From positions 4,154,001 through 4,218,000 of the forward strand of contig NZ_CP060034.1 of assembly GCF_023208195.1 (NCBI RefSeq): 64,000 nucleotides of DNA, read 5' to 3'. Shown here piece after piece: positions 1-64,000 of this stretch (position 1 is its first letter; every line of letters begins with the position of its first letter). Position numbers and translations under genes: made by a program. This DNA comes from Nocardioides sp. InS609-2. GTDB lineage: Bacteria > Actinomycetota > Actinomycetes > Propionibacteriales > Nocardioidaceae. The notes beneath the pieces are model-generated. The model was not told the origin of the DNA, did not search any database, and was given only the letters and a program-made list of their open reading frames with translations.

Positions 1-1098
1 GGCTGGGTCGACTCCGCACTCGACGCCGATGTGCTCACGATCGGCTTCGCGCGCCGCGTGCCGTCGTACAAGCGGCTGACGCTGATGCTGCGCGATCCCG
101 CCCGCCTGAAGATGCTGTTGCTCGACCCCGAGCGGCCGATCCAGCTGGTCATCGCCGGCAAGGCGCACCCGGCCGACGACGGCGGCAAGAAGCTGATCCA
201 GGAGATCGTCAAGTTCGCCGACGACCCCGAGATCCGGCACCGCATCGCGTTCCTGCCCAACTACGACATCGCGATGGCGCTGCCTCTCTACCCCGGCTGC
301 GACGTCTGGCTCAACAACCCGCTGCGCCCTTACGAGGCGTGCGGCACGTCCGGCATGAAGGCCGCCCTCAACGGTGGCCTCAATCTGTCGATCCTCGACG
401 GCTGGTGGGACGAGTGGTACGACGGCCAGAACGGCTGGGCGATCCCGTCGGCCGACGGCGTCGACGACCAGGACCGGCGCGACGACCTCGAGGCCAACGC
501 GCTCTACGACCTGATCGAGAACGAGGTCGCGCCGCGGTTCTACGACGTCGACAACGAGGGCGTGCCCACCCGCTGGCTCGAGATGGTGCGGCACACGCTG
601 AAGTCGCTCGGCCCCAAGGTGCTGGCCACCCGTCAGGTCCGTGACTACGTGCGCGACCTGTACTCCCCGGCCGCGCACACGTCGCGGGCGCTCAACTCCA
701 ACTACGACGGCGCCCGCGAGCTCGCCGCATGGAAGCAGGGTGTGCGCCAGGCCTGGCCGTCGGTGCACGTCGAGCACGTCGAGTCGGCCGGTGTCGACGA
801 CTCCCCGGAGGTCGGCGCGAACCTGACCGTGCGCGCGTTCGTCGCGCTCGGATCGCTGAGCCCCGACGACGTCGAGGTTCAGGTCGTGCACGGCCGCACC
901 ACCGGCGACGACGAGCTCGCCGACTCGACCGTGAGCGTCATGCACGTCGTCGAGAGCTACGACGGCAACCGGCACCGCTTCGACGCCGACGTGTCCCTCG
1001 CCCGGTCCGGCTCGTTCGGCTACACAGTGCGGGTCGTGCCGCGTAACGACGCGCTCGCCTCGGTCGCCGAGCTCGGGTTGGTCGCCGTTCCCGCCTGA
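1..1098 (+). CDS. glgP: Alpha-glucan phosphorylase, C-terminal part (5' truncated by window)
   Basis: The frame is already open at base 1 and runs 365 codons to a TGA at 1096-1098, so the N-terminus lies outside the window. The product is the C-terminal part of a GT35 phosphorylase, which releases glucose-1-phosphate from storage glucans using pyridoxal phosphate (PLP). The segment CGTSGMKAALNGG matches the PLP-lysine region of the family; the lysine codon is 358-360. The last 110 or so residues form a beta-rich tail typical of the long actinobacterial form. It faces glgX (debranching enzyme) convergently, which fits glycogen breakdown. Confidence 0.93.
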   Translation, partial: GWVDSALDADVLTIGFARRVPSYKRLTLMLRDPARLKMLLLDPERPIQLVIAGKAHPADDGGKKLIQEIVKFADDPEIRHRIAFLPNYDIAMALPLYPGCDVWLNNPLRPYEACGTSGMKAALNGGLNLSILDGWWDEWYDGQNGWAIPSADGVDDQDRRDDLEANALYDLIENEVAPRFYDVDNEGVPTRWLEMVRHTLKSLGPKVLATRQVRDYVRDLYSPAAHTSRALNSNYDGARELAAWKQGVRQAWPSVHVEHVESAGVDDSPEVGANLTVRAFVALGSLSPDDVEVQVVHGRTTGDDELADSTVSVMHVVESYDGNRHRFDADVSLARSGSFGYTVRVVPRNDALASVAELGLVAVPA

Positions 1099-1151
1099 GG
1101 GCGAGCCTGGTGCGCCGTCGTCCGCCCGGGGTGCTGGGGCCCGCGCGCGTA

Positions 1152-1226
1152 GCAGGTCGGGTCTCGGCGTCAAGAGTTCCCTGCGGCGCCTTCGGCGCTC
1201 TTGACTCCGAGCCTCTCCCGACCTGC
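1152..1226. terminator. Large imperfect hairpin between glgP and glgX
   Basis: A 10-bp arm GCAGGTCGGG (1152-1161) pairs with CCCGACCTGC (1217-1226). A second paired block inside it is GTCAAGAG with CTCTTGAC. It follows the glgP stop by about 50 nt and separates two convergent genes, so a bidirectional terminator or a REP-type element fits. No T-run follows. Confidence 0.5.
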
Positions 1227-1239
1227 TGAGCGGCGCCCG

Positions 1240-1274
1240 GGGCGGCGGCAAGCCGCCGCCCGCGCAAGCGCGGG
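1240..1274. terminator. Overlapping GC-rich hairpins in the glgP-glgX gap
   Basis: GGGCGGCGGC (1240-1249) and GCCGCCGCCC (1252-1261) pair perfectly around AA. The end of that stem is reused by CCCGCGC-AA-GCGCGGG (1259-1274). The two stems are mutually exclusive. The rest of the 383-bp gap (1099-1481) holds a weaker CCGCATG/CATGCGG pair near 1308-1335 and no convincing gene. Confidence 0.5.
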
Positions 1275-1481
1275 CCCCGAAATGACACCCCGCGATTGGT
1301 CGAAAGCCGCATGGTTCTGGCCGAGATTCATGCGGTTTCTGGCCATTCGACGGGGTGCATTTCCGACCGCAGGTCGGCGTCGTCCCGATAGGCGCCAACT
1401 CGGCCCGGGTGGAGGCCGAAGACTGGCGCCGCGGGAGGACGATGACGTCAGCCCGACCACGACCCGCTTGTGCGGCCAAGC

Positions 1482-3656
1482 TCAGGTCTGCCGGAACACC
1501 AGCACGGAGCGGCCCTCCTGCTTGACCTGTTCGCCCGCCTTGACCTGGGTGCCGATCGGGTTCGTCGAGTCGGTGGAGAGCACGATCTCGCCGGCGGATA
1601 TCCAGGCGTTCTCGGGCAGCGTGAGCACGACGTCGTTGGGGCTGGAGTTGAGCCAGATCATGAACGACTTGTCGCGCTGCTGCTCGCCGTGGGCACCTGG
1701 GAAGCGCAACGGGTCACCCAGCACGAACAGCCCGACCGCCTTGATCGAGTCGTCGCGCCAGTCGGCGTCCGACATCTCGCGCCCCTCGGGGTGCAGCCAG
1801 ACGATGTCCTTGGGACCACCCTTGATGGTGGGCCGCCCCTCGAACCAGTGCCGCTGCCGCAGCGCCGGGTGCTCACGACGCAGCCGCAGCGCGGTCTTGG
1901 TGATCTCGTAGAGGTCGAGCCACGCGTCGTCGGGTCGCCAGTCGATCCACGAGGTCTCGTTGTCCTGGCCGTAGGCGTTGTTGTTGCCACCCTGGGTGCG
2001 GCCGCGCTCGTCGCCGGCGGTCAGCATCGGCACGCCGTTGGAGAAGCAGAGCATCGCCATCATGTTCGCGGCCTGCCGCCGCCGCAGCGCGATGATCTCG
2101 GGGTCGTCGGTCTCGCCCTCGACGCCGCAGTTCCACGAGCGGTTGTTGTCGGTGCCGTCGCGCCCGTTCTCGCCGTTGGCCTCGTTGTGCTTCTGGTCGT
2201 ACGACACGAGGTCGCGCAGGGTGAAGCCGTCGTGGGCGGTCACGAAGTTAACGGAGGCGTACGGCGACCGGCCGTCGTCGGCGTACAGGTCGGACGAGCC
2301 GGCGAGGCGGGTGGCAACGGTGCGGATGCCGTCGGCCCGGCCCCGCCAGAAGTCGCGGACAGTGTCGCGGTACTGGTCGTTCCACTCGATCCACGGCGGC
2401 GGGAAGCCTCCGACGCGGTAGCCGTCCATGGAGGCGTCCCACGGCTCGGCGATCAGCTTCACGTGGCGCAGCACCGGGTCCTGGCCGATCGCGACGAGCA
2501 GGTGGCTGCCCATGTCGATCTCCTGGTTGGTGCGGGCCAGTGCCGACATCAGGTCGAAGCGGAACCCGTCGACGTGCATCTCGCTCACCCAGTAGCGCAG
2601 CGAGTCGAGGATCATCCGCAGCGACTGGGTGTGAGTGGCGTCGACGGTGTTGCCGCACCCGGTGACGTCCCAGTAGGCGTCGGTCTTCGCCGTCGGGTGC
2701 AACTGATCGCTGACGCGCTGGTAGTAGCCCCGGTCGTCGAGGCCCCGGAAGCTCAGCGTCGGCCCACGCGGCCCGGCCTCGGCGGTGTGGTTGTAGACGA
2801 CGTCGAGATAGACCTCGAGCCCGGCGTCGTGGAACGCCTTGACCATCGTCTTGAACTCGGTGACCTGCTGGCCACGGTCGCCGGAGGCGGAGTAGGCGCC
2901 GTGCGGGGCGAAGAAGCCGATGGAGTTGTAGCCCCAGTAGTTCACCAGGCCGAGCTCGGCGAGCTTGGGCTCGGAGACGAACTGGTGCACCGGCAGCAGC
3001 TCGACCGCCGTCACGCCCAGGTCGCGGAGGTAGTCGATGACCGCGGGCGTCGCGAGGCCGGCGTACGTTCCGCGCAGCTCCTCGGGCACTCGGTCATGCA
3101 GCTGGGTCATGCCCTTGACGTGGAGCTCGTAGATGACGGTGTCGCGCCACCGCCGGCCGAGGGGAGTGTCGTCGCCCCAGTCGAACTCGTCGTATACGAC
3201 GACGCTGCGCGCCATGTACGGCGCGGAGTCGAGCTCGCTCATCACCTCGGGGGTGCCGATGACGAACGAGAAGATCGCGGGCTCGGGCGTGACGGTGCCG
3301 GAGACCGCCCGGCCGTAGGGGTCGAGCAGCAGCTTGTTGACGTTGAATCGCAGCCCCTCCGCGGGCCGCCACGGTCCCTCGACGCGGTAGCCGTAGAGCG
3401 CGCCGGCCATCAGGCCGGGCACGGCGCCGTGCCAGATGCCCAGCGACTGCTCGGTCAGCTCGACCCGGGTCTCGACCTCCGTGCCGTGGCCGTCGTCCTC
3501 GAACAGGCACACCCAGGCGCGGGTCGCCCGGGGTGCGTAGACGGCGAAGTTGGTCGACTCCTCGCTCCAGGTCGCGCCTAGCGGCCAGTTGCGCCCGGGC
3601 CAGACTGCGTTGCGCTGGCCCTCGTGGTCCCACATTCCCGGTGTCACGGCGGTCAT
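1482..3656 (-). CDS. glgX: Glycogen debranching enzyme GlgX
   Basis: The product is a 724-aa GH13 isoamylase-type enzyme that hydrolyses alpha-1,6 branches of phosphorylase-trimmed glycogen. An N-terminal CBM48-like domain (PLGATWSEESTNFAVYAP) precedes the catalytic barrel. The expected catalytic triad is present: nucleophile D368 in DGFRFDLM, acid E404 in AEPWD, and D476 in TAHDGF. I start it at ATG 3656; ATG 3635 (MWDHEG) is an alternative, and neither has a strong ribosome site. The open frame continues far upstream on this strand, but that part is antisense to other genes and does not look like protein. Confidence 0.95.
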   Translation of the reverse strand: MTAVTPGMWDHEGQRNAVWPGRNWPLGATWSEESTNFAVYAPRATRAWVCLFEDDGHGTEVETRVELTEQSLGIWHGAVPGLMAGALYGYRVEGPWRPAEGLRFNVNKLLLDPYGRAVSGTVTPEPAIFSFVIGTPEVMSELDSAPYMARSVVVYDEFDWGDDTPLGRRWRDTVIYELHVKGMTQLHDRVPEELRGTYAGLATPAVIDYLRDLGVTAVELLPVHQFVSEPKLAELGLVNYWGYNSIGFFAPHGAYSASGDRGQQVTEFKTMVKAFHDAGLEVYLDVVYNHTAEAGPRGPTLSFRGLDDRGYYQRVSDQLHPTAKTDAYWDVTGCGNTVDATHTQSLRMILDSLRYWVSEMHVDGFRFDLMSALARTNQEIDMGSHLLVAIGQDPVLRHVKLIAEPWDASMDGYRVGGFPPPWIEWNDQYRDTVRDFWRGRADGIRTVATRLAGSSDLYADDGRSPYASVNFVTAHDGFTLRDLVSYDQKHNEANGENGRDGTDNNRSWNCGVEGETDDPEIIALRRRQAANMMAMLCFSNGVPMLTAGDERGRTQGGNNNAYGQDNETSWIDWRPDDAWLDLYEITKTALRLRREHPALRQRHWFEGRPTIKGGPKDIVWLHPEGREMSDADWRDDSIKAVGLFVLGDPLRFPGAHGEQQRDKSFMIWLNSSPNDVVLTLPENAWISAGEIVLSTDSTNPIGTQVKAGEQVKQEGRSVLVFRQT

Positions 3657-3725
3657 TGTGGCGCATGCCCTCCGGCCGGCGAGGTTGGGCGGCTGCGACC
3701 TATTCCCAGTGCGCGACCTGCGAGT

Positions 3726-3731
3726 TATGGT
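3726..3731 (+). promoter_or_regulatory. Putative -10 box and AGGTGA ribosome site
   Basis: TATGGT lies 15 nt upstream of ATG 3747, with AGGTGA (3736-3741) between them. This gives a very short leader and supports the chosen start. Confidence 0.4.
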
Positions 3732-3746
3732 CCGCAGGTGATATCG

Positions 3747-4811
3747 ATGAGAACCATCCTGATCCCCGCGGGCGCCGGGCTCGTCGCCTTGACACTCGCC
3801 GCCACCCTGGCCTCCGCGCCCGCCCTCGCCACCAAGCCGGGCAGCGGGAGCACCACCGGCTCGGCCAAGATCTTCAAGGTCAACCCGGTCCAGTCGACCG
3901 GTGACCAGACGCTGGTCGACGGCAAGGACGGCAAGGAGGCCGTCATGCCTCGGGAGGCGTACACGAGCGAGGACCTGCGCAACCTCGACGGCTCGGGCAC
4001 GCTGTCGGGCAAGTGGGCCAACGTGCGCACCAGCACCGGCACCCCGGCTTACAGCGCCATCAACGAGTTCAAGTACACCCGCGACCAGGACCAGTTCGAG
4101 CAGGTGATGGGCTACTTCTGGGTCAACGAGGCGCAGGAGTACCTCCAGTCCCTCGGCTTCGGCAGCACGTTGCGGCCGATCCTGAAGCGGCCCTACGACG
4201 TGCGCATCAGCCAGTACGGCGTCGACAACTCCTACATGACCGACAAGGGCGACTTCATCCGCCTGGGCAAGGGCGGCGTCGACGATGCCGAGGACGCCGA
4301 GGTGATCATGCACGAGTACGGTCACGCCATCCACAACGACCAGGTCCCCGGCTACGGCAGCAGCCTCGACGCCGGCTCGATCGGCGAGTCCTTCGGTGAC
4401 TACTTCGCCGTCAGCGCCGGCCTGGCTGCCGCCCAGCGTTACGGCTGGCCGGTCGGGGCCGAGCAGGCGTGCCCGATGGACTGGGACGCCGTGTCCTACA
4501 CCGCCGCTCCACACTGCATCCGACGGTTCGACCGCAACCTGACGCTGCTGACCCGCAGGAACGAGGTGCACTTCGACGGCCAGATCTGGAGCCAGGCGCT
4601 GTGGGAGATCCGGCTCGGTTACGTGAACGCCGGCAAGACGACCGCCCAGTGGGACACCACGATGATCGACGCGCAGTTCGGCTTCGCGCCGGACACCTCG
4701 TTCCAGCAGGCCGCGAAGGCGATCTACCTCAAGGCGATCGCCCGGGGCGACGGCACCCAGGAGCTGATCCGCAACCGGTTCGCCGCGCGGGGCATCGAGT
4801 TCACCGTCTGA
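3747..4811 (+). CDS. Secreted zinc metallopeptidase (HEYGH, gluzincin type)
   Basis: A 354-aa protein with a Sec signal peptide (hydrophobic core, cleavage near APALA, residues 22-27). The motif HEYGHAIHND at 189-198 supplies two zinc ligands and the catalytic Glu. E214 in IGESFGDYFAVS is the likely third ligand, as in M4/M36 (thermolysin/fungalysin) families. It is short for M36 and lacks an obvious FTP/PepSY propeptide. It is divergent from glgX and followed by the crotonase gene. The substrate cannot be told; assignment to a zinc peptidase is firm, the exact family less so. Confidence 0.8.
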   Translation: MRTILIPAGAGLVALTLAATLASAPALATKPGSGSTTGSAKIFKVNPVQSTGDQTLVDGKDGKEAVMPREAYTSEDLRNLDGSGTLSGKWANVRTSTGTPAYSAINEFKYTRDQDQFEQVMGYFWVNEAQEYLQSLGFGSTLRPILKRPYDVRISQYGVDNSYMTDKGDFIRLGKGGVDDAEDAEVIMHEYGHAIHNDQVPGYGSSLDAGSIGESFGDYFAVSAGLAAAQRYGWPVGAEQACPMDWDAVSYTAAPHCIRRFDRNLTLLTRRNEVHFDGQIWSQALWEIRLGYVNAGKTTAQWDTTMIDAQFGFAPDTSFQQAAKAIYLKAIARGDGTQELIRNRFAARGIEFTV

Positions 4812-4907
4812 TCGAGCGCCTCGCACGTCAAGGACAGGGATCGAGCCTCTAGGCTCGGTCCCTGTTCGGGTTCTGTCGTGTTGTCGAGTTGCGTGGAGGT
4901 CGTCGTG

Positions 4908-5684
4908 GTGGATTTCGTCAGGCTCGAGGTCGAGGGTGGCGTGGGCACCATCCGGCTGGACCGCCCCAAGATGAACGCCCTCAACGTGCAGGTGCAGGAG
5001 GAGATCCGCGCCGCCGCCACCGAGGCCAGCGCCCGTGACGACATCAAGGCGGTCGTGGTCTACGGAGGCGAGAAGGTGTTCGCCGCCGGGGCTGACGTCA
5101 AGGAGATGGCCGACATGTCGTACACCGACATGGTCAAGCGCTCCGGAGCCTTGCAGTCCGCGCTCACCTCGGTGGCCCGGATCCCGAAGCCGGTCGTGGC
5201 AGCGGTCACCGGCTACGCGCTCGGCGGTGGCTGCGAGCTCGCCCTGTGCGCCGACGTGCGGTTCGCGGGAGACAACGCCGTGCTCGGCCAGCCCGAGGTG
5301 CTGCTCGGCATCATCCCGGGCGCCGGTGGCACCCAGCGGCTGACCCGGCTGATCGGGCCGAGCAAGGCGAAGGACATCATCTTCACCGGCCGTTTCGTCA
5401 AGGCCGACGAGGCGCTGGCGATCGGTCTCGTCGACCGCGTCGTCCCCGCCGACCTGGTGTACGACGAGGCGCTGGCGTGGGCCGGCCAGTTCGCCGGCGC
5501 CGCGACGTACGCCCTCCGCGCGGCCAAGGAGACCATCGACCGGGGCCTCGAGACGGACCTCGAGACCGGCCTGGAGATCGAGCGCCAGCAGTTCGCCGCA
5601 CTTTTCGCCACCGAGGACCGTGCCATTGGCATGGGTTCGTTCGTTGAGAACGGACCGGGCAAGGCCCAGTTCGTGGGGCGGTAG
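4908..5684 (+). CDS. Enoyl-CoA hydratase / crotonase
   Basis: A 258-aa crotonase, the usual family length. It probably hydrates trans-2-enoyl-CoA in beta-oxidation. The oxyanion segment AAGADVKEM and both catalytic glutamates of classical enoyl-CoA hydratase are present (E110 in GGGCELAL, E130 in GQPEVLLG). GTG 4908 is chosen because GGAGG (4895-4899) sits 8 nt upstream; frames open earlier at 4878 and 4893 would put that site inside the gene. A TAGGCT -10-like box lies at 4850. The ETF genes a little downstream fit a fatty-acid oxidation context. Confidence 0.93.
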   Translation: MDFVRLEVEGGVGTIRLDRPKMNALNVQVQEEIRAAATEASARDDIKAVVVYGGEKVFAAGADVKEMADMSYTDMVKRSGALQSALTSVARIPKPVVAAVTGYALGGGCELALCADVRFAGDNAVLGQPEVLLGIIPGAGGTQRLTRLIGPSKAKDIIFTGRFVKADEALAIGLVDRVVPADLVYDEALAWAGQFAGAATYALRAAKETIDRGLETDLETGLEIERQQFAALFATEDRAIGMGSFVENGPGKAQFVGR

Positions 5685-5717
5685 CCTCCCGGCAACGAAA
5701 CGAGAGAAGGAACCGCC

Positions 5718-6086
5718 GTGGCTACGGATGAAAAGACCGACCGCAAGTCGGACAAAGGCAAGGGCAGGCAGGCAGTCGGCGAGGCCGTCAGCCTGGTCCG
5801 GGCGCGGCTGGCGCAGGCCATCTGGCTCGTCTGCGTGCTCGCCGCGCTGATCCTCGCGGTCGGTGCGCTGCTGGTGGCACTCAAGGCCAACAAGGACAAC
5901 GACCTCGTCTCGTTCGTGCTCTCCGCGGCCGACCGGGTCGACCTGGGTGTCTTCTCGCGCGACGCCGGCATCAAGCAGTTCACCGGTGACAACGCCGGCG
6001 TCAAGAACGCGCTGTTCAACTGGGGCCTCGGCGCGATCGCCTGGCTCATCGTGGGCCGCATCCTGGATCGGCTGATCCGCCCCTGA
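5718..6086 (+). CDS. Small conserved two-TM membrane protein
   Basis: A 122-aa protein starting at GTG 5718 behind GAGAAGGAAC. It has a charged Lys/Asp-rich N-terminus of about 25 residues, one membrane segment at about 35-55, a soluble loop, and a second segment at about 100-115 ending LDRLIRP. It starts 33 nt after the crotonase stop, so cotranscription is likely. I do not recognise a named family, and the function is unknown. Confidence 0.8.
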   Translation: MATDEKTDRKSDKGKGRQAVGEAVSLVRARLAQAIWLVCVLAALILAVGALLVALKANKDNDLVSFVLSAADRVDLGVFSRDAGIKQFTGDNAGVKNALFNWGLGAIAWLIVGRILDRLIRP

Positions 6087-6106
6087 TTCTGACAGTCCTA
6101 CTGTGA

Positions 6107-6145
6107 GAGACCCCACCCTGGACGGCGTTCCGCGGTGGGGTTCTC
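6107..6145 (+). terminator. Stem-loop terminator
   Basis: GAGACCCCACC (6107-6117) pairs with GGTGGGGTTCTC (6134-6145) with one bulged base. It lies 21 nt after the stop of the small membrane protein and upstream of etfB. Confidence 0.7.
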
Positions 6146-6201
6146 GCTAGTAGCCTCAGCCGCACCAACCGAATGCACAGGAGAGGCCCCCGGGTCACAC
6201 C

Positions 6202-6990
6202 ATGAACATTGTTGTTTGCGTGAAGTACGTCCCCGATGCCACCGCCGACCGGCAGTTCGAGTCCGACAACACCGTCGACCGTGTCGGCGTCGACGGGCTG
6301 CTGTCCGAACTCGACGAGTACGCCATCGAGCAGGCCCTGCAGCTCAAGGAGAAGGCCGAAGGAGAGACCACGGTGACCGCGCTCTGCGTGGGACCCGCGA
6401 AGGCCCTCGACGCCGTCCGCAAGGCGCTGCAGATGGGTGCCGACCAGGGCGTCCACGTGGTCGACGACGCGATCGCCGGCTCCGACGCCATCGCTACGTC
6501 ACTGGTGCTCGCCAAAGCGATCGAGAAGATCGGTGACGTCGACGTCGTCATGTGCGGCATGGCGTCCACCGACGGCGCGATGAGCGTCGTCCCGGCCATG
6601 CTGGCCGAGCGGCTCGGGCTGCCCCAGGTGACCCAGGCGGCCGTGGTCGAGGCCCAGGGTGGCCAGGTGCGCATCAAGCGCGACGGCGACTCCGCTACCG
6701 AGGTCATCGGCGCGACGATGCCGCTGGTGCTCTCGGTCACCGACCAGTCGGGCGAGGCCCGCTACCCGTCGTTCAAGGGCATCATGGCGGCCAAGAAGAA
6801 GCCGATGGAGACCTACTCGCTGAGCGACCTCGGCGTCGACGCCGACCAGGTCGGCCTCTCGGTGGCGTGGACCGTAGTGGAGGACACCACCGAGCGTCCG
6901 CCCCGCACCGCCGGCGAGATCGTCACGGACGAGGACGGGTCGGGCGCCAAGGCGCTGACCGAGTTCCTCGCCGCCAAGAAATTCATCTGA
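6202..6990 (+). CDS. etfB: Electron transfer flavoprotein beta subunit
   Basis: A 262-aa protein beginning MNIVVCVKYVPDATADRQF, characteristic of EtfB. With EtfA it accepts electrons from acyl-CoA dehydrogenases and passes them to ETF-quinone oxidoreductase. The AMP/FAD-binding core includes VMCGMASTDGAMSVVPAML. The region near QSGEARYPSFKGIMAAKKKP corresponds to the recognition loop that docks on partner dehydrogenases. An AGGAGAGG stretch lies about 15 nt upstream of the ATG. etfA follows 26 nt after the stop. Confidence 0.97.
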   Translation: MNIVVCVKYVPDATADRQFESDNTVDRVGVDGLLSELDEYAIEQALQLKEKAEGETTVTALCVGPAKALDAVRKALQMGADQGVHVVDDAIAGSDAIATSLVLAKAIEKIGDVDVVMCGMASTDGAMSVVPAMLAERLGLPQVTQAAVVEAQGGQVRIKRDGDSATEVIGATMPLVLSVTDQSGEARYPSFKGIMAAKKKPMETYSLSDLGVDADQVGLSVAWTVVEDTTERPPRTAGEIVTDEDGSGAKALTEFLAAKKFI

Positions 6991-7016
6991 GCGAAGTTCA
7001 TCTGAGGAGCAAGATC

Positions 7017-7979
7017 ATGACTGAAGTACTCGTTCTGGTCGACCACGTCGACGGCACGGTCAAGAAGCCGACCTATGAGCTGCTCACCATCGCGGCCCGC
7101 CTCGGCGAGCCCTCCGCGGTCTTCATCGGTGCTGCCGACCAGGCCGACGCCGTGGCCGAGGCCGTGAAGAAGTACGGCGCGCAGAAGGTCTACGTCGTCG
7201 ACGACGCCGAGATCAAGGGCTACCTCGTGGCCCCGAAGGCCGAGGCGCTGGCCCAGCTGGTCGAGAAGACTGCTGGTGAGGGGGGCGTGGCCGCGGTGTT
7301 GATCTCGTCCTCGGTCGAGGGCAAGGAGATCGCGGGTCGCCTCGCCATCAAGACGGAGTCAGGCCTGATCACCGACGCCGTCGACGTGCAAGAAGGTCCG
7401 GTGACCACGCAGAGCGTGTTCGCCGGCAACTTCACGGTGCAGGCCAAGGTCACCCAGGGCACGCCGATCATCACGGTGAAGCCCAACTCCGCCGCCCCGG
7501 AGGAGACCGAGGGTGCCGCTGCCGTCGAGCAGTTCGCCGTCACGATCTCCGACGCCGCCAAGGGTGCGCAGATCATCGCCAGCCAGCCGCGTCAGGCGAC
7601 CGGCCGCCCCGAGCTCACCGAGGCCGCGATCGTGGTCTCCGGTGGCCGTGGCACAGGCGGCGACTTCGAGCCCGTAGAGGGCTTCGCCGACGCGCTCGGT
7701 GCCGCGGTCGGCGCCTCGCGTGCCGCCGTCGACTCGGGTTGGAAGCCGCATTCCTTCCAGGTCGGCCAGACCGGCAAGACGGTCTCTCCGCAGCTCTACG
7801 TCGCCAACGGCATCTCCGGTGCGATCCAGCACCGCGCCGGCATGCAGACCTCGAAGACCATCGTCGCCGTCAACAAGGACGACGAGGCCCCGATCTTCGA
7901 GCTGGTCGACTTCGGTGTCGTCGGCGACCTGCACAAGGTGCTGCCGGCCGCGACCGAGCAGATCAACGCCCGCAAGTAG
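7017..7979 (+). CDS. etfA: Electron transfer flavoprotein alpha subunit
   Basis: A 320-aa EtfA. The C-terminal FAD domain is clear: SGGRGTGG, then [19 protein letters not shown] and [23 protein letters not shown] 7017 is preceded by GAGGAG (7004-7009). The same frame is open far upstream through etfB, but only from 7017 does it read as EtfA. TTCATCTGAG occurs twice in 25 nt at the etfB stop and just after it, a small tandem duplication that created the spacer. Confidence 0.97.
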
Positions 7980-7990
7980 TCATCGACATC

Positions 7991-8024
7991 CGACGCCCCG
8001 TCCTCTCCGGAGGGCGGGGCGTCG
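7991..8024. terminator. Bidirectional terminator, etfA and SGNH hydrolase
   Basis: A perfect 10-bp stem, CGACGCCCCG (7991-8000) with CGGGGCGTCG (8015-8024), lies between the convergent ends of etfA and the hydrolase gene. Confidence 0.85.
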
Positions 8025-8031
8025 TGTCGTT

Positions 8032-8547
8032 TCACCCGACAGCGGCGGCGATCGCCGGGATGAGCAGCTCGTACGCCGCCGGCGCGAGGTGCACGCCGTC
8101 GTCCACGAACGCCGCGCTGCCCAGCGAAGCCAGCACGGCCGGGGTGTCGACGACGCTGCCGCCGGCCGCGGCCACCACGTCCGCGGCGACCCTGCTGTAG
8201 TCGGCGAGCACCTCGTTCGTGCGGTCGGCCACCCGTTTCAGCCGGGTCTCGTCGACGCCCGGCGACGCGACGTACACGATCCGCTGGGGGAGACGGACGA
8301 CCGCGTCGGCCAGCGCCCGCTCGGAGGTCTCGATCGGCACCTGCTTCCACGGCGCCGCGTCGTTGGTGCCGACGCCGATGACCACGACGTCGTACGACGC
8401 GAGGTCGGCGACACCCGCGACCTGGTCGGCCAGGTCGGTGGCGAACGAGCCGCTGATCGCGGCGTTGGTCACCTCGGCCGCGATGCGCGTCAGGTCGTCG
8501 GGCTGGATCCGGGCGAGGTGGCTGTCGCCGAGCAGCAGGACGCGCAT
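8032..8547 (-). CDS. SGNH/GDSL-family hydrolase
   Basis: A 171-aa single-domain SGNH hydrolase (esterase or acyl-hydrolase fold). Block I is GDSHLARI (Ser 9 nucleophile), the oxyanion Asn is in VGTNDAAPW, and the Asp/His pair is in DDGVHLAP near the C-terminus. There is no signal peptide, so it is probably cytoplasmic. It is convergent with etfA and divergent from proA. A TAGGAC box lies 6 nt upstream of the ATG, one base from the leaderless promoter pattern. The substrate is unknown. Confidence 0.88.
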
Positions 8548-8607
8548 GGGTCTGTCCTATCGCGGCCGGGCCGGTGAGACGGCGGTGACGCGCCCGGCTC
8601 ACGCTCG

Positions 8608-8613
8608 TAGGCT
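8608..8613 (+). promoter_or_regulatory. Leaderless -10 box of proA
   Basis: TAGGCT followed by exactly 6 nt and then ATG 8620, so transcription should begin at the start codon. No Shine-Dalgarno is possible. Confidence 0.6.
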
Positions 8614-8619
8614 CGGTCC

Positions 8620-9870
8620 ATGAGCATCGAGGGTGACGTCCGCGCGGTGGCTCTGCGCGGCCGGGAGGCCAGCTTCGAGCTGGCGCTGGCGACCCGGGCG
8701 ACGAAGGACGACGCACTGCTCGGGATGGCGTCTGCCCTGCTGGCGTCGTCGGATCAGGTGCTGGCCGCGAACGCCGACGACGTCGGACGCGCCGAGGCCT
8801 CGGGCACGCCCGCCAACATCGTCGACCGGCTGCGGCTCACTCCCGACCGCCTCGACGCGATGGCCCAGGGCCTGCGCGAGGTGGCTGGCCTCCCCGACCC
8901 GGTGGGGGAGGTGGTGCGCGGCTCGACGCTCGCCAACGGGCTCGAGCTGCGTCAGATCCGGGTGCCCTTCGGAGTGGTCGGGATGATCTACGAGGCCCGC
9001 CCCAATGTCACCGCCGACGCCGCGGGCATCTGCCTCAAGGCGGGCAACGCGGTGCTGCTGCGGGGCTCGTCGAGCGCGCGGTCGTCGAACACCGCCATCG
9101 TGCAGGTGCTGCGCGATGCAGCCGTGGAAGCCGGTCTGCCCGCTGACGTCGTACAGCTCGTGCCGGGTGACTCTCACGAGAGCGTCAAGGCGCTGATGCG
9201 GGCCCGCGGGCTGGTCGACGTACTGATCCCGCGCGGTGGGGCCGGCCTGATCCGATCGGTCGTCGAGGAGTCGACGGTGCCGGTCATCGAGACGGGCGTG
9301 GGCAACTGCCACGTGTACGTCGACGCGGCCGCCGACCTCGACCAGGCGCTGGCCATCGTGCTGAACGCCAAGACCCACCGCACCAGCGTCTGCAACGCCG
9401 CCGAGTCGCTCCTCGTGCACGCCGACCTCACCCAGACCTTTGTGCCGCGGGTGGTCGAGGCGCTGACCGAGGCGGGCGTGACCGTGCACGGTGACGCCGA
9501 GTTCGCGGCGTACGACGGAGTGTTGCCGGCCACGGACGACGACTACGCCGCGGAGTACCTCTCCCTCGACATCTCCGCCTGCGTCGTCGACTCGGTGGAC
9601 GACGCGATCGCCCACATCCGGCGCTTCTCGAGCGGCCACACCGAGGCGATCGTGACGCGGGACCAGGCGACAGCACGTCGCTTCGTGGCCGCCGTCGACT
9701 CGGCTGCGGTGCTCGTGAACGCCTCGACGCGCTTCACCGACGGCGGTGAGTTCGGGTTCGGCGCCGAGATCGGCATCAGCACCCAGAAGCTGCACGCGCG
9801 CGGGCCGATGGGGCTCACCGAGATGACCTCGACCAAGTACGTCGTGACCGGAGATGGCCACGTGCGCTGA
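8620..9870 (+). CDS. proA: Glutamate-5-semialdehyde dehydrogenase
   Basis: A 416-aa ProA, the normal length. It reduces glutamyl-5-phosphate to the semialdehyde with NADPH in proline synthesis. The catalytic cysteine is C258 in [11 protein letters not shown]. The segment [20 protein letters not shown] and the C-terminal [14 protein letters not shown] are family hallmarks. proB is not directly upstream, and the gene has its own leaderless promoter. A small membrane ORF and nadD follow. Confidence 0.97.
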
Positions 9871-9876
9871 CGCCGG

Positions 9877-9882
9877 TAGGAT
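9877..9882 (+). promoter_or_regulatory. Leaderless -10 box of small ORF upstream of nadD
   Basis: TAGGAT followed by 7 nt and ATG 9890. It probably drives the small ORF, nadD, rsfS and the phosphatase. Confidence 0.5.
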
Positions 9883-9889
9883 CACCGCC

Positions 9890-10042
9890 ATGTCGCTGAG
9901 CGCTCTCTCCCTCGCTGCCGCTGTCGCCGAGAACGGCGAGCACGCGCTGTCCCCATACGCCGTGGGCGGCGGTGTCCTGCTCATCCTGCTGGCGGTCATG
10001 GGCGCGCTGGTGGCCTTCGGCGGCGGGCGCGAGCACAGCTGA
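9890..10042 (+). CDS. Small single-TM protein upstream of nadD
   Basis: A 50-aa protein, [20 protein letters not shown] at the N-terminus, followed by one membrane segment (about residues 24-44) and a short basic tail. Its TGA (10040-10042) is one base before the GTG chosen for nadD, which implies translational coupling. A leaderless box lies upstream. Function unknown. Confidence 0.7.
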
Positions 10043-10043
10043 C

Positions 10044-10703
10044 GTGCCGGCAACCCAGACTCCGTCCCGAGCCCGCCGCGTCGGGGTGATGGGTGGCACG
10101 TTCGACCCGATCCACCACGGCCACCTCGTGGCCGCGTCCGAGGTGCAGGCGTGGTTCGGCCTCGACGAGGTCGTCTTCGTGCCCACCGGAGCGCCGTGGC
10201 AGAAGTCCGACCGCTCGGTGTCGCCGCCGGAGCACCGCTACCTGATGACGGTCATCGCGACGGCCGCCAACCCGCGCTTCCGGGTCTCGCGCGTCGACAT
10301 CGACCGCGACGGGCCGACGTACACGATCGACACGCTGCGCGACCTGCGCGAGCAGATGCCCGACGCCGAGCTCTACTTCATCACCGGCGCCGACGCGCTG
10401 GCCGACATCTTCACCTGGCGTGACGCCGACGACATGTTCGAGCTCGCCCAGTTCGTCGGCTGCACCCGCCCCGGCTACGAGATGGACGCGAAGACGCTCG
10501 ACGCCATCCCGTCCGACCGGGTCACGATGGTCGAGATTCCCGCCCTCGCCATCTCTTCCACCGACTGCCGCAAGCGCAAGGAACGCGGCGAGCCCGTGTG
10601 GTACCTCGTCCCCGACGGGGTGGTCCAGTACATCGCCAAGCACCACCTCTATCCCGGGCCCGACCCGGCTCCCCAGAACGTCCCAGGAGACCCGCCTGCA
10701 TGA
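10044..10703 (+). CDS. nadD: Nicotinate-nucleotide adenylyltransferase
   Basis: A 219-aa NadD that makes deamido-NAD from nicotinate mononucleotide and [15 protein letters not shown] carries the HxGH nucleotidyltransferase motif, and [12 protein letters not shown] is the ISSTxxR signature. GTG 10044 places about 14 residues before MGGTFDP, close to known homologues; ATG 10089 is the fallback. The stop overlaps the rsfS start (ATGA). Confidence 0.95.
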
Positions 10704-11077
10704 CCGCCACCGACCACGCCATCGAGCTCGTCCACGCCGCCGCCCGCGCGGCGTCCGAAAAGCTCGCGACCAAGATCATCGCCTTCGACGTGAGCGAACA
10801 GCTCGCGATCACCGACGCCTTCGTGCTGGCCTCGGCCACCAACGACCGGCAGGTCAAGGCCATCGTCGACGAGATCGAGGACAAGCTCCGCGAGATCGGC
10901 GCCAAGCCGATCCGCCGCGAGGGCGAGCGCGACGGACGCTGGGTGCTCATCGACTACGGCGACGTCGTCGTACACGTGCAGCACGAGGAGGAGCGGCAGT
11001 TCTACGCCCTCGAGCGGCTCTGGCGCGACTGCCCAAGCATCAAGCTGCCTGCCGACGTCACCTCCAACGAGCGGTGA
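10700..11077 (+). CDS. rsfS: Ribosomal silencing factor RsfS
   Basis: A 125-aa member of the RsfS/Iojap family. It binds ribosomal protein uL14 on the 50S subunit and blocks subunit joining in poor growth. Family landmarks include [19 protein letters not shown] and [20 protein letters not shown]. It overlaps nadD by ATGA and the next gene by GTGA, forming a tightly coupled operon in the usual nadD-rsfS order. Confidence 0.96.
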
Positions 11078-11682
11078 GCCGGCGCCTCGTCCTGCTTCGG
11101 CACGGCCGCACCGCGTGGAACCACGCCCGTCGTGTCCAGGGACAGCTGGATGCCGAGCTCGACGACAGCGGACGAGCCCAGGCAGATGCCGTGGCGACGG
11201 TCCTGGCCACGCTCGAGCCGACGTTGCTCTGGTCGTCTGACCTGGTGCGAGCTCGTGACACCGCGCTGACGGTGGGCAAGGCCGCCGGCCTGGACCCGAC
11301 GTACGACGAGCGCCTGCGCGAGTTCTCCCTGGGCGAGCGCGAGGGCATCACGCATGATGAGTACGCGGCGCTGGCACCCGAGGAGTTCGAGCGTTTCCGT
11401 CGCGGCCACTACGACGCGGCTCCGGGCGCCGAGCCGACCAGCGAGGTCCGGATCCGCATGCACGCCGTACTCACCGAGCTCCTCGCCGCTCTGGGGCCGG
11501 GGGAGACCGGCGTGGCCGTCTCGCACGGGGCGGCCATCCGCGTCGCGACCGGCGCGATGCTCGACTGGCCCGACGACCAGTTCCACTCGCTGCGTGGCCT
11601 CGACAACTGTGCCTGGGTGCTGCTCGAGGAGCACCCGGAGGTCTCCGCACTGCGACTCGGCGCCTACAACCGCACCGTGTGA
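11074..11682 (+). CDS. Histidine phosphatase (phosphoglycerate mutase-like)
   Basis: A 202-aa histidine phosphatase superfamily protein. RHGRTAWN near residue 9 holds the phosphorylated His, SLGEREG follows, and the second catalytic His is in AVSHGAAIRV. It is too divergent to assign a substrate (phosphoglycerate or another small phosphate ester). GTG 11074 overlaps the rsfS stop. This neighbour of nadD-rsfS is common in actinobacteria. Confidence 0.9.
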   Translation: MSRRLVLLRHGRTAWNHARRVQGQLDAELDDSGRAQADAVATVLATLEPTLLWSSDLVRARDTALTVGKAAGLDPTYDERLREFSLGEREGITHDEYAALAPEEFERFRRGHYDAAPGAEPTSEVRIRMHAVLTELLAALGPGETGVAVSHGAAIRVATGAMLDWPDDQFHSLRGLDNCAWVLLEEHPEVSALRLGAYNRTV

Positions 11683-11750
11683 CCCCCCGATTTCGCAAGC
11701 CATCGGGCCATTGGCTACCATTCTCGGCGTTGCCCAACGGGTGACGATCT

Positions 11751-11826
11751 GGGGCTGTGGCGCAGCTGGTAGCGCATCTGCATGGCATGCAGAGGGTCAG
11801 GGGTTCGAGTCCCCTCAGCTCCACCA
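11751..11826 (+). tRNA. tRNA-Ala (GGC)
   Basis: The 7-bp acceptor stem is GGGGCTG/CAGCTCC with one G-T pair, the discriminator is A, and the CCA end is encoded (11824-11826). The D arm contains AGCTGGTAGCGC. The anticodon loop ATGGCAT sits in a TCTGC/GCAGA stem and gives anticodon GGC. The T loop is GTTCGAGTC. The 3' end is duplicated imperfectly at 27662, marking it as the integration site of the island to its right. Confidence 0.97.
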
Positions 11827-11883
11827 GATCAGCAAGCCAAGGCCATGTCGGCCTCCTCGCAAGAGGAGGAAGACATGGCCCTT
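11811..11883 (+). repeat. Left attachment-like repeat: tRNA 3' end plus hairpin (attL)
   Basis: This stretch covers the tRNA 3' half and a strong hairpin: AAGGCCATGTC then CCTCCTC-GCAA-GAGGAGG then GACATGGCCCTT. About 60 of 73 positions recur in the same orientation at 27662-27733. The hairpin is probably the tRNA terminator. The copies have diverged, so the insertion is old. Confidence 0.75.
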
Positions 11884-11977
11884 GGACATTTATTGGACAC
11901 ATGTGGCCGCGCGGCGAGTCAGGGGCCGGCATGGCACCTTCTCGATACGTCTCGGTCGACCTCGTGCACTGGTGGGC

Positions 11978-12127
11978 ATGGACACCACGATCGCCGCCCA
12001 AGACACCATCGAGCCAGTTCTCACCCTCGGCCGCGAGCTGCGTCTTCGTCGCTCCGAGGTGGACTCGTGGCTGGCCCGGCTCGAGGCGGCCGCCAGTGCC
12101 CGCCATCCGACGGGGGATCGGAGTTGA
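11978..12127 (+). pseudogene. Excisionase-like fragment
   Basis: 49 codons from ATG 11978. The segment LGRELRLRRSEVDSWLARLE matches the wing and last helix of the MerR-like helix-turn-helix used by phage and ICE excisionases. The first recognition helix is missing, so the gene looks truncated. It lies between the tRNA and an integrase fragment, the usual xis-int order. Confidence 0.55.
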
Positions 12128-12270
12128 GCCGCGGACGGCCCGCACCGCGATGGCGACCTACGGGCAGGTCCACGCCACCGACCTCGGGGGCCGCCAGCGC
12201 GCGTTGACTCGCTTCCAGGACACCGACGGCCACCTCATGGGTCTCGTCGAAGGCGTGTCGTCGTCTGTTC
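12123..12270 (+). pseudogene. Tyrosine integrase, N-terminal fragment
   Basis: In the frame starting at 12123 the translation reads TAMATYGQVHATDL, then GGRQRALTRFQDTDGHL. This resembles the arm-binding N-terminal domain of actinobacterial tyrosine recombinases (IGTYG...ARTRFRDxDG). Similarity fades after about 12260, and no catalytic domain is present. The remainder to 12336 holds nothing recognisable. It is a relic of the element that entered tRNA-Ala. Confidence 0.5.
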
Positions 12271-12336
12271 GGACGCGCCGGTGCTTGCTCCGGCTAGGAC
12301 CACGAGCGACACGCTGGATCATCGATCTGGTGAAGG

Positions 12337-12471
12337 CTAGTCGCCCTGACGCATGCTCGAGCCGTGCGAAGGCGGAGGTGCTCCGTCGTCCTCGAGCTCG
12401 GCGGCGATGGAGACGACCAGGCCACCGAGCAGGAACCCGATGACGCCGGCGGCGAGAGTGTTGGTGTTCAC
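12337..12471 (-). CDS. Small single-TM protein of the copper cluster
   Basis: 44 codons starting at GTG 12471 with a strong AGGAGGAA site. One membrane segment (about residues 6-25, LAAGVIGFLLGGLVVSIAAE) is followed by an acidic and proline-rich tail. It begins 18 nt after the DUF4396 stop, so it is the last gene of the minus-strand operon. The strong ribosome site and clean TM segment argue that it is real. Function unknown; a small helper of the neighbouring membrane protein is a guess. Confidence 0.7.
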   Translation of the reverse strand: MNTNTLAAGVIGFLLGGLVVSIAAELEDDGAPPPSHGSSMRQGD

Positions 12472-12489
12472 GGCACTTCCTCCTGGAAC

Positions 12490-13002
12490 TCAGTGGTGGG
12501 CGTCGCTGGCGGCGTGGCCCTCGTGGTCCATGCCCTCGTGGTCCATGCCCGCGTGGTCCATGCCCTCGTGATACCGGTGAGTCAAGGCGTGGCCCTTGCC
12601 CTTGTCGATGAGGTAGCGGTTGACCGGGAAGGCCGCGATGAAAGCGACGGAGAGCGAGATCATCATCCCGATCCAGAAGATGGGGTTGACCAGCCCGGCG
12701 TCCATGGCGCCGGGGATCATCGCCATGACGAGGTTGTCGACGATCTCCATGGTCGCGATGGAGAGGGTGTCGGCCGCGAACACCACGCTCAGCGCGGCGA
12801 AGAAGCCGAGTCCCGCCGAGATGAGGGGCAGCGTGGAGAGCGCGTAGCCGAACAGGAATGCGAGCCCGACGGCCAGGGCGATGGTGACGCCGGTGGACAG
12901 TTCCAGCGCCGTGCCGACCATCAGGCCGGCGACCTCTCCGATCGCACAGCCGGTGAGGCAGTGCAACGTGGCGTTGGCGGCCATGCTGTTACGCGCATTC
13001 AT
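12490..13002 (-). CDS. DUF4396-type membrane protein with His/Met-rich tail
   Basis: A 170-aa protein from ATG 13002 (site GGGAGAGGATCG). It has several membrane segments from about residues 20-140 and a cytosolic or external tail in which HEGMDHAGMDHEGMDHEG repeats before ending DAHH. The His, Met and Asp repeat looks suited to bind Cu or a similar metal. A conserved TGCAIGEVAG segment near the start is typical of DUF4396 proteins, often found with copper ATPases. An operator-like site lies 22-36 bp upstream, suggesting metal control. Confidence 0.8.
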   Translation of the reverse strand: MNARNSMAANATLHCLTGCAIGEVAGLMVGTALELSTGVTIALAVGLAFLFGYALSTLPLISAGLGFFAALSVVFAADTLSIATMEIVDNLVMAMIPGAMDAGLVNPIFWIGMMISLSVAFIAAFPVNRYLIDKGKGHALTHRYHEGMDHAGMDHEGMDHEGHAASDAHH

Positions 13003-13023
13003 GTCGATCCTCTCCCTGTGTGA

Positions 13024-13038
13024 TACCCCCCGACCGTA
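13024..13038 (-). promoter_or_regulatory. CsoR-type operator upstream of DUF4396 gene
   Basis: On the minus strand this reads TACGGTCGGGGGGTA, a 15-mer of the same build as the sites at 14890, 14938, 23554 and 35040. It lies just upstream of the start at 13002. Confidence 0.55.
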
Positions 13039-13113
13039 TCGGCCGACGGGTGGGCTCGAGCGACGGGGCCGTCCCGGGCCGGTGCCGAGCACCGGCCCGG
13101 AACGATCCCGATG

Positions 13114-13320
13114 TCAGGCGACCCGGTAGCCGGCCGCGGTGATGGCGGCGCGGACCTGGTTGTCGTCGTACTCCTGCCCGGTGACGGTCAGGGTGCCGCT
13201 GGCGAGGTCGACTTCGGTGTTCTCGACCCCTGCCACCTCGGCGACGGCCGCGGTGACCTTGCCCGCGCAGCTGGTGCAGGTCATGCCCTGGACGGTGTGA
13301 GTGGTGTTCGTGGTGCACAT
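13114..13320 (-). CDS. Heavy-metal-associated (CopZ-like) chaperone
   Basis: A 68-aa single HMA domain with GMTCTSC supplying the CxxC Cu(I) site and a C-terminal AAITAAGYRVA typical of the ferredoxin-like fold. It starts at ATG 13320 behind AGGAAAGGAT. The product probably ferries Cu(I) to the ATPases encoded nearby. It lies between the MFS gene and the DUF4396 gene on the same strand, and is a divergent paralogue of the protein at 15337. Confidence 0.9.
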   Translation of the reverse strand: MCTTNTTHTVQGMTCTSCAGKVTAAVAEVAGVENTEVDLASGTLTVTGQEYDDNQVRAAITAAGYRVA

Positions 13321-13377
13321 GAGTGGTTGATCCTTTCCTGGTGGTCCGGGCCGGGCTGGCACGGAGGGCTGTGGCGT

Positions 13378-14826
13378 TCAGGCGGCGTTGGCGTCGACTG
13401 CAGTGGTGGTGTGAGTCGGGTCCGCGGGCGGAGCTCCGCGCAGGAACGCGGCTGCGGCGGCTGCGCCCAGGAGGGCGATGACGGCAGCTCCGATGAAGGC
13501 TGCGGAGAAGCCGTTGGTGAGAGCGGTGGGGTCGCTGATCCGATCAGCTCCCTGGCTTGCGGCGATCGCGGTCATCACAGCCAGACCGAGGGCTGAGCCG
13601 ACCTGGTAGCTGGTGTTGACGATGCCTGATGCGAGGCCGCCCTCCTCGGGGCGCGCAGACGAGATCGCCGTACCGAGGGAGGGGATGAACGCCAGCGACA
13701 TGCCGAGCGCGGCCACCAGTGACGCCGGCAGCACGTCGCCGGCGAACGAACCGTCGGGACTGACTTGGGCCAGCCAGCCCATGCCCACGGCGAGGATGAC
13801 CAGGCCCGAGACGGTGGTGGTCCTGGGTCCGTACCTGGCCATCACGCGCGGTGCCAGGACGACCATGCCGATCATGATCAGCAGTGTCATCGGAAGCAGG
13901 GCGGCCCCGCTGGGGAAGGCTGAGTAGCCGAGCACCTGCTGGAGGTAGAGGTTCAGGAAGAACCACATCGGGATCCAGGCGGCACCGAGCAGCAGCTGTA
14001 CGACGTTGGCCGCACCCAGGTTGGGCGTGCGGAAGATCCGCAACGGGACCAACGGGTGCTGGCGCCGGGCCTGGAGGAGGACGAACGCTGCCAGCAGTAC
14101 GGCGGCGGCACCCAGCACGAGCCACGTCTGGGCGCCGTCCCAACCGACTTCGGGGGCTCGGACGGTCGCGTAGACAGCTGCGCCGAGGCCTGCGGTGACC
14201 GCAGCCGCACCTGCCACGTCGACGCGGGAGCGAGATCCCGCTCCGCCGAGCGGCATCAGGGCCGGTGTCACGGCGAGCAGCACGAGTGCGATCGGGATAT
14301 TGATGTAGAACACCCAGGGCCAGGAGGCGTACTCGGTGATCACGCCGCCGAGGAACACGCCGGCCGTACCTCCCGCTGGCGCCGCAGCGCCGTAGAAGGC
14401 GAACGCCTTCATCAGCTCGCGCGGGTTGTGCCCGAACAGCATCATCAGCAGCGTCAGGGCCGAGGGTGCGATCAGCGCGGATCCCGCGCCTTGCACGGCG
14501 CGACCTATGAGCTCGACCTCGACGTTGCCGGCTGCGCCAGCGATCGCGGAGCCGGCGAGCAGGACGACCCAGCCGAGACTGAACATCCGCCGAGCGCCGA
14601 ACAGGTCGGCCAGCTTGCCCCCGAGCAGCAGCAGGCCTCCCAGCGCGACGACGTAGGCGTTGAAGACCCAGGACAGGTTCTCCTGGGAGAAGCCGAGATC
14701 GGCCTGCATCTGCGGCAGTGCCACGCCGATGATCGAGGTGTCCATGATGACCATGAACTGGGCTGCGGCGATCGCCGCGAGCCCGAGCCACCGCCGTGAG
14801 GCGGGAGGCACAGAGGGACTGGACAT
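13378..14826 (-). CDS. MFS transporter, DHA2 (EmrB/QacA) family
   Basis: A 482-aa, roughly 14-segment drug:H+ antiporter. The N-terminal MDTSIIGVALPQMQADLG and GGKLADLFGARR (motif A) identify the DHA2 group. ATG 14826 is preceded by AAGGAG. It is first in the minus-strand operon and shares the operator-rich divergent region with csoR. Such proteins usually export lipophilic drugs, so a link with metal stress rests on context only. Confidence 0.92.
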   Translation of the reverse strand: MSSPSVPPASRRWLGLAAIAAAQFMVIMDTSIIGVALPQMQADLGFSQENLSWVFNAYVVALGGLLLLGGKLADLFGARRMFSLGWVVLLAGSAIAGAAGNVEVELIGRAVQGAGSALIAPSALTLLMMLFGHNPRELMKAFAFYGAAAPAGGTAGVFLGGVITEYASWPWVFYINIPIALVLLAVTPALMPLGGAGSRSRVDVAGAAAVTAGLGAAVYATVRAPEVGWDGAQTWLVLGAAAVLLAAFVLLQARRQHPLVPLRIFRTPNLGAANVVQLLLGAAWIPMWFFLNLYLQQVLGYSAFPSGAALLPMTLLIMIGMVVLAPRVMARYGPRTTTVSGLVILAVGMGWLAQVSPDGSFAGDVLPASLVAALGMSLAFIPSLGTAISSARPEEGGLASGIVNTSYQVGSALGLAVMTAIAASQGADRISDPTALTNGFSAAFIGAAVIALLGAAAAAAFLRGAPPADPTHTTTAVDANAA

Positions 14827-14889
14827 GGTGAGTCTCCTTCGGGTTGTCCGTTCTCAGGTCCGCAAGTGCGGACCAGACGACTTGATGAA

Positions 14890-14904
14890 TACCATAGGGG
14901 GGTA
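14890..14904 (+). promoter_or_regulatory. CsoR-type operator 1 in divergent csoR/MFS region
   Basis: TACCATAGGGGGGTA. It overlaps a possible -10 for csoR (TATAGT at 14903 or TAGTAT at 14905). Its start is 48 bp from the start of operator 2. Confidence 0.7.
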
Positions 14905-14937
14905 TAGTATTCCCAAGCAAGAGAAACTCGGAATAAA

Positions 14938-14952
14938 TACCGGAGGGGGGTA
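14938..14952 (+). promoter_or_regulatory. CsoR-type operator 2 in divergent csoR/MFS region
   Basis: TACCGGAGGGGGGTA, ending 41 bp before the csoR ATG. The pair of sites could control both the minus-strand MFS operon and the plus-strand csoR operon. Confidence 0.7.
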
Positions 14953-14993
14953 CGTTGAACTCACCAGTCACCGAACACACAGGAGGAACCGGG

Positions 14994-15305
14994 ATGAGCA
15001 GCAACGAGACCGCCGCGCACCACCAGCACGGCTACATCCACGCGAAGGACGACTACCTCAAGCGGCTGCGCCGCATCGAGGGTCAGGCGCGTGGCCTGCA
15101 ACGGATGGTCGAGGAGGAGCAGTACTGCATCGACATCCTCACGCAGGTCTCGGCGATGACGAAGGCGTTGCAGTCGGTCGCCCTGGGCCTGCTCGACGAG
15201 CACATGGCCCACTGCGTGGTCGATGCCGCCCGAGAAGGCGGCTCCGAGGCCGAGATCAAGCTCAAGGAAGCCTCCGACGCCATCGCCCGGCTCGTCCGGT
15301 CCTGA
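14994..15305 (+). CDS. csoR: Copper-sensing repressor, CsoR family
   Basis: A 103-aa all-helical CsoR/RcnR protein. The Cu(I) ligand set C-H-C is complete: C45 (QYCID), H70 and C74 (EHMAHC). The conserved DDYLKRLRRIEGQARGLQRM helix precedes them. Copper binding should release the protein from GC-rich operators like those upstream. ATG 14994 follows AGGAGGAACCGGG; an in-frame TTG at 14955 would run into the operator. It is first in an operon with copZ, a secreted protein and a copper ATPase. Confidence 0.93.
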   Translation: MSSNETAAHHQHGYIHAKDDYLKRLRRIEGQARGLQRMVEEEQYCIDILTQVSAMTKALQSVALGLLDEHMAHCVVDAAREGGSEAEIKLKEASDAIARLVRS

Positions 15306-15336
15306 CCAGATCCACACAGAGAGAGGAACCATCACC

Positions 15337-15543
15337 ATGAGCGAGACCCGTACCTACGCCGTCACCGGCATGACGTGCGGCCACTGCGTCGCCTCGGTCA
15401 CCGAGGAGGTCCAGGAGATCCCCGGCGTCGAGAAGGTCGACATCGTCCTCGACACCGGTGCCGTGACCGTCACCAGCAGCCAGACTCTCGACGACGCAGC
15501 CGTCAAGGCAGCCGTCGAAGAGGCCGGATACCAGCTCGCATGA
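15337..15543 (+). CDS. copZ: Copper chaperone CopZ
   Basis: A 68-aa HMA domain with GMTCGHC as the Cu(I)-binding CxxC; the ending EEAGYQLA is typical. ATG 15337 follows GAGAGGAACC. It lies 31 nt after csoR, and its stop overlaps the next start (ATGA). It is expected to deliver Cu(I) to the CopA ATPase and to CsoR. Confidence 0.93.
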   Translation: MSETRTYAVTGMTCGHCVASVTEEVQEIPGVEKVDIVLDTGAVTVTSSQTLDDAAVKAAVEEAGYQLA

Positions 15544-16505
15544 GCACGCCGGTCCGGGTCTTCGGGTTCCTGCTCGCCCTCGCCGCAGCGTTCGGCATCG
15601 CACTCGGGGTCGGCAACGCCGTCGGCCCCTTCGAGACCAATGACGAGCCGGCTGCTCACGACGGTGGCCACGCCGAAGGCCACGACCCCGACCAGTCCAG
15701 CACGACACCCGCCGCTGACATCCCAGGAGGACTGATGGTTTCGCAGGACGGCTTCACCCTGGAGCTGCAGAAGACGCGGGCGGAGCCCGGGTCGGACGTG
15801 GCCGTGGCCTTCACGATCACCGGACCGGACGGGGCCCCCGTTACGGCGTACGACGTGGAGCACGACAAGCAGCTGCACCTGATCGCCGTACGGCGCGACT
15901 TCACCGGGTTCCAGCACGTCCACCCGGAGCTCGCCCCCGATGGCACCTGGGGGATCGACCTCGACCTCACGCCGGGTGCCTGGCGGCTCTTCGCCGACTT
16001 CAAGGCGACCGGGGCCGAGGCGCTCACCCTGGGCGCCGACCTCGAGGTGAGCGGCGACCACCAGCCGGCGGCACCGGCGGTCGAGACCCGAACTGCGAGC
16101 GTCGACGGCTACGAGGTGACCCTTGACGGGGAGCTCGCACCGGGCACCGACGCAAAGCTCAAGGTCACTGTGAGCAAGGACGGTCGTCCCGTCACTGACC
16201 TGCAGCCCTACCTCGACGCCTACGGGCACCTGGTCGCTCTGCGTGAGGGCGATCTGGCCTACCTGCATGTCCACCCCGACGGCACGCCCGGGGACGGCGC
16301 CACCGAGGCCGGGCCGGACGTCGTCTTCTACGCCACGGTCCCGAGCGCCGGCGGATACCGGCTCTACCTCGACTTCAAGCACCGCGGCGTGGTCCGAACA
16401 GCCGCATTCGCCATCGACACTGCCGGAACCACCCCGGCCGCGAACGACGAGCCGGTCGACGTCCCGACCGAGGCGCCGGCCGACGACGGCCATGCCGACC
16501 ACTGA
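15540..16505 (+). CDS. Membrane-anchored His-rich protein of the copper operon
   Basis: A 321-aa protein. One N-terminal membrane segment (about 8-28) is followed by a His-rich linker (HDGGHAEGHD) and a mostly beta extracytoplasmic region. Two similar blocks are visible: LHLIAVRRDFTGFQHVHPEL with a following LFADFK, and GHLVALREGDLAYLHVHPDG with LYLDFKH. The paired HVHP motifs could bind metal. It overlaps copZ by 4 nt and precedes copA. I know of no established function; periplasm-side copper handling is inferred. Confidence 0.8.
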   Translation: MSTPVRVFGFLLALAAAFGIALGVGNAVGPFETNDEPAAHDGGHAEGHDPDQSSTTPAADIPGGLMVSQDGFTLELQKTRAEPGSDVAVAFTITGPDGAPVTAYDVEHDKQLHLIAVRRDFTGFQHVHPELAPDGTWGIDLDLTPGAWRLFADFKATGAEALTLGADLEVSGDHQPAAPAVETRTASVDGYEVTLDGELAPGTDAKLKVTVSKDGRPVTDLQPYLDAYGHLVALREGDLAYLHVHPDGTPGDGATEAGPDVVFYATVPSAGGYRLYLDFKHRGVVRTAAFAIDTAGTTPAANDEPVDVPTEAPADDGHADH

Positions 16506-16541
16506 CCCACCACGACCCATTCCAGAGCACAGGAGGACACC

Positions 16542-18884
16542 ATGAGTTCGGTGACCGAACCAGTCACCCCCGCCACCAGCGCGATCGAGTTGGAGATCAG
16601 CGGGATGACGTGCGCCTCCTGCGCCAACCGGATCGAGCGCAAGCTCAACAAGCTCGACGGCGTGGTGGCCACCGTGAACTACGCCACGGAGAAGGCGAAG
16701 GTCACCTACCCGGAGGGCCTGGCACCCGAGGACCTCGTCAGCACGGTGCAGGCGGCGGGCTACGACGCCGCGCTTCCCCGTGGTCGCGACGAGCCCGGAC
16801 CCGGTGAGGGTGCCGGCGCGGCCGACCCGACCCGTTCGCTGCGGGAACGCCTGCGGGTCTCGGCCGTGCTGACGGTGCCCGTGATCGCCATGGCGATGGT
16901 GCCCGCGCTCCAGTTCGACTACTGGCAGTGGCTCTCGCTCACGCTCGCGGCCCCGGTGGTCGTGTGGGGTGCCTGGCCCTTCCACAAGGCGGCTTGGGTC
17001 AACCTCCGGCACGGCACGTCGACGATGGACACGCTGATCTCGATGGGCACGCTGGCCGCGCTCGGCTGGTCGCTCTACGCGCTCTTCTGGGGTACGGCGG
17101 GCACGCCCGGCATGACGCACCCGTTCGAGCTCACGGTCCAGCGCACCGACGGCGCGGGCAACATCTACCTCGAGGCCGCCGCCGGGGTGACGACGTTCAT
17201 CCTGGCCGGGCGCTACTTCGAGGCCCGCTCCAAGCGCCAGGCCGGAGCGGCCCTGCGCGCGCTGCTCGAGCTCGGCGCCAAGGAGGTCGCCGTGCTGCGC
17301 GACGGCGTCGAGACGCGCATCCCCACGGACCAGCTCGCGACCGGCGACCTGTTCGTGGTGCGCCCCGGCGAGAAGATCGCGACCGACGGGGTGATCGAGG
17401 AGGGCACTTCTGCGGTCGACGCGTCGATGCTCACCGGGGAGTCCGTCCCGGTTGAGGTCGCTGTCGGCGACTCCGTTGTCGGCGCGACGGTCAACGCCGG
17501 CGGACGTCTTCTCATCCGGGCGACCCGGATCGGATCCGACACGCAGCTAGCGCAGATGGCCAGGCTTGTCGAGGACGCCCAGAACGGCAAGGCAGAGGTC
17601 CAGCGGCTCGCCGACCGGATCTCCGGCATCTTCGTGCCGATCGTCATCGCCCTCGCAGCGGCCACATTCGGGTTCTGGATCGGTGCCGGCGAAGGCCTGC
17701 CGGCAGCGTTCACGGCGACCGTCGCCGTACTGATCATCGCCTGCCCGTGCGCCCTGGGCCTGGCCACGCCGACCGCGCTGATGGTCGGCACCGGCCGCGG
17801 CGCCCAGCTCGGCATCCTCATCAAGGGCCCAGAGGTGCTCGAGTCGACCCGTCGCGTCGACACGATCGTGCTCGACAAGACGGGTACCGTCACCACCGGC
17901 CAGATGACCCTTCGTGACGTGGTCGCCGGCCATGGCGAGGACGTCGACGAGGTGCTCCGGCTCGCCGGTGCGATCGAAGACGCCTCCGAGCACCCCATCG
18001 CCCGCGCTGTCGCCGACGGTGCCCGGGCGCGGACCGGCCAGCTGCCAGCCGTGGAGGACTTCACCAACATCGATGGTCTCGGTGTCCAGGGCGTCGTCGT
18101 CGACGGTGAGTCCAGCCACGCCGTCCTCGTGGGACGCCCACGGCTCCTCGAAGAGTGGTCACAACACCTACCGGACGACCTCGCACGGGCATTGACCGAG
18201 GCACAGGCCACCGGCGGTACGGCCGTCGCCGTCGGCTGGGACGGCAAGGCGCGCGGCGTGGTGGTCGTCGCCGACGCGGTGAAACCCACCTCTGCCGAGG
18301 CGATCACGAGGTTCCGGACATTGGGGCTGACCCCCATACTGCTGACCGGAGACAACGCCACCGTCGCACGTGCGGTCGCCGACGAGGTCGGCATCGCGCC
18401 CGACGCCGTCATCGCCGACGTCCTCCCGGCCGACAAGGTGGACGTGGTCAAACGACTGCAGGGAGAGGGCAAGGTCGTCGCCATGGTCGGCGACGGCGTC
18501 AACGACGCTGCCGCCCTCGCCCAGGCCGACCTCGGCCTGGCCATGGGCACCGGCACCGATGTAGCCATCGAGGCCAGCGACCTCACCCTGGTCCGCGGCG
18601 ACCTCCGCGTGGCCGCCGACGCGATCCGACTTTCACGCCGGACCCTGTCGACCATCAGGGGCAACCTGTTCTGGGCGTTCGCCTACAACGTCGCCGCCCT
18701 ACCCCTGGCCGCCGCCGGGCTGCTCAACCCGATGCTCGCCGGAGCCGCGATGGCGTTCTCCTCGGTCTTCGTGGTCTCCAACAGCCTGCGACTGCGAGGG
18801 TTCAAGGCGCAAGCAACTGGTACTGACCCGGCCGAGGTCCCTACACGGCCGAAGTCGGCACCGCTCGAACCGGCAGGGCGCTGA
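16542..18884 (+). CDS. copA: Copper-exporting P1B-type ATPase (CopA, HMA type)
   Basis: A 780-aa P1B-1 ATPase that exports Cu(I). An N-terminal HMA domain has GMTCASC (C24, C27). The membrane site is C401-P402-C403. The phosphorylated Asp is D445 in DKTGT. SEHPIA, the GDGVND hinge, TM7 YN ([13 protein letters not shown]) and TM8 MAFSS complete the Cu(I) signature. AGGAGGACACC precedes ATG 16542. It is last in the csoR-copZ operon. Confidence 0.96.
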
Positions 18885-19159
18885 CGTCGGCCACCGCGGT
18901 CGGCGCCGTGGGCCAAACGACCACGCCAGTGCCGCAGCAAGCCCCCAGGCACAGGCCGAGCAGTGGTTCCGAGTTCGGCCCGGTGCTCTGTCAGAGCCCC
19001 GCAGATTCGGAGCTGCCTCGACGTCGGGTGCATGGCCCGGACTCGGAAGGGCCTGCGTGTCGCGAAGAAGCCCATCAACGCACCGACGAGTACCAGCCCA
19101 TCGGACCCGAATAGTCGTGGCCTGCAAACGTGCGGAGGCTCAGGGGCATTGCCACGAGT
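18885..19159. other. Gap after copA, no convincing gene
   Basis: 275 bp between the copA stop and the end of the convergent membrane gene. On the minus strand short stretches look hydrophobic (for example LLGLCLGACCGTGVVVWP, about 18910-18965), but stops interrupt them. It may be a decayed gene. Confidence 0.4.
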
Positions 19160-19687
19160 CTAGGCAAGGTGTTCCACGCGGCGGGTGCTCTGTTCCCGCT
19201 GCCGGCGCCATCCGTAGCGGGTCAGTCCTCGCGGCTTGTAGACGTTGAGCGCGAGGATCACGAGGAGCAAGACCAAACCGGTCGCCGAATGGAACACGTC
19301 GCTGCCCTGCTGTTCGAGGCCGGCCGCGTCCGCCCGAGAGGCCTGCGACTGGAGGTCGCTCACGTCCGGCATGTGGAGGACCAGGACCGCCGTCCCAGCC
19401 AGGGTCAGCGTCAACGAGAGGACAACCCAGTAGTGCCGAAGCAACCCCCAGGCGCTGCCGAGGGACATCACCACGCCGGTCAGCACCGTTGCAATTGCGA
19501 GCGGCACCAGGACCCACCACCCGATCAGCTCCATGCCGACCCACGCAGAACGGATGAGCTCAGGATCCGTGCTCCGCGCAGCGGCGATTGCGAGTGCGAG
19601 GTAGGCCACGGCGGCACCGACCCATCCGACCGACACGGTCAGGTGGATTGCCAGTGCCAGCTTGCGGGCCGGAGGGCTCAGGGTCAC
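19160..19687 (-). CDS. Integral membrane protein, four TM, unknown function
   Basis: 175 aa from GTG 19687. Four hydrophobic segments are visible (about 10-32, 50-72, 80-102, 133-150), with IHLTVSVGWVGAAVAYLALA near the start. It resembles uncharacterised actinobacterial membrane proteins related to DUF2269, but that link is tentative. Its start overlaps the stop of the preceding small gene (GTGA), so the two are coupled and divergent from the TetR gene. Confidence 0.75.
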   Translation of the reverse strand: MTLSPPARKLALAIHLTVSVGWVGAAVAYLALAIAAARSTDPELIRSAWVGMELIGWWVLVPLAIATVLTGVVMSLGSAWGLLRHYWVVLSLTLTLAGTAVLVLHMPDVSDLQSQASRADAAGLEQQGSDVFHSATGLVLLLVILALNVYKPRGLTRYGWRRQREQSTRRVEHLA

Positions 19688-19866
19688 CGCCGTTGGCCTT
19701 CGAGCTGGCCGAGGTCACCGGTTCCCTGAGTGTGACGCCCCGGACCGTGCTTCCCGCCGCCCAGCACCATCGCCACGACCAGGACCAACAGCGCGATCGC
19801 GGCCACCACGGCTAGTACGACGAGCCAACGCGGCCGTTCGTGCCGCGGCGTGTGCTCCGATGTCAT
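19684..19866 (-). CDS. Small single-TM protein, first gene of TetR-divergent unit
   Basis: 60 aa from ATG 19866 behind GAGGAGATCGAA. A basic N-terminus, one strong membrane segment (WLVVLAVVAAIALLVLVVAM) and a Gly/His/Arg-rich tail. It overlaps the following membrane gene by 4 nt. The divergent region upstream carries two TetR-like operators, so repression by the neighbouring TetR protein is likely. Confidence 0.75.
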   Translation of the reverse strand: MTSEHTPRHERPRWLVVLAVVAAIALLVLVVAMVLGGGKHGPGRHTQGTGDLGQLEGQRR

Positions 19867-19911
19867 TTCGATCTCCTCATGGCTCCAAACGTGTGGACCG
19901 CCACCGTACGA

Positions 19912-19942
19912 GACAAGATGTCCGGATACAAGACACCGTGTC
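19912..19942. promoter_or_regulatory. Tandem TetR-type operators
   Basis: GACAAGATGTC (19912-19922) and GACACCGTGTC (19932-19942) share the palindromic frame GACA-N3-TGTC and are spaced 20 bp centre to centre, two helical turns. The second overlaps the expected -35 of the TetR gene. Confidence 0.65.
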
Positions 19943-19960
19943 ATAGAAGCAGACGATGTG

Positions 19961-19966
19961 TATGAT
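19961..19966 (+). promoter_or_regulatory. Leaderless -10 box of the TetR gene
   Basis: TATGAT, then exactly 6 nt, then GTG 19973. This fixes the start codon despite an open frame further upstream. Confidence 0.65.
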
Positions 19967-19972
19967 CTAGGC

Positions 19973-20545
19973 GTGCCCAAACTTTGGAACCAGACGATCG
20001 CCGCGCACCGCGCCGACGTTCGCCAGGCGATCCTCGACTCCACATGGGAGCTCGTGGAAGGCCACGGGGTGCTGGCGGTGACGATGTCGAGCGTCGCCCA
20101 GGCGACTGGAATCGGCCGAGCCACGCTGTACAAGTACTTCCCGAACGTAGAAGCGATCCTCGAGGCGCATCATCACCAGCACGTCACCGATCACCTCGAA
20201 CGCCTCCAAGGGGTCGCGGAAGGGCCAGGCGCACCGAAGGAGCGTCTTGAGTCCGCTCTCTCCGCGTACGCGATGATCTGCCACCACCGCGAGCAACACG
20301 GCACACGCGAGCTGTCGGCACTGCTCCATCGAGGCGCGCAGGTGGTCGAGGCCGAACGGCAGGTCGAGCAACTGTTCTCGAACTTGCTCGGTGAGGTGAT
20401 CGAGACCGATGCGATCCGAAACGATGTCTCCGCCGACGAGCTCGCTCGATACTGCCTGCACGCGCTCACCGCCGCAGGCACCCTCCGCTCCGCCGCAGCA
20501 GTAAATAGGCTCGTCGCGGTCACCATGGCAGGTCTCCGGGCGTAA
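19973..20545 (+). CDS. TetR-family transcriptional regulator
   Basis: 190 aa. The N-terminal helix-turn-helix is clear: VTMSSVAQATGIGRATLYKY followed by FPNVEAILEAH. The C-terminal ligand domain is His-rich in places (HHHQHVTDH, CHHREQHG). It is divergent from the two-gene membrane unit and probably represses it and itself through the tandem operators. The inducer is unknown. Confidence 0.92.
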   Translation: MPKLWNQTIAAHRADVRQAILDSTWELVEGHGVLAVTMSSVAQATGIGRATLYKYFPNVEAILEAHHHQHVTDHLERLQGVAEGPGAPKERLESALSAYAMICHHREQHGTRELSALLHRGAQVVEAERQVEQLFSNLLGEVIETDAIRNDVSADELARYCLHALTAAGTLRSAAAVNRLVAVTMAGLRA

Positions 20546-21129
20546 ACGGCCAGCTGTGGCCCCGGTAGGTCTTGGACATCCTCCTCACCGAACGACAATG
20601 TAGGACTCACGTGGCCTGTGTTCTCCGTTGCAACACCATGACCGTCATGCCCGCAGAAGCCTGACCGTGGGCGATCGACGGCGATGCCATCCTCAACGGA
20701 GGTCTTGGCGATCGTCGCCCTGCTCGGGACCGATACCAGGACCTACTGACCCTCGGCAGTCGGGCGGGGGAGCCGGGGTGGCGAAGGGTCACATCCGCGC
20801 GCCTCCCGAGCCGTCTCGCCACGCGAGCGCCGTAACCTCGAGGGGCCCGGCAGTCGGGGATTAAGTCCCACAGCCTTGGCAACGATCCCAGCATGATCCC
20901 AACTAGCTGAGCGTCGCGCCGGAGTCCCGGAATGTCCATCCCGAGCCAGCAGTCGTTGGCCTCGGCGTCAGCGGAGCACTCAACTGGTTCGCGCCGATTC
21001 AGCTGGTGCTTGCGATCGGGTCGTTGGGACTGTCGGCTACGCCGTGTGGGCTCGACGACGTACCGTGCACGCATGCCGGGTCTCGGCGAATCCGCCAACG
21101 ATAGATGAACACGAATCGGGGCTGGAGTG
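20546..21129. other. Long gap inside the island, no gene seen
   Basis: 584 bp between the TetR gene and the next small ORF. Long open frames exist on the minus strand, but their translations are Arg/Pro-rich with no recognisable domain or ribosome site. I see no RNA gene or clear repeat. Confidence 0.4.
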
Positions 21130-21315
21130 ATGCGAGGCAGAGTGGTCGGACTGGTCTTCGCTGCACTGCTGCTTGCCGTAGGCGTGTGGTTGACGATCCA
21201 GGGGCTCGGGTGGGGTAGCGGTCGCGCAACCTCAAGGTCGTGGGCGACGATGGGCCCAATTTTGGCGGGTTTTGGCGTTGCGCTCGTCGTGGTGATGTTC
21301 CCGAAGAAGCGCTGA
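21130..21315 (+). CDS. Small two-TM protein
   Basis: 61 aa, MRGRVVGLVFAALLLAVGVW at the start, a Gly-rich loop, then a second membrane segment (MGPILAGFGVALVVVMF) and a basic KKR end. GGAG lies very close to the ATG (2 nt), so GTG 21127 may be used instead. The hydrophobic hairpin topology suggests a real protein of unknown role. Confidence 0.5.
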   Translation: MRGRVVGLVFAALLLAVGVWLTIQGLGWGSGRATSRSWATMGPILAGFGVALVVVMFPKKR

Positions 21316-21626
21316 TGATTCACCGCGTCTCGGATCGCCCCAGGTTCGCCAGATGCGTCCCTGGCCGAAGCCGGGTTCAAGACTTCGTCGACCTCGCGGT
21401 CCGGGGTACCCATGCGTCGGAGTTGCGGCGCGGAGGTCGCGAGCGCACCGATCTCGCCCAGCGGTGCCAGTGACCCGGCCCGAGCGGCTTACGTCAAGGT
21501 GAGTAGTCGGGGCGGCTACACCGGCAACTCTGTCCCGTGCACGATGGGCTCCCTTCGGCCAGCGCCACGAGGCGGCGCGGAGGCACTGGGCGGTCAAAGG
21601 TGCGGGCTGGACATCTGGGCGTCGGC
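21316..21626. other. Gap, nothing supported
   Basis: 311 bp after the small two-TM gene. A 52-codon frame overlaps its stop (TGATG at 21313), but the translation looks like chance coding. No other signal was seen. Confidence 0.35.
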
Positions 21627-22490
21627 TCATGAGGGATCACCTGCCAGCACCAGCCGCCAGGTCTCGCCATCGTTCGTGGACTCGTACACCCCGCTTTCGG
21701 TGGCGGCATGCCATTGGCCGACGACCGCGTCCAGTGCTTCTGCCGGCCCGTCGAGTTGCCCGGCCGGACGCCACGCCTCCGTGTCGTCGCTGAGCATGAC
21801 CGTTCCGTCGGGGGCAATGCCCACGAACGGCCCACCGGGCTGCCAATCGATGCCCGTCAACACAGGCGCACCCACGACCGGCACGGGATTGCTCCCATCC
21901 TTGGAGACCACCAGGACACCCCGATCGGTAGTCGCGTACACGGTGTGGGCCTCAGCGGGGTTGGCGGCGAGGTCGTAGAGGGGTTGCTGCGTGATCGTGT
22001 CCCAGGTGACCTTGTCATCGCTCACCAGCAGGGCTCCGGAGCGGGCTTCATAGGCGTAGATGCGGTCACCAACAGCTTCGATGGCATGGAAGTCGGCGTC
22101 GCCTTGCAACGACAGGGACTCCCATGTTTTTGCGCCGTCGGTCGACTCGATGAGGCCCAGGCTGGAGGGCAAGTCTTCGCTCAGGTCGGGGTGCCCGCTG
22201 CCGAGGAAGTGGCCCGGCCCCACGATGGCGAACCCCATGGTGTCCTGCCAGCGGTTCGCTATCCGCTCACGTGTGCCGTTCTCGGCGACCCGGAAGACTC
22301 CGAGGTGAGAGGCGACGTACAGCGTGCCGTCGCCGGGGTCGACCCCCACTCCGTGCACGTGACCCAGGGGGTCCTCAGTGGATCCCCCAGGTGTGGGCGA
22401 ATCCCCGGAGCACGCGGAGAGGGCCATCAGGGCCAGGAGGATGGTCGCTACGGTCGTATGGCGCAACATGGTCATTCTGTTCCTGTTCAT
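21627..22490 (-). CDS. Lipoprotein with BNR/sialidase-like repeats (F510_1955-type)
   Basis: 287 aa. The signal peptide ends in a lipobox (MALSACSG), so it is probably anchored outside the membrane. HVHGVGVDPGDGTLYVASHL starts a series of beta-propeller blades with Asp-box-like motifs (STDGAKTWES, SDDKVTWDT, STNDGETWR). Such proteins are often annotated as glycosyl hydrolases without proof of activity, and turn up beside copper genes. The start is 22490, or 22475 (MTMLRH), which has AGGAAC 5 nt upstream. Confidence 0.8.
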   Translation of the reverse strand: MNRNRMTMLRHTTVATILLALMALSACSGDSPTPGGSTEDPLGHVHGVGVDPGDGTLYVASHLGVFRVAENGTRERIANRWQDTMGFAIVGPGHFLGSGHPDLSEDLPSSLGLIESTDGAKTWESLSLQGDADFHAIEAVGDRIYAYEARSGALLVSDDKVTWDTITQQPLYDLAANPAEAHTVYATTDRGVLVVSKDGSNPVPVVGAPVLTGIDWQPGGPFVGIAPDGTVMLSDDTEAWRPAGQLDGPAEALDAVVGQWHAATESGVYESTNDGETWRLVLAGDPS

Positions 22491-22496
22491 CGGATG

Positions 22497-22649
22497 TCAA
22501 GCGAGGAAGACGGTCGCGTGGCGTCGGGTGAGCCACTCGAGGACTGGGTAGCCGGCGATGAGTCCGAGAACGATCCCGATCTGCATGGGAAACCAGGACG
22601 AGCTCTCCCTGGCCGGAGGCATGTACTCGTTGAAGTGCAGAAGCAGCAT
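22497..22649 (-). CDS. Small membrane protein or 3' remnant
   Basis: 50 codons from ATG 22649: MLLLHFNEYMPPARESSSWF then a membrane segment (MQIGIVLGLIAGYPVLEWL) and a basic end. Its stop is 6 nt before the lipoprotein start, implying coupling. The pattern resembles the C-terminal end of DUF4396-like proteins, so it could be a truncated copy of one. An upstream frame (from 22704) with a hydrophobic start may be its lost N-terminus, separated by a frameshift. Confidence 0.45.
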   Translation of the reverse strand: MLLLHFNEYMPPARESSSWFPMQIGIVLGLIAGYPVLEWLTRRHATVFLA

Positions 22650-22778
22650 CAATCCCCATACCGACGTCGAAGGCCAAGACCGTCAGGACGGCTGCGACCG
22701 CCAACGGGCATGACAGCCGCGCGAACGGAGACGTTCGGTCGCAGGTGGGGTGAGCTCAGAAAGTCTCTGAGCGACCTG

Positions 22779-23210
22779 TCACACCCGCCACGTGCACAAC
22801 GACACAGGGGACAGCAGGAACCAGCCTCGCCACGTTCGGTGAAGCCGTTGTATCCGAAGGGTTTCTGTAGGCCTGGGCAGCAGAACGAAGGAACGGCGCC
22901 GGCGCGTGAGCTGCAGTCCAAGCAGGGTCAGTGGAGCCACCGCGGCCAACGAGCACGCCGTCTCTGTGTCGGAGGCGCACACCCCGTCGCACATGCCCTC
23001 CATCAGCGCGGGCGCCGCCGCAGTGACCGGCGTGGGGTCTCCCTCGACCGTGTTGATCGCGACTGACATGGGTTCCGTGTTCACTGGGGGCGCCTCAGTG
23101 GGGCTCCCGAACACGAACATCGCACACATCAGGCTCAGCCCAAGCGACACGGCGCCCAACAGGGCGTGCCGCAACCAGGGGACATTCCTGGCCGCGACGG
23201 ACTCGAACAC
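22779..23210 (-). CDS. DUF6153-like membrane protein
   Basis: 143 aa from GTG 23210, which follows a TAAGGT -10 box by 6 nt. There is an N-terminal membrane segment (LRHALLGAVSLGLSLMCAMF), an extracytoplasmic loop with clustered cysteines (EGMCDGVCASDTETAC), a second segment (LAAVAPLTLLGLQL) and a basic C-terminus. The layout matches the protein at 26185. Function unknown; the Cys cluster could bind Cu(I). Confidence 0.7.
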   Translation of the reverse strand: MFESVAARNVPWLRHALLGAVSLGLSLMCAMFVFGSPTEAPPVNTEPMSVAINTVEGDPTPVTAAAPALMEGMCDGVCASDTETACSLAAVAPLTLLGLQLTRRRRSFVLLPRPTETLRIQRLHRTWRGWFLLSPVSLCTWRV

Positions 23211-23216
23211 GCCTAG

Positions 23217-23222
23217 ACCTTA
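23217..23222 (-). promoter_or_regulatory. Leaderless -10 box of the 23210 gene
   Basis: On the minus strand TAAGGT, then 6 nt (CTAGGC), then the GTG at 23210. Confidence 0.55.
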
Positions 23223-23372
23223 ACCGAGGACCCGGAGAGGAGGGCCCTGCGCCTTGAGAGGCTGGGCCACGTCCCGGGCGGTGCGGGACTTTGTGCTCTG
23301 CTCACGGGACAGCTGCCCGGCCAGAGTGGCGGAGGACGGGAAGGTCTCGTCGTGTGCAGCAAAGAGGTCGGC

Positions 23373-23548
23373 ATGAACAAGCGCAAGTACCCGGCGTACG
23401 GGATCATGATCGTGGCTGGCGTGACGCGTACGGTGTGGCGGGGATGCCTTCGGTGTTCCTGCTGCTTCTCCTATGCCCGCTCATGATGTTCGTCATGATG
23501 TGGGCGCACATCACGAATGGGCCTCGCGGGGGCGCCTCCACCTTGTGA
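23373..23548 (+). pseudogene. Frameshifted small membrane protein
   Basis: One frame opens at ATG 23373 with MNKRKYPAYGIMIVAGV. The expected continuation, AYGVAGMPSVFLLLLLCPLM and MFVMMWAH, lies in a different frame after about 23425. The two halves together look like a short two-TM protein commonly found next to copper ATPases (DUF2933-like). A single indel would explain it. The second half could also be made alone from ATG 23443 (34 aa). It ends just before the operator of the second ATPase. Confidence 0.55.
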
Positions 23549-23553
23549 CTACT

Positions 23554-23568
23554 TACCCCCAGGGGGTA
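23554..23568 (+). promoter_or_regulatory. CsoR-type operator of the second ATPase
   Basis: TACCCCCAGGGGGTA, a palindrome with TACCCC/GGGGTA arms. Its last two bases are the first two of the predicted -10 box, so binding would block polymerase directly. Confidence 0.75.
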
Positions 23569-23572
23569 TTGT
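23567..23572 (+). promoter_or_regulatory. Leaderless -10 box of the second ATPase
   Basis: TATTGT, then 6 nt, then ATG 23579. Confidence 0.6.
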
Positions 23573-23578
23573 CAGGAT

Positions 23579-25957
23579 ATGAGCAGTCAACCAGGCCAGC
23601 GCGACACTCCCAGCCAGCTGACCGTGAAGGACCCGGTGTGCGGCATGGACGTCGACCCGGCGGTGGGCGGACATACGGCTGTGCATGACGGCGAGACATT
23701 CCACTTCTGCTCGGCCGGCTGCCGGGCGAAGTTCGTTGCCGACCCGCAGCAGTACACGGGGCACGGCGACGACCACGCGCACGGAGAGTCTGCTGAGGTT
23801 CCGCTGGAGGGGGAGGTGGCCGAGTACACCTGCCCGATGCACCCCGAGATCCGTCAGCCCGGACCCGGTTCGTGCCCCATCTGCGGCATGGCCCTCGAGC
23901 CGGTCCTGGTCACCGCCGACGCGGGCCCCAACGCGGAGCTGGTCGACATGTCCCGCCGGTTCTGGATTGGTCTCGTGCTGGCAGTCCCGGTCTTCGTTCT
24001 CGAGATGGGTACCCACCTCTTCGACGGCATCCATGAGGTCATCTCGCCCACGGCAACCACCTGGGTCCAGGCCGTGCTCGCCACCCCGGTCGTCCTGTGG
24101 GCAGGGTGGCCCTTCTTCGTGCGTGGCTGGGCGTCGGTTCGGACGCGGAACCTGAACATGTTCACGCTGATCGCGATGGGCACGGGCGTGGCCTGGCTCT
24201 ACTCCGTGATCGCCACCGTCGCCCCGGGCATCTTCCCCGACTCGTTCCGTGAGAGCGATGGCATGAGCGCCGGCACCGTCGACGTCTACTTCGAGGCCGC
24301 CGCCGTCATCACGGTCCTCGTCCTGCTCGGCCAGGTCCTCGAACTGCGGGCCCGCGAGCAGACCTCGGGTGCGATCCGGGCGCTGCTTGACCTGACCCCG
24401 AAGACCGCCCGTCGGGTCAATGCTGACGGCACCGAGACCGAGGTCGCCCTCGATGAGGTACAGCTCGGTGAGCGGCTGCGCGTCCGGCCCGGCGAGAAGG
24501 TCCCCGTCGACGGCATCGTCGAAGAGGGACGTTCCTCACTCGATGAGTCTCTCGTGACCGGGGAGTCGATGCCGGTCACCAAGACGACCGGTGACACCGT
24601 CATCGGCGGAACCATCAACCAGACCGGTTCCCTGGTCATGGTCGCCGACAAGGTCGGCCGCGACACGATGCTGGCCCGTATCGTCGCTATGGTCGCTGAA
24701 GCTCAGCGCTCCCGGGCGCCTATCCAGGGGATGGCCGACCGCGTAGCCGGAGTGTTCGTGCCGGTGGTCATCGGCATCGCCGTGATCGCGTTCATTGTGT
24801 GGGCACTCGTCGGGCCCGACCCACGGCTGGCGCACGGCCTCATCGTCGCCGTCGCGGTGCTGATCATCGCCTGCCCATGTGCGCTCGGGCTCGCCACGCC
24901 GGTCTCGATCATGGTCGGGGTCGGCCGTGGAGCCGGGATGGGTGTCTTGATCAAGAACGCTGAGGCGCTCGAGCGGATGGAGAAGGTCACCACACTCGTC
25001 GTGGACAAGACCGGCACGCTGACCGAAGGCCGCCCCTCGGTCACCCAGATCGTCCCCGCCGCCACGAGCGGGCAGGCGTTCGAGGCGGACGAGTTACTGC
25101 GACTGGCCGCCGGAGTCGAACGGGCCTCTGAGCACCCCCTCGCCCAGGCCATCGTCACCGCTGCCCAGGAGAAGAACCTGACGATCCCCCCGGTCGCCGA
25201 CTTCGACTCCCCAGTGGGCCGCGGAGTCATCGGCGTCGTGGACGGCCACACGGTGACGTTGGGAAGCGCCGACTTCCTCACCAGCCAGGGCATGGACCCA
25301 GCTCCGCTGACCGCGGCGGCGGACCGCCTTCGTGGCGACGGCGCGACTGCCATCTTCATCGGAGTCAATGGGCAGGTGGCGGGCATCTTCGCCATCGCCG
25401 ACCCCGTCAAGTCCACCACCCCAGAGGCTGTGAAGGCCCTGCGCGACGATGGCATCGAGGTCGTCATGCTCACCGGGGACAACCGCGTCACCGCCGAAGC
25501 CGTCGCCCGCACACTTGGCATCGACCAGGTCGAAGCCGAAGTCCTGCCCGACCACAAGGCCGATGTCGTCCAGAGGCTCCGCGCCGAAGGCAAAGTCGTA
25601 GCCATGGCAGGCGACGGTGTGAACGACGCTCCCGCACTGGCTGCCGCCGACGTCGGACTAGCGATGGGGTCCGGCACCGACGTGGCGATGGAGTCCGCTG
25701 GCATCACGCTGCTCAACGGCGATCTCACCGGCATCGTGAAGGCCCGGCAACTCTCGGCCGCGACCATGTCGAACATCCGGCAGAACCTCGTGTTCGCGTT
25801 CATCTACAACGTGGCCGGCATCCCCATCGCAGCCGGTGTTCTCTACCCGTTCTTCGGGGTCCTCCTCTCACCGATCATCGCCGCCGCAGCCATGGCGCTG
25901 TCCTCGGTCAGTGTCATCAGCAACGCCCTGCGACTGCGCGCCCAGAACCTCGGCTGA
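23579..25957 (+). CDS. Copper P1B-type ATPase with YHS and heavy-metal-binding N-terminus
   Basis: 792 aa. Instead of an HMA domain, the N-terminus carries a YHS domain (DPVCGMDV, C21; FHFCSAGC, C44/C48), a His-rich linker and a second metal module (YTCPMHPE, C85; [11 protein letters not shown]99/C102). The ATPase core follows: CPC at 432-434, D476 in [19 protein letters not shown], then [13 protein letters not shown] and MALSS, giving the Cu(I)-type ligand set. This resembles the SilP/CopB-like group. It has its own operator and leaderless promoter, apart from the csoR operon. Confidence 0.95.
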
Positions 25958-25961
25958 CACC

Positions 25962-26180
25962 GTGAGCCACCCATCGACCGGCGTCGCCTGCGCTGCGTAT
26001 ACCGGGCCCGGAATGGGATGGGCAGCAGGGTGGGTGGCGGGTTGGGCCGCCGGCTGGGCCGCGACGCGCCTAGCCGACGCGGCACTCGTCATGCTGGCGG
26101 ACCTGGTCGCTATCCCACCAGCCGGCAACAGTCCTGCGTCTCGACTATTCCGGGCGTGCCTACACGCATCCGTACGATGA
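25962..26180 (+). CDS. Short Gly/Trp/Ala-rich ORF, doubtful
   Basis: 72 codons from GTG 25962, 4 nt after the ATPase stop. It contains the odd repeat GWAAGWVAGWAAGWAATRL, then a hydrophobic stretch. No ribosome site is clear and I know of no homologue. Its position right after the ATPase makes it worth listing. Its end overlaps the promoter of the next gene. Confidence 0.3.
   Translation: MSHPSTGVACAAYTGPGMGWAAGWVAGWAAGWAATRLADAALVMLADLVAIPPAGNSPASRLFRACLHASVR
26173..26178 (+). promoter_or_regulatory. Leaderless -10 box of the DUF6153 gene
   Basis: TACGAT, then 6 nt, then GTG 26185. Confidence 0.6.
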
Positions 26181-26184
26181 AGTC

Positions 26185-26646
26185 GTGAACGCGATGCGTC
26201 CGACCATCAGCACAGTGGGCAACGTTCTGCCTGCCCTGCTGGGTGCTGTCGTCGTGTCGATCGTCCTGGGCATCGTCGGGATGCACGCACTGAACACTCA
26301 CGGCGTCATGAGTAACGCCGACCACGCCGTCATGACCGGCGAGGCCTCGGAGCATGTCGCGGGGCAGATGGCCGTCACCGACGAAGCAGCGACATCCGTG
26401 CCCGGCGCTGCTGCCGCCACACCGGCTGGAGGTGCCGGTCACGGCCTGGGTGACATGGTGATGCTCTGCGTCGCCATGCTCGCCGCCGCAGCAGGAATAC
26501 TCCTTCTCCTGCTGGCCGGGCTGCGTCGCATCCCACGAACGTGGGCGCATCTACCCGCCGCCCCGACCACGGTGCCTCAGTGGTTCGTGGCCCGTCTCGG
26601 GGCCGGGCCACCACCGGAATGGGAGTTCTCCGTCACCAGGTGCTGA
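26185..26646 (+). CDS. DUF6153-family membrane protein
   Basis: 153 aa. A first membrane segment (LPALLGAVVVSIVLGIVGMH) is followed by a His/Met-rich extracytoplasmic loop (MHALNTHGVMSNADHAVM), a second segment with LGDMVMLCVAMLAAAAGILL and a C-terminal cytosolic region rich in Pro/Trp. The HALxxHG and MLC features are those of DUF6153. GTG 26185 is set by the leaderless promoter; ATG 26194 is an alternative. The role is unknown; neighbours suggest copper stress. Confidence 0.8.
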   Translation: MNAMRPTISTVGNVLPALLGAVVVSIVLGIVGMHALNTHGVMSNADHAVMTGEASEHVAGQMAVTDEAATSVPGAAAATPAGGAGHGLGDMVMLCVAMLAAAAGILLLLLAGLRRIPRTWAHLPAAPTTVPQWFVARLGAGPPPEWEFSVTRC

Positions 26647-26725
26647 CAGGCAGCCCGCCGCCCCCACCACGGGGCGCGGCGCCCGGCAATTCCATCAGCA
26701 CCCCACTGACAACAGGAGAACTCTC

Positions 26726-27343
26726 ATGCGCAACACCCGGACCACCCGCGCCCTCGGCGCGCTCACCCTCGGTCTCGCCCTCACCGTGACCGCCTGCGGA
26801 TCCGACGACACCGACACCGCCCCGCAGGTCTCCACGACCGAGCACAACGATGCCGACGTGGCATTCGCGACCGACATGCTCCAGCACCACGCCCAGGCCC
26901 TCTCGATGGTCGATCTGACCCTCGACCGGCCCCTCGACCCCGAGGTGCAGCAACTGGCCGAACAGATCCGGGACGCACAGGCCCCCGAGATCGAAACGTT
27001 CACCGATTGGCTCACCGACTGGGACGAAGAGATCCCCGAGACGATGCGCGACCACTCCAACGCCGGCCACGACATGGGCGAAATGAGTGACTCGATGGAA
27101 GGCATGGACTCCGACATGCCCGGCATGATGTCGGCCGATGACATGACCCACCTCGAGGACGCACCCGACGCCGAGTTCCAGACCGCGTGGTTGGAGATGA
27201 TGACCGAACACCACGAAGGTGCCGTCCAGATGGCGAGGTCCGAGACCGAAGACGGCCAGTACAAGCCCGCAATCGACCTGGCCGAAGACATCATCACCTC
27301 GCAGTCCGCAGAGATCGAGACCATGAAGGGGCTGCTCGGCTAA
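26726..27343 (+). CDS. DUF305-family lipoprotein
   Basis: 205 aa. The signal peptide ends in a lipobox (LTVTACGS). Two DUF305 helical units follow, each with a His pair: FATDMLQHHAQALSMVDL and WLEMMTEHHEGAVQMARSE. Between them is a Met/Asp/His-rich stretch (DMGEMSDSMEGMDSDMPGMM) typical of copper-binding periplasmic proteins. ATG 26726 follows AGGAGA. It is the last intact gene before the right attachment repeat. Confidence 0.9.
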   Translation: MRNTRTTRALGALTLGLALTVTACGSDDTDTAPQVSTTEHNDADVAFATDMLQHHAQALSMVDLTLDRPLDPEVQQLAEQIRDAQAPEIETFTDWLTDWDEEIPETMRDHSNAGHDMGEMSDSMEGMDSDMPGMMSADDMTHLEDAPDAEFQTAWLEMMTEHHEGAVQMARSETEDGQYKPAIDLAEDIITSQSAEIETMKGLLG

Positions 27344-27661
27344 CCCGTTCAACTCACTCGGGACAGCAGTGGGTGGTCCGGGCCGGCTGGTGCGGACCAT
27401 CCGATCGTCGCGGATGCTGGCACGGGGGTCGGCCGCGGGAGTGTCGGAGCCGACACTGTGAGCGTATTGAGCGACCTTGGCCAAGCGGGAGTCCCGCTCA
27501 GGCTTCCCGGTATAGGACGCCTTTTGACCACTCTCCGCGCACGAGCAGGGTCGAAACGACCACATCTACTCCAAATGGCCCGGGGTCCAGTTGACGGTGT
27601 CAGCGATGCGACTCGCGGCATCGGTCCAGGTCGGGGGCTGTTTCAAGAGCGGCGTCGAGAG
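27344..27661. other. Gap between the DUF305 gene and the right repeat
   Basis: 318 bp. A palindrome GTGTCGGAGCCGACAC is at 27441-27456. A frame after it (GTG 27458) reads QAGVPLRLPGIGRLLTTLRA and looks somewhat protein-like, but it breaks off and I do not recognise it. Confidence 0.35.
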
Positions 27662-27733
27662 CCCCTCAGCTACATCAGATCAGCGGGCCGAAGGCCATGT
27701 CTGAGTCCTCGTAAGAGGAGGAAAGCATGGCCC
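27662..27733 (+). repeat. Right attachment-like repeat (attR)
   Basis: An imperfect direct copy of 11811-11883. It shares CCCCTCAGCT, then CAGATCAGC, AAGGCCATGTC, TCCTCG, AAGAGGAGGAA and CATGGCCC. The hairpin is preserved although the bases differ. The tRNA body is not duplicated, only its 3' end. It bounds a 15.8-kb island. Confidence 0.75.
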
Positions 27734-28299
27734 ATCCTGATCCGTGCGGAATGATTCATGCCCAATCCCGCCACAGCGGCCGACAACGCGTTCCAGCGCG
27801 ATGTCCCGGAGGAGCAGTCCGACGACGCGTCGTCGGCCAAGGCCTTGGCCGAGACGACGGCGTCGCTGGAGCTCTCCGGGACGCGGGCGTGATGGTCCAC
27901 GTCTTCGAGGACGAGGACCACACCCGCCCGGACAGCGTCTTGCTGAACAACTGGCTCTCGACCCACGCGTGCGGCAACATCGCGGTCTACGCGATGTATG
28001 CCTCCAAGCGGCGCCATGAGCGTCGCGCCGACGTGCTGGAGCTGCTCAAGTCCCAGTACCGGGTCCAGACCAACGTGGACTACACCGGCCTCGAACCCGA
28101 TGGCATCTTTCTCGAGGGCACCGGCGCGATGGTCATCGATCACGTCTCGCGGGTCGCCTACACCGCACGAAGCCACCGGGCCGACCCCCACGTCCTCGAG
28201 CGGTTCTGCGCCGACTTCGGCTACGAGCCGATGGCCTTTGAGGCGGTCGACTCCGAGGGCGTGCAGCAGCGTCGGCACCAGATCGTGGCCCACCCTTGA
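27734..28299 (+). pseudogene. Broken amidinohydrolase (CtlX/arginine-deiminase-like)
   Basis: Frame 1 reads ILIRAE, stop, FMPNPATAADNAFQ. After about 27875 the homologous protein continues in another frame: LRDAGVMVHVFEDEDHTRPD then NNWLSTH and FLEGTGAMVIDHVSRVAYTA. These are landmarks of citrulline-hydrolase (CtlX)/amidinotransferase-fold proteins. A stop, a frameshift and loss of the C-terminal 40 per cent or so make it non-functional. It begins exactly where the right attachment repeat ends. Confidence 0.75.
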
Positions 28300-28552
28300 C
28301 GACCTCGGGGACGTCGATGCGGGTGTCGAGCTTGTCCACCGAGATTGCGATGTGCGGCGTCTTGTCCTTGATGGAGAAGTCGTCGATCACCCACCAGGTC
28401 GGGTAGGCCAACTCCCAGGTCTTCCTCACCAACGCCGAACGAGCAGCCGCCCCTTGTTTCTTGGCTCGAGTCCTACACACTCGACGACGCATGCCGCACT
28501 CGGTGGACTTCCCCCGACCAGACGTCGTCACCACTCTAATGGCCGGGCAGAT
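28300..28552 (-). other. Fragment of an unrecognised gene
   Basis: Similarity to ctlX ends near 28290. On the minus strand 28300-28480 reads RKTWELAYPTWWVIDDFSIK then DKTPHIAISVDKLDTRIDVP. This looks like real protein but has neither a sensible start nor an end. I do not recognise the family. Confidence 0.35.
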
Positions 28553-29125
28553 CTAGCCGGCGGCCTTGGGGTCCTTCAGATCGGGGTTCAGGCCGATGGC
28601 TCGAAGTACGGCCTCGTCGCCCGACCGCTGCTGACCTGCGGCTCGGAGGAGCAGACCCAGGTTCAACCAGGCCGCAGCGTCCTTGGGGTTGACCGCCACC
28701 GCCTGCTGGTAAAGGTCGATTGATTCCTGCGGGTCGCGGCTGGTGCGCAGGATGGCGAGGTTGAAGAGTGCCGGCTCGTAGGCAGGATCGGTCTTCAGCG
28801 CCGCGCGGTACTTCTGCTCGGCGAGCCCATAGTTGCCCGACGCCTCGTCGATGAGCGCGAGGTTGTAGAACGCGAACTTGTTCTTCGGGTCGTACTTCAG
28901 CGTCTTGTCGTAGTTGGACGCCGCCGTGGTGAGGTCCCCCGAGGCGTGTGCCTTGAGCCCGGCGTCGAGAGCCGTCGCGGCCTTCTTGGCATCGGGGGCA
29001 GGGGTTGCCGAGGTGCTGGGCTCGTCTGCCCCGGCGCACGCGGTGGCGCCGAGCGCCAACACCGCCGTTACGGAGAGCGCGCGCGCGAAGCGGCTGCATC
29101 GGCCGGAGGGGTGAATGCCGTTCAT
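28553..29125 (-). CDS. TPR-repeat lipoprotein
   Basis: 190 aa from ATG 29125. A signal peptide with lipobox (ALGATACAG) is followed by a Pro/Ala linker and about four TPR units (for example GDLTTAASNYDKTLKYDPKN, GNYGLAEQKYRAALKTDPAY, and AVNPKDAAAWLNLGLLLRAA). These are scaffolds for protein contacts outside the membrane. It lies just downstream of the collagen-like gene on the same strand but behind a strong terminator. Confidence 0.88.
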   Translation of the reverse strand: MNGIHPSGRCSRFARALSVTAVLALGATACAGADEPSTSATPAPDAKKAATALDAGLKAHASGDLTTAASNYDKTLKYDPKNKFAFYNLALIDEASGNYGLAEQKYRAALKTDPAYEPALFNLAILRTSRDPQESIDLYQQAVAVNPKDAAAWLNLGLLLRAAGQQRSGDEAVLRAIGLNPDLKDPKAAG

Positions 29126-29324
29126 CGGGTGCCCCGAATCTGTGAGTGCGTGATGAGAACGTGCATGGCTGGTGTACAACAACACGGGCCACGCCGAGAA
29201 GCGCTCATCGGGCGGGACAGGTGTCTGGTCGTGACGTCGGGACCCGGTGGGCGCGCCTCGTCCTCGAGAGTAGCCACGGGGATGCGGTCTCGAAGTCGAA
29301 TGGCACGATCCCGGGCCGGAGGAA

Positions 29325-29352
29325 CGGGCCCGCCAAGAATCTGGCGGGCCCG
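29325..29352 (-). terminator. Terminator of the collagen-like gene
   Basis: A perfect 11-bp stem CGGGCCCGCCA (29325-29335)/TGGCGGGCCCG (29342-29352) with a 6-nt loop, 16 nt past the stop codon. Confidence 0.8.
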
Positions 29353-29367
29353 CTTCTACAGCTTCGA

Positions 29368-31668
29368 TCAGTTAGCGCACACGACGTACACCGTGTAGTT
29401 GCTGTTGCCCGAGCCGACCACGCGCCAGCCGTTCGGCGTCTGACCGCCTGTTGCGAACGCGGTGCCGACCGCAGGAGCCGAGGCCGAGATGCTGGTCCCG
29501 GAGGTGAGGTTGTATCCACCGCCCATCGCAATCCTCCCGACCGCACAGGTTGCGCTCGTGCCAGCCGCGCCTGAACCATTCACGGTCACGACGGTGGCAG
29601 CTGCGATGCCGCCACCGGTTTGACCGGTGTCGCCCTTGTCGCCCTTGACACCCTGCGGACCCGCCGGACCTGTGGCACCGACTGCACCGGTGTCACCCTT
29701 CGGACCAGCCACCGTAGAGGCAGCTCCTGTAGCACCGGTAGGTCCTGCCGGGCCTGTCGCGCCGGTGTCACCCTTCGGACCAGCCACCGTAGAGGCAGCG
29801 CCGGTAGCTCCGGTAGCTCCGGTGTCACCCTTCGCACCAGTTGCCCCCGCGGGACCTGCCGGACCTGCCGGACCTGCCGGACCTGCCTGGCCCTCGGGTC
29901 CAATTGGACCGGTTGCACCAGTTGCACCAGTTGCACCAGCGGTTCCGGTTCCGTCAGCACCAGCAGCGCCTGTAGCACCCGTTGCGCCGGTAGCACCCTG
30001 CGGACCCTGCGGCCCGACGGCACCTGCTTCGCCCTGGGGACCAGCGGCCCCAACGGCTCCGTCGAGACCGTTCGTGCCGTTGGTGCCGTTCGTGCCAGCG
30101 GCTCCTGCCGGACCCGCCGGACCCGCCGGACCCTGAGGACCAGCGGCCCCAACGGCTCCGTCGAGACCGTTCGTCCCGTTGGTGCCAGCAGCGCCGGTAG
30201 CACCGGTGTCACCCTTGTCGCCCTTGGCTCCATCGACGCCGTTCGTGCCGTCGACCCCGTTGGTGCCGTTGTTGCCGGCAGCTCCGGTGTCGCCCTTCGC
30301 GCCCGCTGCCCCGTCGGTGCCGTTGGTGCCGGCAGCTCCGGTGTCACCGGTGTCTCCCTTGGCGCCTTGGGGGCCGACGGCGCCGGTCTGGCCCTGTACG
30401 CCGGTCGCACCGGTCGCACCGGTCGCGCCCGTGTCGCCCTTCGCGCCCGCTGCCCCGTCGGTGCCGTTGGTGCCGTTGGTGCCGGCAGCTCCGGTGTCAC
30501 CGGTGTCTCCCTTGGCGCCTTGGGGGCCGACGGCGCCGGTCTGGCCCTGTACGCCGGTCGCACCGGTCGCGCCCGTGTCGCCGGTGTCGCCCTTCGCGCC
30601 CGTTGCCCCGTTGGTGCCGGCAGCTCCGGTGTCACCGGTGTCTCCCTTGGCGCCCTGCGGGCCCTGGGGGCCGACGGCGCCGGTCTGGCCGGTCGCACCG
30701 GTCGCACCGGTCGCGCCCGTGTCGCCGGTGTCGCCCTTCGCGCCCGTTGCCCCGTCGGTGCCGTTGGTGCCGGCAGCTCCGGTGTCACCGGTGTCTCCCT
30801 TGGCGCCCTGCGGGCCCTGGGGGCCGACGGCGCCGGTCTGGCCCGTCGCACCGGTCGCACCGGTCGCACCGGTCGCACCGGTCGCACCGGTCGCGCCCGT
30901 GTCGCCCTTCGCGCCCGTTGCCCCGTCGGTGCCGTTGGTGCCGTTGGTGCCGGCAGCTCCGGTGTCTCCCTTGGCGCCCGTTGCCCCGTTGGTGCCGTTG
31001 GTGCCGTTGGTGCCGTTGGTGCCGGCAGCTCCGGTGTCTCCCTTGGCGCCCGTTGCCCCGTTGGTGCCGTTGGTGCCGTTGGTGCCGGCAGCTCCGGTGT
31101 CTCCCTTCGCGCCCGTTGCCCCGTCGGTGCCGTCGGTGCCGTTGGTGCCGGCAGCTCCGGTGTCTCCCTTGGCGCCCTGCGGTCCCCGTGGCCCGGCGGC
31201 GCCGGTCTCGCCCTGTGCGCCAGTCGCACCCGTCGCGCCGTTGGTGCCGTTGAGGCCAGCAGCGCCGGTTGCACCAGTTGCCCCGGTTGCTCCTGCGGGA
31301 CCAGTCGCGCCGGTGGCCCCCGTGGCCCCCGTGGCTCCCGCCGGCCCGGTGGCGCCCGTGGCGCCGGTGTTGCCCTTGAGGCCCTGGATCCCCTGGATGC
31401 CTTGAGGTCCTTGCGGACCCATCTGGCCCGCTCGGTTCCAGTCGATCAGGGTCTCGCCGCCCTTGCAGCGGGCTTTGGCCGCATCGATGATGCGGACGGC
31501 GCCGTCGGACTTGGCGAAGCACGCGCTGATCACGCCGTCACTGGCGGGAATCGCTGCCTGCGCGCCGCTAATGGTGCCGAGCAGCAATATGGAGGTGGCA
31601 CCTCCGAGCACGAGCTTGGTTCCAGGACGCGGAGTGCCGCCCACTTTCGGATGCTTGGTATTTGACAC
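29368..31668 (-). CDS. Giant collagen-like secreted protein
   Basis: 766 aa from GTG 31668 (AGGGGGG about 10 nt upstream). A signal peptide ends near SGAQA (38). A short N-terminal domain with two Cys (C50, C68) and [13 protein letters not shown] precedes about 200 G-X-Y triplets (roughly 84-686), dominated by [15 protein letters not shown] and GPQ. Two STVA interruptions and a few slips occur near the C-terminal end. The last 80 residues are a non-repetitive beta-type domain with two Cys, ending YTVYVVCAN. Probably an elongated trimeric surface or exported fibre; no sortase motif is seen. Confidence 0.92.
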
Positions 31669-32382
31669 TGGCCGCAGCCCCCCTGTGGGATGAAAGCGAC
31701 GGGTTGGTCTCTGCTCCACGCCAGGCCAAAAGGCGACCATGTCGCCCGGCGGATCCGCTCGCTACGACCGTGTCGGTCGATGCGCGAGACGCTAACCGGA
31801 CAAGCACCCAGGACCGACCGTTTCGGCTTCCTATCACCCAATTGCGGTAGGTGGGTATCCACGGCAGTGCCAACCGGTGGTCAATCCCTTTACATATAGG
31901 CGCAATAGGTGACCAGTGACGGAAGCACATGTGGCTTAGGAAATCAGGTCAGCCGGTCAGCTGCCTGTCTCTGTAAAAGCCGCCATCACCTGCTCGGCAG
32001 ACGCAGCAGCTGGATCGGCGCCTCCGGCCACGCGGCCGTGGACCGGCCCGGACCAGAAGTCAGCGTGGACGTCGACGCCAGCGAGGCTCTTCGGAAGGCG
32101 GCCCGGCCGATGCATCTAGTTGTACACGGCCGGCGGGTTCATGGCTGATCGGGTGGTGGCCTCAGATGGCTGAGTGACGTCGTCCAAGGTCGGAGAACTC
32201 CAGTTAGGGCTCCATCGCTGCGGTCGTTGCGTCGTTGCTGAGGAAGACCTGCCGGTGGGCCCACTCGACGTGCAGGGTGCGGCTGTGCCCCTGCGCGACT
32301 GCTGCACGGGTTGCCCGACGAGCTCCACGATGCCGCCCGCGTGCTCGGCTACGTGACGCCGTGCATCGAGGTGACGGGTCCG
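31669..32382. other. Gap upstream of the collagen-like gene
   Basis: 714 bp holding the collagen gene's promoter region and, from about 32110, degenerate sequence on the minus strand. No coding frame has a recognisable domain. I could not place a promoter with confidence. Confidence 0.35.
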
Positions 32383-32545
32383 CGCGGATCGAGTGGAGCC
32401 CGAGCACGTTTTAGACCTCGATGTCGACATCCTTGGCGGCCGCGGCCGGTCGGAGGGCCTCCGCACAGTCGCGCACGAGCCGCCCCGGGGGACCAGGGTC
32501 GTGTCCGGCTTCGCCCCCGCTGCGTCGTACGCCGAGAAGATGAGG
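32383..32545 (-). pseudogene. Fragment duplicated from the neighbouring histidine kinase gene
   Basis: About 160 bp closely match 33089-33251 inside the intact kinase (offset 706 bp). Identity is high, with roughly a dozen mismatches and one 1-bp gap. It covers the end of the dimerisation helix through the N-box lead-in (MFSAYDGAGAKLDTTLV in the intact gene). A GTG-to-TAG-type change and the gap break the frame. Flanking sequence on both sides is unrelated. Confidence 0.75.
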
Positions 32546-32741
32546 CTGCCGACCAGGTGCTCGACACGGTCATGAACGGCGCGTCGCCGCGACATGAACG
32601 GCCGGACGTGAGTCAGGATCGTCGGACCCCCGTCGGCACCTCGACTCACGCCGGGTTCGTGGGCGTGTCCTGAGGTTTGACGGGCATGCAAACTGCACGA
32701 ACTCAATCGTTCCCGCCTAGGCAGGGACCATGACCACCGGA

Positions 32742-34142
32742 TCAGTCAGGGGGCCGCGGCGGCAGGCTCACGGTGACCGTCGTGCCCTTGCCCTCTTCGG
32801 AGACCAGGTCCACGGTGCCACCGTGCAGCTCGACGATCGTCTTGGCGAGCGCCAGGCCGAGGCCGGTGCCCGGCACCTCGGCCTGCGTGGACAGGCTCGA
32901 GCGGAAGAACCGCGTGAAGACCTGGTGCTGCTCCGCGGCAGGAATGCCGATGCCCGTGTCTGTGACGTCGACGACCACACCGTCGCGGTCGTTGGCGAGG
33001 CAGATGCTGATCAGGCCGCCCGCCGGGGTGAACTTCACGGCGTTGGACATCAGGTTGAGCATGGCGCGTTCGAGCTGGGCCCGGTCGCCGCGGATCGAGT
33101 GGAGGCCGAGCACGTTGTGGACCTCGATGTCGACATCCTTGGCGGCCGCGGCCGGCCGGAGGGACTCCGCGCAGTCGCGCACGAGCCGGCCGGGGGGAAC
33201 CAGGGTGGTGTCCAGCTTCGCCCCCGCCCCGTCGTACGCCGAGAACATCAGGAGGTCCTCGACGAGTCGTCGCAGGCGAGCGGCGTTTCGGCTGACGACG
33301 CCGATCGCATGCCCGAGCTCGTCGCTGAGCGGGCCGAACTCCCCGTCGGTCACCATCTCGAGGTAGCCGCTGATGCTGGCCAGCGGAGTCCGGAGCTCGT
33401 GCGACACGTTGGAGACGAAGGCGTCCTTGGCGCGGTCGATCTCCTCCAGTCGCCGGACCCGGCGGTCCCGGTTGTGGGCCTGGACCTGGACGAGGTTGAG
33501 CCCGAGCTCGTGGGCCACACCTTCGCAGATCGTCAGCTCTGCGTCGGTCCAGTCGCGGGGCGTGACCGACATGGGCACGACAGCACCCACCAGGCGCGGG
33601 CCGAGCCACATCGGCACGAGGGCCATGGCCCGCACACCCAGCGCCCGGCCCACTAACGGCGCCTCCACGTCGAGGTCGTGGATCCGGATGCTGCCACCGG
33701 TCGGTGCCCGCTGAGCGACGAGCCGTTGCACGGTGGCGCCGTAGCCGTCGGCCGAGAGCGAGGGTTCCGGCTCGGACGAGACCACGGACCAGTCGGTGAC
33801 AGTCGGTTGGGGGTCGGCGACGTACACCAGGCACCGGTCGGCCCCGAGCGAGCGGGCGGTGGCCGTGGCGGTGCGGTCCCGGAGCCCCGCGATCGTCGGC
33901 TCCAGTCGCAGCTCCCGGCCGAGCTCGTGGACGACCTTGGCGCGTTCGAGGTTCACCAGCAGCTCCTGCTGCACGTTGCGAAGCTCCTGGATGGTCTGGT
34001 AGAGGTCGCCGGTGGCGCGCTCACCGATGTCTTCGGCTTCCGACCGGCGCGCGCGCTCGCGGGCGAGCTGCCGCTTGAGCAGCGCGATCTCGGCTGCCGG
34101 GTCAGGGCCGCCAGAAGGTGGTGGAAGCTGCCGCATCGACAT
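32742..34142 (-). CDS. Soluble GAF-domain histidine kinase
   Basis: 466 aa with no membrane segment. An N-terminal coiled coil (about 15-75) is followed by a GAF domain (about 80-225), the HisKA motif FVSNVSHELRTPLASISGYL with the phospho-acceptor His, then N box NLMSNAVKFTPAGG, G1 DTGIGIP and G2 GTGLGLALAKTIVELHGG. It starts 6 nt after the H-NOX stop (ATG 34142, or 34136), so the two are one operon. The H-NOX protein probably controls its activity. No response regulator is adjacent. Confidence 0.93.
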   Translation of the reverse strand: MSMRQLPPPSGGPDPAAEIALLKRQLARERARRSEAEDIGERATGDLYQTIQELRNVQQELLVNLERAKVVHELGRELRLEPTIAGLRDRTATATARSLGADRCLVYVADPQPTVTDWSVVSSEPEPSLSADGYGATVQRLVAQRAPTGGSIRIHDLDVEAPLVGRALGVRAMALVPMWLGPRLVGAVVPMSVTPRDWTDAELTICEGVAHELGLNLVQVQAHNRDRRVRRLEEIDRAKDAFVSNVSHELRTPLASISGYLEMVTDGEFGPLSDELGHAIGVVSRNAARLRRLVEDLLMFSAYDGAGAKLDTTLVPPGRLVRDCAESLRPAAAAKDVDIEVHNVLGLHSIRGDRAQLERAMLNLMSNAVKFTPAGGLISICLANDRDGVVVDVTDTGIGIPAAEQHQVFTRFFRSSLSTQAEVPGTGLGLALAKTIVELHGGTVDLVSEEGKGTTVTVSLPPRPPD

Positions 34143-34148
34143 GCCGGC

Positions 34149-34691
34149 TCACGCCGCGAGGAACCGTGCGTCGAAGACGCAGTGGTCGGCGCCGTCGAGC
34201 ATGCACTCGGTCTCGGTCAGCAAGGCACGCTCTCCGAAGTACGTCGAGGCGCCGATGATCATCCCCACTGCGAGTGCACAGAGCTGTCGCTCGGGGCGAT
34301 AGTGGACAACCAGGCCGTCGAGGCCGACCTGCTCGAACCAGAAGTCGGGCGGGTTCGCGTCGCCGTGCAGCTTGCGCACCTCGGGGTGGATGATCTCGTT
34401 CAGGGTGAGCAGGAACGGGCGCGTGGAGTCGAAGGGCTCGAAGTAGACCGGATAGCGACGGGCCAACCCGAGCAGGGCGGCCGCGCCGAGTGTGTGGGTG
34501 AGGGCAACGGGTGTGACCCCGAGCTCCTGGGCGCCGGCGTCGATCAGTGCAGTGAGGTCGGTGAAGGTGTAGTTGCCGAGCGTCGTGTATGCACCGTCGA
34601 GCCCGGCAGTGGCCAGCACGGAGTCCCACACAGCTTCCCCGTGGCTGGTCGTGATTGCCTCTTCGACCAGGTTGAAAATGATGCCCTTCAT
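34149..34691 (-). CDS. H-NOX heme nitric-oxide sensor
   Basis: 180 aa from ATG 34691 (MKGIIFNLVEE, the usual family start). Family numbering holds exactly: proximal heme ligand H102 (NEIIHPEVRKL), and Y131 and R135 of the YxSxR propionate-binding motif. Residue 133 is Pro instead of Ser. Residue 140 is Leu, so the distal Tyr that stabilises O2 is absent, which predicts NO/CO rather than O2 binding. It is cotranscribed with the kinase. Confidence 0.92.
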   Translation of the reverse strand: MKGIIFNLVEEAITTSHGEAVWDSVLATAGLDGAYTTLGNYTFTDLTALIDAGAQELGVTPVALTHTLGAAALLGLARRYPVYFEPFDSTRPFLLTLNEIIHPEVRKLHGDANPPDFWFEQVGLDGLVVHYRPERQLCALAVGMIIGASTYFGERALLTETECMLDGADHCVFDARFLAA

Positions 34692-34865
34692 GGACGATCC
34701 GTTCCCCCGTGACAGCTCGACAGTCACTCACGCACCTCAGGGGAACAGGCTATGTCGCGTCTCCGACGCGCGGACCGGAATCATCTAGATATATCCCAAA
34801 GGACAGTCTCGCCTAGCGTGACGCGGCGCTCGTCAAACTTCGTGGGGACTCGTGCGTCTGTCCAG

Positions 34866-34893
34866 CACCGTCACCGTACTCGCGGTGACGGTG
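34866..34893. other. Perfect 11-bp hairpin in the H-NOX upstream gap
   Basis: CACCGTCACCG (34866-34876) and CGGTGACGGTG (34883-34893) flank a 6-nt loop. A second stem, GAGGCCGA/TCGGCCTC, follows near 34916-34936. No T-run. The 385-bp gap (34692-35076) otherwise holds the H-NOX promoter region and the operator at 35040. Nothing coding was seen. Confidence 0.5.
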
Positions 34894-35039
34894 ACCTCTG
34901 ATCCCCGTGGTGGCCGAGGCCGACAAGCTCGGCCTCTACCTGACCTGGCGGATCTGAGTGCCTTCTCGGCGTGCGGTGACCCCGCGTTCTTCTCGAGCTT
35001 GTCGGCGATCAGCGTGACCAGTCCGCGAGCTTCATTCAG

Positions 35040-35054
35040 TACCCCGCAGGGGTA
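35040..35054 (+). promoter_or_regulatory. CsoR-type operator outside the island
   Basis: TACCCCGCAGGGGTA, with the same TACCCC-N3-GGGGTA architecture as the ATPase operator at 23554. It ends 22 bp before ATG 35077. Confidence 0.6.
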
Positions 35055-35076
35055 TGAGGCGTGAGAGGTTGGTCGC

Positions 35077-35682
35077 ATGTCGAATCGTCGTCTCGCCGTC
35101 GCGCTGGTGGCTGTGCTCGTCGGCCTCCTGCCAGCCGGCCCAGCCGCGGCCGGAGTGGTGACCGTCCGGTCGTTCTCCTTCGCCGACGCTGTCCCGGACG
35201 TGAAGTTCGGCGTCGCCGACGCCGACGGCCTCCGGCGGACCGAGGTCGAGCTGAAGCGCACCGTGGTGTCGCACCTGCTCGTCCGCCGCGACCACAAGCT
35301 CCGCGTTCGGGTGCAGATCAAGCGGGTCCAGCCGACCGATGCCACCTACCGGCAGGGGCTGGTCGTCGAGGCGTGGCGGGCGCCGAAGGGCAATCCTCCG
35401 CGTCTGATCGCCTACGCCGTCGTGTTCGAGCGCAGCGGCGGCGTGACGGCCGTCCGGCCCGACGGTGCGACCACGCGCTGCCCGCGCGCACGTCGTACGC
35501 GCAATGTCGCGAGAAGCTCCCTCGATGTGACCATGCCGGCCGCCTGCCTGCGGCTGCGCGGCCGGGTGAAGCTGGTCGCGGTGACCTACCTCGACTCGTA
35601 CGGCGCCGCCGGCTGGGGCCGCGCGGCGGAGGACAGGTCGGTGCTGTCGAAGGCCCTGCTGTACCCGCGCAGGCTGCGCTGA
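35077..35682 (+). CDS. Secreted protein of unknown function
   Basis: 201 aa. A Sec signal peptide ends near AGPAAAG (about 25). The mature part is basic and beta-rich (SFADAVPDVKFGVADADGLR, RRDHKLRVRVQIKRV), with two Cys likely to form a disulfide (TRCPRARR and AACLRL). ATG 35077 follows GAGAGG. The CsoR-like operator upstream suggests metal control, although the protein has no metal-rich segment. Its TGA abuts the convergent SDR stop (TGATCA). Confidence 0.75.
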   Translation: MSNRRLAVALVAVLVGLLPAGPAAAGVVTVRSFSFADAVPDVKFGVADADGLRRTEVELKRTVVSHLLVRRDHKLRVRVQIKRVQPTDATYRQGLVVEAWRAPKGNPPRLIAYAVVFERSGGVTAVRPDGATTRCPRARRTRNVARSSLDVTMPAACLRLRGRVKLVAVTYLDSYGAAGWGRAAEDRSVLSKALLYPRRLR

Positions 35683-36444
35683 TCAGCTGATCGTCATGCC
35701 ACCGTCGACCGGGAGTGTCTGACCGGTGATGTAGCCGGCAGCGGCCGAGGCGAGGAACACCACGGTCGCGGCCAACTCGGCCGGGTCGCCCTGGCGCCGC
35801 GCCGGCACCCGCTTCATCGCGAGGTCGAGGTAGCCGTCGGGGTAGGTGTCGGTCATCTCGGACTCGAAGAAGCCCGGCGCGATCGAGTTGACGCGGATGC
35901 CCTTGCGCTCGGTCCACTGTGAGGCGAGGTCGCGGGTGAGACCGTTGAGCCCGGCCTTGGAGGCGGAGTACGCCGCCTGCGGGAGGCCGCCGGTAGTGAT
36001 ACCTAGCACCGAGGAGATGTTGATGATCGACGAGCCGGGCTGCATGATGCGGCCGCACGCCTGGGCCATCCAGTAGCAACCGTTGAGGTTGACGTCGATG
36101 ACGCGGCGGAACTCGTCGGGCTGCTCGCGGGTGGCGGGCACCGCGGTGCCGATGCCGGCGTTGTTGACCAGCACGTCCACCCGGCCGAACTCCGCCATGG
36201 CCGCATCGACGAGCGACTGGCAGTCATCGACGGACGCGACGTCGGTGGCGACGGTGAGCACCCGGCGACCGGCGGCCCGCACCAGCTCGGCGGTCTGCTC
36301 GAGCCGGTCGACGCGGCGGGCGCCGAGCACCACGTGGGCGCCGGCCTCAGCCAGGCCCTTCGCGAAGGCCACGCCCAGGCCGCTGGAGGCGCCGGTGACG
36401 ATGGCGACCTTGTCGTCGAGACGGAACATGTCAGGGACGGTCAT
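35683..36444 (-). CDS. Short-chain dehydrogenase/reductase
   Basis: 253 aa classical SDR. The NAD(P) motif TGASSGLGVAFAKG, NNAG, catalytic Ser in NISSVLG and YSASK (Tyr and Lys) are all present. The C-terminal GQTLPVDGGMTIS is typical of FabG-like members. GAGGAGATCAG precedes ATG 36444. The substrate cannot be told. It overlaps a short upstream ORF by ATGA. Confidence 0.93.
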   Translation of the reverse strand: MTVPDMFRLDDKVAIVTGASSGLGVAFAKGLAEAGAHVVLGARRVDRLEQTAELVRAAGRRVLTVATDVASVDDCQSLVDAAMAEFGRVDVLVNNAGIGTAVPATREQPDEFRRVIDVNLNGCYWMAQACGRIMQPGSSIINISSVLGITTGGLPQAAYSASKAGLNGLTRDLASQWTERKGIRVNSIAPGFFESEMTDTYPDGYLDLAMKRVPARRQGDPAELAATVVFLASAAAGYITGQTLPVDGGMTIS

Positions 36445-36575
36445 CTGATCTCCTCGGGTGGTCCCACATCGGGTGGTGATGGTCGAAGGGCTCCAGGACG
36501 GTGCCGCCGAAGCGCGCCTCGGCTGCCCAGCAGATCGACGTCGCAGCACTCGCAGTTGGGACGCAGTTGCAGCAC
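36441..36575 (-). CDS. Short ORF, DUF1272-like N-terminus, coupled to SDR
   Basis: 44 codons from GTG 36575. The first 15, VLQLRPNCECCDVDL, match the start of the DUF1272 zinc-ribbon family. The remainder is Arg/Pro-rich and unlike it, so this is probably a truncated relic. A TAGAGT box lies 7 nt upstream of the GTG, and its stop overlaps the SDR start (ATGA). It may now serve as a coupling ORF for SDR translation. Confidence 0.4.
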   Translation of the reverse strand: MLQLRPNCECCDVDLLGSRGALRRHRPGALRPSPPDVGPPEEIR

Positions 36576-36705
36576 GCCCAGCACTCTAGGTGCTGACGAC
36601 GGGGCAGATGTCGGCCAGGGACTGACCGACACATCCCCTGACCACACCCTGACTCCACCCCGAGAACCCTTGGGCCGCGTCGTACGCCGTGGTTGAGTTG
36701 TCGTC

Positions 36706-37089
36706 ATGAGTGAGAACCCGTACGCCACCGCACCCGCTTCCGTCTCACCCGGCGAGGAGCGGACCCTCGGCGCCGTCGCGCACGCCGTGCCCCTCGTCGC
36801 GATGGTGGTCAGCGCCGGCCTGCTGGGCTTCGTCGGCTCGCTGGTGATTTACCTGCTCTACAAGGACCGCGGCCCGTTCGTCCGGGCGCACGCGGCCAAC
36901 TCGCTGAACGTGCAGATCATCACCGGCATCGTGCTGCTGATCTCGATCCCGCTGATGTTCGTGCTGATCGGCTTCGTGACGTACGGCGTCGCGCTGGTCG
37001 TCGCGTTCGTGCTGCACCTGCTGGGCGCCCTCAAGGCGCACCGCGGGGAGTGGTGGAACCCGCCGATGACGCCGCGGTTCGTGCGGTAA
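36706..37089 (+). CDS. DUF4870 membrane protein
   Basis: 127 aa. After a 15-residue polar start (PYATAPASVS), EERTLGAVAHAVPLVAMV begins the DUF4870 domain with three to four membrane segments. FVRAHAANSLNVQI is the family hallmark. It ends with a cytosolic PMTPRFVR. Function unknown. It is just upstream of the leuS leader region, which has its own promoter. Confidence 0.9.
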   Translation: MSENPYATAPASVSPGEERTLGAVAHAVPLVAMVVSAGLLGFVGSLVIYLLYKDRGPFVRAHAANSLNVQIITGIVLLISIPLMFVLIGFVTYGVALVVAFVLHLLGALKAHRGEWWNPPMTPRFVR

Positions 37090-37118
37090 CCGGGAAGGCA
37101 GTCGGGGAGCAGGCGCGG

Positions 37119-37124
37119 TAGCAT
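37119..37124 (+). promoter_or_regulatory. Leaderless -10 box of the leuS leader
   Basis: TAGCAT, then 6 nt (GAGTTC), then ATG 37131. The leader transcript should start at the leader peptide's own ATG. Confidence 0.6.
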
Positions 37125-37130
37125 GAGTTC

Positions 37131-37157
37131 ATGACGCAGCGCCTGCTCCTTACCTAG
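37131..37157 (+). CDS. leuS leader peptide (MTQRLLLT)
   Basis: ATG ACG CAG CGC CTG CTC CTT ACC TAG encodes 8 residues with three successive Leu codons, including CTT, which is rare in this GC-rich DNA. It sits between a promoter and a terminator upstream of leuS. Leu codons in a leader of a leucyl-tRNA synthetase gene are what ribosome-mediated attenuation needs: stalling when charged tRNA-Leu is short. Confidence 0.7.
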
Positions 37158-37213
37158 CCGCATCGACAAGCACACATCGATGCGGCTGCCCCTCGTCTCC
37201 GAGGGGCTTTTTT
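37156..37213 (+). promoter_or_regulatory. leuS attenuator: pause hairpin plus intrinsic terminator
   Basis: An 11-bp stem AGCCGCATCGA (37156-37166)/TCGATGCGGCT (37177-37187) starts inside the leader stop codon. It is followed at once by GCCCCTCG (37188-37195)/CGAGGGGC (37200-37207) and TTTTTT (37208-37213), a textbook intrinsic terminator 57 nt before leuS. I could not identify the antiterminator pairing. Confidence 0.8.
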
Positions 37214-37269
37214 GTGCCCTGACCGCCCCAGAGAATCAACGCCGCAGCGCAGCACACGAAGGACATGAG

Positions 37270-39738
37270 ATGAGCGAGCGAGACGAGCACCAGTCGTACG
37301 ACGTGGCGGAGGTCGAGGCCCGCTGGCAGCCCGTCTGGGAAGAGCTGCAGCCCTTCGCCGCCGACGACGCGAGCCCGCGTGAGAAGCGCTATGCGCTGAC
37401 GATGTTCCCGTACCCGAGCGGTGACCTGCACATGGGTCACGCCGAGGTCACCGCCCTGCACGACGTGATCGCTCGCTACTGGTGGCAGCGCGGCTACGAG
37501 GTGCTGAACCCGATGGGCTGGGACTCCTTCGGACTGCCCGCCGAGAACGCCGCGATCCGGGGCGGCGAGCACCCCGCGACGTACACATATGCCAACATCG
37601 AGACGCAGTTCGAGTCGTTCAAGAAGTACGCCGTGTCGTTCGACTGGTCGCGCCGGCTGCACACCTCCGACCCGGAGTACTACCGCTGGACTCAGTGGCT
37701 GTTCCTGAAGCTGCGCGAGCGCGGGCTGGCCTACCGCAAGAACAGCCCGGTCAACTGGTGCCCCAACGACCAGACGGTGCTGGCCAACGAGCAGGTCGTC
37801 GACGGCATGTGCGAGCGCTGCGGTGCCGAGGTGACCAAGCGCGAGCTGACGCAGTGGTACTTCCGAACCACGGAGTACGCCCAGGAGCTGCTGGACGGCC
37901 TGGACGACCTGCAGCCCACCTGGTCCGACAAGGTCATCAACGCGCAGCGCAACTGGATCGGCCGTTCCGAGGGCGCCCACGTCGACTTCGTCGTGGCAGG
38001 CCGCGACGAACCGGTCACGGTCTACACCACGCGTCCCGACACACTGTTCGGCGCGACCTTCATGGTCGTGGCAGCCGACGCCGCGCTGGCTGGTGAGCTG
38101 GTCACCGACGAGCAGCGTCCCGCGCTGGACGACTACCTGGTCGAGGTCCGCAAGGAGACCGAGATGAACCGGTTGTCGACCGACCGGCCCAAGACCGGTG
38201 TCTTCCTGGGCGTGCACGCGACCAACCCGCTGACCGGCACGGCCATCCCCGTGTACGCCGCCGACTACGTGCTGGCCGACTACGGCACCGGCGCCATCAT
38301 GGCCGTCCCCGGCCAGGACCAGCGCGACTGGGAGTTCGCGAAGGCCTTCGACCTGCCGGTCATCCGGACGGTCGAGCCGCCGGCCGACTGGGAGGGCGAC
38401 GCGTTCACCGGCGACGGCCCGGCGATCAACTCCGCCAACGACGAGATCGACCTGTCCGGCCTGGGGGTCACCGAGGCGAAGTCCACGACGATCGCCTTCC
38501 TGGAGCGTCAGGGGCTGGGTCGCGGCACCGTCAACTTCCGGCTGCGTGACTGGCTGCTGTCGCGCCAGCGCTACTGGGGTGCGCCGATCCCGATCATCCA
38601 CTGCCCGGTCGACGGGGAGGTGCCGGTGCCCGAGGACCAGCTGCCCGTCGAGCTGCCCGAGCTGCGCGGTGCCGACCTGAAGCCCAAGGGGACCTCCCCG
38701 CTGGGAGCGGCCACCGAGTGGGTCAACGTGACCTGCCCGGTGTGTGGTGGGCCGGCCCTGCGCGACACCGACACGATGGACACGTTCGTCGACTCCTCGT
38801 GGTACTTCCTGCGCTACCTGTCTCCCCACGACAACACCCAGGCGTTCGACTCCGCGCTGGCCGAGATGTGGGGCCCGTGCGACCTGTACATCGGCGGCGA
38901 CGAGCATGCCGTCATGCACCTGCTGTACGCGCGGTTCTTCACCAAGGCCCTGCGCGACATGGGTCTGATCTCCTGGGGTGAGCCGTTCTCGGCGTACCTG
39001 AGCCAGGGCAAGGTCATCAACAACGGCCGCAAGATGAGCAAGTCGCTGGGCAACGGCGTCAGTCTGGGGGACCAACTGGCGGAGTTCGGCGTGGACGCGG
39101 TGCGGCTGACCCTGGTCTTCGCGAGCCCGCCCGAGGACAACATCGACTGGGCCGACATGTCGCCGGCCGGTTCGCTGCGCTTCCTGCAGCGTGCCTGGCG
39201 GCTGTCCGGTGACGTCGCCTCTGCTGCTGGTACGTCGCCCGACGGCGGCGACGTCACACTGCGCAAGGTCACCCACAAGACCGTGCACGAGGGCGGGGAG
39301 CTGGTCGAGGGCCACCGCTTCAACGTGATGGTGGCCCGGGTGATGGAGCTGGTCAACGCCACCCGCAAGGCCATCGACTCCGGCTGCGGACCTGCCGACC
39401 CCGCCGTGCGCGAGGCCGTCGAGACGGTCGCGATCATGCTGTCGCTGGTGGCGCCGTACACCGCGGAGGAGATGTGGTCGCGGCTGGGCCACGAGCCCAC
39501 CGTCGCGCGCGCCGGCTGGCCGGTCGTCGACGAGGCGCTGTTGGTCGAGGAATCCGTGACCGCCGTCGTACAGGTGCGTGGCAAGGTGCGCGCCCGCCTG
39601 GAGGTCTCGCCCGACATCAGTGAGGCCGACCTGGAGGCGGCTGCCATGGCCGACCCAGCGGTGGTGCGGGCGATCGACGGCGCCGAGGTGCGCAAGGTCA
39701 TCGTGCGGGCGCCCAAGCTGGTCAACATCGTCGTCTAG
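37270..39738 (+). CDS. leuS: Leucyl-tRNA synthetase
   Basis: 822 aa class Ia synthetase. The HIGH motif is HMGH at 54-57 ([11 protein letters not shown]), and KMSKS is exact at 588-592. The CP1 editing domain is present ([15 protein letters not shown]). ATG 37270 follows GAAGGA; the frame is open from 37180, but that part lies in the attenuator. Expression is probably set by charged tRNA-Leu through the leader. Confidence 0.98.
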
Positions 39739-39754
39739 CAAGACGCTCGGCGAC

Positions 39755-39760
39755 TAGGGT
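39755..39760 (+). promoter_or_regulatory. Leaderless -10 box of degV
   Basis: TAGGGT, then 6 nt, then ATG 39767. Confidence 0.6.
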
Positions 39761-39766
39761 GCGGCC

Positions 39767-40630
39767 ATGCCAACGCGCACCCTGGTCGTCACCGACTCGA
39801 CGGCCAGCCTGACCCCCGACATCGCTGCTGCCCACGGCATCGTGGTGGTGCCGTTGCAGGTCGTGATCGGCGCCAAGGTGTACGACGAGGGAGCGGGCGG
39901 CGCGACTCCCGAGCTGGTCGCCGAGGCACTGAAGGCGTTCGTGCCGGTGTCGACGTCGCGACCGGCGCCCGCGGTGCTGCTCGACGTCTACGAGAAGGGG
40001 GCGGCCGACGGGTTCTCGGCGGTCGTCTCGGTGCACCTGTCGGGCGAGATGAGTGGCACGTTCGAGTCGGCGCAGCTGGCCGCCCGGCAGGCGTCGATCC
40101 CGGTGCACGCGGTCGACAGCAGGCAGGTGGGGGTGGCGACCGGATTCGCTGCGATCTCGGCTGCCGACGTACTCGCAGGCGGGGGGAGTGCCGAGCTCGC
40201 TGCGGAAACTGCGCGCGAGCGGGCGGCGCTGTCGTCGTCGTTCTTCTACGTGGACACGCTGGAGTACCTCCGACGGGGTGGCCGCATCGGCGCCGCGGCG
40301 GCGCTGCTCGGAGGAGCGCTCTCGGTCAAACCGTTGCTGAAGATCGAGGACGGCAAGGTCGCCAACCTCGAGCGGGTCCGCACCGCGACCCGCGCGCTGG
40401 CCCGGCTGGAGGACCTCGTGGTCGAGGCTGCGGGGGACCAGCAGGTCGACATCTCGGTGGCCCACCTGGCCAGCGCCGACCGGGCCGGCCAGCTCGCCGC
40501 CAGGCTGACCGAACGGCTGGCCGAGCAGCTCGGCGGACGCGAGGTCTGGTGCGGCGAGCTGGGCGCCGTCCTGGGCGCGCACGTCGGCCCGGGCATGGTC
40601 GCGGCGTGTGTGGCGCCCCGGCTGGAGTGA
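39767..40630 (+). CDS. degV: DegV family fatty-acid-binding protein
   Basis: 287 aa. The family start LVVTDSTASLTPDIA is clear, followed by STSRPAPA, SVHLSGEMSGTFESA, DSRQVGVATGF and EYLRRGGRIG. DegV/FakB proteins hold a fatty acid for phosphorylation by FakA; no fakA-like gene is in view. It has its own leaderless promoter, then comEA and comEC follow after a repeat-containing gap. Confidence 0.94.
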   Translation: MPTRTLVVTDSTASLTPDIAAAHGIVVVPLQVVIGAKVYDEGAGGATPELVAEALKAFVPVSTSRPAPAVLLDVYEKGAADGFSAVVSVHLSGEMSGTFESAQLAARQASIPVHAVDSRQVGVATGFAAISAADVLAGGGSAELAAETARERAALSSSFFYVDTLEYLRRGGRIGAAAALLGGALSVKPLLKIEDGKVANLERVRTATRALARLEDLVVEAAGDQQVDISVAHLASADRAGQLAARLTERLAEQLGGREVWCGELGAVLGAHVGPGMVAACVAPRLE

Positions 40631-40661
40631 GGCTGAACCGTGCGCGCGAGCCAGCGATCCT

Positions 40662-40771
40662 CGGAGGTCGAGTAGCGAGCGCCAGCGAGCGTATCGAGAC
40701 CCGTATCGCGACCCTGCTCTGAAGCGGGTCTCGATACGCCCGCTTGTTCCTCGCGGGCTGCTCGACCACCG
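40662..40771. repeat. REP-like inverted repeat between degV and comEA
   Basis: GGTCGAGTAGCGAGC...GTATCGAGACCCG (40666-40703) faces CGGGTCTCGATACGC (40725-40739) and GCTGCTCGACCACCG (40757-40771). The arms pair imperfectly over about 40 nt. The motif GTATCGAGACC/GGTCTCGATAC is the kind of dispersed palindrome seen in Nocardioides intergenic regions. Confidence 0.65.
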
Positions 40772-40852
40772 AGTTGGCGGGGAACGTGCGCTCCCTGGCG
40801 GGGTTATCCACAGGCGGCCGGTTCGGGGTCGCGGGCTGGGGGCGGATGTTCC

Positions 40853-40858
40853 TAGGGT
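40853..40858 (+). promoter_or_regulatory. Leaderless -10 box of comEA
   Basis: TAGGGT, then 6 nt, then ATG 40865. Confidence 0.6.
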
Positions 40859-40864
40859 CGAGGC

Positions 40865-41749
40865 ATGCGCAGTCGACGCCCGAGCCCCGAGCACCAGGAA
40901 GCCGTGACCCGGCGGCTGGCGCTGCTGTCCGCCGAGCTGGCGACGGTGCGGCCCGGGGCTGACGGCGAGCCGGAGCATGCGCACACGCGCATCCGGGATG
41001 TGCCCGACTCCGTCGATTCCTTCGATAGCGAGCCGCTGGTGCCGATCGTGCCGGTGCCGGGGCGACATGCCCGCCCAGGGTTGCGCGCCACGCTCGCCGA
41101 CCTGGTGCCCGAGACGCTGCGCGGGCGGGTGTCGATCGGTCAGGGCGCCGTCACGGTGGTGGCGCTGGTGCTGTGTGCCGCCCTCGCCCTGACCTGCTGG
41201 TGGCTGGTCCGGTCCGACCCGGAGGAGGTCGCGGCGCCCCAGGTGGCCGCGCCGCTGATCGACGTGCCTTCATCCGAGCCGCTCGTCGAGTCGCCCGCCG
41301 TGGCCGTGTCTGGCGAGGCGTCGACCGAGGTCACCGTCGACGTGGCCGGCAAGGTGCGCCGCCCCGGCATCGCCGTGCTCCCTGCCGGGTCGCGGGTCAT
41401 CGACGCGCTCAAGGCGGCCGGTGGTGCTCGACGCGGCATCGACCTGACGTCGCTCAACCTGGCACGCCCACTCGTCGACGGGGAGCAGGTGCTGGTGGGT
41501 GTCGCCGTGGTGCCTGGCACCGCTGCGGCCACCGAGCCCGGCGTCACCGACCCGGGCGCGCTCGTCAACATCAACACCGCCGACCAGGCCACGCTCGAGA
41601 CGCTGCCCGGCGTCGGCCCGGTGACCGCCGAGTCGATCATCGGCTGGCGCTCCGAGCACGGAGGATTCACCGCGGTCGACGAACTGCTCGAGGTCGACGG
41701 CATCGGCGACGCGACCCTCGAGCAGCTCGCCCCGCACGTGACGATCTGA
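40865..41749 (+). CDS. comEA: ComEA-like DNA-binding competence protein
   Basis: 294 aa. A roughly 85-residue cytoplasmic start is followed by one membrane segment (VVALVLCAALALTCWWLV), an SLBB-like domain (VTVDVAGKVRRPGIAVLPAG) and a C-terminal helix-hairpin-helix domain (NINTADQATLETLPGVGPVT) that binds DNA. It should receive incoming DNA for the ComEC channel. comEC begins 3 nt after its stop. Confidence 0.93.
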   Translation: MRSRRPSPEHQEAVTRRLALLSAELATVRPGADGEPEHAHTRIRDVPDSVDSFDSEPLVPIVPVPGRHARPGLRATLADLVPETLRGRVSIGQGAVTVVALVLCAALALTCWWLVRSDPEEVAAPQVAAPLIDVPSSEPLVESPAVAVSGEASTEVTVDVAGKVRRPGIAVLPAGSRVIDALKAAGGARRGIDLTSLNLARPLVDGEQVLVGVAVVPGTAAATEPGVTDPGALVNINTADQATLETLPGVGPVTAESIIGWRSEHGGFTAVDELLEVDGIGDATLEQLAPHVTI

Positions 41750-41752
41750 CCA

Positions 41753-44038
41753 GTGGCGTTCGTCGGGCGGGCGCGGGTGCCCGATCTGCGGATGCCGGCA
41801 CTCGGCCTCGCGGCCTGGGCCGGTGGGCTCGTCGGCGTGCTGCGGCCGGGCTGGCTGCCGGAGGTGGCGGCGCTGCTCGTCGTGGTGGCCGGGCTCGTCG
41901 CCTGGCGTCGGCCCAGCGGTCTGCGCACGTGGCTCGTGTTGGCGTTCGTGGTGCTGGCCGTGGCAGGGGTGGCCACGCTCCGCGGTGAACGGGTCGGCGG
42001 GGGACCGGTCGCCGCCCTCGCCGACGAGGGCGCGGTGGTCACGGCCACGGTCCGGGTGACGTCCGACCCGCGCACGAGCGAGGGCCGCTTCGCGTCGTAC
42101 GTCGTGGTGCGCGGGCGGGTGACCGAGGTGACCGGCCGGGGTCGCACCTGGCGCGTCGACAGCCCGACGGTCGTCATCGGCGACGCCGAGTGGACCGACG
42201 TGACGCTCGGGTCCACGGTGCGGGCGTCCGGCCGGCTCGGGCCCGCAGACGGCGACGCGGCCGCCGTACTCTCCGCGCGCGGAACGCCGGAGACGATCGG
42301 GCGTCCCGACGTGTGGTGGCGAGGGGCTGCGGCGGTGCGGGCGTCCATGCGGGCCGCCGTCGAGCCTCGATCCGCGGAGGCGCAGGCGCTGGTGCCGGCC
42401 CTGGTCGTGGGTGACGACACTCGCGTGGATGATGCGTTGGCTTCCGACTTCCGCACCACCGGGCTCACCCACCTGCTCGCGGTGAGCGGCACCAACCTGA
42501 CCCTGTTGGTCGGGTTTCTCGTGCTGTTCGCGCGTTGGCTGGGCGTGCGCGGGCGCTGGATCAGGGTGGTCGCGGCGCTGGGCATCGTCGGGTTCGTGCT
42601 GCTCGCCCGCACCGAGCCGAGCGTGCTGAGGGCTGCGGTGATGGGTGCGGTCGGCCTGATGGCGATGGGGTCCAACGGGCGCGAGCAGGGGTCGCGGGCG
42701 CTCGGTGTCGCGGTCGTCCTGCTCCTGTTGATCGACCCGTGGCTGGCGACCACTGCGGGGTTCACGCTATCGGTGCTCGCCACCGCCGGCATCCTGTTCC
42801 TCGCGCCGGGGTGGCGCGATGCCATGTCGCGCTGGCTGCCCGGGTGGCTGGCGGCCGCGATCGCCATCCCGGCAGCCGCGCAGGTCGCCTGCACTCCGGT
42901 CGTTGCTGCGTTGTCGGGGCAGGTCAGCCTGGTGGCGGTGCTGGCCAACCTGCTGGCCGCGCCGGCGATCGCGCCGGCCACCGTGCTCGGCCTTGCCGGC
43001 GGTCTATTCGGTCTGATCTGGCTGCCGATCGGCCAGGTCGTTGCCGCCCCGGCCGCTTGGTGCGTCGGGTGGATCGTGGTGGTGGCCCGCCGGGGTGCCG
43101 CTCTGCCGACCGCCGCCCTCGACTGGAGCGCCGGACCGTGGTCACTCGCGCTGCTGACTGTGCTGACGGTCGCCGTGGTGGCGCTCGCGCCCCGGCTGTT
43201 GCGCTCGCCGGTGACGGGCGTCGGCTGTTGTGTCCTGCTCGTGGTGACCGTGCTGACCCGGCCACCCACGCCAGGCTGGCCGCCCGACGGCTGGGTCGTG
43301 GCCGCCTGCGACGTGGGGCAGGGCGACGCGCTGCTGCTGCGCGCCGGCCCCCGCTCGGCGGTCGTGGTCGACGCCGGGCCCGATGCCGCCGCGGTCGATG
43401 GTTGCCTGCGGCGGATGGACATCAAGGCGGTGCCGCTCGTGGTGATCACCCACTTCCATGCCGACCATGTCGACGGTCTGGCCGGGGTGCTGCGCGGCCG
43501 ATCGGTGGGGGAGGTGGTCGTGACCTCGCTGGCCGATCCACCCCAGGCAGTCGATGCAGTACGCCGGCTGGCGGAGGGCCGCGGCATCGAACCCGCCGTG
43601 ACCTCGTACGGCCGGGGGTGGCGGGTCGGCGACGTACGCCTCCAGGAGGTCTGGCCGGTGCCGGGCCTGCCCGACAACGGACCCAACGACGCCAGCGTGG
43701 TGCTCGTGGCTGAGGTCGGGGGAGTGCGCATCCTGCTCACCGGCGACGTCGAGCCAGACGCCCAGAGCCGGCTGGCCCGCACGCTTGCCGGGCTGCACGT
43801 CGACGTGCTGAAGGTGCCGCATCACGGCAGCCGCTACCAGGACCTGCCGTTCCTCACGAGCCTGGGCGCGCGGGTGGCGCTGGTGTCGGTGGGCGAGGAC
43901 AACGACTACGGCCATCCGGCGGCGGGCACGCTGGCCGCGCTGTCGGCCGCCGGCGCCCGCGTGCTGCGCACCGACGTCGACGGAGACCTCGTCGTGACGG
44001 TGCGCGACGGGCAGCTCGGCACCCTCACGGGCGACTGA
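41753..44038 (+). CDS. comEC: ComEC/Rec2 competence channel
   Basis: 761 aa from GTG 41753. N-terminal membrane segments and an OB-like region lead into the Competence domain (THLLAVSGTNLTLLVGFLVL), more membrane segments and a C-terminal metallo-beta-lactamase-like domain (THFHADHVDGLAG, LTGDVEPD, PHHGSRY). It is the inner-membrane channel for single-stranded DNA. It is operonic with comEA. Confidence 0.95.
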   Translation: MAFVGRARVPDLRMPALGLAAWAGGLVGVLRPGWLPEVAALLVVVAGLVAWRRPSGLRTWLVLAFVVLAVAGVATLRGERVGGGPVAALADEGAVVTATVRVTSDPRTSEGRFASYVVVRGRVTEVTGRGRTWRVDSPTVVIGDAEWTDVTLGSTVRASGRLGPADGDAAAVLSARGTPETIGRPDVWWRGAAAVRASMRAAVEPRSAEAQALVPALVVGDDTRVDDALASDFRTTGLTHLLAVSGTNLTLLVGFLVLFARWLGVRGRWIRVVAALGIVGFVLLARTEPSVLRAAVMGAVGLMAMGSNGREQGSRALGVAVVLLLLIDPWLATTAGFTLSVLATAGILFLAPGWRDAMSRWLPGWLAAAIAIPAAAQVACTPVVAALSGQVSLVAVLANLLAAPAIAPATVLGLAGGLFGLIWLPIGQVVAAPAAWCVGWIVVVARRGAALPTAALDWSAGPWSLALLTVLTVAVVALAPRLLRSPVTGVGCCVLLVVTVLTRPPTPGWPPDGWVVAACDVGQGDALLLRAGPRSAVVVDAGPDAAAVDGCLRRMDIKAVPLVVITHFHADHVDGLAGVLRGRSVGEVVVTSLADPPQAVDAVRRLAEGRGIEPAVTSYGRGWRVGDVRLQEVWPVPGLPDNGPNDASVVLVAEVGGVRILLTGDVEPDAQSRLARTLAGLHVDVLKVPHHGSRYQDLPFLTSLGARVALVSVGEDNDYGHPAAGTLAALSAAGARVLRTDVDGDLVVTVRDGQLGTLTGD

Positions 44039-44075
44039 GAAGACTGTCGGAAGCATGTGGCAGGCTTGCGTCACG

Positions 44076-45068
44076 ATGGCAGGTCACGGTCCCAGCGCAG
44101 CCCAGGTCCTCGGTCGAGTCACCCTCGTGACGGGCAAGGAGGAGTACCTCAGCGCCCGCACGGTGTCTTCTGTCCGGCACGCGATCCGCGCCTACGACGC
44201 CGAGGCCGAGATCGCCGAGTCGCCCGGCGGTGACCTGACCCTGGCCGCGCTCGACGACATGTCGTCGCCGTCGCTGTTCTCGTCGACGCGCTGCGTCATC
44301 GTGACGTCTCTCGAGGACGCCTCCGACGAGGTCGCCGATGGCCTGGTGGAGTACGCCGCGGCGCCGGCCGACGAGGTCGCGCTGGTGCTGGTGCACTCCG
44401 GAGGCGCCAAGGGCAGCGGGGTGCTGACCCGGCTGCGCAAGCTCGAGGCCGTGACCGAGGTGAAGTCGGCCGAGGTGAAGTACGCCCGCGACTTCGTCTC
44501 CTTCGTGAGCGCCGAGTTCGCGGTCGTGGGCGCCCGGTCGACCCCGGAGGCCGCCGATTTCCTGGTGCTGGCCGTCGGCCAGGACCTGCGCTCGCTCTCG
44601 GCAGCGGTCAACCAGCTGAGCAACGACTTCCCCGACCAGCAGATCGGGATCGACGAGGTGAAGCGCTACTTCGGCGGCCGGGCCGAGGCCAAGTCGTTCG
44701 CCGTCGCCGACCATGCGTTCGGTGGCCGGCCCGCGCCAGCACTGGAAGAGCTGCGCTGGGCGCTCGAGGGCGGCACCGCGACGGTGCTGGTGACCTCCGC
44801 GTTCGCTGCCGGCGCCCGCGGCATCGCCCGCTACCTCGGGGCGGCCCGCGGCCTACGCGAGGCCGACCTGGCCCGCGAGCTGGGCGTGCCGCCGTGGAAG
44901 GTCAAGACGATCCGCGATCAGTCACGCGGCTGGACCGACGAGGGCATCGGCGCCGCCGTGCAGGCAGTGGCCCGGGCCGACGCCGATATCAAGGGCGCGG
45001 CCCACGACGCGGCGTACACGCTCGAGCGGCTGGTGCTCACCGTCTCCGGGCTGCGCAGCTCCCGCTGA
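44076..45068 (+). CDS. holA: DNA polymerase III delta subunit
   Basis: 330 aa. RVTLVTGKEEYLSARTVSSV at the start and the three-domain clamp-loader delta layout are recognisable. Other landmarks are VAVGQDLRSLSAAVNQLSND and VPPWKVKTIRDQSRGWT. It opens the beta clamp during loading. ATG 44076 is preferred since homologues begin just before the QVLGRVTLVTG segment; ATG 44055 is in frame too. The order comEC-holA-rpsT is conserved in actinobacteria. Confidence 0.93.
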   Translation: MAGHGPSAAQVLGRVTLVTGKEEYLSARTVSSVRHAIRAYDAEAEIAESPGGDLTLAALDDMSSPSLFSSTRCVIVTSLEDASDEVADGLVEYAAAPADEVALVLVHSGGAKGSGVLTRLRKLEAVTEVKSAEVKYARDFVSFVSAEFAVVGARSTPEAADFLVLAVGQDLRSLSAAVNQLSNDFPDQQIGIDEVKRYFGGRAEAKSFAVADHAFGGRPAPALEELRWALEGGTATVLVTSAFAAGARGIARYLGAARGLREADLARELGVPPWKVKTIRDQSRGWTDEGIGAAVQAVARADADIKGAAHDAAYTLERLVLTVSGLRSSR

Positions 45069-45075
45069 AATGACA

Positions 45076-45097
45076 AACGCCGCCCGGAGGCGGCGTT
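45076..45097. terminator. Bidirectional terminator, holA/rpsT
   Basis: A perfect 9-bp stem AACGCCGCC (45076-45084)/GGCGGCGTT (45089-45097) with loop CGGA, between convergent genes. Confidence 0.85.
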
Positions 45098-45115
45098 CGT
45101 GCAGGTGAAGGAGCC

Positions 45116-45376
45116 TCAGAGAGAAGCGGACTTCTTCGCGATCGACGACTTGCGGTTGGCCGCCTGGTTGCGGTGGATGACGCCCTTGGACGCAGCCTTG
45201 TCGAGCTTCTTGGAAGCCTCGCGGCCCGCGGTCACGGCGGCGTCCTTGTCGCCGGACTCGGCGAGCTCGCGGAACTTGCGCACGGCCGACTTGAGCCCGG
45301 TCTTCACGGACTTGTTGCGCTCGTGAGCCGCCTCGTTCTGGCGGTTGCGCTTGATCTGGGACTTGATGTTCGCCAC
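45116..45376 (-). CDS. rpsT: 30S ribosomal protein S20
   Basis: 86 aa, [20 protein letters not shown] at the start and Lys/Arg-rich throughout, the standard bS20 length. It begins with GTG 45376. Convergent with holA, as in most relatives. Confidence 0.98.
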
Positions 45377-45403
45377 TGATGAGCCTTCGCTGGAGGTGTC
45401 TGG

Positions 45404-45784
45404 TCAGGAAAGTTTGAGCTGTCGGGCAGCCTGGAACACCGGATGGGCTGGCGCCTGACATGCGAGGACACACGTTACCAGCGGGCCGTCAGGCCGCCCA
45501 AATCGCGTTCGGGCGGCACCGCGCGCCGATCTCGCCCAGTGTGCCGGGACGTCATCCGAATCGAGGAAGCGGGTCCACGGTTCGGATGACGTCCCGGCGA
45601 GTCCCCGGAGCTCAGACTCCGAGTCGTCGGGCGGCAGCGGTGAACGCGCGGCGGGACTCGGTGAGCCGGAAGGCTCGGCCGCCTCGACCACCGGCGACCC
45701 GAGCGTCTCGTCGACCCAGACGCGCACGCGCTCGGGCACAGCGGCGTACGGCGCCCGGACGCCGACCGCGCGCGGAACGTTCAC
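45404..45784 (-). pseudogene. Decayed phosphotransferase paralogue
   Basis: GTG 45784 overlaps the stop of the upstream kinase gene (GTGA). The first 35 codons (VPERVRVWVDETLGSPVVEA) align with residues 13-35 of that kinase (PPNVRDLIERRCESPVVEAD). After that the frame loses similarity and becomes Ser/Pro/Arg-rich, with no ATP or substrate motif, so only an N-terminal stub remains. An 18-bp palindrome lies inside this stretch. Confidence 0.5.
45543..45598. repeat. 18-bp perfect inverted repeat
   Basis: GCCGGGACGTCATCCGAA (45543-45560) and TTCGGATGACGTCCCGGC (45581-45598) flank a 20-nt loop. It could be the terminator of the kinase operon or a REP-type palindrome. Confidence 0.75.
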
Positions 45785-46716
45785 GTCCAGCCACGGCGAG
45801 CGGCCAGCCACGCCCAGCACGCCTCGCCGTACCAGCGCTGGTGGTTGCGCAGGTGCGGCGACGTCGGCGGCACGGGCTCGTCGGCGGAGGCGAGGAAGTA
45901 GCCGGCGGCAAGTGCGAGCACGGCGTCGATGTGGTCGGTGGGCACGTCTCGGGTCAGTCGTCGCGACGCCAGCACCTCCTCGACATCGAGGCCGTCGCCG
46001 CGCGCGCCCATCAGCAGGAAGACGGTGTCGAGCCAGTCGGCGCCGACGACCGGCCAGTTCCAGTCGCAGAGCAGCACCGCACCGTCGGGCCGGACCAGCA
46101 GGTTGTCGTCGCGGACGTCGGTGTGGCTGAGCGTCTCTCCGGCCACCGCCGTGGCGTACGACGCGGCGAGAGCTTCCGCCTCGTCGAGATGCGGCAGGTC
46201 GGGACTGGCTAGCCGGATCCGCTCCCACCGACCGGGCCAGGACGCGAACTCGTCGACCGCGGTCTCGTCGGTGAGTGACTCGGGTGGCGGGGTGAGCAAG
46301 TCGGCGCAGGTCTCGAGGGCGTCGAGGGTGGCGTCGAGCTGGTCGCGCCGCCAGGGCCGGTGTGGCGCCCGCGCGTCGACGTACTCGAGTCCGAGGACCA
46401 CCCAGTCGGAGTCGTGGCTCCAGAGCAGGGCCGGCGCCGGCACCCCGTCGGGCAGCGCCGAACGCACCAGCGCCTCGCGTCGGTAGGACTCCGCGAACAT
46501 CCGCTGGGCCTTGCCCGAAGCGGCCTTCACGAAGTGCTTCGAGCCGTCCTCGCACGTCAGGACCGATGCGAAGCCGGGTGTGAAGCCGCCGCCCTGGGAG
46601 TCGGCCTCGACCACCGGGGACTCGCAACGACGTTCGATGAGGTCGCGGACGTTGGGTGGCAGGAAGCGCCACTCCAGTCGCCGGGCCGTCCGGCCGTGCG
46701 GGATCGCTGCGGTCAT
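45781..46716 (-). CDS. Phosphotransferase (APH-like kinase)
   Basis: 311 aa from ATG 46716, with GGGAAGGATG 8 nt upstream. The kinase-like fold shows the phosphate lysine (GSKHFVKAASGKAQRMF), the catalytic HTDVRDDNLLV (Brenner motif) and the metal Asp in LLCDWNWPVVGADW. The frame is open 89 codons further upstream, but the ribosome site favours 46716. The substrate is unknown; aminoglycoside resistance should not be assumed. Confidence 0.85.
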   Translation of the reverse strand: MTAAIPHGRTARRLEWRFLPPNVRDLIERRCESPVVEADSQGGGFTPGFASVLTCEDGSKHFVKAASGKAQRMFAESYRREALVRSALPDGVPAPALLWSHDSDWVVLGLEYVDARAPHRPWRRDQLDATLDALETCADLLTPPPESLTDETAVDEFASWPGRWERIRLASPDLPHLDEAEALAASYATAVAGETLSHTDVRDDNLLVRPDGAVLLCDWNWPVVGADWLDTVFLLMGARGDGLDVEEVLASRRLTRDVPTDHIDAVLALAAGYFLASADEPVPPTSPHLRNHQRWYGEACWAWLAARRGWT

Positions 46717-47127
46717 GCGCGCATCCTTCCCGACCGAGGGACGCCGCCGGAACTCGGTCACTCCTGGGGACGCCTCACGCTGGGACGCCTCGGGCTGTCC
46801 CGTCTGGGCAAGCGCCTCGGCGAGGGCGGCGCGCGCGAACGGGCTCAGCATGGCTCCCGGCATCAGTCCGCGCAGCGCCTGGACCATCTCGTCGTACTGA
46901 CCACGCGCGGCCAGCGAGCCGACCGCGAGGTCGGGGCTCAGATCGGCCCGGAAGTTCTCCGCGGACCGGATGACGTCTCGCAAGGCCTCCAGGGTGCTGG
47001 GCTCCGGGTGCGCAACTTATGCGGCAATGAGGTCGCCGTAGGTCGGCATCTCGCCCCCTCCTGAAGCCGCTCCAGTTCCTCGGGGGTGAGGTCGTTGAGG
47101 TAGTCACGTCCCCGCCCGTCGCCGAGT
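46717..47127 (-). other. Gap with protein-like fragments
   Basis: On the minus strand, in frame with the kinase, 46750-46995 reads LEALRDVIRSAENFRADLSP and SPFARAALAEALAQTGQPE, with a stop just upstream. Another frame (about 47040-47115) reads RDYLNDLTPEELERLQEG. Both look like remains of genes; neither has a start. Unrecognised. Confidence 0.35.
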
Positions 47128-48051
47128 TCAGACGGCGGAGGGCTCGGCCACTGTTCTGCGTCGACTGTGCGTCGCGGCCCCCACGCCGACCATGGTGATC
47201 ACCAGGCCGACCACCTGCCGGGGCCCGAGCGTCTCGCCGAGCACCAGCCAGGCGAGTACGGCGGTCACCGGCGGGGCCAGGAAGAACAGGCTGGCCGCGG
47301 CTCCCGAGCCGCCCCGCAGGACGAGCAGCGCCAGCAGGACGAGGCCGAGGATCGAGTTGATGATCGCCAGGTAGAGCACCGACACGACGGCCTTGCCGGG
47401 GTCAAGCACCGGCCAGAAGCCTTCGGTCACCCACCCGATGAACAGCAGCGGGGGCGCAGAGACGGCGAACTGGATCGTGGCCGACCACAACAGGTCAGGG
47501 CTGCCGCCGATCCACCGCTGGCCGAGGGTGCCCAGGCTCAGGGTCAGCACGCTGAGCGCGCCGAGAGCCACCGCCAGAGGTCCCCCTACGTGGCCGAGGT
47601 CGGCGCCGAGCACCACGAGCACTCCGACCACGCCGGTCACGAAGCCGGCGACCTGCACCCACGACAACCGTTCGTGCAGGACGAGGGCGGCCAAGATCGC
47701 GGTCAGCACGGGGCTGAGCGCGTGGAACATGGAGCTGACGGTCGCGCCCAGGCCGAGGTCGAACGCGACGTACATCATTCCGAACTGAAGGGCGTTCATC
47801 ACGAGCCCGACGCCTGCGACCCGCCCGAGCGTCTGCCGGCTCATTCGGAACGGCCGCCCCAGGGTGAGCGCCAGGAGAGCGCCGATCACCGCCGCGAGCA
47901 CGAAGCGCCAGCCAAGCACGTTGAACGGCGCGGCCGCGTGGACTGCCGCAGGCCCGGCGATGTAGCCCGACGACCACACGACCACGAACGCTGCGGCAGG
48001 CACCCATGGCAGGTGCTGCGGCGGGGGAGATGACGTTGCTGGCGTGGACAT
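47128..48051 (-). CDS. DMT superfamily (EamA) exporter
   Basis: 307 aa, about ten membrane segments in two EamA halves ([40 protein letters not shown]). Probably exports a metabolite or amino acid. ATG 48051 is taken as start; the frame is open to 48135, but that part overlaps the lepA promoter region. It is divergent from lepA. Confidence 0.92.
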
Positions 48052-48110
48052 CGCCAGGCACGTTACCGGCGAGGTCAGCGTTTCCCCGCAGCCATGGTGC
48101 CCGTGGAACA

Positions 48111-50021
<1,911 letters not shown>

Positions 50022-50060
50022 TCAGCGAGACGCCACCCGGGCAGTGACATCATGAGGTCC

Positions 50061-50456
50061 ATGTCAGAGGTCCGTGACCCCCGTGTCGACGACTACATCG
50101 CCGGTCTGCCGCCGTGGCAGCAGGGCCTGTGCGAGCAGCTGCGCACCATCGTGCACGCGGCCGACCCCGAGATCACCGAGACGATCAAGCGCAGCGTGCA
50201 GCCCTACTTCGTGCTCGACGGCAACGTCTGCGCCCTGCTCGCAGCCAAGGACCACGTCAACCTCTTCGTGTACGACGGCGGCGTCGTGCCCGACCCCGAC
50301 GGACTCATCACGGCCGGCCACGACAACACCACCGCCCGCACGATCGGCTTCCGCGAGGACGACCCGGTCGACGAGGTCGCGCTGACCGCGTTCCTGCGCC
50401 GGCTGGTCGCCGACAACCGCGCAGGTGGCTGGCGCAAGCTCAAGAAGCAGGGATGA
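50061..50456 (+). CDS. DUF1801 domain protein
   Basis: 131 aa. RVDDYIAGLPPWQQGLCEQL and the C-terminal LRRLVADNRAGGWRKLKKQG are typical of DUF1801 (YdhG-like, iron-chaperone fold). ATG 50061 is chosen; ATG 50052 is in frame. Its stop overlaps the next start by ATGA. Function unknown. Confidence 0.85.
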   Translation: MSEVRDPRVDDYIAGLPPWQQGLCEQLRTIVHAADPEITETIKRSVQPYFVLDGNVCALLAAKDHVNLFVYDGGVVPDPDGLITAGHDNTTARTIGFREDDPVDEVALTAFLRRLVADNRAGGWRKLKKQG

Positions 50457-51336
50457 GGCTCTCCGACCGGCTCCGGGTGGAGTTGATACGGGCGAGCGCA
50501 CGCTTCAGCGTGGACTACGGCCGGCCGTTGAGGTTCGCGGGCTCCGACCTGGCGGCGCCCACCCGGGTCTCCGTGCCGACGCGCCACGGCAAGGTGGGGG
50601 TCTTCGTCTACCGCCCGTTGCCTGCCGAGGCAGCTCCGCTGCCGGTGCACGTGCACTTCCACGGTGGCGCGTTCCTGATGCGCCACCCCGCGATGGACGA
50701 CTGGTGGTGCCGCTACGTCGCGGCCACCGCCGGGGTGGCCGTGGCCAACGTCGATTTCGAGGTGGCCCCGCGGGCGGCGTACCCAGTGGCGCAGCACCAG
50801 GCCCACGACGCCGCAGCCTGGCTGGTCGGTCATGGCGACTCGCTCGGGCTCGACGGCAGCCGACTCTCCGTCGGCGGGTTCAGCTCCGTGGAGGACTGGC
50901 CGCCTCGGTCTGCCTCCAGGCCCGCGATGCCGGCAGCTTCGTGCCGACCCTGCAGGTGCTCGGCGTGCCCGCCCTCGACCTCTCGGCCGAGCCACGCGAC
51001 GGCGACCCGGGCATGATCTCGCCCGACCTGCGCCGTCTGGTCCGCCGCGCCTACCTGCCCGACCCGGCGTCGCGGCGCGAGGCCTACGCCTCTCCGCTGC
51101 TCGCCGACGACCTCTCCGGCCTGCCACCGGCCGTCGTTCTCACCGGCGAACGCGACATCCTGCGTACCGAGGGCGATGCGTATGCCGCCCGGTTGTGCGA
51201 CGCCGGCATCCGGGTCGTCCACCAGGTCACCCCGGGGGTCGACCACTACTTCCTGACCGAGGACCCCGCGCGGGCCCGCACCACGATGGCGATGGTGGCT
51301 GAGGAGATCAGCACGGCTGGTCAGCGAGTCGGCTGA
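50453..51336 (+). pseudogene. Alpha/beta hydrolase frameshifted at the nucleophile elbow
   Basis: The first frame (ATG 50453) encodes a hormone-sensitive-lipase-type N-terminus with the oxyanion motif HVHFHGGAFLMRH. It reads up to GGFSS at about 50887. The rest, GLAASVCLQARDAG through LTGERDILRTEGD (acid) and GVDHYFLTEDP (His), lies in another frame. Restoring one G near 50888 would give GFSSGGGLAAS, the GxSxG elbow. So one deleted base separates the triad residues. It overlaps the DUF1801 stop and, at its end, the convergent DinB-like gene by 16 bp. Confidence 0.85.
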
Positions 51337-51890
51337 GCGGCCCGCCACTGCGGGTCGCGACCCAGCCGGGCCAGCAGCCGGTCCTGGGCGGACGCGTCGT
51401 CGGGAAGTGCGACCTCGGGTGCGCACACGCCCTCGGAGTGCAGGGCGTCGCCCCAGCCGTCGGCCGTCCTGTTCAGCCGCTCGACCTCCTCGTCGGCGAT
51501 GCTCCACTCCTGGCCGGTCGCGCGGGCGATGTCCCAGCTGTGGATCATCAGGTCCCAGCCGTAGAAGTCGGCCATCGTGTCGGCCACCGTCGTCGGCCCG
51601 AAGTAGCCGTCGTACGCCGTCTCGGCGACGCCGTCGCGGCCCAGCACGTCGACCATGGCGGCGGTGTGCGCCCGCCATGCCTGCGCGAGATCGGTCGTGT
51701 CGGGAGCCGGCGCGAGGTCGAGTCCGCGCTTGTCGAAGAAGTCGCGCTCGGTCTCCACCGCGTGGTCGATGACGTCGCGCACCGACCAGTCGTCGCACGG
51801 GGTGGGGGCGTCCCACTGCCCGTCGGCGGCGTCGATGATCTCGCCGAAGCGTTGGGCGCGGTCGTGGAATCGCTGGGCTGTGGGGTTCAT
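51321..51890 (-). CDS. TIGR03086-type DinB/mycothiol-isomerase-like protein
   Basis: 189 aa. TPCDDWSVRDVIDHAVETER and FYGWDLMIHSWDIARATGQE are the metal-site landmarks of the actinobacterial TIGR03086 family (DinB-like four-helix bundle, relatives use mycothiol). The start at ATG 51890 is fixed by a leaderless promoter. Substrate unknown. The gene is divergent from the AraC regulator. Confidence 0.9.
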   Translation of the reverse strand: MNPTAQRFHDRAQRFGEIIDAADGQWDAPTPCDDWSVRDVIDHAVETERDFFDKRGLDLAPAPDTTDLAQAWRAHTAAMVDVLGRDGVAETAYDGYFGPTTVADTMADFYGWDLMIHSWDIARATGQEWSIADEEVERLNRTADGWGDALHSEGVCAPEVALPDDASAQDRLLARLGRDPQWRAAQPTR

Positions 51891-51896
51891 GGCCCC

Positions 51897-51902
51897 AACC
51901 TA
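51897..51902 (-). promoter_or_regulatory. Leaderless -10 box of the DinB-like gene
   Basis: TAGGTT on the minus strand, then 6 nt, then ATG 51890. Confidence 0.6.
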
Positions 51903-51928
51903 GGAGCCCGGGTGTCGGTGGCTCTTGT

Positions 51929-51934
51929 GATAAT
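51929..51934 (+). promoter_or_regulatory. Leaderless -10 box of the AraC gene
   Basis: GATAAT, then 7 nt, then ATG 51942. The two divergent promoters are 26 bp apart. Confidence 0.5.
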
Positions 51935-51941
51935 CCGACAC

Positions 51942-52778
51942 ATGGGTGAGACCGGGCTGCCAAGACGTGTGGACCCGGTCGACCGCGCCCATCTGACCGG
52001 CGCCACGCGTCCGTCTCCGCCGATCTTCCGCTACGCCCCGACGCCGGCACTGGCGCCACTGGTCGAGCGGTTCTGGATCCCGGTCTGGTCGGTCGACGCG
52101 CCGCAGACGCAGAGCACCCTGCAGCACCCCGCCTGCCTGATCGTGGTCAGCAACACCTATGCCCGCTTCTACGGCGTGGTCCGCGGGCTGTCGTCGGTGA
52201 CGCTCGAGGACGACGGCTGGGCGGTCGGCACGATGCTCACGCCCGCCGCCGGACGGCTGCTGCTCGGGCGGTCGGTGGCCACCGTCACAGACACGTCGTT
52301 CGACGTGGGCGAGGTGGCTGCGCTCGACGCGCCGCGGCTGGTCGGCCGGATCCGGGCTGCCATGACTCGCGACCCCACCGACCCGTTGGCCCATGCGGCC
52401 GCGACGGCCGAGGTCGAGCGCCAGCTTGCTCCGTTGCTGCCCGTCGACGAGCAGGGCGAGCTCATCAACCGGCTGGTGGCCTGGCTGGTCGAGCATCCCG
52501 AGGTCATCCGCGTCGACGAGCTGGCCGACGAGTTCGCGATGACCGAGCGCAGCCTCCAGCGGCTGGTCGAGCAGCGGGTCGGCATGACCCCGAAGTGGCT
52601 GATCCAGCGCCGCCGCCTGCACGACGCGGTCGAGCGGCTCAAGGCAGGGGAGACCTCGCTCGCCGACATCGCCGTCGAGCTCGGCTACGCCGACCAGGCC
52701 CACTTCACCCACGATTTCCGCACCGTCAGCGGACTGACCCCCGGTGAGTTCCTGGCCGACCAGCCGATCCGGCCATGA
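51942..52778 (+). CDS. AraC-family transcriptional regulator
   Basis: 278 aa. An N-terminal DUF6597-type sensing domain (FRYAPTPALAPLVERFWIPV) is followed by the C-terminal AraC double helix-turn-helix (IRVDELADEFAMTERSLQRL; SLADIAVELGYADQAHFTHD; FRTVSGLTPGEF). It may control the divergent DinB-like gene; the inducer is unknown. Confidence 0.93.
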   Translation: MGETGLPRRVDPVDRAHLTGATRPSPPIFRYAPTPALAPLVERFWIPVWSVDAPQTQSTLQHPACLIVVSNTYARFYGVVRGLSSVTLEDDGWAVGTMLTPAAGRLLLGRSVATVTDTSFDVGEVAALDAPRLVGRIRAAMTRDPTDPLAHAAATAEVERQLAPLLPVDEQGELINRLVAWLVEHPEVIRVDELADEFAMTERSLQRLVEQRVGMTPKWLIQRRRLHDAVERLKAGETSLADIAVELGYADQAHFTHDFRTVSGLTPGEFLADQPIRP

Positions 52779-52780
52779 CC

Positions 52781-52800
52781 TAGGCTCGCGCTTCGGAGGT
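52781..52800 (+). promoter_or_regulatory. Promoter and ribosome site of the glgC-like gene
   Basis: TAGGCT (52781-52786) and GGAGG (52796-52800) precede ATG 52806. This is a short leader with a Shine-Dalgarno, in contrast to the leaderless genes nearby. Confidence 0.45.
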
Positions 52801-52805
52801 GGCAG

Positions 52806-54035
52806 ATGCCCGCACGACAGGTGCTCGGACTGATCCAGGCTGGTGGCGCCGGTTCCCGCATGGACGTGCTCACGCGCGAGCGAGCCAAGCCGGCCCTGCC
52901 GTACGCCGGCACGCACCGCCTCATCGACTTCGCCATCTCGAGCATGGTGCACTCCCAGATCTGCGACGTGTGGGTCAGCGTGGAGTACCAGGTCGCCTCG
53001 ATCGACGAGTACCTCGCCGGCGGCCGTCCGTGGGACCTCGACGCCACCCGCGGCGGGTTCCGCCGGATCGTGCCGCAGACCGGCAGCGGGCCGGCAACCG
53101 AGGACGAGTTCGCGCACGGCAACGGCGACCTGCTGCTGCGGATGGCGCGTGACCTCGAAACCTGGGGCGCCCCCACCATCGTGGTGAGCAGCGCCGACCA
53201 CGTCTTCGCCATGGACCTTGCGCCGGTGGTCGAGCGCCACCTCGCGTCGGGAGCCATGGCCACGCTGGTCACCAGTGAGGTGACCCGCCGCGAGGCCTCC
53301 TCCAACGTCACCGTCACGACAGGTCGCGGCCGTCGGGTGACGGGGCTGGAGGTCAAGCCGTCGAAGCCCTCGACCGGCACGGTGGCGACGGAGGTCTTCG
53401 TCTACCAGACCGAGCCGCTGCTTGAGACCCTGCGTGAGCTGCGCGCGGAGCTGTCCGGCGATGCCGAAGGCTCCGACAGCGGCATCGGCGACTTCGGCGA
53501 GCACCTGCTGCCCCGGCTGCTCGAGAAGGGCAAGGTGCTGGCCGACCCGATGACCGGCTACTGGCGCGATGTCGGTCGTCCGGGTGCCTACCTCCAGTGT
53601 CACCGCGACCTCCTGGCCGGCAAGGTCGGCGTCTTCGACGACCCCGACCGGCCCGTGATCTCGCACTGGAACGACCGGGAGGCCGCCCGCGTCAGGGCCG
53701 GCGCGGTGGTCGAGGACAGCCTCATCTCACCGGGCGCCGACGTCGCCGGCACCGTGATCCGTAGCGTCCTCGGACCTGGAGTGGTGGTCGAGGCCGGTGC
53801 CGTCGTGACAGACGCGGTTCTCTTCGCCGACGTGCGCGTCGAGCGCGATGCCGCAGTGACGACCAGCGTGCTGGACGACAAGGTCGTGGTCGCACGACGC
53901 GCTCGGGTCGGGGCGTCCTCGAGCCACCGGGCGGCCCGTGACGACGACGTCGCACTCATCGGCAAGGAGTCGGTCATTGGCCTGGGCACCTCCCTGGCTG
54001 CGGGCGCGCGCGTCGAGCCAGGTTCGACGGTGTGA
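52806..54035 (+). CDS. GlgC-like nucleotidyltransferase
   Basis: 409 aa, about the size of glucose-1-phosphate adenylyltransferase. The nucleotide loop is GGAGSRMDVLTRERAKPALP, followed by YAGTHRLIDFAISSMV. The C-terminal part is a left-handed beta-helix with imperfect hexads. Differences from canonical GlgC (GGxGTRLxPLT) suggest a paralogue, so substrate and nucleotide are not certain. It is coupled to a kinase gene by a 4-nt overlap. Confidence 0.82.
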   Translation: MPARQVLGLIQAGGAGSRMDVLTRERAKPALPYAGTHRLIDFAISSMVHSQICDVWVSVEYQVASIDEYLAGGRPWDLDATRGGFRRIVPQTGSGPATEDEFAHGNGDLLLRMARDLETWGAPTIVVSSADHVFAMDLAPVVERHLASGAMATLVTSEVTRREASSNVTVTTGRGRRVTGLEVKPSKPSTGTVATEVFVYQTEPLLETLRELRAELSGDAEGSDSGIGDFGEHLLPRLLEKGKVLADPMTGYWRDVGRPGAYLQCHRDLLAGKVGVFDDPDRPVISHWNDREAARVRAGAVVEDSLISPGADVAGTVIRSVLGPGVVVEAGAVVTDAVLFADVRVERDAAVTTSVLDDKVVVARRARVGASSSHRAARDDDVALIGKESVIGLGTSLAAGARVEPGSTV

Positions 54036-54958
54036 CCGAGCGCCTCGTCGTACCCGCCCGGCTCGAGGCCCAACGCGGCCTGGGCGAGGAGTGGGGCACG
54101 TGGCTCGACGCCCTGCCGCGGCTGTTCGCCGACGTGGTGGACGAGTGGGAGCTCATCGTCGACGGCGCCGTGATGCACGGCTTCTGCTCGGTGGTGGTGC
54201 CGGTGCGCACCCGGTCGGGTGGGCCTGCCGCGCTCAAGATGAGCAACGACTTCGACGACGAGTCGGAGTTCGAGCACCTCGCCCTCCAACGGTGGGGCGG
54301 CGACGGCACCGTGCGGCTGCTTCGCGCCGACCCGGCTCGCCGGGCGATGCTGCTCGAACGCCTCCATCCCGAGGACCTCACCGACCTCTGGGACGTCGAG
54401 GCCTGCGAGGTCGTGGCCGGGCTCTACCGCCGCATCCACGTGCCGGCCATGCCGCAGCTGCGCACCGTCACGTCGTACGTCGCGAGCTGGACCGCAGCCC
54501 TGGCCGAGATGCCACGCAACGCGCCGATCCCGCGCCGCCTCGTCGAGCAGGCCCTGTCACTGGCGCGCGACCTGGTGGCCGACGAGGCCAGCACCGGCAC
54601 GCTCGTGCACGGCGACCTGCACTACGAGAACGTGCTCGCTGCCGACCGCGAGCCGTGGCTGGTGATCGACCCGAAGCCGATGAGCGGCGACCCGCACTAC
54701 GAACCCGCCCCGATGCTGTGGAACCGCTTCGACGAGCTGGCGGGCGACATCCGCGGGGGCGTACGCCGCCGTTTCCATGCCCTGGTCGACGGCGCCGGCC
54801 TCGACGAGGACCGCGCCCGCGACTGGGTCGTCGTGCGGATGGTGATCAACGCGCACTGGTCGGTCGAGGACGCCCAGCGCGCCGGCCGCGACCTCAGCGT
54901 CGACGAGCGCGAGTGGATCACCCGCTGCATCGCGATCGCCAAGGCCGTGCAGGAGTAG
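54032..54958 (+). CDS. APH(6)-type kinase coupled to the GlgC-like gene
   Basis: 308 aa from GTG 54032, overlapping the previous stop (GTGA). LVHGDLHYENVLAADREPWL and VIDPKPMSGDPHYEPAPMLW are the catalytic and metal motifs of the APH_6_hur (streptomycin 6-kinase-like) family. Many members act on sugars, not antibiotics. Coupling with a GlgC-like enzyme suggests the kinase feeds a phosphosugar to the nucleotidyltransferase; this is inference. Confidence 0.85.
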   Translation: MTERLVVPARLEAQRGLGEEWGTWLDALPRLFADVVDEWELIVDGAVMHGFCSVVVPVRTRSGGPAALKMSNDFDDESEFEHLALQRWGGDGTVRLLRADPARRAMLLERLHPEDLTDLWDVEACEVVAGLYRRIHVPAMPQLRTVTSYVASWTAALAEMPRNAPIPRRLVEQALSLARDLVADEASTGTLVHGDLHYENVLAADREPWLVIDPKPMSGDPHYEPAPMLWNRFDELAGDIRGGVRRRFHALVDGAGLDEDRARDWVVVRMVINAHWSVEDAQRAGRDLSVDEREWITRCIAIAKAVQE

Positions 54959-55116
54959 GTCGCGGTTGAACTCCCGCGAGGGTCGCCCCGCGAGCCAGGG
55001 CGCGTGCGCGGTGAGTCCGGCTGCCCAACTCGCTCTGGACATTTGCTACCGGTGAGTTCGGCAGTGATCTAGGTTACTCCGCAAGGAGTTCGCCAACCCC
55101 GAGTCGCAGGAGTCAC

Positions 55117-56937
55117 ATGCCCATCAAGACCGACACGAGCTTCGTGGAGAACCTACTGCCGAGCGTGGCCGTTCAGTTCTGGGACCGGGTCCAGAAGTCG
55201 CCCGACCGCGAGGCATTCCGCTTCCCCAGGGGGGAGGCCTGGGAGTCGGTCACCTGGCGCCAGGCCGGAGACCGAGTGCGCAGCCTGGCCGCGGGCCTGC
55301 TGAGCCTGGGCCTGGAGTCCGAGCAGCGAGTGGGAATTGCCTCGGGCACCCGCTACGAGTGGATCCTCGCCGACCTCGCCGTCATGTGCGCCGGTGGCGC
55401 GACGACCACGGTCTACCCGACGAGCAACTCCGACGACACTGGCTACATCCTCGCTGACTCGGAGTGCCGCGTGGTGTTCGCCGAGGACGACGAGCAGATC
55501 GCCAAGCTCAAGGAGCACAAGAACGAGCTGCCCCACCTCGGCAAGGTGATCACCTTCGAAGGCACCACCGACGGTGACTGGGTCATCGGTCTCGACGACC
55601 TGGCCGGTCTCGGCGATGCCTACCTGGCCGAGCACCCCGACGCCATCGAGGAGACGGCCAAGTCGATCTCGCCCGACCAGCTCGCCACCCTGATCTACAC
55701 CTCCGGCACGACCGGTCGCCCCAAGGGCGTACGCCTGCGGCACCGCTCCTGGGTCTACCAGGGCGAAGCCATCAACGCCCAGGGCATCCTCACCGAGGAC
55801 GACCTGGAGTTCCGCTGGCTACCGATGGCGCACTCCTTCGGCAAGGTCTTGATGTCGACCCAGATGGCGTGCGGTTTCGCGGCAGCCATCGACGGCCGCG
55901 TCGACAAGATCGTCGAGAACCTCGGCATCGTGAAGCCGACGTTCATGGGCGCCGCTCCGCGCATCTTCGAGAAGGCGCACGGTCGCATCGTCACCATGCA
56001 GGCCGCCGAGGGTGGGGCCAAGGAGAAGCTCTTCAAGAAGGCCTTCGAGGTCGGGCTCAAGGTCGACCAGCTCAAACGCGAGGGCAAGTCGGTGCCGCTG
56101 TCGCTCAAGGTCCAGCACGGCGTCTTCGACAAGCTGGTCTTCAGCAAGGTCCGCGACCGCTTCGGCGGCCGGGTCCGGTTCTTCATCTCCGGCGCCGCGG
56201 CACTCAACCGCGACATCGCCGAGTGGTTCCACGCGGCGGGCATCACGATCCTCGAGGGCTACGGCCTGACCGAGTCGTCGGCGGGCTCGTTCGTCAATCT
56301 CCCGGACGACTACCGCTTCGGCACCGTGGGACCGGTCGTTCCCGGCACCGAGGTCAAGCTCGGCGACGGCGACGAGATCATGATCAAGGGTCCCGGCGTC
56401 ATGGACGGCTACCACAACAACCCACAGGAGACCGCGAAGTCGCTCACGGCCGACGGTTGGCTGCACACCGGGGACAAGGGCTCGCTCGACGCCGACGGCT
56501 ACCTCACGATCACCGGCCGCATCAAGGAGCTCTTCAAGACCTCCGGAGGCAAGTACGTCGCGCCGCCGGCGATCGAGGCGAAGTTCAAGGCTGTCTGTCC
56601 CTACGCCAGCCAGTTCGTGGTCTTCGGCGACGAGCGCAACTACTGCGTGGCGCTCGTGACGCTCGACCCCGACGCGATGGCGGTCTGGGCGAAGGAGAAC
56701 GGCATGGACGGCGCGTCGTACACGGAGATCGTCAGGTCCGATGCCGTGGAGGCGATGGTCAGCGGCTACGTCGACCAGATGAACGCGCAGCTCAACCGCT
56801 GGGAGACCATCAAGAAGTGGCGCCTGCTCGACCACGACCTCAGCATCGAGTCGGGCGAGATGACTCCCTCGATGAAGGTCAAGCGCAACGTCGTACAGGT
56901 GAACCACCAGGAGCTCATCGACGCGATGTACGCGTGA
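55117..56937 (+). CDS. Long-chain acyl-CoA synthetase
   Basis: 606 aa AMP-forming ligase. P-loop TLIYTSGTTGRPKGV, GYGLTESSAGSF, TGDKGSLDADGYLTITGRIK and KTSGGKYVAPPAIEA are all standard for FadD-type enzymes that activate fatty acids for beta-oxidation or lipid synthesis. ATG 55117 follows CAGGAGTCAC. A small stem ACTCC-GCAA-GGAGT lies about 30 nt upstream. Confidence 0.93.
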   Translation: MPIKTDTSFVENLLPSVAVQFWDRVQKSPDREAFRFPRGEAWESVTWRQAGDRVRSLAAGLLSLGLESEQRVGIASGTRYEWILADLAVMCAGGATTTVYPTSNSDDTGYILADSECRVVFAEDDEQIAKLKEHKNELPHLGKVITFEGTTDGDWVIGLDDLAGLGDAYLAEHPDAIEETAKSISPDQLATLIYTSGTTGRPKGVRLRHRSWVYQGEAINAQGILTEDDLEFRWLPMAHSFGKVLMSTQMACGFAAAIDGRVDKIVENLGIVKPTFMGAAPRIFEKAHGRIVTMQAAEGGAKEKLFKKAFEVGLKVDQLKREGKSVPLSLKVQHGVFDKLVFSKVRDRFGGRVRFFISGAAALNRDIAEWFHAAGITILEGYGLTESSAGSFVNLPDDYRFGTVGPVVPGTEVKLGDGDEIMIKGPGVMDGYHNNPQETAKSLTADGWLHTGDKGSLDADGYLTITGRIKELFKTSGGKYVAPPAIEAKFKAVCPYASQFVVFGDERNYCVALVTLDPDAMAVWAKENGMDGASYTEIVRSDAVEAMVSGYVDQMNAQLNRWETIKKWRLLDHDLSIESGEMTPSMKVKRNVVQVNHQELIDAMYA

Positions 56938-56991
56938 TCTGCTCAGCCTGACCCGGGGCAGCGCACAGCACGCGCACAGGTCCGGACCGTC

Positions 56992-57027
56992 GAATGGGTG
57001 TTGGTGGGAGACCACCGGCACCCATTC
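56992..57027 (+). terminator. Stem-loop terminator of the acyl-CoA synthetase gene
   Basis: GAATGGGTG (56992-57000) pairs with CACCCATTC (57019-57027), with GGTGG/CCACC inside. It lies 54 nt past the stop. Confidence 0.65.
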
Positions 57028-57044
57028 AACGTCCCCGTCTGTCC

Positions 57045-57094
57045 GAGTCGTCCGCCTGACGCCGGGCCATGACCCGGCGTCAGGCGGACGACTC
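57045..57094. repeat. 22-bp perfect palindrome at the 3' end of the DUF559 gene
   Basis: Arms 57045-57066 and 57073-57094 are exact complements around a 6-nt loop. They begin GAGTCGTCCGCCTGAC. The right arm includes the last codons and stop of the DUF559 gene. It shares the core GTCGTCCGCCTGAC with the palindrome at 58053. Confidence 0.85.
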
Positions 57095-57997
57095 GACTCC
57101 AATGCGGCGCAGATCGTGCGCGACCTGGCCCGGGTTGTCGCGGAGCTCCGAGGCGGTGCACCTGACGAGTACGACGCCGGCCGCGACGAGTCCGCGTTCG
57201 CGTTCGATGTCGTCGGTCCACTGCTCCACCTCCATGTGGAATGCGCCGTCGACCTCGAGGATCAAGACCCTGCCATTGGGCAGCCGCCACTCCGCGTCGG
57301 TGTAGCGAAGCCTCCCGCTCGAGTCGCGGCGCTTCGTCTGACGCCGAGGCAGAGGCAGTCCGTAAACCCGGCACATCCGGCTCACGTCCAGCTCAGCCAC
57401 GGACTGCACTCCACCAGCCATCTCCGCGAGCAACCGGCGGAACGGCTTGGCGCGGCGAAGGGGGCGCATCCGACCGATCCAGCGTTCGAGATCGGCAGGT
57501 GTGGTCAGCCGTTGCTGGACCACCGCGTTGAGCAGCCCGTACGCCGTCCGCGTGACGGGCTCGTACGCTGCGAACAACAGGGCGGCTGGCTCGACCTGCC
57601 ACACGGGGAGCGGATCGTGGGACGTGAAGCGCGAGATCGGTCGTCGGGTCTCCACGAATCGCACACCTGGGAGTGGGTCGAGGTTGTGCGACTTTGCCAG
57701 CAGGATCGTGATCTCGTCGCGAGGCCATCGTTCGAGGCCGTGGCACTCGAGAGCGCTCAGCTGACCGACCGCGCTGCCGTGGCCGGCGTGGAGCACGCCG
57801 GCCCACATGAGCTGTCGACGCGTGAGCGCGCCGGTCGTCGTACACAAGACCGTCGGCGTGATGGACTGCCATCGCTGCGCTACGAGCTGTGCCTCGGCGA
57901 AGTCCCAGGAATATCCCAGTCGGTTGAGCTGACGCCGCGCCACGACCCCGGCCTGGCGTCGTGCCAGGTCGTGCCATGTCAGCTTGTGTCGACCCAC
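57080..57997 (-). CDS. DUF559 (VSR-like nuclease fold) protein
   Basis: 305 aa from GTG 57997. An N-terminal AbiEi-like winged-helix part (WHDLARRQAGVVARRQLNRL, TPTVLCTTTGALTRRQL) precedes a C-terminal DUF559 domain with DAEWRLPNGRVLILEVDGAF and a conserved His and Trp after it. This fold is related to Vsr/restriction endonucleases. Such proteins are frequent in actinobacteria, and their role (DNA repair, defence or toxin-antitoxin) is not settled. Related palindromes flank it at both ends. Confidence 0.82.
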   Translation of the reverse strand: MGRHKLTWHDLARRQAGVVARRQLNRLGYSWDFAEAQLVAQRWQSITPTVLCTTTGALTRRQLMWAGVLHAGHGSAVGQLSALECHGLERWPRDEITILLAKSHNLDPLPGVRFVETRRPISRFTSHDPLPVWQVEPAALLFAAYEPVTRTAYGLLNAVVQQRLTTPADLERWIGRMRPLRRAKPFRRLLAEMAGGVQSVAELDVSRMCRVYGLPLPRRQTKRRDSSGRLRYTDAEWRLPNGRVLILEVDGAFHMEVEQWTDDIERERGLVAAGVVLVRCTASELRDNPGQVAHDLRRIGVESSA

Positions 57998-58052
57998 GCC
58001 ACGAGGGTCGCTGAACCGTGGTGTCCCCTGCTGACGTTCTCCACAGGCCCGG

Positions 58053-58098
58053 GTCGTCCGCCTGACACCTGGCCTGGACCCGGTGTCAGGCGGACGAC
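58053..58098. repeat. 17-bp palindrome upstream of the DUF559 gene
   Basis: GTCGTCCGCCTGACACC (58053-58069) faces GGTGTCAGGCGGACGAC (58082-58098). Its core equals that of the element at 57045. It also lies just upstream of hemW. Confidence 0.85.
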
Positions 58099-58115
58099 TG
58101 TGGTGAGATGAGCGG

Positions 58116-59333
58116 GTGGCCCCCGCACAGCCTTCGGGCGACCCTGCTCCTGCGGATGGGTCGCTGCCGGAGAGCGCGCTCGCCGGCTCGGGGGAGCGAC
58201 CCTTCGGCATCTATGTCCACGTGCCGTTCTGCACGGTGCGGTGTGGCTACTGCGACTTCAACACCTACACCGCCGAGGAGCTCAGCGACACCCCCGGCGC
58301 CTCGCGTGCGACGTACGCCGAAGCGGTGATCCACGAGCTGCGGATGGCCCGCCGGGTGCTGGGTGACGACGACCGTCCGGTGTCCACGATCTTCCTGGGC
58401 GGCGGCACGCCGACGCTGCTCAAGACCTTCGACCTGGGCTCGATCCTGGCGTCGATCGCCAGCGAGTTCGGACTGGCCGACGACGTCGAGGTCACCACCG
58501 AGGCCAACCCCGACAGCGTCGCCCAGTGGGACCTCGACGAGCTGCGCGGGGCCGGCTTCAACCGCATCAGCTTCGGCATGCAGTCGGCGGTGCCGCGTGT
58601 GCTCAAGACGCTTGATCGCACCCACGACCCCCTGCGGGTGCCGGCGGCCGTCGAGTGGGCGCGCGCTGCCGGTTTCGACGAGATCAGCCTGGACCTGATC
58701 TACGGCACACCGGGGGAGTCGCTCGCCGACTGGGAGGAGTCGCTCGACTCCGCACTGGCGTGCGGTCCCGACCACATCTCGGCGTACTCGCTGATCGTCG
58801 AGGAGGGCACCGCGCTGGCGCGTCAGGTACGCCGCGGCGAGCTGCCGACGCCCGACGAGGACGACCTTGCCGACAAGTACCTCCTCGCTGACGACAAGCT
58901 CAGCGCCGGAGGAATGGAGTGGTACGAGGTCTCCAACTGGGCGCGCCGCCCCGAGAGCCGCTGCCGGCACAACCAGCTCTACTGGACCGGAGGCGACTGG
59001 TGGGGCGCCGGGCCCGGGGCACACTCCCACATCGGCGGCGTGCGGTGGTGGAACGTCAAGCACCCGACGGCGTACGCCGACCGGCTCGCCGCGGGTCTGA
59101 GCCCAGCCCATGCGCGAGAGGTGCTCGACGACGAGACCCGCCGGGTGGAGCGGGTGCTGCTGGAGATCCGGCTGCGCGACGGCCTGCCTGTGCTCGCGCT
59201 CGACCAGCACGGACGCGGCCAGGTCCGGCGGCTCGTCGACGAGGGCCTGCTCACGCTGCGCACCGAGCGGCTGGTCCTGACCCCGCGTGGCCGCCTGCTC
59301 GCTGACGGGGTGGTGCGCGACCTGCTGCCGTGA
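58116..59333 (+). CDS. hemW: Heme chaperone HemW (radical SAM)
   Basis: 405 aa from GTG 58116. YVHVPFCTVRCGYCDFNTY carries the CxxxCxxC radical SAM cluster site. IFLGGGTPTLL and NQLYWTGGDWWGAGPGAHSH are HemW-family segments. It was formerly annotated as coproporphyrinogen III oxidase; HemW inserts heme into respiratory enzymes. It precedes the stress-response genes hrcA and dnaJ, as in relatives. Confidence 0.95.
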   Translation: MAPAQPSGDPAPADGSLPESALAGSGERPFGIYVHVPFCTVRCGYCDFNTYTAEELSDTPGASRATYAEAVIHELRMARRVLGDDDRPVSTIFLGGGTPTLLKTFDLGSILASIASEFGLADDVEVTTEANPDSVAQWDLDELRGAGFNRISFGMQSAVPRVLKTLDRTHDPLRVPAAVEWARAAGFDEISLDLIYGTPGESLADWEESLDSALACGPDHISAYSLIVEEGTALARQVRRGELPTPDEDDLADKYLLADDKLSAGGMEWYEVSNWARRPESRCRHNQLYWTGGDWWGAGPGAHSHIGGVRWWNVKHPTAYADRLAAGLSPAHAREVLDDETRRVERVLLEIRLRDGLPVLALDQHGRGQVRRLVDEGLLTLRTERLVLTPRGRLLADGVVRDLLP

Positions 59334-59336
59334 GCT

Positions 59337-60188
59337 CTACTCGGCCGTGACGAAGTCGATGAGCTCCTCGACCCTTCCGAGCAGCGCGGGATCGAGGTCG
59401 GCGAACGAGTCGACCTTCGACAAGATGTGCTGCCAGGCGCGGGCGATGTCGGTCTGGTCGCGGTGCGGCCAGCCGAGCAGCTGACAGGTGCCCTTCTTCC
59501 ACTCGACGTTGCGCGGCACGTCGGGCCAGCGCGCGATGCCCAGCCGGTCGGGCTTGACCGCCTGCCACACGTCGATGAACGGGTGCCCGACGATCAGCAC
59601 GTGCTTCCCGACGGGTGACTTGACGATGGCCTGGGCGATCCGGCTCTCTTTCGACCCGGGGACCAGGTGGTCGACCAGGACCCCGACCCGGCGCTCCGGA
59701 CCGGGTTTGAAGTCGCGCAGGTGGTCGGCCAGGTCGTCGACGCCGCCGAGGTACTCCACGACCACGCCCTCGATGCGCAGGTCGTCGCCCCAGACCCGCT
59801 CGACCAGCTCGGCGTCGTGGCGTCCTTCGACGAAGATCCGGCTCTGCCGGGCCACCCGGGCCTTGGCTCCCTGGACGGCGACCGAGCCGGACGCCGTACG
59901 CGTGGGGGCGGCGGGGGCCGACTGCCGCAGGGGCGGGGTGAGGATCACCGGCTTGCCGTCGAGCAGGAAGCCCGGACCCAGCGGGAAGGTACGGCGCTTG
60001 CTGCGGCGGTCCTCGAGCGTGACGGTGTAGAGGTCCCGGTCGACGGCGATGATCTCGCCGCACCATTCGGTGGTGACCTCCTCGACGACGAGGCCGAGGT
60101 CGGCGGAGTGCTCCTGGGCGCGGCCGCGCTTCGGCTTCTTCCAATCGGTGGAGAGGACGTCGGAGCCGTAGCGATCAGGGGAGGTCAC
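59337..60188 (-). CDS. DUF3097 family protein
   Basis: 283 aa from GTG 60188, which a leaderless promoter fixes. It begins with YGSDVLSTDWKKPKRGRAQE, then EVTTEWCGEIIAVDRDLYTV. A Toprim-like segment follows (RIFVEGRHDAELVERVWGDD, VLVDHLVPGSKESRIA, VLIVGHPFIDVWQAVKP). Conserved across actinobacteria; function unknown, though the Toprim-like core suggests nucleic acid work. Convergent with hemW with only 3 nt between stops. Confidence 0.92.
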   Translation of the reverse strand: MTSPDRYGSDVLSTDWKKPKRGRAQEHSADLGLVVEEVTTEWCGEIIAVDRDLYTVTLEDRRSKRRTFPLGPGFLLDGKPVILTPPLRQSAPAAPTRTASGSVAVQGAKARVARQSRIFVEGRHDAELVERVWGDDLRIEGVVVEYLGGVDDLADHLRDFKPGPERRVGVLVDHLVPGSKESRIAQAIVKSPVGKHVLIVGHPFIDVWQAVKPDRLGIARWPDVPRNVEWKKGTCQLLGWPHRDQTDIARAWQHILSKVDSFADLDPALLGRVEELIDFVTAE

Positions 60189-60194
60189 CCGCCA

Positions 60195-60200
60195 ACGCTA
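60195..60200 (-). promoter_or_regulatory. Leaderless -10 box of the DUF3097 gene
   Basis: TAGCGT on the minus strand, then 6 nt, then GTG 60188. Confidence 0.6.
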
Positions 60201-60235
60201 GGTGGCCCGACGTCCCCGATGGCGGGGGCGCGCCG

Positions 60236-60439
60236 TCAGGCGTCGGTGTCGGACTCCCTGGACCCCTCGGACTCGTCTGACTCGTCGGGCTCCTGGGTCG
60301 CGTCCATCTCGAGGTCGCGGTCGACGTCGTCGGGCTCGAGTGGTTCGGCGAGCGGGTTGTCCTCGCCGGGCTGCAGGTCCTCGGGCAGCTGGTCGTCGGT
60401 GATGCCGGCCTGGGGGGACTCATCCTCGTGTTCGCTCAT
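60236..60439 (-). CDS. Small acidic protein
   Basis: 67 aa, strongly acidic with no hydrophobic segment: ESPQAGITDDQLPEDLQPGE, then Asp/Glu/Ser-rich to the end. I believe similar short proteins occur in related genomes. ATG 60439 is taken; GGAG sits almost against it, so the exact start is unsure. Function unknown. Confidence 0.65.
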   Translation of the reverse strand: MSEHEDESPQAGITDDQLPEDLQPGEDNPLAEPLEPDDVDRDLEMDATQEPDESDESEGSRESDTDA

Positions 60440-60482
60440 GCTCCGACCCAACAGGGCGGGCGCTCACCCGTCAACGCCCCCT

Positions 60483-61334
60483 TCAGACGAGAGGGAGCTG
60501 GGTCCTGCTGGGCGGCAGCTGCTCGTAGCCACGTTGTACGGCGTCGGCGAGACGCTCGGCCGGGAACGGGAAGTCGCCGACCTCCAGCGCCTGGTCGAGG
60601 GGGACGCTGCGGCTCGCCAGGTTGCGGATCGCGTCAGCCATCAGGCCGAGGTCGTTGCGCTGGATCTCGACGAAGTCGCGGTCGACCGGTGCGCCGTGAC
60701 CCGGCACGACCGTGCTCCTCGACGTGGTCAGGCCGAGCACGATGTCCATGCTGTGCGGCCAGTCGAGAGGGAAGCAGTCGACGCCGTAGACCGGCGGGGC
60801 AGACTCCTCGACCAGGTCTCCGGCCAGCACCACGTCTACGTCGGGGATGCGGACCACGAGGTCGCCGTCGGTGTGACCCCGACCGGGGTGCACGAGCTCC
60901 ACCACGCGGTCGCCCAGGTCGAGAGCGACGGCGGAGGAGAAGGTGTGGTCGGCCGGGACCACGTCGGTCGCGAGCATCTCCTCGCGGTGCGGGTCGTCGG
61001 AGTCCTCGCGGTAGTGGCCCTTGATGCGCTCGCCCGAGACGACGGTAGCCGCCGCGGCGTTCTCGTGCGCGTGGATCGCGATGTCGCCGTACGCCGATCG
61101 GAAGGCCGCGTTGCCGAAGGTGTGGTCGAAGTGGGAGTGCGTGTTGACCACCGTGGTGACCTCGCCGGCGCCCAGGCGGCGCAGGTCCTCGATGACGCCG
61201 GTGGCGGCGAGCCCGGACCCGTGGGTGTCGACCACCATCAGGCCGCGATCGCTGCCGACCGCCGTGACGTTGACGTCGAACCACTCGTAACGCGCCACCC
61301 AGACGCGATCGGCCACCTCGATGAAGTCAGACAT
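60483..61334 (-). CDS. Metallo-beta-lactamase-fold hydrolase
   Basis: 283 aa. [17 protein letters not shown] is the zinc motif HxHxDH, followed by [13 protein letters not shown] and [13 protein letters not shown] and a final His in [10 protein letters not shown]. Probably a hydrolase of esters, thioesters or similar; substrate unknown. ATG 61334 follows a leaderless box. It is divergent from hrcA. Confidence 0.92.
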
Positions 61335-61340
61335 GGTCGC

Positions 61341-61346
61341 AGGCTA
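61341..61346 (-). promoter_or_regulatory. Leaderless -10 box of the MBL hydrolase gene
   Basis: TAGCCT on the minus strand, then 6 nt (GCGACC), then ATG 61334. Confidence 0.6.
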
Positions 61347-61396
61347 TCGGGGGTCAGCAGATCCCGGCCCGGGAGCACGTGCCCGGGCGGGTAGTC

Positions 61397-61423
61397 TTGG
61401 CACTCGTCGTGATGGAGTGCCAG
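61397..61423 (+). promoter_or_regulatory. CIRCE operator upstream of hrcA
   Basis: TTGGCACTC-N9-GAGTGCCAG, close to the CIRCE consensus TTAGCACTC-N9-GAGTGCTAA. The first base also ends a TAGTCT -10 box (61392-61397). HrcA is expected to bind here and repress its own operon until heat shock. Confidence 0.88.
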
Positions 61424-61446
61424 CAACGAGCCGAGAGGGGGCCCAC

Positions 61447-62469
61447 ATGACCGACGACCGCAAGCTCGCCGTCCTCCGGGCCATCGTCGAGGACTACGTC
61501 GCCACCGAGGAGCCGGTCGGTTCCAAGGCGCTCGTCGAACGACACGGGCTGGGCGTCTCACCGGCCACCGTGCGCAACGACATGGCGGTGCTGGAGGAGG
61601 AAGGCTTCATCCACCAGCCGCACACCAGCGCCGGCCGGGTGCCGACCGACAAGGGCTACCGGCTCTTCGTCGACCGGCTCACCACGGTCAAGCCGATGAG
61701 CGCAGCTGAGAAGCGCGCGATCTCGACGTTCCTCGACGGGGCGGTCGACCTCGACGACGTCGTACAGCGCTCGGTGCGGATGCTCTCGCAGCTCACCCGC
61801 CAGGTCGCCGTCGTGCAGTACCCCACCCTCTCGCGCAGCACCGTTCGCCACGTCGAGCTGGTGGCGCTGGCGCCGACCCGGCTGCTCGTGGTGCTCATCC
61901 TCTCCACGGGCCGGGTGGAGCAGCGGCTCGTGGAGGTCGCCGACCCGCTCGGTGACGACGTGCTCGCGGCGCTCCGCACGCGCATCGGCCGGGCTGTCGT
62001 CGGCGAGCGCATCGCCGACGCCATCACCGCGCTCGCGGCCTTGGCAACCGCACCCGGCGCCGTACCCGACAGTCTCGTCACCGCCATCGTCGACACGCTC
62101 TCGGACGCCATGTCAGACCACCGCGGCGACGAGCGGGTGGCGGTCGGTGGCGCCGCCAACCTAGCCCGGTACGGCGACTCGTTCGACACCTCGGTCCGAC
62201 CGCTGCTCGAGGCACTCGAGGAGCACGTGGTGCTGCTCAAGCTGCTCGGCGAGGCCAGCACCGGCGGGACGGTGACGGTGCGCATCGGCCACGAGGGCCC
62301 GTACGCCGAGCTCTCCTCCACCAGCGTCGTGGCCACCGGCTACGGTCCCGGCGACGACGCCTTGGCGAGCCTCGGCATCGTCGGCCCCACCCGCATGGAC
62401 TACCCCGGCACGATGACGGCGGTGCGAGCGGTCGCCCGCTACGTGTCCCGCATTCTCGACGAGGCCTGA
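61447..62469 (+). CDS. hrcA: Heat-inducible transcription repressor HrcA
   Basis: 340 aa. The N-terminal winged helix is clear ([40 protein letters not shown] then [16 protein letters not shown]), followed by the GAF-like domain and C-terminal [23 protein letters not shown] 61447 has GAGAGGGGGCCC upstream. It represses itself and dnaJ via CIRCE. Confidence 0.96.
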
Positions 62470-62512
62470 GCCTCATTTTCTGGGCATCAAGAAGTTAGGA
62501 AGACAGACAAAC

Positions 62513-63691
62513 GTGAGTCAGGACCTCTACGAGCTCCTCGGTGTCGCCCGCGACGCGGACGCCGACACCATCAAGAAGGCCTACCGGAAGCAGGCCAGGC
62601 AGCTCCACCCCGACGTCAACCCCGACCCGGAGACGCAGGAGAAGTTCAAGGAGGTCTCCCGCGCCTACGAGGTGCTGTCGGACCCCCAGAAGCGCGCGGC
62701 GTACGACCGTGGCGGCGACCCGTTCGGCGGTGCCGGCGCGGGTGCCGGTGGCTTCGGGCAGGGTGCCGGCTTCTCGTTCACCGACATCATGGACGCGTTC
62801 TTCGGCGGCCAAGCGGGCGGGGCCGGCGGGTCGCGTGGGCCGCGGCCCCGCATGCGACGTGGCCAGGACGCACTGATCCGTCTCGACATCGACCTCGCCG
62901 AGGCAGCGTTCGGTGCCACCAAGGACCTGAAGGTCGACACCGCCGTCGTCTGCACCACCTGCCACGGCGACGGCACGGCGCCGGGCACCAGCCCGATCAC
63001 CTGCGAGACGTGCCGTGGCGTCGGCGAGGTGGCCCAGGTGCAGCGCTCGTTCCTCGGCGAGATCCGCACCCTGCGTCCGTGCGCGGCCTGCCGCGGCTTC
63101 GGCACGCTGATCCCCGACCCGTGCCGCGAGTGCTCTGGCGACGGCCGGGTGCGGTCGCGCCGCACCCTCAAGGTCAAGATCCCCGGCGGCGTCGACTCCG
63201 GCACCCGCGTCCAGCTCACCGAGCAGGGCGAGGTCGGCCCCGGCGGCGGACCGGCGGGTGACCTCTACGTCGAGATCCAGGTCGAGCCGCACGCGACCTT
63301 CACCCGGGCCGGCAACGACCTGCACTGCACCGTCTCGCTGCCGATGACGGCGGCAGCTCTCGGCACGTCCGTCCAGCTGCCGTTGCTCGAGGCCGACCTC
63401 GAGCCCGCCGAGGACTCCGAGCTCGTCACGAGCCTCGACCTCGACATCCCGGCCGGCAGCCAGTCAGGCACCGAGCACGTCATGCGCGGGTACGGCGTGC
63501 CCGGCCTGCGCGGTGGCCGGGGCGACCTGGTCATTACCGTCATCGTCGACACCCCGACCCGGCTCGACGCCCGCCAGGAGGAGCTGCTGCGCGAGCTCGC
63601 GGCCATCCGTGGCGAGGAGTCGCCCCAGGGCACCGTGCGCGCATCCCACAAGTCGGTCTTCGGGCGGCTGCGCGACGCGTTCAACGTCTGA
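62513..63691 (+). CDS. dnaJ: Chaperone protein DnaJ
   Basis: 392 aa from GTG 62513 (AGGAAG 10 nt upstream). J domain with HPD in [14 protein letters not shown], a Gly/Phe-rich linker ([16 protein letters not shown]), four zinc repeats ([32 protein letters not shown]) and the C-terminal substrate domain. It sits behind hrcA, so this is the DnaJ2-type copy of actinobacteria; no dnaK or grpE is nearby. Confidence 0.97.
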
Positions 63692-64000
63692 TGTCACTTC
63701 CCGTCCACCTGGTGCCGACGATGGCAGACGTCCGGCCGGGCGCGACGGTCGAGGTGACGGGGGACGAGGCGCACCACGCCGTGGCCGTTCGTCGGCTGCG
63801 GGTGGGGGAGTCGGTCGTGCTCACCGACGGCGCGGGTACGTCGGCCACCGGAGAGGTGACCTCGACGGGCAAACGCGTCTTCTCGGTGACGGTCCACTCG
63901 ATCGATGTCCTGCCGGCGCCAACACCCGCTATCACCGTCGTGCAGGCGTTGCCGAAGGGCGACCGGGGCGAGCTCGCCGTCGAGATGCTGACCGAGATCG
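63691..64000 (+). CDS. rsmE: 16S rRNA m3U1498 methyltransferase, N-terminal part
   Basis: 103 codons before the window ends. LPVHLVPTMADVRPGATVEV, DEAHHAVAVRRLRVGE and LTDGAGTSATGEV are the PUA-like N-terminus of RsmE, and ITVVQALPKGDRGELAVEML begins the SPOUT methyltransferase domain. It overlaps the dnaJ stop by one base (TGATG). Confidence 0.92.
   Translation, partial: MSLPVHLVPTMADVRPGATVEVTGDEAHHAVAVRRLRVGESVVLTDGAGTSATGEVTSTGKRVFSVTVHSIDVLPAPTPAITVVQALPKGDRGELAVEMLTEI

Follow-up and report, generated by a model that had tools for sequence, protein, structure and literature searches.

A probable leucine attenuator with a probably leaderless leader peptide upstream of leuS in Nocardioides sp. 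InS609-2 and its actinomycete relatives

The window, meaning the whole 64-kb stretch of DNA analysed here (G000:C1:4154001-4218000 of the 4.52-Mb single-contig genome of Nocardioides sp. InS609-2), carries leuS, whose product matches the NCBIfam model TIGR00396 (leuS_bact) at 911.9 bits (cut-off 548.4). The nearest named leuS loci are from Nocardioides, at 86% identity. A preliminary description of the DNA upstream of this gene had read a TAGCAT box 6 nt before ATG 37131, the peptide MTQRLLLT, a hairpin beginning in its stop codon and a terminator with six Ts ahead of leuS, all of which proved correct to the base. The features are as follows.

37119 to 37124, plus strand: -10 box TAGCAT, placed for a transcription start at 37131
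Between TAGCAT and ATG 37131: six-base spacer GAGTTC, read from the sequence
37131 to 37157, plus strand: leader peptide MTQRLLLT and its stop codon, probably leaderless, judging from the box and Leu-run mini-ORF conserved in the genus
37143 to 37151, plus strand: candidate regulatory codons CTG CTC CTT, matching CTT-rich runs in the genus
37156 to 37187, plus strand: hairpin 1, 11 bp, supported by fixed spacing to the Leu run and by covariation
37188 to 37213, plus strand: intrinsic terminator with a perfect 8-bp stem, 4-nt loop and T6, supported by the terminator script, covariation and fold
37270 to 39738, plus strand: leuS, leucine--tRNA ligase (TIGR00396), the putative regulated gene

The leader frame reads ATG ACG CAG CGC CTG CTC CTT ACC TAG. 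Hairpin 1 has the arms AGCCGCATCGA (37156-37166) and TCGATGCGGCT (37177-37187), its first bases lying inside the TAG stop, and is abutted directly (37187/37188) by the terminator, with arms GCCCCTCG (37188-37195) and CGAGGGGC (37200-37207) followed by T6 (37208-37213). From the T run to the leuS ATG at 37270 there are 56 nt; right after the T run, 37214-37219 reads GTGCCC here, and CATGTCC or CATGCCC recurs at this post-terminator position in many relatives. The combination of box, spacing, start codon and Leu run occurs once in the 64 kb and in none of 100 shuffles, and the fold of 37131-37213 (-39.4 kcal/mol, z -6.06) is equalled by none of 200 shuffles. The interval 36000-38000 holds one terminator-like site where chance predicts 0.4. 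At the leader every Rfam 15 family stayed below its gathering score, and the T-box covariance model found no match, the sole gathering-score hit in the window being a tRNA (11751-11823).

Is the arrangement conserved? The preliminary description had proposed aligning this leader in related genomes, and had read it as a leucine leader attenuating leuS; comparison across the genus and among named loci supports that reading. Regions upstream of leuS were obtained from 96 of 98 genus genomes (this one included) and 79 of 80 named loci, leaving out two genomes in which leuS was cut or had no true match (G004, G031) and one named locus starting inside leuS (L053). A script searched them for mini-ORFs (4-24 or 4-30 codons) that contain two or more Leu codons in a row and have TANNNT at -12 or -13. 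Such a mini-ORF precedes leuS in 85/96 genus genomes and 65/79 named loci, two sets that probably overlap in species and cannot be counted as independent; requiring three or more Leu codons lowers the counts to 80 and 62. As controls, the scan found none on the reverse strand or in the next 500 nt upstream (n = 96 and 77), and Markov sequences gave 0.05 per set. Among the 85 genus leaders, 50 start with ATG and 35 with GTG.

The scan missed 11 of the 96 genus regions and 14 of the 79 named loci. One named miss has the leader with its promoter beyond the contig end (L009), and another has the leader with its box at -15 (L065). Two more (L063, L070) show, by eye, a variant leader, MHGFSLDLA followed by a stop, in which the Leu codons are separated and the hairpin and terminator layout is similar. 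Eight of the 11 genus misses share a different arrangement, with TATCCT 12 nt upstream of the GTG that starts leuS (by eye):

L100, L101, L117, L119, L120, L128, L140 and L147: attenuator absent, box directly before leuS

At these eight loci the attenuator is gone and leuS itself appears, from the position of the box, to be leaderless. At several of them the upstream neighbour resembles an ABC transporter gene by eye.

Pooling gave 150 leaders, or 137 after removal of 13 duplicates. A terminator was detected by script in 133 of the 137, and pair tests started from these 133 after the other four were dropped (L148, L151, L054, L056). The GCCGC core of hairpin 1 lies 5 nt past the Leu run in 122/133 leaders. 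The stop codon is more mobile, coming one codon after the run in 42 leaders and four codons after it in 72; the early- and late-stop types differ in whether the triplet YAG has T or C (TAG/CAG; compare L083 with L084). Because the spacing is fixed while the stop varies, it is the distance from sensor codon to hairpin 1 that is conserved, and not where the stop falls. A ribosome stalled at Leu codon 2 or 3 would reach the 5' arm of hairpin 1. In alignment A1, which holds 65 of the 133 leaders picked for diversity, both helices covary: 97.6% of cells are paired, and two-sided changes occur in 8/14 pairs, including 5/7 modelled pairs of hairpin 1. None of 500 shuffles, which keep relatedness and are judged on a structure drawn from the same alignment, scored as high, and slid partners scored far lower. 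A stem closing both hairpins, formed by the codon after the Leu run and the sequence following the T run, looked suggestive by eye and was rejected: it scored 9.02 against 8.80 +/- 0.19, with 37/300 permutations as high, or 51/300 when one sequence was kept per downstream 8-mer.

Where does the transcript begin? Selecting leaders on Leu run, stop and T run, with the box ignored, gave 74 distinct genus leaders. TANNNT lies at -12 from the leader start in 60 of them and at -13 in the other 14, and appears elsewhere between -60 and +9 only once, at -49. The base preceding the leader start is C in 89%. Neither a -35 nor a Shine-Dalgarno consensus is visible among the 74 leaders, of which 21 have an SD-like 4-mer. 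The leaderless genes of S. lividans are reported to carry the same TAnnnT box, and across start sites in that species it averages 6.3 nt upstream (PMC8079986). The leaderless start put forward in the preliminary description is thus supported by the box at -12/-13 in 74/74 leaders; transcription probably begins at 37131 and yields a leaderless leader, as the promoter position strongly implies.

A perfect 11-nt inverted repeat, 37106-37116 / 37139-37149, spans the -10 box and the start codon. It suggests another account of the locus, in which a leadered transcript from upstream of 37106 would fold into three hairpins, the repeat forming the first, and the Leu ORF would be incidental. In this genome the repeat has no mismatch and would fold strongly if transcribed, but of the 133 leaders the window leader alone has a complement of at least 8 nt to its Leu-run stretch among the 45 nt that precede the start, and the -10 box is tied to the leader start in every box-blind leader. 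We consider this account very unlikely. As an upstream hairpin or operator the repeat was rejected, a match of at least 8 nt being found in 1/133 leaders, that of this genome itself.

Within the Leu run, codon 1 is CTG in 62/85 genus leaders. At codons 2 and 3, CTC or CTT is found in 84/85 and 80/80 of the genus set (60/65 and 62/62 in the named leaders), and codon 3 is CTT in 74/80 of the genus set. CTC and CTT are decoded by the GAG isoacceptor. CTT makes up 129 of 254 genus run codons, against 0.9% (42 of 4772) of the Leu codons in the leuS bodies of relatives. Its rarity, asserted in the preliminary description, is borne out in four window genes, where CTT accounts for 2/226 Leu codons (ATT for 0/60 Ile codons). 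Rare or charge-sensitive leader codons have been discussed before, and rarity alone has been called an oversimplification (PMC1183508).

How far does the element extend beyond the genus? A covariance model of the leuS leader, R1, whose hit counts include sister leaders, had hits in 166/296 genomes and 80/114 genera of the class (E 0.01) and in 22/198 genomes across the phylum (E 1e-4). Among its best 30 class loci, 29 have a LeuS match. Twenty further loci, picked from 19 families, comprise 16 before leuS (in 16 families), three before cimA and one before ilvB, and each of the 16 leuS loci has a Leu-containing mini-ORF with TANNNT at -12/-13. Twenty weaker, mostly secondary R1 hits fall before cimA (12), ilvB (7) and leuA (1); four of these genes were named by NCBIfam and the rest by tblastn.

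These sister leaders retain the layout with other codons. Of the genus cimA loci, 27/30 have it with Ile codons in a row, most often ATC ATC ATT; ATT closes the run in 25/27, and TAG follows at the hairpin. Among the three misses, a leader can be made out by eye at L271 and L286 but not at L287. The genus cimA boxes are mostly CANNNT at -12/-13, and a GTGGCA motif is frequent; in this genus set the start codon was picked with a preference for the box, so that its box positions are not independent evidence. In the wider set, a branched-chain codon run precedes cimA in 13/15 loci, with (T/C)ANNNT at -12/-13 in 11/15. The eight ilvB leaders retrieved with the leuS model all have mixed Ile/Val/Leu stretches, with (T/C)ANNNT at -12/-13 in 2/8, and the leuA leader of the wider set is MTNLLLT followed by a stop, with an LLL run and no box. 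The final sensor codon mostly ends in T in both the leuS and the cimA families, CTT for leuS and ATT for cimA. This NNT codon lies a few bases before hairpin 1. In this genome, two sister leaders were located through their genes:

L252, match 1055572 to 1056972, minus strand, outside the window: cimA leader MHHLFTTSIIIR and its stop codon, CAGCAT at -13; hairpin, terminator and T run by eye
L255, match 1083268 to 1084692, minus strand, outside the window: ilvB leader MRTDILVRTRRVS and its stop codon; hairpin, terminator and T run by eye

By eye, MRTDILVRTRRVS has no TANNNT at -12/-13. A search of this genome with the leuS model found no further leuS-type leader, its other hits having E 1.5 or worse, and no Leu leader was seen in the stretches of the genome that were inspected. 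A search of open-licence papers turned up no account of the cimA leader family, its one match being on a methanogen.

The layout stays constant while the codons follow the pathway, which is the best evidence here that the event sensed is translation of those codons; we regard it as strong comparative evidence for ribosome-mediated sensing. Comparison likewise supports the leader, its promoter position, the codon run and its spacing to hairpin 1, the hairpin and the terminator. The classical traits of an attenuator are present, namely a run of cognate codons and an intrinsic terminator before a gene for the same amino acid. On these grounds we favour the view that leuS is controlled by ribosome-mediated transcription attenuation through a leaderless leader peptide, a view to which we assign a probability of about 0.82. 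RNA polymerase would start at 37131, the A of the leader ATG, and because the transcript would begin at that ATG, a 70S ribosome could load on its 5' end without a ribosome site. With ample leucyl-tRNA, the ribosome would clear the Leu codons and depart, hairpin 1 and the terminator would fold, and most transcripts would end at 37208-37213. When leucyl-tRNA is scarce, the ribosome would stall at CTC/CTT, its leading edge, placed from the size of the ribosome footprint, would cover the 5' arm of hairpin 1, and with hairpin 1 blocked the polymerase would read through into leuS. For this organism we infer leaderless transcription, stalling, readthrough and the response to leucine; that the leader senses leucine shortage via the ribosome is very likely.

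What would compete with the terminator? Base pairing between the 3' arm of hairpin 1 and the 5' arm or loop of the terminator looked suggestive by eye in single sequences, but found no support against controls, and no conserved antiterminator of this kind emerged relative to shuffled or swapped partners in tests that could miss weak, invariant or species-specific pairing. In the modelled stalled state, the 5' arm of the terminator makes 4.46 upstream pairs against 4.34 in shuffled sequences, and the fold is less stable than the shuffled one (-8.8 vs -9.7 kcal/mol). Over 115 distinct pairs, the hairpin-fold test gave -4.14 for true partners and -4.45 for swapped ones, with 100/100 permutations at least as good, and the duplex test gave -6.15 against -6.19. 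A focused test on 106 pairs was also negative (8.40 vs 8.54). Either the competing structure differs between species, or hairpin 1 itself may aid termination.

Must the Leu codons be the sensor at all? The leaderless leader and terminator could be real, with termination constitutive or set by general translation or by the speed of RNA polymerase. Consistent with this, codon substitutions in the S. coelicolor ilvB leader were reported to have no effect on regulation (PMC1262725), a result that calls for caution about codon sensing in the leuS leader, and the failure to find a conserved antiterminator points the same way. Against it, codon identity matches the downstream pathway in leuS, cimA and ilvB, and the run is built largely of otherwise rare codons. 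We judge a leader whose codons are not the sensor unlikely.

Alternatively, the Leu run could act as RNA, pairing with the leuS Shine-Dalgarno or the post-terminator region, as proposed for the LEU element of leuA, and would then control translation, not termination. The true pairings do score slightly better than their controls. The run with the post-terminator region gives -14.12 kcal/mol against -13.67 for swapped partners, with 0/50 permutations as good (shuffled runs, -12.32), and with the SD region -11.51 against -11.30, with 3/50 as good; the longest run match averages 6.0 against 5.82 nt, with 1/200 permutations as high. The excess is small, however, the longest matches are scattered, and the statistics ignore relatedness. 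Since such pairing also leaves the conserved hairpin and terminator unexplained, we give it very little weight, and attenuation of leuS by ribosome stalling remains the reading we prefer.

The leuS leader device is not new in kind, having already been described in Streptomyces. Attenuators of leuS were predicted in S. avermitilis and S. coelicolor in 2005 (PMC1262725), and S. lividans TK24 was reported in 2021, from 5'-end RNA-seq, to have a leaderless leuS leader, LeuL2 (MRAVRLLLSEPR), with a hairpin and U stretch (PMC8079986). R1 recovers exactly this peptide, MRAVRLLLSEPR, before leuS at one locus in a genome of the class (L212). Because of that prediction, that report and the exact peptide match, the window locus belongs to a known type, and the claim in the preliminary description that a leaderless leader before leuS is unusual gives way to these Streptomyces precedents. 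Like LeuL2, the window leader lies upstream of leuS with three Leu codons, a hairpin and a U stretch; LeuL2 is reported as leaderless, whereas here the leaderless start is implied by promoter position, and the window peptide has 8 residues, with its stop at the start of hairpin 1 and not four codons past the run (PMC8079986). The 2005 attenuators share the Leu-codon leader peptide and terminator, but an antiterminator hairpin is marked for them that finds no support in the present comparison, and that paper does not use the term "leaderless" (PMC1262725).

Other systems resemble it in part. The actinobacterial ilvB attenuators have a leader peptide, hairpins and a terminator (PMC1262725, PMC8079986), and ilvL is reported as leaderless in S. 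lividans (PMC8079986); they differ in their mixed codons and in the scarcity of the box among the eight retrieved here. The attenuator RNA rnTrpL of Sinorhizobium meliloti also has its 5' end at the ATG of its leader peptide, but serves Trp biosynthesis in a proteobacterium and is described as a classical two-structure switch (PMC7298713). The LEU element of leuA, in contrast to the window leader, has no terminator between leader and gene. For the Nocardioides leuS leader itself we found no paper in the open-licence literature; the nearest one counts terminators, and its main text has no leuS.

Why should the same layout recur before leuS, cimA and ilvB? We suggest, tentatively and as something that may well prove wrong, that they share one interchangeable actinomycete cassette. 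Its transcript would start at the leader start codon, two to three sensor codons would end in an otherwise rare NNT, hairpin 1 stacked on the terminator would set termination without a competing antiterminator, and a codon swap would retarget it among leuS, cimA and ilvB. Promoter evidence for such a start is strong for leuS, fair for cimA and weak for ilvB. If the cassette is real, a change of codons alone would retarget it between leucyl-tRNA charging, isoleucine synthesis and branched-chain synthesis within one genome, and a switch that works with no conserved antiterminator would add a novel form of attenuation.

The element reported in Streptomyces is one member of a broad actinomycete family, in which amino-acid sensing has strong comparative support. 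This genome, which carries similar RNA devices with Leu or Ile sensor codons, offers a natural experiment. It makes two points testable: that attenuation may proceed without a conserved antiterminator, and that NNT sensor codons may add sensitivity to starvation.
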